A stretch of DNA of 24,856 nt, from positions 1-24,856 of the IMG/VR virus record IMGVR_UViG_3300008266_000435; one strand, given 5' to 3'. Shown one piece after another: positions 1-24,856 of this stretch (position 1 is its first letter; every line of letters begins with the position of its first letter). A program made the position numbers and the translations under genes. The stretch comes from a virus. The notes under the pieces are model-generated. The model made no database searches. It worked only from the letters and a program-made list of their open reading frames with translations, and was not told the origin of the DNA.

Positions 1-1
1 C

Positions 2-781
2 GGGTGGAAGTTTGGTTTATTCAGCCCTGAAAACTATCCTTTAGAACTTCACTTTAGCAAGTTTGCTGAGAAATTAATAGGCAAAGCATTTGATGGAAAT
101 TACAAAATGAATAAAATGGAATTGGAATTGGCCAAAGATTACTTTTCTAAAAACTTTTTTTTTATAAAACCCGAAAATGATTTTAAACTTGAGGATATTT
201 TGCGAATGGTAAAAAGTTTAATTAGAAAATACGGAGTTAATGCCTTTGTAATTGATGCTTGGAATAAGTTAGAACACAATGAAGATTCCACTCACTATGT
301 AAGTAAACAGTTAGATATATTGGCAACCTTTTGCGAAAGAAATATGGTGCACTGCTTTTTGGTGGCCCATCCAACAAAGATTATGAAAGATAAAAAAAGC
401 GGATTGTTTGAAGTTCCAAACCTTTACAACATAAATGGATCTGCAAACTTCTTCAATAAAACTCACAACGGATTAACCGTGTATAGAAACTATGACTCAA
501 AGAAAACAGAAATATACATACAGAAAGTAAAATTTAAACACTGGGGCCAATCAGGCACAATGTGTTCTTTGGGATGGCACTTTATAAATGGCCGATATTA
601 TACTTTTATTCCTGATAACACAAATTGGTTATTGCCTGAGAAGAAACAAGTAGAAGCATTTGAACTACCACCAACCCCAATAAAGCCAAACGGAGCATTT
701 GACACACCAATAAACGATAAAGACAATTGGGAGTTTAAGCCAAAAAACCAATTTGAAAACATTGCAGACGATGCCTTCTAA
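2..781 (+). CDS. Phage primase-helicase (DnaB/T7 gp4-type), C-terminal part, 5' truncated
   Basis: The reading frame is open from base 2, so the gene enters from the left and the ATG at 107 is an internal methionine, not the start. The visible 259 residues are the RecA-like ATPase core of a replicative helicase. A Walker B-like strand ends in Asp at about residue 85 (FVIDAWNKLEH). A sensor-like strand LVAHPTK lies at about 120-126. It is followed by a GSANFFNKTHNG segment and KVKFKHWG, which I recognise from toprim/DnaB-type primase-helicases of Bacteroidetes phages. The Walker A part and any primase domain lie outside the window. The last 50 or so residues look disordered, rich in Pro, Asn and Asp, and end in the acidic-hydrophobic tip IADDAF. 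The protein would unwind phage DNA in replication. The helicase call is fairly safe; the exact subfamily is less so. Confidence 0.82.
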   Translation, partial: GWKFGLFSPENYPLELHFSKFAEKLIGKAFDGNYKMNKMELELAKDYFSKNFFFIKPENDFKLEDILRMVKSLIRKYGVNAFVIDAWNKLEHNEDSTHYVSKQLDILATFCERNMVHCFLVAHPTKIMKDKKSGLFEVPNLYNINGSANFFNKTHNGLTVYRNYDSKKTEIYIQKVKFKHWGQSGTMCSLGWHFINGRYYTFIPDNTNWLLPEKKQVEAFELPPTPIKPNGAFDTPINDKDNWEFKPKNQFENIADDAF

Positions 782-845
782 AAAGTGGGCTACAATTTTA
801 CGAGATATTTTTAAGCTAAACAAAAAAATAAACTTAGAAAAGTGA
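771..845 (+). CDS. Possible 24-residue basic microprotein
   Basis: An ATG at 771 overlaps the helicase stop by 11 bases in another frame and opens a 24-codon frame ending in TGA at 843-845. The product is Lys/Arg-rich and could form a short amphipathic helix (core around WATILRDIFKLNKK). The start overlap resembles the coupled starts seen elsewhere in this window. There is no recognisable family and the frame is short enough to occur by chance, so this is only a candidate. Confidence 0.22.
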   Translation: MPSKKWATILRDIFKLNKKINLEK

Positions 846-937
846 GTATAGATGGAAAATGTATTAAGGTAAAACAAAAATAATAGTGTTGAAAATTAGC
901 AAGTTAGAAAAAATAAGTAAATTATTTTTGAATGTCT

Positions 938-968
938 ATTGTGTATTCAAAAATTAAACCTACATTTG
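938..968 (+). promoter_or_regulatory. Bacteroidota-type promoter upstream of the Tudor-like gene
   Basis: A -7 element TACATTTG (961-968) matches TAnnTTTG exactly. An ATTG at 938-941 stands 19 bases upstream in the -33 position, one mismatch from TTTG. The expected transcription start is about 972, giving a leader of some 23 bases before the ATG at 995. It sits in the longest non-coding stretch of the window (846-994), which otherwise holds only AT-rich sequence; I see no hairpin terminator there. Confidence 0.65.
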
Positions 969-994
969 TACTCAACAATTAACAATTAGAAATT

Positions 995-1294
995 ATGAAA
1001 GTAACACACACAACATTAGGACAAGGCGAAGTAATCAGCCAAGATGCCAACAACGTAACCGTTGACTTCAATGGTACAATCAAAATTATGGTGATTAAAT
1101 TTGCGAAATTAAAAAAAGAAGATGGTAGCGACTTCGGAACAACTTATGTTGCACCAGCAACAAAAACAAAAAAAGTAAACAAGGCTAACTTCATCAATGT
1201 TGAGCAATACAAAAAAAGCGAATACTTCAATATGTCAAAGTCAGACTACGAAGAGATGAGAAAAAAAGACGCATTCAAAACTATATCTTGGTAA
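995..1294 (+). CDS. Small Tudor/CarD-like beta-barrel protein
   Basis: A 99-residue protein. Its first 45 residues carry the pattern H-x-x-LGQGEV, then alternating hydrophobics, then VDFNGT and FAKLKKEDG. This resembles the small Tudor-like barrels found at the end of UvrD/PcrA helicases and in CarD-type proteins, which bind nucleic acid or RNA polymerase. The rest is Lys-rich and polar, ending in an aromatic/charged segment (residues 65-99) of unknown role. It is the first gene after the promoter at 938-968 and has an A-rich leader without a Shine-Dalgarno site. A nucleic-acid-related or transcription role is inference; the barrel match is a pattern impression only. Confidence 0.7.
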   Translation: MKVTHTTLGQGEVISQDANNVTVDFNGTIKIMVIKFAKLKKEDGSDFGTTYVAPATKTKKVNKANFINVEQYKKSEYFNMSKSDYEEMRKKDAFKTISW

Positions 1295-1314
1295 TAACAA
1301 CAAAAAAACAGACT

Positions 1315-1497
1315 ATGAACACAAATCACACCTACAACAGAACACAAATCACAATGACCGACAACACTACTTACAGATTAGGTAGTGCTCACAGAAGTCA
1401 AGAAAACCTTAAATCGGTTCACAAAGTAAAGGTAAGTATCAATGGCACTAAGTACATTGTCAACAATGCAAATGGATTCTGCTATGTTGCCATCTAA
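1315..1497 (+). CDS. Hypothetical protein, 60 aa
   Basis: I chose the ATG at 1315; an upstream TTG at 1288 would overlap the preceding gene and add nine poorly structured residues. The protein starts with a Thr/Asn-rich stretch and ends with a beta-like segment (KVKVSINGTKYIV, then GFCYVAI). It has no cysteine pair, membrane segment or known motif. It follows the Tudor-like gene by 20 bases and overlaps the next gene by 14, so it is probably co-transcribed with both. The function is unknown. Confidence 0.55.
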   Translation: MNTNHTYNRTQITMTDNTTYRLGSAHRSQENLKSVHKVKVSINGTKYIVNNANGFCYVAI

Positions 1498-1666
1498 CGA
1501 AAAAAAACAAAGGGGAGGCATCCGTCCCGGTGCGGGTGTCAAACCTAAATTCTCAGAGCCTTCAAAATACGTTCAGACCTTAGTACCACTCAGCAAGGTT
1601 GCAATATTCAAAGCTAAGGCAAAAGAGTTGACAGATAATTGGATAACTAAAGAAACTTGCAATTAA
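1484..1666 (+). CDS. Small RPGAG-motif protein, possible DNA-binding regulator
   Basis: The preferred start is ATG 1484 (60 residues); ATGs at 1442, 1466 and 1472 are in frame but lie deeper in the preceding gene. Residues 8-20 read KQRGGIRPGAGVK, the basic Gly-rich RGG-x-RPGAG motif common near the N-terminus of small phage proteins. A segment EPSKYVQTLVPLSKV follows, which recalls the strand of ribbon-helix-helix repressors, then a short Lys-rich helix. DNA binding is therefore plausible but unproven. The end of the gene overlaps the -33 box of the next promoter (1656-1685), so control of that promoter is conceivable. The family assignment is tentative. Confidence 0.55.
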   Translation: MLPSNEKKQRGGIRPGAGVKPKFSEPSKYVQTLVPLSKVAIFKAKAKELTDNWITKETCN

Positions 1667-1685
1667 TAAATAATTTGTACTTTTG
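1656..1685 (+). promoter_or_regulatory. Bacteroidota-type promoter giving a nearly leaderless ParB-like mRNA
   Basis: A -7 element TACTTTTG (1678-1685) fits TAnnTTTG exactly, with CTTG (1656-1659) 18 bases upstream as a -33 element with one mismatch. The -7 box ends only four bases before the ATG at 1690, so transcription should start at or within a base or two of the start codon. The position also argues against the in-frame TTG at 1657, which would lie upstream of the transcript start. Confidence 0.6.
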
Positions 1686-1689
1686 TATT

Positions 1690-2238
1690 ATGGCAAAACA
1701 AGTAAAACTATCAGATTTAACTCCCGATGATAAAAACTTCAATAAAGGATCAGAATTTGGAAACTCACTAATTGAAAAGTCCTTTAGAAAATTTGGTGCG
1801 GGAAGAAGCATCCTCATAGACAAAAACAATCGTATCATTGCCGGCAACAAGTCAGTTGAAAATGCAATGGCTATTGGAATGGATGATGTTCAGATAGTAG
1901 AAAGCGATGGCACAAAGATTATCGCAGTTAAGAGAACGGACATTGACTTGGATAGTGCAGAGGGCAGAGAAATGGCACTTGCTGATAATGCTTCGGCAAA
2001 GGCTAACATTGTTTTTGATGCTGAATTGATTGAGGCTGAGGTTGGAGAGGCAGTTTGTCAAGAGTGGGGAGTTGGAATTATTCAACAAGATATTGAAGAA
2101 GTTGACGATTTTAATGAGCAAGTAAAGTTCACTATTGATTGCGATAATATTGAGCAGTTGGAAAAACTGCAGACTAAATTAAACGTATCTGGCAAAAAAA
2201 TATCTTACGAAGATTTTTTAATTAAGGCGGCATTATGA
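1690..2238 (+). CDS. ParB-like N-terminal domain (ParB/sulfiredoxin fold) protein
   Basis: A 182-residue protein. Residues 36-58 carry the ParB signature: GAGRS at 36-40, the strand ILIDKNNRIIAGN, with AGN at 51-53, and KSVENA after it. Later segments (ALADNASAK, then an acidic C-terminal half) match stand-alone phage ParB-domain proteins. Such domains bind CTP or act as nucleases or DNA-binding modules; in phages they often lie near terminase or DNA-modification genes, as here. There is no helix-turn-helix domain of the kind a full partition ParB would have, so plasmid-style segregation is unlikely. The ATG start at 1690 is fixed by the promoter immediately upstream. The next gene overlaps the stop by four bases (ATGA). 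Confidence 0.78.
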   Translation: MAKQVKLSDLTPDDKNFNKGSEFGNSLIEKSFRKFGAGRSILIDKNNRIIAGNKSVENAMAIGMDDVQIVESDGTKIIAVKRTDIDLDSAEGREMALADNASAKANIVFDAELIEAEVGEAVCQEWGVGIIQQDIEEVDDFNEQVKFTIDCDNIEQLEKLQTKLNVSGKKISYEDFLIKAAL

Positions 2239-3173
2239 GGATTGCATTGTTAGATATAAAGGTAGGCACTAAAGTAGGCAGTAATTTCACCGCAGTTAAT
2301 ATGCGTAATATGCTATTGTTGCAAAAAGAATTAGGTGCTGATTTTTATTATTCAACAGACCAATTAATAAATAATAATAAGGAATATGATGCTGTTTTAG
2401 TAGGTTTTGGCAGTATGAATAGTGAGGCAGTATTAACAAGAGATTTTATTAAAAGACATAATAATATTATTTTTATTGTTGGCGAGTATGAGCAAAAAAT
2501 CAATCCTGCTTTATCTTATGCAAAAAATAACTTTAAGTTAGTTAGAAATTACGAAGGTAGAAACGAAGTTCAGCATAAAGATAGGCAGATTAGTGACAAT
2601 ATCTTAAATCTCAACTTGCTAATTGCAAAACAACCAAACCAATTAATTACAAAAAAATATGATTGCATCTATTATGGTAGATGGAGAGAAGATAGAGCAG
2701 ATTACTTCAAAAAATATATTCAAGGAGGATTGTTTTTAAGTACATCAACTAAAAATATGAAGAAATTTAAACACGAGGGATGCAATCCTAAATATTTAGA
2801 TACAATTAGTTGGGCAGAAAGAAAGGAAACATTGAACTTATTTAAATACTCATTGTACATAGAAGATAAATACACTCACCAAGTATTTAATAATTTAGCT
2901 AATAGATGGTATGAGGCGGGATTCTGTAATGTAGTTATGTTTTTTGATATAAATTGTTGGAATACTATTCGTAAATCAGAAATTGCATACTATGAGGAAC
3001 AAATTAAAGATTACATCGTAACAGACTATAAATCCTTACAAGAAAAAATAGATTATTGTAATAAAGATTTTTCAAAGCATTTGGCAATTCAAAAAGGATG
3101 GAGAATGCAAGAGGTACAATTAAGAACAAATATGATTAATAATTTAAAAAGTATAATATGTTCAAAGAATTAG
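2235..3173 (+). CDS. GT-B-like glycosyltransferase, layout similar to T4 DNA glucosyltransferases
   Basis: A 312-residue protein with an N-terminal Rossmann-like start (MRIALLDI) and alternating strand/helix pattern. It has a central IYYGRWREDRADY segment and, later, LYIEDKYTHQVFNN-LANRWYEAGFCNVVMFFD. As I remember T4 beta-glucosyltransferase, it has the same order: an MKIAIINMG start, a VIYGGSFRSGQRES segment, then a GDKNYNDNFITLRVWETMAS-like segment leading to a strand ending in D, and a helical C-terminus. This suggests a GT-B fold using a nucleotide sugar. The acceptor could be DNA, protein or another sugar. It is translationally coupled to the ParB-like gene (ATGA) and precedes the terminase genes. 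Glycosyltransferase is moderately supported; DNA as substrate is inference. Confidence 0.6.
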   Translation: MRIALLDIKVGTKVGSNFTAVNMRNMLLLQKELGADFYYSTDQLINNNKEYDAVLVGFGSMNSEAVLTRDFIKRHNNIIFIVGEYEQKINPALSYAKNNFKLVRNYEGRNEVQHKDRQISDNILNLNLLIAKQPNQLITKKYDCIYYGRWREDRADYFKKYIQGGLFLSTSTKNMKKFKHEGCNPKYLDTISWAERKETLNLFKYSLYIEDKYTHQVFNNLANRWYEAGFCNVVMFFDINCWNTIRKSEIAYYEEQIKDYIVTDYKSLQEKIDYCNKDFSKHLAIQKGWRMQEVQLRTNMINNLKSIICSKN

Positions 3174-3370
3174 GCTATTTTAAAGAATATTACGTTAACA
3201 ATAAATATGTAGGTACATTGCCAAGTGTTAAGGATAGAGATATAATTGGTTATAATGGTAAACAAAAAGAAATGATTACTACTCAGATTAAATTTAAAAA
3301 CAATAAATTAATTAAAATAGGAACAGAAGTTGAAACATTTCTTTACCCATTATGCGGTACAAAAATATAA
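3158..3370 (+). CDS. Hypothetical protein, 70 aa
   Basis: The ATG at 3158 overlaps the preceding gene by 16 bases, and the frame runs to a stop just before the small terminase start. The product is predicted to be mainly beta: YYVNNKYVGTLPS, then ITTQIKFKNNKLIKIGTEVE, ending LYPLCGTK. It has no signal peptide, membrane segment or metal site. I recognise no family. The codon pattern (A/T-rich third positions) and tight packing match its neighbours, so it is likely a real gene. The place next to terminase does not reveal a job. Confidence 0.55.
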   Translation: MFKELGYFKEYYVNNKYVGTLPSVKDRDIIGYNGKQKEMITTQIKFKNNKLIKIGTEVETFLYPLCGTKI

Positions 3371-3371
3371 T

Positions 3372-3836
3372 ATGAACTTACCCTCTAAACATTCAGATTT
3401 TATAAGACTTGTAGCAAATGGAGAAACCCAATCCAATGCTTATAAGTTAAGCATAGGTAAGAAAGGGGTAAGTAAGCAGGTAAGTGAGGTTAAGGGCAGT
3501 CAATTAGCCAAAAAATACGCTGATTTAATCGCTGAGCAAAGAGATAACCTAAAAAAGGTAGTAGAGGAAGCACAAAAGGAGAAAGTCGCTGAAATCGCTC
3601 AAAAACGCATAATGTCAGCAGCCGAAAGAATGGAATGGCTAACAAAGCTTGTTGATGGAACAATAAAAGCAAAAAGACCATTTGTTGTAGGTGGCAAGAT
3701 AATGGAATATCCCGAAGAACCAAGCCACAGCGATAGAGTGAAAGCACTTGCAGAACTCAATAAGATGGATGGAAGCTATGCACCAACCCAAGTAAATCAA
3801 CAAAACACTGGAATAATAAAAGTAATCCGTGAGTGA
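3372..3836 (+). CDS. terS: Terminase small subunit
   Basis: A 154-residue protein. Residues 1-60 give the helix-turn-helix pattern of phage small terminases: FIRLVANGETQSNAYKL, then KKGVSKQV and a GSQLAKKYADLI helix. A charged helical region follows (DNLKKVVEEAQKEK, IMSAAERMEWL) that would form the oligomer core. The C-terminus, rich in Gln and ending IKVIRE, is a likely contact for the large subunit. It would recognise phage DNA and recruit the large terminase. ATG 3372 is preferred over the in-frame TTG at 3330, which lies inside the preceding gene. Its stop overlaps the GTG of the large terminase by eight bases, as expected for a coupled pair. Confidence 0.85.
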   Translation: MNLPSKHSDFIRLVANGETQSNAYKLSIGKKGVSKQVSEVKGSQLAKKYADLIAEQRDNLKKVVEEAQKEKVAEIAQKRIMSAAERMEWLTKLVDGTIKAKRPFVVGGKIMEYPEEPSHSDRVKALAELNKMDGSYAPTQVNQQNTGIIKVIRE

Positions 3837-5073
3837 AACCATAATTAGGTTACAAAAAAGGCACACCAACCAAGAGTTGATAATCCAAACAAAAAGGAGA
3901 TTCAATGTTCTTAAATGTGGAAGGAGATTTGGCAAGACATCAATAGCCAAAGAGTTAATCATTGAACCTGCATTGGATGGATTTCCCGTTGCTTATTTTT
4001 GCCCAACATACAAAGACCTTAACGACTTTTGGATTGAGGTTGTTAAGATTTTAGGCGATGCCATCAAGCAGAAGAATGAGCAACTAAAACAAATTCGATT
4101 AATAACGGGAGGTGTTATTGATATGTGGTCATTAGACGAACCCGACTCAGGCAGAGGAAGAAAATATTGGAGAGTAGTAATTGATGAGTGCGAGAAAGCA
4201 AAGAAACTAAAGATAGCTTGGAATGGAACAATAAGAGCAACCCTAACAGACTATAAAGGCGATTGTTGGTTTCTCTCAACTCCGCAATTCGGTAAAACAT
4301 ACTTCAAAGAATTATTTAAGCGTTCAGACGATGACAAGTATAAACACGAATGGCAAGGATGGAAGTTCAGCACTTACGACAACCCATTTATGGATGCTCA
4401 AGAAATAGATTCAGCCAAAGCAACACTTGATCCAATGTATTTCAATTGTGAATACTTAGCTGAAGATGTTACTCTTGATACTATGTTATGGGCCTATGCT
4501 TATGAAGAAGAAAAGCATCTTGGCAAGGTAGAAATTTTATCTAACTTAGAGATAATTCTATCATTTGACTTCAACAAAAATCCAATCAGTTGCTCAGTTG
4601 TTCAAGTACCTAACTACGACACTATCCGAGTGATTGAAACGATTAAACTTGCTAACTCAGATATATTTGAACTATGCCAAGTTATCAAGACTAAGTATGG
4701 CAATGCTTTATTTTTAGTTACAGGGGATGCAAGTGGTAGTTCAACTTCTGCAATGGTGCAAGACAATATGAATTACTACAAAATTATTAAATCACAATTG
4801 AACCTTTCCAATAATCAGTTAGTTGTGCCAGTGGTAAATCCAAGGTTAGCAGATAACCGAGTGTTGGTGAATAGTTTATTGAGCAGAGGAAATGTGCTAT
4901 TGGATAGAGATAACACCAAGTCATTACAATTCGACTTTGAGAATGTAACGGTATTGCCTGATGGATCAATTAAGAAAGCAGATAGAAGCGACCCGGCACA
5001 ACAAGCCGATGCCTTAGATACGTTTCGCTATGCTTGTAATTCTTTTTGTTTAAAATTTCTCAATCGTAATTAA
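3829..5073 (+). CDS. terL: Terminase large subunit (packaging ATPase and nuclease)
   Basis: A 414-residue protein starting at GTG 3829. The ATPase half has Walker A CGRRFGKT at residues 30-37, Walker B VVIDE ending at Glu120, and a coupling motif FLSTPQFGK near 150. The RNase H-like nuclease half has an Asp in LSFDFNKNP (D247), a second in VTGDASGSS (D300) and the last in DALDTF (D394/D397). All key residues of both centres are therefore present. The enzyme cuts concatemeric DNA and drives it through the portal. It is at the short end for TerL but looks complete. Unusually, the portal gene is about 9 kb downstream, not next to it. Confidence 0.95.
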   Translation: MSETIIRLQKRHTNQELIIQTKRRFNVLKCGRRFGKTSIAKELIIEPALDGFPVAYFCPTYKDLNDFWIEVVKILGDAIKQKNEQLKQIRLITGGVIDMWSLDEPDSGRGRKYWRVVIDECEKAKKLKIAWNGTIRATLTDYKGDCWFLSTPQFGKTYFKELFKRSDDDKYKHEWQGWKFSTYDNPFMDAQEIDSAKATLDPMYFNCEYLAEDVTLDTMLWAYAYEEEKHLGKVEILSNLEIILSFDFNKNPISCSVVQVPNYDTIRVIETIKLANSDIFELCQVIKTKYGNALFLVTGDASGSSTSAMVQDNMNYYKIIKSQLNLSNNQLVVPVVNPRLADNRVLVNSLLSRGNVLLDRDNTKSLQFDFENVTVLPDGSIKKADRSDPAQQADALDTFRYACNSFCLKFLNRN

Positions 5074-5089
5074 ATAATTAGTATGTTTG
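5056..5089 (+). promoter_or_regulatory. Possible Bacteroidota-type promoter before the glycosyltransferase
   Basis: A perfect TAnnTTTG box, TATGTTTG (5082-5089), lies in the 32-base gap after the large terminase, 16 bases before the ATG at 5106. The -33 match is weak: TTTC at 5056-5059 with a 22-base spacer, inside the terminase gene. It would allow separate transcription of the modification and tail genes. Confidence 0.45.
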
Positions 5090-5105
5090 CATTAACAATT
5101 GAAAT

Positions 5106-5720
5106 ATGTTTAGCGTAATTATCCCTACCCTTTGGAAATCAGACAAGATTAAGCCATTAATTCAATCCCTAATAGATTGTGAGTTGGTAAATGATGTCTT
5201 TATTATTTCCAACGAAAGAAACCCAATGGAGGATGAATTTACCTACCTAAAAAAAGTATTCGTATACTCTGCTAAAGAAAATTATTACGTTAATTATTCT
5301 TGGAATTGGGGTGTGAATTGTGCCTCAATGAAAAACATTGCCATACTTAACGATGACATCTTAATCGATACAAATGTATTTAGTTTCCTACTCGATAAGT
5401 TAACCGAAGTTGGAGTAGTAGGTATGTGTTTTGAGAATTATGCCTTAAAACAATCCGTATCAATGAACCTCACAGATGTTATTGAAAGACCTTATGGTTA
5501 TGGATGTGCAATGTTCATCCACAAGAACAACTATGTAGATATTCCATTTGACTTGAAGATAGCGTGTGGAGATGACTACCTCATTAAATACGCTAAAGGC
5601 AAAGCTAAGAAGCTATACGGATGCAAAATTGAAAGCGATATAAGCACCACAACACGACTTCCTGAGTTCGGACTTATTCAAGCAGAGGATTACAAAATCT
5701 TTACAGAAAACTATAAATAA
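5106..5720 (+). CDS. GT-A glycosyltransferase, family 2-like
   Basis: A 204-residue protein beginning FSVIIPTLW, the classic first strand of family 2 glycosyltransferases. The segment NYSWNWGVNCA (63-73) corresponds to the conserved N-x-G-x-x-x-A helix. ILNDD (80-84) supplies the metal and nucleotide-sugar binding acidic pair in place of DxD. A late GDDYLIKYAK segment gives the acceptor-side Asp residues. No membrane helix is present, so it is cytoplasmic and soluble. It is directly followed (no gap) by a methyltransferase, hinting that the two act on the same substrate, perhaps a sugar on a virion protein or on the host surface. The acceptor cannot be read from sequence. Confidence 0.8.
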   Translation: MFSVIIPTLWKSDKIKPLIQSLIDCELVNDVFIISNERNPMEDEFTYLKKVFVYSAKENYYVNYSWNWGVNCASMKNIAILNDDILIDTNVFSFLLDKLTEVGVVGMCFENYALKQSVSMNLTDVIERPYGYGCAMFIHKNNYVDIPFDLKIACGDDYLIKYAKGKAKKLYGCKIESDISTTTRLPEFGLIQAEDYKIFTENYK

Positions 5721-6272
5721 ATGGCACACCAAGAGCAAATCAACTTCTGCAAATCAGTTAAAGAATTTATGCCTGACTTTTTCAAAGGAGTTAGCGTATT
5801 AGATATTGGTAGCTTAGACATCAATGGAAACAACCGTTATTTGTTTGATAATTACGATTACACTGGCATTGATATTGGTGAGGGCAAGAATGTAGATATA
5901 GTTTGCAAAGGCCACGAATTTAAGCCAAACGGAGGCCATCAATTCGATGTTGTTATTTCAACAGAATGTTTTGAGCACGATAAATATTGGAGGGAAACGG
6001 TAAGGAATGTTATAGACAATCTATTGAAGAGTGGAGGTTTATTCATATTCACTTGTGCCACCACAGGCAGACCTGAACACGGAACTAAGAGAACATCACC
6101 ATCGGACTCACCATTTACAAGTAAGGCAAAAGATTGGGAGGATTACTATATGAATTTAACTGAGGGCAACTTCTTTGGAAACTTTGACTTTGAAAAAGAC
6201 TTTTTGATTTACCAATTTAAAACACGATTAGAATATCCTCAAGATTTGTACTTTTGGGGAATAAAAAGATAA
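5721..6272 (+). CDS. SAM-dependent class I methyltransferase
   Basis: A 183-residue protein with the Rossmann methyltransferase signature. Motif I is VLDIGSLDINGN (26-37). The acidic end of strand 2 is YTGIDIGEGKNVD (47-59, ribose-binding Asp51). Motif IV is FDVVISTECFEH (75-86). A post-motif strand GGLFIFTCATTG follows. There is no DPPY/NPPY, so it is not a typical adenine or N4-cytosine DNA methylase, and there is no Pro-Cys motif of a C5-cytosine enzyme. It resembles small-molecule or sugar methyltransferases. It begins on the base after the glycosyltransferase stop, so a joint role in making a methylated glycan is a reasonable inference. Confidence 0.82.
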   Translation: MAHQEQINFCKSVKEFMPDFFKGVSVLDIGSLDINGNNRYLFDNYDYTGIDIGEGKNVDIVCKGHEFKPNGGHQFDVVISTECFEHDKYWRETVRNVIDNLLKSGGLFIFTCATTGRPEHGTKRTSPSDSPFTSKAKDWEDYYMNLTEGNFFGNFDFEKDFLIYQFKTRLEYPQDLYFWGIKR

Positions 6273-6276
6273 AATT

Positions 6277-6648
6277 ATGGCACTATTAAATTGCAACAAA
6301 ACATACAAACAAGATGTACCTGGATGTGTTGACTTCATTGCTTTAAATTTCGATTTAGAAGGAACAACGGAGTATCAAATATCATTTACCTTTCCTAATG
6401 GGATGGTATTAAAGACAAGGAAAACAACCAATGCAGGTGGAGTAATTAATCTAACTAAAAACGATTTGTTAGATGGATTTTGGAACGATGGAACGGGTGA
6501 GATAGTTATCGAAATAAATGAGCTTACTGCCTTATGTGTTCCCGTAACATTAACACTTTGTGAGGTAGAATACTCACAGATAATACTTAATTTTACTAAA
6601 ATATTAATTGATGCCGACCAAAGAACAGAGAATGTTCCTTGTTGCTAA
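6277..6648 (+). CDS. Hypothetical beta-rich protein, 123 aa
   Basis: A beta-strand-rich soluble protein. It has a KTYKQDVPGC start and a Phe/Thr-rich core (YQISFTFPNGMVL). A GTGEIVIEIN-like strand and a Cys-bearing segment (LCVPVTLTLCEVEY) come before a VPCC end. Many alternating hydrophobic residues and several cysteines suggest a compact beta sandwich, which could be structural, but I recognise no family. It lies between the sugar-modifying genes and a membrane protein gene. A TACTTTTG sequence at 6249-6256, just upstream, resembles a -7 box but lacks a -33 partner. Confidence 0.65.
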   Translation: MALLNCNKTYKQDVPGCVDFIALNFDLEGTTEYQISFTFPNGMVLKTRKTTNAGGVINLTKNDLLDGFWNDGTGEIVIEINELTALCVPVTLTLCEVEYSQIILNFTKILIDADQRTENVPCC

Positions 6649-6660
6649 ATAAATAAAACA

Positions 6661-7008
6661 ATGGAAGAACAACTATGGATTTTAAACTCAAAGATTGAAG
6701 CATTTCAAGTCTTTGTATTACTAATTTTCAACTCACTTGCAATTATTGGTATTCACAATATGTTTGCCGGGGATGGAATGATTTTTAAGCCAATAACAAC
6801 CTACTTTGAAAATTTAATTGGTGATAAATGGTTTTGGATCACCAAGCCACTATACAACTGCCCACCTTGTATGATTGTAATCTATGGATTGCCATTGGCA
6901 TTCTTTGTGTACGATGGTCAGCCTTACAGCTACTTTTGGATGTTTGCATATTGTATGGCATTAAGTGGATTGAATAAATTATTTACCTCAATCATTTACC
7001 GAGATTAA
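6661..7008 (+). CDS. Small integral membrane protein with a CPPC motif
   Basis: A 115-residue protein with three likely membrane spans: about 17-35 (VFVLLIFNSLAIIGI), about 70-90 (MIVIYGLPLAFFVY) and about 92-108 (YFWMFAYCMALSGL). The motif NCPPCMIVIYG just before the second span is striking. I have an impression of similar Cys-x-x-Cys membrane proteins (of the DUF1360 sort) in other phages, but cannot confirm it. It could affect the host membrane, for example as a holin-like or exclusion protein. It has an A-rich leader and abuts the next gene. Membrane topology is well supported; function is not. Confidence 0.65.
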   Translation: MEEQLWILNSKIEAFQVFVLLIFNSLAIIGIHNMFAGDGMIFKPITTYFENLIGDKWFWITKPLYNCPPCMIVIYGLPLAFFVYDGQPYSYFWMFAYCMALSGLNKLFTSIIYRD

Positions 7009-7212
7009 ATGAATTGGTTGCTAACTCTAAATAACAATGGATTTGTTGCTAAAGGCCATTCCTGCGGATGCCAAGGGAACAATCAATATCATAGATTTTC
7101 CAACGACACAACAGAAGTAAAAGTTTACAAGAAATTAAACCAATATCAAATAAAAATAAATAATGTTTGGAGCGATAAAAAAGCACTTGCAGAACTTGAA
7201 TCCGAGTTCTAA
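7009..7212 (+). CDS. Hypothetical protein, 67 aa
   Basis: This starts on the base after the membrane protein stop, a tight coupling. It contains a HSCGCQGNN segment near residue 17 that could bind metal. A strand region (EVKVYKKLNQYQIKINNVW) and an acidic helical end follow. The last 50 bases overlap the start of the tail chaperone gene in another frame, longer than the overlaps elsewhere in this window. I recognise no family. A tail role is possible from position only. Confidence 0.5.
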   Translation: MNWLLTLNNNGFVAKGHSCGCQGNNQYHRFSNDTTEVKVYKKLNQYQIKINNVWSDKKALAELESEF

Positions 7213-7774
7213 TGTCATAGTTAAGGATGGATTTACTTTGGAATTTGCCTTTGAGTGCAATGGTACGAAGTATTATGAATTTAAGGATAAAAACTCTATG
7301 CCATTCCAACGTGGATTAGATGCCTTAATATTCTTTGAGGAACTTCAAAATGGAGTTACAAGGGATTACTTGCTTAACCATATCGAAGTAATGAAGAAAT
7401 GTACCGAGGTCAAGAATGGTAAATCTTTGGACTTAAAAAATATGTTTATAGAAATAGCACGATTTGAGGAACGACTAAAATACATTATAAGTCCTGAGAT
7501 AATCTATAAGGTTGCCTCAGTTGCCTTTATTGATGACAAAGAAAGCGTATTAAGATACGACCACGAGTATAATAAACATAAAATTGAGAGTTGGAAGAAG
7601 TATGGTGATGGTTTTTTTTTGCACGAACCTTTAAAGAGATTGATACCGTTTTTAATTACATACGGAGACAGTTCCCAAGCGTATTTGAGGGTGGTGGAAC
7701 AAATAGAAAAGATGCAGGCGGTGGCTCATTCGTTGATAATGTTAGAGGAGGAATTGAAAGCAGAGAACGATTAA
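7163..7774 (+). CDS. Tail assembly chaperone (gpG-like), with frameshift site
   Basis: A 203-residue protein directly upstream of the tape measure, the standard place for the lambda gpG/gpGT chaperone. Features are a beta start (VIVKDGFTLEFAFECNG, KYYEFKDKNSMPFQRG) and a helical middle (RFEERLKYIISPEIIYKVASVAF). The later YGDGFFLHEPLKRLIPFL segment is familiar from Bacteroidetes phages. At 7612-7620, codons 150-153 cross a run of nine Ts reading GGT TTT TTT TTG, a perfect X-XXY-YYZ slippery sequence. A -1 shift there enters a frame that stays open to 7896 (see next entry). ATG 7163 overlaps the preceding gene by 50 bases; in-frame TTGs at 7187 and 7196 are alternative starts. Confidence 0.72.
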   Translation: MFGAIKKHLQNLNPSSNVIVKDGFTLEFAFECNGTKYYEFKDKNSMPFQRGLDALIFFEELQNGVTRDYLLNHIEVMKKCTEVKNGKSLDLKNMFIEIARFEERLKYIISPEIIYKVASVAFIDDKESVLRYDHEYNKHKIESWKKYGDGFFLHEPLKRLIPFLITYGDSSQAYLRVVEQIEKMQAVAHSLIMLEEELKAEND

Positions 7775-7896
7775 AATTAATAGTGATGAAATTTCTGCCT
7801 CCTACATATCAAATAAATACATTAACTTTGTATGATTTCTTTTTCTTTGCAAATGAGGCAAAGAGCCAACACGACAAGCGAACCGCTAATAAAAGA
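7609..7896 (+). CDS. Probable -1 frameshift extension of the tail chaperone (gpT-like), or separate small ORF from 7786
   Basis: In the -1 frame relative to the chaperone, the sequence is open from just before the T9 run to a TAG at 7897-7899. A shift at 7612-7618 would give a chaperone of about 150 residues plus about 91 new ones. The new part has a Gly-rich middle and a patterned C-terminus: KFLPPTYQINTLTLYDFFFF then ANEAKSQHDKR. The part past 7774 is not covered by any other gene and looks protein-like, resembling the T domain of gpGT chaperones. The TAG overlaps the GTG of the tape measure. An internal GTG-ATG at 7783-7788 could instead start a 37-residue protein. The two possibilities cannot be separated by reading. 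Confidence 0.55.
7612..7621 (+). promoter_or_regulatory. Slippery T9 sequence for -1 frameshifting
   Basis: Nine Ts (7612-7620) followed by G, read in the chaperone frame as GGT TTT TTT TTG. This gives two overlapping ideal heptamers, T-TTT-TTT and T-TTT-TTG. I see only a weak 4-base stem downstream (CCGT with ACGG around 7646-7665), so stimulation by a strong hairpin is not evident. RNA polymerase slippage on the T run is an alternative mechanism. Confidence 0.5.
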
Positions 7897-7898
7897 TA

Positions 7899-10166
7899 GT
7901 GGAAAACGTAATAATAAAATTTACTGCCGACACAACGGGATTACAACCTGCGGTCGACCAACTTAAATTACTTGGAAAGATTAGCGAAGAGGATGCCAAA
8001 AAGATTGATGAGATTAATCAATCACAAGCCAAGTATCTAAATACATTAAAAGCTACAACTAAGGAAGCAGGAAACTTTTCCAATGAAATATCACAATTAA
8101 AAAGCGAAATTCAAGCAGGAGTATTGGAGGGAGTTGCTGAACATTTTGCTGAGATGGGTAAGGAGATGGAGGTTGCAGGTAAAAAAAGCAAAACGCTAAA
8201 GCAAGAATTAAAAGAACTAAAAGCACAGATTGCAAGTGGTGGATTGGATGCAAAACAATTATCCGAAGCAACCAAGAGAGCGGCAGAACTTACCGACCAT
8301 TTAGGAGATGTAAACCAAAAGATAAAGGCATTATCAAGCGATACAAAAAGAATTGATGCAGTAGTTGAAGGATTTAGAGGATTAGCGGCAGGGGTAGCAA
8401 TTACTCAAGGTGCAATAGGTTTATTGGGTGGCGAGAATGAAAAAGTTGAAAAAACTTTATTGAAAGTTCAATCAGCAATGGCATTGCTAACGGGTATTCA
8501 AGAGATAGCAAATTTAGCAACTGGCGAGGGAATATTAAAGACAACATATTTATCAGTAGCACAAAGATTAGCGGGTAAAAGTGCCACGATTATGGGTGTT
8601 GAAATTACTGCTGCTATGGCTGCTGCAACTGCTGGTATATCATTAATAGTTGCAGGGATTGCCTATTTAGTTGTTGAAATGAGTAGTACCGAGAAGTCAG
8701 CAAAGCAGATACAAGAAAGATTAGGCAAGATGTATGAGAAAGATGCTGAGGTTTATGCCAATGTATTAAAGAAAAGACAACAACTATTGCAAGGAAGTAG
8801 AGAGGGTGAATTAAAAGCACTTCAAGTAGGTTATGACCAAGAATTTAGGGAACGTAAAAGAGCACAAAAAGAAACAGGGCAAAGTCAAAAATCATTCGAT
8901 GCAGAGACAAAAGTAAATATTGAATTGTTTAATAAGCAAAGGGATGAAATAAATCAAAAGTGGAATGAAAAAGAAAAGAAAGATTTAAAAGATCAACAAG
9001 ATAAAAAAGCAAAATTAAAGGAAAAAGCAGATGCCGAAGCATTAAGAAAGGCGGAAGAAGAAGCACAAAAAAAAGCAGAGGCAATAGCCAAGGCAGAGGA
9101 AGAAGCCAACAAAAGAGCAATAGAAGATGTTGGTTTAACCGAGCAACTACAAAAGAATTACTACAAGCAGTTAGACATTCAAAAAAAGTACCAAAAAAGC
9201 AGTCTTGAGATTGACGAAATGTATGCAAGAATACAGTCAGAAGGTCGTTATAAGACATCAGAAGAAATCTATGGTCAGATTGAAAAGGAACTAAAAGACT
9301 ATGAGGATTTAAAGAAAAAGCAAACGGATATTGATGATAAATACTTAGAAGAAAAGGCAAAGAAAGAAGAACAATATCGAGAGTTAGCAAAGCAAACAGC
9401 CTTACAAATGTTAGAGAATACTGCTGCATTTGCATTTGACCAAATTGAGCAGAACCTACAACAAGAAACTGAGTTAAAGATTGCTGCCGCAGAAGAAGAG
9501 TTGAAAAAGCAAATGGAGGGTAGAGAGTTATCTGCTGCACAACAACAAGCATTGGAAAGGCAATCACAAAGAGAAATTGCCAAAATTAAAAGCGATGCAG
9601 CAAGAAAGCAAAGACAAGCGGATATAGTACAAGCAGCAGTTAATGGAGCATTGGCAATAACAAGAGCCTATGCAACAATGGTTGATCCAATCTCAGCAAG
9701 TATTGCCGCAGTAGGTATAGGGGTAGTAACGGGATTGCAGATTGCAGCCATTAAAAATCAACCGTTACCTAAATTCGCTAAAGGAACAAAAGGAGTTGAA
9801 GGGGCAGGAACGGACACAAGCGACTCTATACTTGCATACCTTTCAAAAGGTGAAATGGTTATACCAACAAAGACCAAAGAAAGCTATTTTCCTGCCTTAG
9901 ATTTAATCTTTGATAAAAAGGTAAGCCCAAGTATCGCCAATGAATTATTAATTGAAGCATCGAAAGGAAACTATAATATTTCTAATGACTATAATAATCC
10001 AGTGTATGTTAATAGTTCAGTAGCTATTGACTACGATAGGTTAGATAAGTTATTTAGCAGAAACAAGAGCACTACCAACATCAATATGGATGAGGCAGGA
10101 TTTAGGAAGTATGTTATAGCTGAGAACGTAAAAACCGAATATTTAAACGCAAGATTTAGGAAATGA
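7899..10166 (+). CDS. Tail tape measure protein
   Basis: A 755-residue protein from GTG 7899, beginning ENVIIKFTADTTGLQPAVDQL, a typical tape measure N-terminus. Long Lys/Glu/Ala/Gln-rich coiled coils occupy about 20-155, 265-390 and 450-570. Two hydrophobic stretches, about 159-178 and 236-260 (AAMAAATAGISLIVAGIAYLVV), could insert in the host membrane during DNA delivery. The C-terminal FAKGTKGVEGAGTDTSD and AYLSKGEMVIPTKT segments match tape measures of many Bacteroidetes phages. Length sets tail length; at about 1.5 angstrom per residue this would suggest a tail of roughly 110 nm, an estimate only. The stop overlaps the next start (ATGA). Confidence 0.93.
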   Translation: MENVIIKFTADTTGLQPAVDQLKLLGKISEEDAKKIDEINQSQAKYLNTLKATTKEAGNFSNEISQLKSEIQAGVLEGVAEHFAEMGKEMEVAGKKSKTLKQELKELKAQIASGGLDAKQLSEATKRAAELTDHLGDVNQKIKALSSDTKRIDAVVEGFRGLAAGVAITQGAIGLLGGENEKVEKTLLKVQSAMALLTGIQEIANLATGEGILKTTYLSVAQRLAGKSATIMGVEITAAMAAATAGISLIVAGIAYLVVEMSSTEKSAKQIQERLGKMYEKDAEVYANVLKKRQQLLQGSREGELKALQVGYDQEFRERKRAQKETGQSQKSFDAETKVNIELFNKQRDEINQKWNEKEKKDLKDQQDKKAKLKEKADAEALRKAEEEAQKKAEAIAKAEEEANKRAIEDVGLTEQLQKNYYKQLDIQKKYQKSSLEIDEMYARIQSEGRYKTSEEIYGQIEKELKDYEDLKKKQTDIDDKYLEEKAKKEEQYRELAKQTALQMLENTAAFAFDQIEQNLQQETELKIAAAEEELKKQMEGRELSAAQQQALERQSQREIAKIKSDAARKQRQADIVQAAVNGALAITRAYATMVDPISASIAAVGIGVVTGLQIAAIKNQPLPKFAKGTKGVEGAGTDTSDSILAYLSKGEMVIPTKTKESYFPALDLIFDKKVSPSIANELLIEASKGNYNISNDYNNPVYVNSSVAIDYDRLDKLFSRNKSTTNINMDEAGFRKYVIAENVKTEYLNARFRK

Positions 10167-12343
10167 ATTGGAAGTTTACAATAATAGAAACCGATAGCAC
10201 AGAAACGGTAATCTTAGAGCCTATCAAGTGGGATGGATTGACGATTGCCTTAAATAGAAATCCAAACAATCACGGAATAATTAAGACGATAGATAATACC
10301 GACTTTCAATTTGTTGAGGATGGATATGTGTTGTTGAAGTCCATTTATGATTTAACGGGTGCTGATTCGGTGGCATATTTAAAAATAGAATTTCAATGCG
10401 AGGATGAGGCATATCAGTTGTTAGATACGTTTAAGTTCGATTTCAATACTTATAAACGCACTTGCGGTGATATGTGTATGATTGAGATAAGCGTAAATGC
10501 CAATAGCTGTTTGAATGATTTGATGGTGAGGATGTCGCAAGATATAGACTTAGCAACTGAGGTAGATATTGATGGCAATGAAATAACACCATTAGCGGAA
10601 ACAGATTTGGTGTTGGGAGGTCAAGAGATAGTAATAAGAAATAGGGCAATCCCTGACCCAACTTTGACATATCAATTTTCAAGTACACTTGGAACTCAAG
10701 ATTTTACTGCTTTCCCTGCATTTGGGCGAGTGTATAATTCATTGGCATTAAGACTAACACAGATAGAAGAAATACCTGCATTTAACTATCTTACTCCAAC
10801 AGGACAATCTTTTAATTGTGCAACAGAATTTATGTTTGACCAACCTGATTGGGAAACAGAAGAATTATCTAATTACGCAATATGGGAACGAGATTTAGAA
10901 AATATTAGTTTAACTGAACTTTGTATGCCACCTAATTATGGGTTTAGTTTAGATGTTAACATTAGCGGTAATGTTATTGTTCAGTCAACTCTTAATGCTA
11001 ATATAAATGGTATACTATACACCTTATATGAATTTGATGGCACAAACTATAATTTACTTTATTCAGTAAATATGCTTACTACGGGATATAATGTAACTGA
11101 TGATATGGCCCCAGTAACTATTCCATTTTCTTATGCTAATTTCTCTCCAACAAGTTTTACCAATACGCAAAGATTGTATATTTATTTTGAAATTAATTAT
11201 AGCGTATTTGATGGAGAAACAGAAGATTGTAAAAGTATGCAATTCGATTGGGAGTATGATGATACTTCTTATGTAGAAATGGTAGTAAACACAGACTGCC
11301 CCGAAACAACTATAAAAGGAGTTAACCTAAAAGATTGTTTAGAGTTTGTGCCAACTGCATTAGTTGGCGATTGTTACGATGTAGTATGTAACGACGATTG
11401 TATGAGCAATTACATACTTACTAATGGATTGAAGCTAAGAAGAAAATCAGATGCAAGTAACCTATTTATAAGTTGGGAAAACCTATTTAACAACACTTCC
11501 AAGATATTTAATATGGGGTGGGGTATATCTGGCACCGACCTAATAATAGACAAGGCTAAGAAGTTCTATCAACAAATAAACACCATATCGTTAGGTTCAG
11601 TAAATGAAGTTAAGATTAGCCACGCAAGGGACTTTTTATTCGGAAAGATAAACGTAGGTTATAGCAAGTGGGAATCCGAAGAGTACAATGGACTTGACGA
11701 GATGAATACAAGTAGAAAGTATTCAAGAAAAGGAAGCAACAGCGATAGAACATTAAATATAGTTAGTGATTTCATCACGGCAGGATATACGATTGAAATA
11801 ACAAGGCGAAAGAGTCCATTTTCAAGCGATTGGAGATATGACAGCGATACGTTTATAATCAATAGGAATGGCTCAAATGCAGTGCAAGGGGTAACAGACC
11901 CATCCAACATAGTAAGTCCATCAACAAGGTACAATTACAGACTAACACCGATAAGAAACTTATTGAATTGGTACAATCGTTTATGTTTATACTCACCTCA
12001 AGAGTTAATTTTCAACTCCGCAAATGGTAACTACATTGCAAGTGGTAGGATGACCGGGCAATGTGATTTAGAGGATGTAGCCATAGCTGAGAATGACAAT
12101 GTTATTACTGCCAATTTTGATGTTCTTGCAAATGCAGAACCATATTTTTTGCCAATTATTTATGAATTTTCAATACCTTTGACGATGGATAAGTTTATGA
12201 ATCAAATGTTGGTAGATGTGTATGAGAATATTTATACATTTGAGTGCAATGATACTTTATTTACTGGTTACTTGTTAACCGCTACTTATGAGCCGAATCA
12301 AGGAATGGCGAAGTTTACGCTACTCCACGCAATAACAGAGTAA
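10163..12343 (+). CDS. Large tail protein downstream of tape measure (distal tail/tail tip candidate)
   Basis: A 726-residue, mostly beta protein immediately after the tape measure, where distal tail and tail-associated hub proteins are encoded. The N-terminal 130 residues (WKFTIIETDSTETVILEPIKW and following strands) look like a ring-forming domain. The centre has Thr/Asn-rich strands with scattered cysteines (for example GDCYDVVCNDDC around 400-412). The C-terminal third (INVGYSKWESEEYNG, then SPQELIFNSANG) recalls the gp27-like hub part of such proteins. No lysozyme or peptidase motif is visible. It is coupled to both neighbours (ATGA before, TAATG after). A tail-tip role is inferred from position and composition. 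Confidence 0.7.
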   Translation: MNWKFTIIETDSTETVILEPIKWDGLTIALNRNPNNHGIIKTIDNTDFQFVEDGYVLLKSIYDLTGADSVAYLKIEFQCEDEAYQLLDTFKFDFNTYKRTCGDMCMIEISVNANSCLNDLMVRMSQDIDLATEVDIDGNEITPLAETDLVLGGQEIVIRNRAIPDPTLTYQFSSTLGTQDFTAFPAFGRVYNSLALRLTQIEEIPAFNYLTPTGQSFNCATEFMFDQPDWETEELSNYAIWERDLENISLTELCMPPNYGFSLDVNISGNVIVQSTLNANINGILYTLYEFDGTNYNLLYSVNMLTTGYNVTDDMAPVTIPFSYANFSPTSFTNTQRLYIYFEINYSVFDGETEDCKSMQFDWEYDDTSYVEMVVNTDCPETTIKGVNLKDCLEFVPTALVGDCYDVVCNDDCMSNYILTNGLKLRRKSDASNLFISWENLFNNTSKIFNMGWGISGTDLIIDKAKKFYQQINTISLGSVNEVKISHARDFLFGKINVGYSKWESEEYNGLDEMNTSRKYSRKGSNSDRTLNIVSDFITAGYTIEITRRKSPFSSDWRYDSDTFIINRNGSNAVQGVTDPSNIVSPSTRYNYRLTPIRNLLNWYNRLCLYSPQELIFNSANGNYIASGRMTGQCDLEDVAIAENDNVITANFDVLANAEPYFLPIIYEFSIPLTMDKFMNQMLVDVYENIYTFECNDTLFTGYLLTATYEPNQGMAKFTLLHAITE

Positions 12344-13188
12344 TGGCAACGAGCCTTATAGATTTACAAAATAGTTTTGTAAGATTTCACGACCAAGAAT
12401 TTATTACGGACAATGATTGTGGAATTGTTGTAGATACTTGTTTACCGATATGTGAGGCAGGAGATTTAAAGATGCAATTTAAAGTTACATCAAACGATTA
12501 TGCAACATCAACAAACTTATTAAGTGCTTTTCAAGTAAGAAGGTTAACAAGTAGTGGATTGACTACAATAACAACGGTAGGTAAATCCATTCAAACCATA
12601 TCAACAAACAATTACATTATATTTCTTCAATTTGACATATCGTCTTTGCTGAATGGATTAAATGATGGAGATTGTTTCCAATTACAATTTAACTTTTTAA
12701 AAGATGAGCCACCAGCGTACCTATCAATAACATCAATAACTTGTTTTAAATATTGTGTAGATAAATGTTTTACAAGTCGCATAACTTATACTAATAATGA
12801 GGATGCCTTTGGATTTATTTATCCCGATGCTGAGAACAGAAGAAATGCAATAAGATTGCCAATGTATGCCACAAGTCCTGCCTTTGACATCGAGCAACAA
12901 ACTTATGTTAGAAGCAATGGAGAAAGAACAAAAGTATTTGCAAGATTAGCCAAAAAATATAAATTTGTTACCGACTTCTTGCCCGAAGAAATACATCAAA
13001 AGTTAGTTGTAGCACTTAACCACGACAACGTATTAATAGCAACATCAACAAACTATCAATTGGAATGTACTTTTGAGAACGAATACAATCAAGACTTTCC
13101 AAGTATTATGCAAGGGATGAATGTGTGGCCTGCAGATTTTCAAGTTTATGAAACACCATTTAACGAAATAAATAATAATTGTGGATAA
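12343..13188 (+). CDS. Tail/baseplate-associated structural protein
   Basis: A 281-residue beta-rich protein. Its ATG shares a base with the previous stop (TAATG). A cysteine-containing first quarter (DNDCGIVVDTCLPICEAGD) and a central FKYCVDKCF pair suggest disulphides or a metal site. The second half (IRLPMYATSPAF, TYVRSNGERTKVFARL, then MNVWPADFQVYETPF) is reminiscent of tail-tip accessory proteins of Bacteroidetes phages. It may sit with the preceding 726-residue protein at the tail tip. No enzyme motif is visible. Confidence that it is a gene is high; the role is inferred from position. Confidence 0.65.
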   Translation: MATSLIDLQNSFVRFHDQEFITDNDCGIVVDTCLPICEAGDLKMQFKVTSNDYATSTNLLSAFQVRRLTSSGLTTITTVGKSIQTISTNNYIIFLQFDISSLLNGLNDGDCFQLQFNFLKDEPPAYLSITSITCFKYCVDKCFTSRITYTNNEDAFGFIYPDAENRRNAIRLPMYATSPAFDIEQQTYVRSNGERTKVFARLAKKYKFVTDFLPEEIHQKLVVALNHDNVLIATSTNYQLECTFENEYNQDFPSIMQGMNVWPADFQVYETPFNEINNNCG

Positions 13189-14056
13189 AGGAATATTAAT
13201 AATAGCAGTAGGACATCCTAACTATGGAAAGTTAGCTGCTAACTTAGCAATGTCCATTAAAGGCAGTAATTGCACATTGCCTATTCATTTGGTTTATACT
13301 GAGGGAACATTGCGAGGTATTGGCGAAGACTATGAAAGATTTTTTGATACAAAAGCCGAATGTCCTGCTGAATATTTAAAGAATAAAGGTGAGGATTGTT
13401 TTATAAAAGTAAAGGCACACGCTAACGATTTAAGCCCATTTAAGGAAACATTATTTTTAGATGCTGACATAATAATGATAAACAACAATCTACTTTTAGA
13501 AACGATTGAGAGCCTAAAAGATGTTGATTTCACCGTTAAGAACTCAGGATTTAGAAACTATGAATCCGAAACAATAACAAAGGATTCTATGCAATGGGCA
13601 AACTTATTAGAAATTAAGGAAGCATACGGATTTACTAATGAAGATATTTGGAATGTACACTCAGAATTTATTTGGTGGAAAAAAACCGAAGCAAACGACA
13701 AACTATTTAAAGATTGGATTTATAACTTTGAGAATTTAAAAGTAAGTAACATCGAGTTTGGAGGTTGTATTCCCGATGAACTACCTTTGTGGATTGCAAT
13801 GATCCAAAACAAAATAACACCACATCAAGAAATGTTTCATCCTACATTTTGGCCAATGGATTCCAAAAAGCAAATGAGGATTACAGACCTTAGAAATGAT
13901 TATTGTGGAATATCTATTGGAGGCAACAACCTTGCACCACTTGTTAAAAATAATTATGATATATTAGTTTCATTATTCACAAAGATTACGAATATGAGAT
14001 ACAAATACTTTGCACAGCCAAAGAAGAAATGGCTACCCGAAAGACATACCTACTAA
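13181..14056 (+). CDS. GT-A glycosyltransferase, family 8-like
   Basis: A 291-residue protein from GTG 13181, overlapping the preceding stop by eight bases. It starts with a Rossmann-like strand (GILIIAVGHPNYGKLAANLAMSI) and has the metal-binding D-x-D in LFLDADIIM (Asp94, Asp96). This is typical of nucleotide-sugar transferases like glycogenin and family 8 enzymes. Later segments (EFIWWKKTEAN, then FGGCIPDELPLWIAM) fit the acceptor side. There is no membrane helix. It lies between tail and head genes, so its timing of expression is probably late, consistent with a virion protein or late sugar target. Glycosyltransferase is well supported; donor and acceptor are unknown. Confidence 0.78.
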   Translation: MDKGILIIAVGHPNYGKLAANLAMSIKGSNCTLPIHLVYTEGTLRGIGEDYERFFDTKAECPAEYLKNKGEDCFIKVKAHANDLSPFKETLFLDADIIMINNNLLLETIESLKDVDFTVKNSGFRNYESETITKDSMQWANLLEIKEAYGFTNEDIWNVHSEFIWWKKTEANDKLFKDWIYNFENLKVSNIEFGGCIPDELPLWIAMIQNKITPHQEMFHPTFWPMDSKKQMRITDLRNDYCGISIGGNNLAPLVKNNYDILVSLFTKITNMRYKYFAQPKKKWLPERHTY

Positions 14057-14057
14057 A

Positions 14058-15791
14058 ATGGAATTAGAAAAAAGCTACTCGATAATTGATGTAAATTCAA
14101 TTGCTGAAATTGTAAGACATCCCCACTATGAGGATGAAGAATATGAAAACTTTTTGTATTACTCAGATGCAGAATATCCAAAGAAACTTATTGATGAGCG
14201 TAGGCCCAATGAGAATTATATGGTTAAGGAATATAGAGAGAAAACATATCAGCCAGTGTTCACTGAAGTATTTGATAGAGTATTAAATTCACTTTCTAAG
14301 ATACATAGAGCAGATGGATTTTTTATTAAATATCCCGACCAATCACAATTCACTAAAATTGCCAAAGGTGAATCATTGGAAGAGTATTTAGAAAAGGAAT
14401 TTAAGGGGAAACAATCAATAATGAATTATACCTTTAGCACTATGTTGAAGCAGTATATTATTGATGCTAATGGCATTTGTTTGATATGGGGAAAGCAACC
14501 AATGAATGACGATGGAACGGAGAACGATGTTGAATATATTGAGCCACATCCTTACATCATAAACACCGATAAGATAATTTACTTTAACGAGGGTGAATCT
14601 TTTGTTTACAAGGGAGAAAAGCCAAGAGAGATGTATTCAGTTGATAAAGTTAAATGGGCCAAGTGGAAGCAAGATAATAAGGGCAATTGGTACTTAGACC
14701 AAGAGATACCTAACTTATCACAAAAAGCGTGTTTCTTTAGACTTGGAGGGATAGTTGAATCAACAGAAGATTTAGGCACAGAATACCAATCACGATTAAA
14801 GGCAATGTTGCCTTGGTTAAATACTGCAACGGTTGAATTTAGCGATTTACAAGCTGAGATTGTTATGCACATCCACAGCCAACAATGGATTTATCAGAGT
14901 GAGGAATGTGGCGATTGTGGAGGTCGTGGTTACTTGCAAAAAGACAATCAGAAAGTACCTTGTACTAATAAGAGATGTAAGGATGGATATGTTTCTTTTT
15001 CTCCTTATGAGCCATTGAGAATAAGACCTGCTAAGACTAACTTAGGAGAAAGCCCGGCACCAACACCTCCAATGGGATATGTGCAGAAGAACACCGAGAT
15101 AGCCAAGTTACAAGATGAAAGGATAAACAACCATAGATATAGGGCATTGGCTGCAATAAATATGCAGTTCTTAGAAGTTATCCCTGCCTCAGTGAGTGGA
15201 GTTAGCAAGGCTTATGATAGAGATGAAGCCAACAACGTATTTTTTGCCATTGCAAAGGATTTAGGAAGGATAATTGAGTTGTCTGCTTATTATGTAGCAG
15301 TATGGAGATATAATCAGTTATACGACAGCGATACAATTAAGATGATGTGTCCAATAGTTGTTGTTCCTAATACATTCGACATCCTTAGTTCAGATTTCTT
15401 AGTTCAAGAAATTAAGAACGCTAAAGATTCAGGATTAAATGATGCGGTGCTTACTGAAATGGAGATTGAGTTTATAAAAAAGAGATGGGCCAATGACCCA
15501 CGATTGCAGAACATAAAGATTGATGCAATGAAGTTAGACCCAGCAAGTGGAAGGAGTGAAGAAGAAAAAGCTTTGATGTTTGCGAGTAACACAATGACTA
15601 AGCAAGACCAAATATTATCAACTTACATTTATGATTTCACAGAAAAGGCTTATGAAGAATATCCTGACTTTGGAATGAAAACAAGAGATGAAAAGTTGAG
15701 AATTATGCAAGGCTATGCTGAGGTCAAGCTAAAAGAAATATCTGCAAAAAATAAAGTTGAAACAATAATTAGAGATAACATTGGCAACTAA
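14058..15791 (+). CDS. Portal protein with zinc-knuckle insertion
   Basis: A 577-residue protein from ATG 14058 (an in-frame TTG at 14010 lies inside the previous gene). Placement directly before a Mu F-like gene, scaffold and capsid identifies it as the portal. The helical C-terminal half (QDERINNHRYRALAAIN, FFAIAKDLGRIIELSAYYVAV) and Gln/Lys-rich end agree. Residues 284-307 form CGDCGGRGY, then PCTNKRC: Cys284, 287, 302 and 307, with a CxxCxGxG start like a DnaJ zinc finger. I recall similar Cys insertions in related Bacteroidetes phage portals. The portal ring is the DNA channel and head-tail connector. The terminase gene is far upstream, an unusual arrangement. Confidence 0.75.
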   Translation: MELEKSYSIIDVNSIAEIVRHPHYEDEEYENFLYYSDAEYPKKLIDERRPNENYMVKEYREKTYQPVFTEVFDRVLNSLSKIHRADGFFIKYPDQSQFTKIAKGESLEEYLEKEFKGKQSIMNYTFSTMLKQYIIDANGICLIWGKQPMNDDGTENDVEYIEPHPYIINTDKIIYFNEGESFVYKGEKPREMYSVDKVKWAKWKQDNKGNWYLDQEIPNLSQKACFFRLGGIVESTEDLGTEYQSRLKAMLPWLNTATVEFSDLQAEIVMHIHSQQWIYQSEECGDCGGRGYLQKDNQKVPCTNKRCKDGYVSFSPYEPLRIRPAKTNLGESPAPTPPMGYVQKNTEIAKLQDERINNHRYRALAAINMQFLEVIPASVSGVSKAYDRDEANNVFFAIAKDLGRIIELSAYYVAVWRYNQLYDSDTIKMMCPIVVVPNTFDILSSDFLVQEIKNAKDSGLNDAVLTEMEIEFIKKRWANDPRLQNIKIDAMKLDPASGRSEEEKALMFASNTMTKQDQILSTYIYDFTEKAYEEYPDFGMKTRDEKLRIMQGYAEVKLKEISAKNKVETIIRDNIGN

Positions 15792-16713
15792 GGGAGATAA
15801 AGAAATAGAGGCAATCTTAAAGGCTATTGATGAAGGGATAATTGACTTCCAAGAAGCAATCCCAAAAATTCAAGAAAAGATTTACTCTAAGTTATTATTA
15901 TTTCAAAAGGAATTATCCGTGCAAGGGGAAACCATCACCAACACGGTTAAGAATGTAAAGCTATTGTCAAACATAAAGCAAGATATAGAAAGCATAATAT
16001 TAGACGATACAGACTACCTTGAAGCGGTAGCAAAGTTTTCTAAGTTATACGACAAGGTAACAGCACTTAATTATAGTTATTTCAAGTCCATAGAAAGCAA
16101 GTTTAAGCCATCAAAAGTTATTGATGAAGTAAGAAAACAATCAGTATCTTTAGTCATTGATGGACTAACAGAAGCAGGATTGCAAACTAACTTTATCAAT
16201 CCAGTTAGAGAAATAATCAACACCTATGTTACTACCGGGGGAAGCTATTCAAAATTAAGTGGTGAACTTAATAACTACATTAATGGATATAACTCTGATG
16301 CAGGGCCAATAGATGGAAGTTTTGTAAAATTCACCAAGCAAATAACAACCGATGCCATCAATCAATACAATGCCCAAGTAAACGAGATTACAAGTGCAGA
16401 CTTAGGATGGGAGTGGTACAGATATGTTGGAAGCAATATTAAAACTACAAGAACATTTTGCGAGGCACTAACAAAAAAAGAATACTATCACCGCTCAGAA
16501 TTAGCACAGATAATTAAGGGAAACTTTAAAGAATTTAAAGAGATGAAAGGCGAGATTTACAACAAGACAGGACTACCACAAGGGATGTATGACGATACGA
16601 ATACAAGTAACTTTCCTATTTATCGAGGGGGTTATAATTGCGGTCATCAAGCGTATGCCATCCCTACTTACTTAGTGCCTCAAAAAGTTAGGAACTTAAT
16701 AACAACAAAATAA
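15781..16713 (+). CDS. Mu F-like head morphogenesis (minor capsid) protein
   Basis: A 310-residue protein. The likely start is TTG 15781, overlapping the portal stop by 11 bases. The N-terminal 200 residues are helical. The C-terminal part carries the Mu gpF-like pattern: TTRTFCEAL around 219-227, then YRGGYNCGHQAYAIP (Cys287, His289) near the end. Proteins of this family bind the portal and act inside the procapsid; some relatives are fused to toxins, but nothing is appended here. The start codon is uncertain because it is TTG, but the first residues read naturally as helix. Transcription of the next gene restarts from the promoter at 16714-16746. Confidence 0.85.
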   Translation: MATKGDKEIEAILKAIDEGIIDFQEAIPKIQEKIYSKLLLFQKELSVQGETITNTVKNVKLLSNIKQDIESIILDDTDYLEAVAKFSKLYDKVTALNYSYFKSIESKFKPSKVIDEVRKQSVSLVIDGLTEAGLQTNFINPVREIINTYVTTGGSYSKLSGELNNYINGYNSDAGPIDGSFVKFTKQITTDAINQYNAQVNEITSADLGWEWYRYVGSNIKTTRTFCEALTKKEYYHRSELAQIIKGNFKEFKEMKGEIYNKTGLPQGMYDDTNTSNFPIYRGGYNCGHQAYAIPTYLVPQKVRNLITTK

Positions 16714-16746
16714 TTTGTTTTAATATAGATAAAAACTATAACTTTG
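16714..16746 (+). promoter_or_regulatory. Strong Bacteroidota-type promoter before scaffold and capsid genes
   Basis: A perfect -33 TTTG (16714-16717), a 21-base spacer and a perfect -7 TAACTTTG (16739-16746) lie in the 55-base gap after the Mu F-like gene. This is the best match to the TTTG/TAnnTTTG consensus in the window. The start of transcription is expected near 16750, with an A/T-rich leader of about 19 bases before ATG 16769. It would boost scaffold and major capsid expression independently of upstream genes. Confidence 0.8.
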
Positions 16747-16768
16747 CGTAAACATATAAATATAATTT

Positions 16769-17125
16769 ATGACACAAGAAGCAAAAAAGTTTAAACTTTT
16801 AAAGATTACAGACACAAGAGGAAATTGCAACTACGTTCCTTTCAACAATTCGAATGTTCAATTTTACCGAGAACATAAGCAAAAACTTACAAGAGAAAAA
16901 CAAGAAAAGTTTTTAATTGATGAAGTTGAATTATCAGTTGAAGAAGCCGCTGCAATTGGTGTATTTGAGGCACATCAAATTCTAAACCCTCCTAAAAAAA
17001 GAGCAGAAGCATCACAACAATCAAATGACATTGTTGCAATGTTGATGAAACAAAATCAAGAGTTAGCCGAGAGGTTAGCAGTGATTGAAAGTGTAAACAA
17101 GGAAACTAAACCCACTAAAAAATAG
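16769..17125 (+). CDS. Small head-region protein with C-terminal coiled coil, 118 aa
   Basis: This is the first gene after the capsid promoter. The N-terminal half (KFKLLKITDTRGN, YVPFNNSNVQFYREH) looks like a small folded domain. EVELSVEEAAAIGV follows, then a Lys/Glu/Gln-rich helix (IVAMLMKQNQELAERLAVIE) that should form a coiled coil. Its location between the Mu F-like and scaffold genes suggests a minor head or assembly protein, possibly a scaffold partner. I recognise no named family. Start and leader are clear because of the upstream promoter. Confidence 0.7.
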   Translation: MTQEAKKFKLLKITDTRGNCNYVPFNNSNVQFYREHKQKLTREKQEKFLIDEVELSVEEAAAIGVFEAHQILNPPKKRAEASQQSNDIVAMLMKQNQELAERLAVIESVNKETKPTKK

Positions 17126-17127
17126 TT

Positions 17128-17181
17128 ATGAAATATCCAAAAAAACCCAAAGGCGGCTGCAAAGGTTGTGGCGGTAAATAA
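17128..17181 (+). CDS. 17-residue Lys/Gly/Cys microprotein
   Basis: An ATG two bases after the previous stop opens an 18-codon frame (17 residues) ending in TAA at 17179-17181, leaving 20 bases before the scaffold start. The product is MKYPKKPKGGCKGCGGK, basic, Gly-rich and with a Cys-x-x-Cys pair. Such a composition is unlikely to be a by-product of AT-rich sequence: GGC/GGT/TGC/TGT codons are concentrated here while the flanks are A-rich. I have an impression of similar Lys-Gly-Cys peptides beside capsid genes in other phages but cannot verify it. Confidence 0.5.
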   Translation: MKYPKKPKGGCKGCGGK

Positions 17182-17201
17182 TTAATTTAAAAAAAACAAA
17201 T

Positions 17202-18086
17202 ATGTTAATAACAGATTTCATTGTTTCCTTAGCTGAGAAAGCAGGAATAGACACAAAAGACACAGAACTAATTGATTTACTTTCTAAGAGTGATTTAGCC
17301 AAGGTAAGTATTGCCGATGGACTTACCGAAAAAGTAAACAAATCACTAATTACCAAAGAAGAAGCGAAGAACTCACCTGAGTTAAAGAAACACTTCTACG
17401 GTAATGCACTTGATCCAATCAACAAAAAGATTAATGCTTTTTTTGATGAATACCAATTAGACGATGCTACGAAGAGCGAAATACTTTCTGATACATCTAC
17501 CTACGGACAATTAGAAAAGACCATTAGAAAGATTGCAGAACTAAAAGAAAAGCAATCTAATAGTGGAAGCAAAGGAGAGAGAGCAGAGTTAGAAAAAAAG
17601 ATTAATGAGTTAGCATCTGAACTTAGCAAAGTTGCCAAACAAAAGGAAGAAGAAAAAACATCTGCAATAAACGAGATAACTAATAAATACGAAAATCAAT
17701 TAATGAACTATCAAATAGATTCAATAATTGGTTCTAAGCAATTGCCCGGACAATTCCCAAAGGATATTGAAATGAAGATTGCAAGGGAGTTTGTAGAAAA
17801 AAAGTTAGCTGAAAAAGGTGCAATTGTAAAAAATATTGAAGGAAAATTAAGACTTGTTTCAAAAGATGATGAAAAATTATTTATCTTTGACGCAGGAAAA
17901 GAAGTTTCCTACGATTCTCTCACAGAAATGGCCTTGGCCGAAAATAAATTTTTAAAAGTTAGTGGCGGAACACCGGCACCAACAAATGGTTTTAACCGAA
18001 ACAACGGAGCTAACCCTCCAAAACAGAACGCAACTACTAACTTAGCGTTAAGCAATATTGATACTGCTTTAGAAGGCTTAGAATAG
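17202..18086 (+). CDS. Probable capsid scaffolding protein
   Basis: A 294-residue protein immediately upstream of the major capsid gene. The N-terminus is helical (LITDFIVSLAEKAGI), the centre is a long highly charged coiled coil (KIAELKEKQSNSG to SKVAKQKEEEK, about 108-155), and the last 45 residues are Asn/Pro/Thr-rich and disordered. Length, charge, coiled coil and position all fit a phage scaffold. No Ser-His-Asp or ClpP-like protease motif is seen, so a protease fusion is not supported. The scaffold would template capsid assembly and leave or be degraded before packaging. The start has an A-rich leader with no Shine-Dalgarno site. Confidence 0.75.
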   Translation: MLITDFIVSLAEKAGIDTKDTELIDLLSKSDLAKVSIADGLTEKVNKSLITKEEAKNSPELKKHFYGNALDPINKKINAFFDEYQLDDATKSEILSDTSTYGQLEKTIRKIAELKEKQSNSGSKGERAELEKKINELASELSKVAKQKEEEKTSAINEITNKYENQLMNYQIDSIIGSKQLPGQFPKDIEMKIAREFVEKKLAEKGAIVKNIEGKLRLVSKDDEKLFIFDAGKEVSYDSLTEMALAENKFLKVSGGTPAPTNGFNRNNGANPPKQNATTNLALSNIDTALEGLE

Positions 18087-18105
18087 GGTTAAAATACAAA
18101 ATAAA

Positions 18106-19218
18106 ATGGCTTTAGGTTATTGCCCAGCGGTTCTCAATCATATGAAATTTATCATAGGAGAGAACGCACCAGAACACAAAATCACTCCTTCGGGATTTTT
18201 AAAAGCAGCACTTGAAAAAGGAGCAAATGCAACTCCAGTGCAAGATGCATTGAGTCTTAGCAATCAAGCGGGACACATCAAAGATTTGAGATTGAAATAT
18301 TACAATCGTACTATTCCATCTCAGATGTCAACATCAGATAATTGCGATATTGACTTAGTTCAAGCGTATGACGAGATAACTATTGATACTACATCAATCG
18401 TTAAATTCGGATTGCACTTTGACGATTCAACAATTGCAAGATATTGTGATGAAGCAAGTAGGTCAGTTAACATTGGCGGTGCTCCAACTCCATTTATGCA
18501 AGAACACCTTGCAGGATTGATGGCTGCAATGAATGGCTTTGTTAGCAAAATTGACCAAACATTGTTAGGTCAAGTTGTTTGGGGTACAAATGCAGTTACA
18601 GGAAACAACACAGCAGTAAGTGTTAACTTTAACGATGATTCAACGGTAAATTTATTTTCTGAGGGATACACTAAATTGTTAAACGACTATGCTTTAAACG
18701 AAGGCCAAGGCACTCCAATTGTTGTTGGTAGTGGGTTAATTAATGCAGCTATGATTCAATCAAAAATTGCAGGATTAACACAATACTCTCCATTAAACAA
18801 TGGTGCTGCTGCAAATTCATTTGATTACTACCACGACATTAACTCTCAAACATCTTGGGGAACAAACCAATTTGGAGTATTTATGCCGGGTACATTTGGA
18901 CTTGTTGAACTTGACAGATACAAAGGATTCAGAGCTAAAAAATTAGGTTTATCAACCTTTTGGAATATGGCTGTGCCTTTGAATATGCCGGGTGCTGATG
19001 GATTGTTGCAAATGATGTATATCGATTTTCAACTAAGAGAATTAGATTGTGCTCAAGAAGCAACAGTTGGTTACGAAACAACTACTCTTGATGCAGGTTA
19101 TTCATTAATTATGTCCAAAAGATTTGCATTATGGCAAGTGCCTAACGATGCTTTCTTAGCAGGAGATAGATTAACTGGCAACAATGGTGCATTACGTTAC
19201 ACAGCAGCTAATTCTTAA
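18106..19218 (+). CDS. Major capsid protein
   Basis: A 370-residue protein with balanced composition, following the scaffold by 19 bases. The patterning fits an HK97-fold capsid protein: an N-arm (about 1-60), a long helix region (MQEHLAGLMAAMNGFVSKIDQTLL, about 130-155), beta-rich P-domain stretches, and A-domain segments (GTPIVVGSGLINAAMIQ, then FGVFMPGTFGLVELDRY). The leader is A-rich (AAAATACAAAATAAA), a Bacteroidota feature of highly expressed genes. It is probably transcribed from the 16714 promoter. No pre-peptide cleavage site can be read. Assignment rests on position and pattern, and is strong in context. Confidence 0.85.
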   Translation: MALGYCPAVLNHMKFIIGENAPEHKITPSGFLKAALEKGANATPVQDALSLSNQAGHIKDLRLKYYNRTIPSQMSTSDNCDIDLVQAYDEITIDTTSIVKFGLHFDDSTIARYCDEASRSVNIGGAPTPFMQEHLAGLMAAMNGFVSKIDQTLLGQVVWGTNAVTGNNTAVSVNFNDDSTVNLFSEGYTKLLNDYALNEGQGTPIVVGSGLINAAMIQSKIAGLTQYSPLNNGAAANSFDYYHDINSQTSWGTNQFGVFMPGTFGLVELDRYKGFRAKKLGLSTFWNMAVPLNMPGADGLLQMMYIDFQLRELDCAQEATVGYETTTLDAGYSLIMSKRFALWQVPNDAFLAGDRLTGNNGALRYTAANS

Positions 19219-19223
19219 TTCTT

Positions 19224-20240
19224 ATGAGCTGCTTTGATGGATTAATAAATCTTAAAGGGTGCTCAGTAACTGAAGTTCCGGGTAGTGTTTATTCTTTGAA
19301 TAGCCTACCCGGCATTTCAATAAAAGCCTTTGAAGATGCTGCAAATAGTGAGCAAGGTACTTATGTAGGTGTTTGGGAAAACATTAATGAGAGGGCCGAG
19401 GCATCAATTAAAAACACAATTCTTTCTTACTTGCGAGGTCGATATAAGATTAGCAGAGTTATAAGAACGGTTGAAATAGCAAGTATTACGCAAGATAATA
19501 GCGTAGCAGACAATCTTTATAAAGGCATACTTATTAATTTAAGTTATTCGACAAACGAAAATTGGAGGTTATCTCCATTCCAAAATATATCCATTCAATC
19601 ATTGCGTTATTACAAGGTTGGAGGGAGCACAGAAACAACATTAAATATTAATTTCTTTAACTATCTGACTAAAGAAATATTGTTTACAAAGACGGTTGAT
19701 GTGAGTACATTTACAACGGGTTGGAATGATATTCCCGTGAATAAAAACTTTGATGTTGCTCAGTTAGGTATTGGCTATAAGCAAACAAAAGATACATTAA
19801 GCTATTTAACAAATGATGCCAATGGATATTATGCTTATGCTTGTGATGAATGCTTTCAGAGTGAGTGTGGGCAGATTAGAGGCTTTGTAAGTAGCAACGA
19901 TAAGATAAGCGGAACGCTATCATTAAACGATACTGTTGTTGGCTTACAAGCAATGATGACCATTGGATGTAGTTATGATGCGGCAGTATGTAGCAACAAG
20001 TTATTATTTGCTGAGGCATATTGGTATTTGTTAGGCATAGAGTTTATGTTAGAGAGGCAATATTCTGAACGTATCAACTTTATGACAACCGTATTAAAAG
20101 AGGAAGCAGTTGAATTACAAGCCTTGTATCAAACGAAATATGAAGAAGCGTTGAAGAATGCCTTAGATGGATTTACATTTGATTGTGATGCTTGTTTGCA
20201 GTGTGATAACCAAGTTCAATTCTTTCCACAACTACCATAA
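19224..20240 (+). CDS. Head-tail joining/adaptor protein
   Basis: A 338-residue protein after the capsid gene. It begins SCFDGLINLKGCSVTE, then SLPGISIKAFEDAANSEQ. I associate this N-terminus with a common head-completion protein in Bacteroidetes phages. The centre is beta-rich (ILINLSYSTNENW and following strands), so it may also decorate the head or neck. The C-terminal helical half (AEAYWYLLGIEFMLERQYSERIN, then QALYQTKYEEAL) suits a gp6-like connector. Cysteines occur as DECFQSEC near 206 and CDACLQC at 321-327, potential metal sites. Its stop shares a base with the next start (TAATG). Confidence 0.68.
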   Translation: MSCFDGLINLKGCSVTEVPGSVYSLNSLPGISIKAFEDAANSEQGTYVGVWENINERAEASIKNTILSYLRGRYKISRVIRTVEIASITQDNSVADNLYKGILINLSYSTNENWRLSPFQNISIQSLRYYKVGGSTETTLNINFFNYLTKEILFTKTVDVSTFTTGWNDIPVNKNFDVAQLGIGYKQTKDTLSYLTNDANGYYAYACDECFQSECGQIRGFVSSNDKISGTLSLNDTVVGLQAMMTIGCSYDAAVCSNKLLFAEAYWYLLGIEFMLERQYSERINFMTTVLKEEAVELQALYQTKYEEALKNALDGFTFDCDACLQCDNQVQFFPQLP

Positions 20241-20680
20241 TGGAGATAACATCTAACTTTCCTATTGTTATTGCTGACATATTATCTAAGATAAATATGT
20301 TAGACAATCCTGAAACGGTATCGAGGGCGGTTGCATCAGCAATAATGCCTGAAATGAGGAAACGTATTCACGTTGATGGCAACAATTCTAAAGGAAGTAA
20401 GATTGGAACTTATAGTGCCGCATATTTAAAATTAAGACAAAGAAAATACAATAGAACAGCAGACTCAGATGTGATAATTTCATTGACGAGGCAATTAGAA
20501 AATAGTTATGTTTTAGGGGCAACACAAAACTCCTATAACATTTCATTCTCTACCCCATTATCATTTGACAAGGCAACGTGGATGGAAGAAAAGTATGGTA
20601 AGATTTGGGATTTAACAATCGAAGAACAAGATATTGCCTCATTAGTGGCAAACGAAGAAACTAAAAAAATAATGCAATGA
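20240..20680 (+). CDS. Tail completion protein (HK97 gp10/Mu gpG-like)
   Basis: A 146-residue protein. Its KIGTYSAAYLKLRQRK segment, LTRQLENSYVLG and FDKATWMEEKYGKIWDLT segments match phage virion morphogenesis proteins of the HK97 gp10-like/tail-completion group found in Bacteroidetes phages. Such proteins cap the tail end that joins the head. It is coupled to both neighbours: TAATG at the start, ATGA at the end. It lies in the usual place between connector and tail tube genes. Confidence 0.75.
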   Translation: MEITSNFPIVIADILSKINMLDNPETVSRAVASAIMPEMRKRIHVDGNNSKGSKIGTYSAAYLKLRQRKYNRTADSDVIISLTRQLENSYVLGATQNSYNISFSTPLSFDKATWMEEKYGKIWDLTIEEQDIASLVANEETKKIMQ

Positions 20681-21252
20681 ATTTAGCTAATTTAATTGAA
20701 TTAATAGATACAAAAATACTTGCAGTAATGGAGGACATCTCTACATTGCAACCTATTAAAGCATTTGGATTAACGGAATTATATTATAGTGGTGAAGAAT
20801 ACTATCCGGGTAAAGTCGAGGGAGGGCAAATAATTGAGGTTGCCTTAAAAGATAATTTTAATCTTAGTTGGTATTCAAGAAACACCACAGGCACATACAA
20901 CACAATAGAAAATAATTATGGCAACAAACAAAACAAAGTTGAAGAGATAACAGATGTTAAGTTAGTTGCCTATACAAATAGAATTAAAACGGGATTTTCT
21001 CTTGAAACAATCAAGGATATATTTATAAGTGCAATTCCAAGCGTATTATCAAAATCGGAGTGTGAGAGCAATGAGATTGATAGTTGCCAAATTGAACTGA
21101 TATCACACGAATTAGATACAACCAAGATTTATAAAGATGAAATCAAAAGCAACGCCAAGGTGAGAGTTGGAGTTGAATATGGATTGATAGCAATCCGCTA
21201 CAATATTAGAGCCACCTATCGCAGAGGGTGTCGTGTTATTTGCGAATGTTAA
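20677..21252 (+). CDS. Tail terminator/minor tail protein candidate
   Basis: A 191-residue protein, overlapping the previous stop (ATGA). It starts with a helix (NLANLIELIDTKILAVMEDI), then alternating strands: IIEVALKDNFNLSWYSR, then EEITDVKLVAYTN. The C-terminus is a strand-rich RVGVEYGLIAIRYNIRATY. This helix-then-sheet layout and the position between tail completion and tail tube genes fit a tail terminator. Two cysteines at the extreme C-terminus (VICEC) are unexplained. No specific motif is recognised. Confidence 0.6.
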   Translation: MNLANLIELIDTKILAVMEDISTLQPIKAFGLTELYYSGEEYYPGKVEGGQIIEVALKDNFNLSWYSRNTTGTYNTIENNYGNKQNKVEEITDVKLVAYTNRIKTGFSLETIKDIFISAIPSVLSKSECESNEIDSCQIELISHELDTTKIYKDEIKSNAKVRVGVEYGLIAIRYNIRATYRRGCRVICEC

Positions 21253-21264
21253 AAATAAAATAAA

Positions 21265-21804
21265 ATGGCTTATTATCCATCAGGTTGCGATGAGAATATT
21301 CAAGAGCATAGTTGTGGTGGTTGTGGGGTTGAATTGGCCCGTGTAAGACGTGCTGCATTCATCAATAAAACATACTACCCAACATTAATTGCCGATGCAG
21401 AAAATGTATCAGTATGGAACGCAGGAATTGCTTCTGGTGCCATAATTATAATCCCTGAAACACAAGGAGATTATGATGGCGGTGCTCCACAAATGGGGCA
21501 AGGTTATGGAGATTCAGAAGAAACTCTTAATGCCTACCTATTTACAGCAATGATTAAAGATCCAAATTATGCAGGCAATAGAAATTTTTACAATTCTATC
21601 AAAGGAAGTAGAAACTTTCACTTTGCATTTGCATCGGAAACAATTTTGAGAATATCGGATGAGCCGGTAACAATTATACCAACCAATCCAATTGCTAACG
21701 ATTTGAAGCAAGAGGTAGTTTGGGATGTTCAAGTAAAATGGACATCAGATAATTTTGCTGACGAGTACGATACTCCAGATGTTTTCACTTGTTATGTTCC
21801 ATAA
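21265..21804 (+). CDS. Major tail (tube) protein, paralogue 1
   Basis: A 179-residue beta-rich protein with an A-rich leader (AAAAATAAAATAAA) like that of the capsid gene, indicating strong expression. An intrinsic terminator follows directly. It starts with YYPSGC and has a Cys8-His15-Cys17-Cys20 cluster (HSCGGC), then ARVRRAAFI and WNAGIASG. The later SEETLNAY, PNYAGN, KGSRNF, NDLKQEVVW and KWTSD segments are shared with the next gene. Position after the completion and terminator genes, size and expression signals suggest the tail tube. A major non-tube virion protein is the alternative. Confidence 0.65.
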   Translation: MAYYPSGCDENIQEHSCGGCGVELARVRRAAFINKTYYPTLIADAENVSVWNAGIASGAIIIIPETQGDYDGGAPQMGQGYGDSEETLNAYLFTAMIKDPNYAGNRNFYNSIKGSRNFHFAFASETILRISDEPVTIIPTNPIANDLKQEVVWDVQVKWTSDNFADEYDTPDVFTCYVP

Positions 21805-21811
21805 ATAAGAG

Positions 21812-21836
21812 GGGGGTAGTAATATCCCCTTTTTTT
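21812..21836 (+). terminator. Intrinsic terminator after the first tail-tube-like gene
   Basis: A hairpin GGGGGTA (21812-21818), loop GTAA, TATCCCC (21823-21829) forms seven pairs including one G-U, and is followed at once by seven Ts (21830-21836). This is the only clear hairpin-plus-U-tract I see in the window. It probably ends most capsid and tail-tube transcripts and lowers expression of the paralogue and tail fibre downstream. Confidence 0.85.
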
Positions 21837-21847
21837 AATTCAATTGT

Positions 21848-22453
21848 ATGTATTATCCATCAAATTGCAATGAAATATCAACTCACGATTGTGGGGGATG
21901 TGAGATAGAGTTAGGTCGAGTGAGGGCGGTTGCCTTTGTTCACAAAAGCTATTATTCTACATTGGTGGCAGGTATTGAGGATTTGAATACTTGGAATGCA
22001 GGGAGATTGGCAAATAAAATATTTGTTTATCCCGATGTAAATGGGGAGTTTAATGGAGGTTCAGCGATTACGGGGAGAGGCTTTGCCAAGGCAGAGGAAA
22101 CATTGATGGCTTACAATTATGAGGTGCAATTTAATATTCCTAATTATGAGGGCAATATTGCACATTGGAACGCATTGAGAGGTTCAAGAAATTACTACAT
22201 TATCTTTTGCACAGAAACACAAATGCACATCACTAATAGGATATGTACTATTGTGCCGAGAAATGACATTAAAAACGATTTAAAACAAGAAGTTATTTGG
22301 AGTTGCGTAAGCAAGTGGACTTCGGATAGTTTCCCAACAATATACGATAAGTTAGACGATGCATTTAATTGTATAATAACAAATGTAAATTATTTATTGC
22401 AAGAGAATGGATTTTATTTATTGCAAGAAGATGGTTCAAAAATAATAATATAA
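21848..22453 (+). CDS. Tail-tube-like protein, paralogue 2, with C-terminal octapeptide repeat
   Basis: A 201-residue protein plainly homologous along its length to the preceding gene. Shared blocks are YYPS, CGGC, RVR, WNAG, EETL, PNYEGN, GSRNY, NDLKQEVIW and KWTSDSF, and it retains the metal-site-like Cys7-His13-Cys15-Cys18. It differs by an added C-terminal tail of about 25 residues with two near-identical octapeptides, YLLQENGF and YLLQEDGS. The terminator just upstream suggests lower expression than paralogue 1. It may be a minor tube subunit, a tube-end protein or a decorated variant. The leader is T/A-rich and lies after the U-tract. Confidence 0.65.
   Translation: MYYPSNCNEISTHDCGGCEIELGRVRAVAFVHKSYYSTLVAGIEDLNTWNAGRLANKIFVYPDVNGEFNGGSAITGRGFAKAEETLMAYNYEVQFNIPNYEGNIAHWNALRGSRNYYIIFCTETQMHITNRICTIVPRNDIKNDLKQEVIWSCVSKWTSDSFPTIYDKLDDAFNCIITNVNYLLQENGFYLLQEDGSKIII
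22391..22434 (+). repeat. Two 20-base direct repeats, 24-base period
   Basis: Near-identical copies at 22391-22410 and 22415-22434 (18 of 20 bases equal) encode the octapeptides YLLQENGF and YLLQEDGS at the end of the second tail-tube-like gene. The similar Leu-rich motif LLLE-x-G occurs in structural proteins of many phages, as I recall. It is probably a short beta repeat of the protein, not a DNA-level element. Confidence 0.75.
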
Positions 22454-22454
22454 T

Positions 22455-24323
22455 ATGGCAGATTTACCAATAAGCGGATTACCCTCAGCAGGGGCATTAA
22501 GTGGCTCAGAGCCATTGGCAATAGTTCAAGGAGGTGCAACAAAGCAGACAACGGTTCAAGATGTAGCGAATTTAGCAGGAGGCTCATTAACCTCCGATGA
22601 ATTAGATGCGATACAAGGTTCAAGTTTGCCGAGTTCGAGCAATGTATTTATTACTGAGGATGCACAAACATTTACCAAAGATGCAAACGACAATGTATTC
22701 TATAATGGGGTTACAGCAACATTAGACGGAACTAATAATATATTTTTACAAGGTGCGGTTAGCAATGTTTTTGGAACAACAACAAGATTTAATATAATTG
22801 AGCAATTTTGCAGTGGATTTACCTTTGGTGATGGATTAGAATACACTACAATTAAAAGTGGGTCAGTTGGTGAAGATTATACTGCTTCTCCTGACTTTGA
22901 TTTTCTTTATGGCAATGATTATCCATCTGAAATATTTAGAAACGCAGAAAACACAGCAAACTATCATAGGTATTACGACCCGACAAATGATAGGATAGTA
23001 TTAACTAATCTTACAACTTTGGTAGTTAGTTATATTGGTGGTTCAAGTGGTAGTGGTATTCCTAAAGCAACTGCAAGTGGAACTGATACATACACAGCAA
23101 CAATATCAGGAGTTGCCTCTTATACTGATGGAGATACTTATTTAATTAGATTTACCAATGGAAACACAACGGGAGCAACATTAAATATAAACTCACTTGG
23201 TGCTAAGACATTATACAGAAACAATGATGGTGCTATAATAGGAGGTGATTTTTGGGATGGTGGCGAAATGTTGTGTGTTTACAATTCTACATTAAACGGA
23301 TTTCAATGTATTGGCACTTCACCTAATAGTATATTTGCTTACGTTACAAATGCTGATAGCGTAACTATAACAAAAGGGCAAGTAGTTTATGCTTTTGGTG
23401 GCACAGGGGATAGGATGACCGTTAAATTAGCTAACAATTCAACAGATGCAACATCTGCAAGGACAGTTGGAGTAGTGTTCTCAGCAAGTATAGGGGCAAA
23501 TCAAAAAGGTATAATTATATTGCAAGGTTTAATTGATGGATTAAGTATATTGGGTTCACCATTTGTTGATGGCGATAGTGTTTATTTAGGTTCTACGAAT
23601 GGTTCAATAACAAGAACAAAACAATATGCACCTAATCATTTAGTTTACATTGGCACAGTAACAACTGCAAGTGCAGGTTCAGCAGGTAGAATGTATGTAA
23701 AAATTCAGAATGGTTATGAGATGGATGAACTGCATAATGTATCTGCACAAACACCGGCCAATAAAGATGGATTGTTTTACAACACAACAACTTCATTATG
23801 GGAGTCAAGGCAAGTTGCTGCAACGGATATTGATGCTAATGTTAGCAATACTGAATTTGGATATTTAGATGGTGTTACAAGTGCTATTCAATCACAGATA
23901 GACACAGCAAGGAGAGGAACAATATTCTTTGCCCCATCTTCAATTAATCCATTAGATTCAACAACTTATTATTTTTCTTCGGCACTTGGAATAGGAACAA
24001 CAGCAGGTTCATTTGATGTAAATTTGGGCTATGCCTTTAGAGTTATTGGAGCAACAATACAAGCGTTTAACAATAGCGGAACAGTTGGGAGTTCAGAAGA
24101 TTCAACTTTGCAATTAAGAAACGTTACACAAGGCACAAGTTCATCAATAGGCACGTTTAAAACAAACGCTGCCGCACTTGCTCAAACAGAAGTAACTTAT
24201 ACTGGATTAAATATTTCGGTTGCGGCAACAGATTTCTTTGCTTTGCAGTGGGATTTTCCTGCGGCAGGAACAAATCCAACAAACGTATTTATGAGAGTTA
24301 ATTTACTTATTCAATTTACATAA
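22455..24323 (+). CDS. Tail fibre/receptor-binding protein candidate
   Basis: A 622-residue Ser/Thr/Gly/Asn-rich beta protein with few charged residues. The N-terminus (DLPISGLPSAGALSGSE, then TKQTTVQDVANLAG) is a common virion-anchoring start of phage fibres. About residues 293-423 form a conserved fibre domain (ITKGQVVYAFGGTGDRMTVKLA, VGVVFSASIGANQKG, YLGSTNGS, HLVYIGTVTT, RMYVKIQNGYE). DELHNV and GLFYNTTTSLWESR follow, then the NTEFGYLDGVTSAIQSQID phage-tail repeat near 465-485. The last 130 residues are probably the receptor-facing or trimer head domain. No enzyme motif is visible. It would determine host range. The start is two bases after the preceding stop. Confidence 0.78.
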   Translation: MADLPISGLPSAGALSGSEPLAIVQGGATKQTTVQDVANLAGGSLTSDELDAIQGSSLPSSSNVFITEDAQTFTKDANDNVFYNGVTATLDGTNNIFLQGAVSNVFGTTTRFNIIEQFCSGFTFGDGLEYTTIKSGSVGEDYTASPDFDFLYGNDYPSEIFRNAENTANYHRYYDPTNDRIVLTNLTTLVVSYIGGSSGSGIPKATASGTDTYTATISGVASYTDGDTYLIRFTNGNTTGATLNINSLGAKTLYRNNDGAIIGGDFWDGGEMLCVYNSTLNGFQCIGTSPNSIFAYVTNADSVTITKGQVVYAFGGTGDRMTVKLANNSTDATSARTVGVVFSASIGANQKGIIILQGLIDGLSILGSPFVDGDSVYLGSTNGSITRTKQYAPNHLVYIGTVTTASAGSAGRMYVKIQNGYEMDELHNVSAQTPANKDGLFYNTTTSLWESRQVAATDIDANVSNTEFGYLDGVTSAIQSQIDTARRGTIFFAPSSINPLDSTTYYFSSALGIGTTAGSFDVNLGYAFRVIGATIQAFNNSGTVGSSEDSTLQLRNVTQGTSSSIGTFKTNAAALAQTEVTYTGLNISVAATDFFALQWDFPAAGTNPTNVFMRVNLLIQFT

Positions 24324-24324
24324 T

Positions 24325-24663
24325 ATGAAAACATTCACATACAAATTACAAGGCAATGGAGTTGATAGTTGGATAGTAACCGACACCAACGGAGAAAAAA
24401 CAATGAGTTATATTTCGCCAATTGACCTTTACAAAAAAGAGGTAAACGATTATCACAATTTATTACTTGAGAAAGTATTGAAAGACCATAATTATATTAG
24501 CATAGGCGAGGTTGCATTGTGGATTCAGACTGAATATAATGACGAAGCAAACAGCATTATTAATTGGTGGAAATTATCAAGTGAGCAAGTTATGGCACAT
24601 TTGAAAACTATAACCGATTATGGAGATAGTTCAGAATTTTGTAGTACAATTATAAAATTTTAA
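24325..24663 (+). CDS. Hypothetical protein downstream of tail fibre, 112 aa
   Basis: It starts one base after the fibre stop and is therefore probably co-translated with it. A short beta start (TFTYKLQGNGVDSWIVTDTNGE) is followed by helices with several Trp and Tyr residues (ISPIDLYKKEVNDYHNLLLEKVLKDH, YNDEANSIINWWKLSSEQV). Its position after a fibre gene is typical of fibre assembly chaperones, but I recognise no such family here; that role is inference only. Confidence 0.6.
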   Translation: MKTFTYKLQGNGVDSWIVTDTNGEKTMSYISPIDLYKKEVNDYHNLLLEKVLKDHNYISIGEVALWIQTEYNDEANSIINWWKLSSEQVMAHLKTITDYGDSSEFCSTIIKF

Positions 24664-24671
24664 TATTTTTG
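24638..24671 (+). promoter_or_regulatory. Bacteroidota-type promoter before the small membrane protein
   Basis: TTTG (24638-24641) and TATTTTTG (24664-24671) match both consensus boxes, with a 22-base spacer. The start of transcription is expected near 24675, eight or nine bases before ATG 24684. The in-frame TTG at 24669 lies inside the -7 box and so is an unlikely start. Confidence 0.6.
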
Positions 24672-24683
24672 TCAAAAAAAACT

Positions 24684-24854
24684 ATGAAAACTTGGAGAAC
24701 ATATCAATGGGAAATATTAATAGCGATATTGTTAATATTTGAAATCAACTTAGTTATAACTAAGGATGCCTTTGGAATTACAGCTTTACTAATAGCATTT
24801 GCATTAGTGCTACATTTGTTTGCAATGGTATTATACGCTATAATCAATGATTAG
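24684..24854 (+). CDS. Small membrane protein, possible holin
   Basis: A 56-residue protein from ATG 24684. A short basic/aromatic N-terminus (KTWRTYQW) is followed by two hydrophobic helices, about 10-25 (EILIAILLIFEINLVI) and about 33-53 (ALLIAFALVLHLFAMVLYAI), with a charged turn TKDAFG between them. Size and two-helix topology fit class II holins or small phage membrane proteins. It has its own promoter, consistent with separately timed expression. No endolysin gene is visible in the window, so the lysis role is a guess based on topology and position after the fibre. Confidence 0.6.
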   Translation: MKTWRTYQWEILIAILLIFEINLVITKDAFGITALLIAFALVLHLFAMVLYAIIND

Positions 24855-24856
24855 CC

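Follow-up and report, generated by a model that had tools for sequence, protein, structure and literature searches.

In the viral sequence analysed here (IMG/VR record IMGVR_UViG_3300008266_000435, positions 1 to 24,856; the whole 24,856-nucleotide stretch is called the window), the gene directly before the tape measure gene probably encodes a tail assembly chaperone that is recoded in the manner of lambda G/GT or P2 E/E', with a −1 slip ~50 codons before the stop. Because the slip would fall so far upstream of the stop, the two products would have alternative, not added, C-termini. With less assurance, we lean towards a wider reading: a chaperone family unrelated by sequence to the known ones, in which −1 frameshifting swaps C-terminal domains, the same 42–74 codons encode both endings, both are selected, only the N-terminal part is common to the two forms, and the swap is ancient. 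The swap layout persists at ~30% protein identity or less and with different tape measures.

All features of the locus are on the plus strand. The zero-frame ORF (7163–7774, 203 aa) would supply the N-terminal part common to both forms (codons 1–150) and the short-form C-terminus, and within it a run of nine Ts (T9, 7612–7620) is read GGT TTT TTT TTG. The first seven of these form T_TTT_TTT (7612–7618), an X_XXY_YYZ slippery heptamer in zero-frame phase. The −1 frame opens only at 7609, just after a TGA at 7606–7608, and stays open to 7896, ending in a TAG (7897–7899) that has one base in common with the GTG start of the tape measure gene (7899–10166, 755 aa), which the chaperone ORF and its extension abut. 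From the first T to its TAA at 7772–7774 the zero frame runs for 53 codons, ~50 of them after the run, and the dual-coded overlap of zero-frame tail and −1 extension occupies 7621–7771. The earlier note had described this phase, the open −1 frame and the two frames open together, and all are as it reported; its 91-codon extension is real, although the count is 92 codons after the run, or 95 from the first T (7612–7896). Beyond the 53 dual-open codons, 41 codons of the extension run alone, and the extension carries a conserved C-terminal motif, L(T/S/N)xYxFxxxxxE.

In the model that we propose, two proteins would be made from one start in the gene preceding the tape measure. Most ribosomes would translate 7163–7774 into the 203-aa form, and a fraction would slip one base back in tandem on U_UUU_UUU (7612–7618) and continue in the −1 frame. 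The resulting long form, of ~245 aa, would consist of codons 1–150 followed by FFFARTFKEID...LTLYDFFFFANEA... up to the tape-measure start. We infer both the shift on the ribosome and its efficiency. The two forms would act as lambda gpG and gpGT do, with many short copies coating the tape measure and few long copies recruiting the tail tube protein.

Runs such as T9 are not unusual in this AT-rich DNA: the window has two, compared with 6.3 expected from shuffles. At the other run (155–163), a −1 shift reaches a stop after 6 codons, which agrees with the earlier statements that the −1 frame closes there within seven codons and that the run alone does not predict an extension. T runs of at least 7 are rarer on the coding (+) strand of the window (4) than on the − strand (23).

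The relatives that we compared are IMG/VR metagenomic contigs, many of them near-identical. A first scan returned 12 close relatives, all with T9 in the same register and an open −1 frame. Alignment-based scans reached relatives with 53–60% identity in the extension, and later ones gave 24 and then 50 distinct genes (66 IMG/VR loci encoding relatives, with more in the last scan). Exactly nine Ts, in the same register, occur in 50 of the 50 distinct relatives, including L203, which is 27–30% identical at the protein level. The overlap is exactly 53 codons throughout this set, except in L203 (71) and one contig that ends early, and the −1 frame opens 0–24 bases 5′ of the run in every member. Given the zero-frame protein and local codon usage, the probability that the −1 frame is open over the overlap is 0.0035–0.05 per sequence (8 sequences), yet none of the 50 distinct homologues, and none of the deeper ones, has it closed. 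It is the conservation, not the presence of the run, that goes beyond chance. Homologues without a slip site or with −1 stops, to which the earlier note had looked as evidence against its reading, did not turn up: all those examined have a slippery heptamer and a −1 frame free of stops across the overlap (in some, L197 among them, a contig end cuts the sequence short). In one relative, L063, the chaperone ORF is ~65 codons longer at its N-terminus, where it is apparently joined to upstream sequence.

The last scan added the deep relatives L268–L272, L281, L290, L292, L329, L332 and L333. By run length, the 17 deep lineages comprise 14 with T9, one with T8 (L271) and two with T6. Of the latter, L205 keeps the layout with GAT TTT TTC, that is, T_TTT_TTC, and L281 has T_TTT_TTA; both sites fit the X_XXY_YYZ rule, and T_TTT_TTA is the HIV-type site (PMC5009743). 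The conservation of the T run for which the earlier note had suggested testing therefore stands for the 50 distinct relatives but gives way in these three deep lineages. With T_TTT_TTN present in 17 of 17, the element common to all lineages is the −1 slippery heptamer U_UUU_UUN, not T9 itself. The slip lies at codon 140–160 (63 in one gene cut by a contig end), the overlap spans 42–74 codons and the extension 92–108, the longest being that of L203, whose tape measure is of other sequence. Where the next large ORF is visible, the extension ends in, at or just before it, and most of the 17 lineages have the C-terminal motif L(T/S/N)xYxF in common.

Divergence within the close clade points to protein-level constraint that changes along the gene. 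Upstream, the values at zero-frame codon positions 1/2/3 are.029/.025/.203; they become.104/.125/.165 within the overlap and.017/.201/.063 once the zero-frame stop is passed. The last pattern reads as the wobble of the −1 frame, and the flat pattern of the overlap as two frames constrained at once. For each frame we then compared amino-acid changes with those obtained when the observed substitutions were placed at random. Between L001 and L184, the −1 frame of the overlap has 22 changes versus 30.7 by chance (p = 0.0005) and the zero frame 26 versus 31.2 (p = 0.02), whereas the third frame shows no deficit (32 versus 30.1). Between L150 and L151, the −1 frame has 23 changes versus 32.7 by chance, and 0 of 2000 randomisations were as low. 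Deep pairs in general, of which these two are examples, show such a deficit in the −1 and zero frames of the overlap and none in the third; for close pairs taken singly, the overlap test is often not significant. Past the zero-frame stop, the −1 frame is conserved in 13 of 13 pairs (p ≤ 0.007, BLOSUM score), which share ancestry and are not 13 independent tests. These comparisons indicate that the extension is under protein-level selection, with constraint on both frames where they overlap and, past the zero-frame stop, on the −1 frame only. The purifying selection in the −1 frame for which the earlier note had suggested looking is therefore present in both regions. Its proposal of a lambda G/GT-like product with a quite different C-terminus gains support from the heptamer, the open −1 frame and the dual selection, all of which are evident in the aligned homologues.

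Two simpler accounts of the extension fare poorly against these data. One makes 7786–7896 a separate small gene, for which the in-frame ATG at 7786–7788, 12 bases 3′ of the zero-frame stop in the window and in the close clade, would serve as start. This ATG is not conserved, many relatives having neither ATG nor GTG there, and constraint on the −1 frame already extends over the whole overlap 5′ of this position. We therefore reject it as an independent start and regard a separate gene as very improbable. The other account, that the true gene is a single ORF with T10 and that T9 is a sequencing or assembly error, draws on the error-prone nature of homopolymers. However, the same T9 recurs in dozens of independent contigs and T10 was never seen among the homologues, relatives with no long homopolymer keep the same two frames, and the zero-frame tail is itself under selection. 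Such an error is scarcely credible, and we reject it also.

The means of slipping merits closer weighing. Transcriptional slippage would have the polymerase add an extra U on T9, so that ordinary translation yields the long form, as in Shigella mxiE, where a run of nine Ts likewise gives an extended product (PMC3711429; PMC5009743). Slippage of this kind is reported on Tn with n>8 (PMC3711429), and exactly nine Ts, that lower limit, occur in most lineages, whereas the heptamer needs only seven. In this phage, the chance that G-F-F-L is encoded with T9 is ~0.12, so its fixation over many lineages must have been selected or strongly constrained, and T9 conservation is somewhat tighter than the heptamer requires, which counts against a ribosomal mechanism. 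On the other hand, the conserved Leu codon and the third Phe in the −1 frame go some way towards accounting for the two extra Ts, and as 72% of Leu codons are TTR, having T9 and not just the heptamer exceeds expectation only mildly. Unlike mxiE, the gene has deep relatives that keep its layout with T6 followed by C or A (L205 and L281) or with T8 (L271), so a long T run as a transcriptional slippage site does not hold across the family. Transcriptional slippage thus seems unlikely as the main mechanism, though it may coexist with a ribosomal shift and add to it where nine Ts are present.

The sequences favour ribosomal −1 frameshifting, in particular tandem slippage, because the T6 members keep X_XXY_YYZ heptamers on runs too short for known T-run transcriptional slippage. 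In E. coli, U_UUU_UUU shifts less readily than A_AAA_AAG (PMC5009743). A search downstream for a conserved RNA structure that might stimulate the shift found none (folding z-scores 0 to −2.2; RNAalifold −1.9 kcal/mol, one compensatory pair). A GGAA-type sequence lies ~14 bases 5′ of T9 in the window and derives from an upstream Trp-Lys motif.

So, is the recoded protein a tail assembly chaperone? The gene has no family match in PHROGs or Pfam, no relative among 50,697 phage records and none found by pattern scan of GTDB genomes. Automatic annotation would miss the extension, as the gene belongs to no PHROGs or Pfam family. Since it matches no known chaperone by sequence, we assign the putative role from position and layout; it is in these respects that the earlier designation as a tail chaperone gene stands, and no known family matches it. 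The tape-measure ORF does match annotated tape-measure genes of Parabacteroides and Bacteroides phages (tblastn, 30% identity, E 2e-5), as well as phrog_21917, of unknown function (E 1.2e-10), and the next gene resembles tail proteins that come mainly from phages of Flavobacteriia. From these two similarities, the host is probably a member of the Bacteroidota. A real frameshift in a protein of some other function would fit the missing sequence match to any known chaperone family, and also an overlap much longer than in lambda, P2, HK97 or TP901-1. Yet in every deep lineage whose contig shows the next large ORF, the gene immediately precedes the tape measure and its −1 extension stops at or close to the start of that ORF; two of these lineages have tape measures of other sequence (L203 and L205). 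We consider a non-chaperone function improbable, slightly more so than transcriptional slippage.

Elsewhere in the window, ORFs at 5106–5720, 5721–6272 and 13181–14056 resemble, by eye, enzymes that transfer sugar or methyl groups; they lie between packaging and tail genes. Two adjacent paralogous ORFs (21265–21804 and 21848–22453; YYPS.C...H.CGGC..EL.RVR), with no PHROGs match, are possibly tail tube proteins.

Cultured phages of Bacteroidota offer parallels at the same position. The phrog_8914 proteins of PD491P1, B40-8 and P2559Y, some annotated as tail assembly chaperones, are also encoded before the tape measure, as single ORFs of ~250 aa with no significant homology to the gene here. At the C-terminus they have a motif similar to the one in the −1 extension (E 0.0012 and 19% probability by profile comparison). 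By eye it is tempting to regard the fusion as a homologue of these single-ORF chaperones, but only the last 48 residues align weakly and the best profile probabilities, 6% for the fusion and 19% for the extension, are not significant and do not amount to similarity, so we set homology aside.

The phrog_8914 genes have a homopolymer of their own. An A9–A10 run (KKK[IV], codon 131–132 of ~250) occurs in seven of seven (L075, at 4317–4326, L078, L079, L080, L081, L083 and L085), and slipping there, whether forwards or backwards, would lead to a stop within 0–25 codons and so to a short form. The chaperone gene is split at this run in P2559S (L082, A8) and BF8P1 (L084, A11). AAA makes up 0.67 of Lys codons overall; the B40-8 gene has 8 AAA and 13 AAG, with three of the AAA at the run site. 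The run may follow the same two-product logic with opposite polarity, or the splits in P2559S and BF8P1 may be homopolymer errors. Elizabethkingia phage TCUEAP3 has a 99-codon ORF, unannotated and in the −1 frame (L076:3322–3621), between a putative chaperone (2924–3409) and the tape measure (3626); the 28 codons by which it overlaps the chaperone gene hold no X_XXY_YYZ heptamer.

Programmed frameshifting has a classic example in the control of tail length, where two chaperone forms are made in a set ratio and the long form consists of the short one plus a domain. The two forms here would instead have mutually exclusive C-termini, from one DNA stretch under selection in both frames, and one may ask what it is in the short form that the long one has to lack. 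To our knowledge, which is general and not from a survey, the overlap is one of the longer conserved dual-coding regions in a tailed phage. A literature search, with most subscription journals outside its coverage, returned no published long dual-coded overlap in a tail chaperone. For telling ribosomal from transcriptional slippage in Bacteroidota-type hosts, nature already offers a set of variant sites: T9, T8, T6C and T6A.

With lambda G/GT the locus has in common a gene before the tape measure and an X_XXY_YYZ heptamer leading into a −1 extension, here under selection; it has no sequence homology to a known chaperone family. Lambda likewise makes two products from one start by a −1 shift just upstream of the tape measure, and its long form has a separate C-terminal domain (PMC5009743). 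However, the lambda slip site, GGGAAAG, is close to the end of G and GT therefore holds almost all of G, whereas the long form here would lack the last ~50 residues of the short form and have them replaced. Gene order differs too, in that no major tail protein was identified just upstream of the chaperone gene in the window. From position and layout, we propose that the gene works like G/GT, while membership in that group is not supported by homology. In HK97 and TP901-1, as in lambda and P2, the chaperone is next to the tape measure, and the −1 frame is open for 20 (lambda), 11 (P2), 16 (HK97) and 13 (TP901-1) codons before the stop, compared with 42–74 here. Mechanistically, P2 is the closest system. 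Although P2 E/E+E' shows no sequence similarity to the chaperone here, it too shifts by −1 on a T6G site, T_TTT_TTG ('GGTTTTTTG'), directly before the tape measure gene T (PMC3931495), and its extension also ends at the tape-measure start. P2 slips ~6 codons before the E stop. The −1 slip is thus known in phage tail genes, but there the frames overlap only briefly, and here 150 bases would encode two endings.
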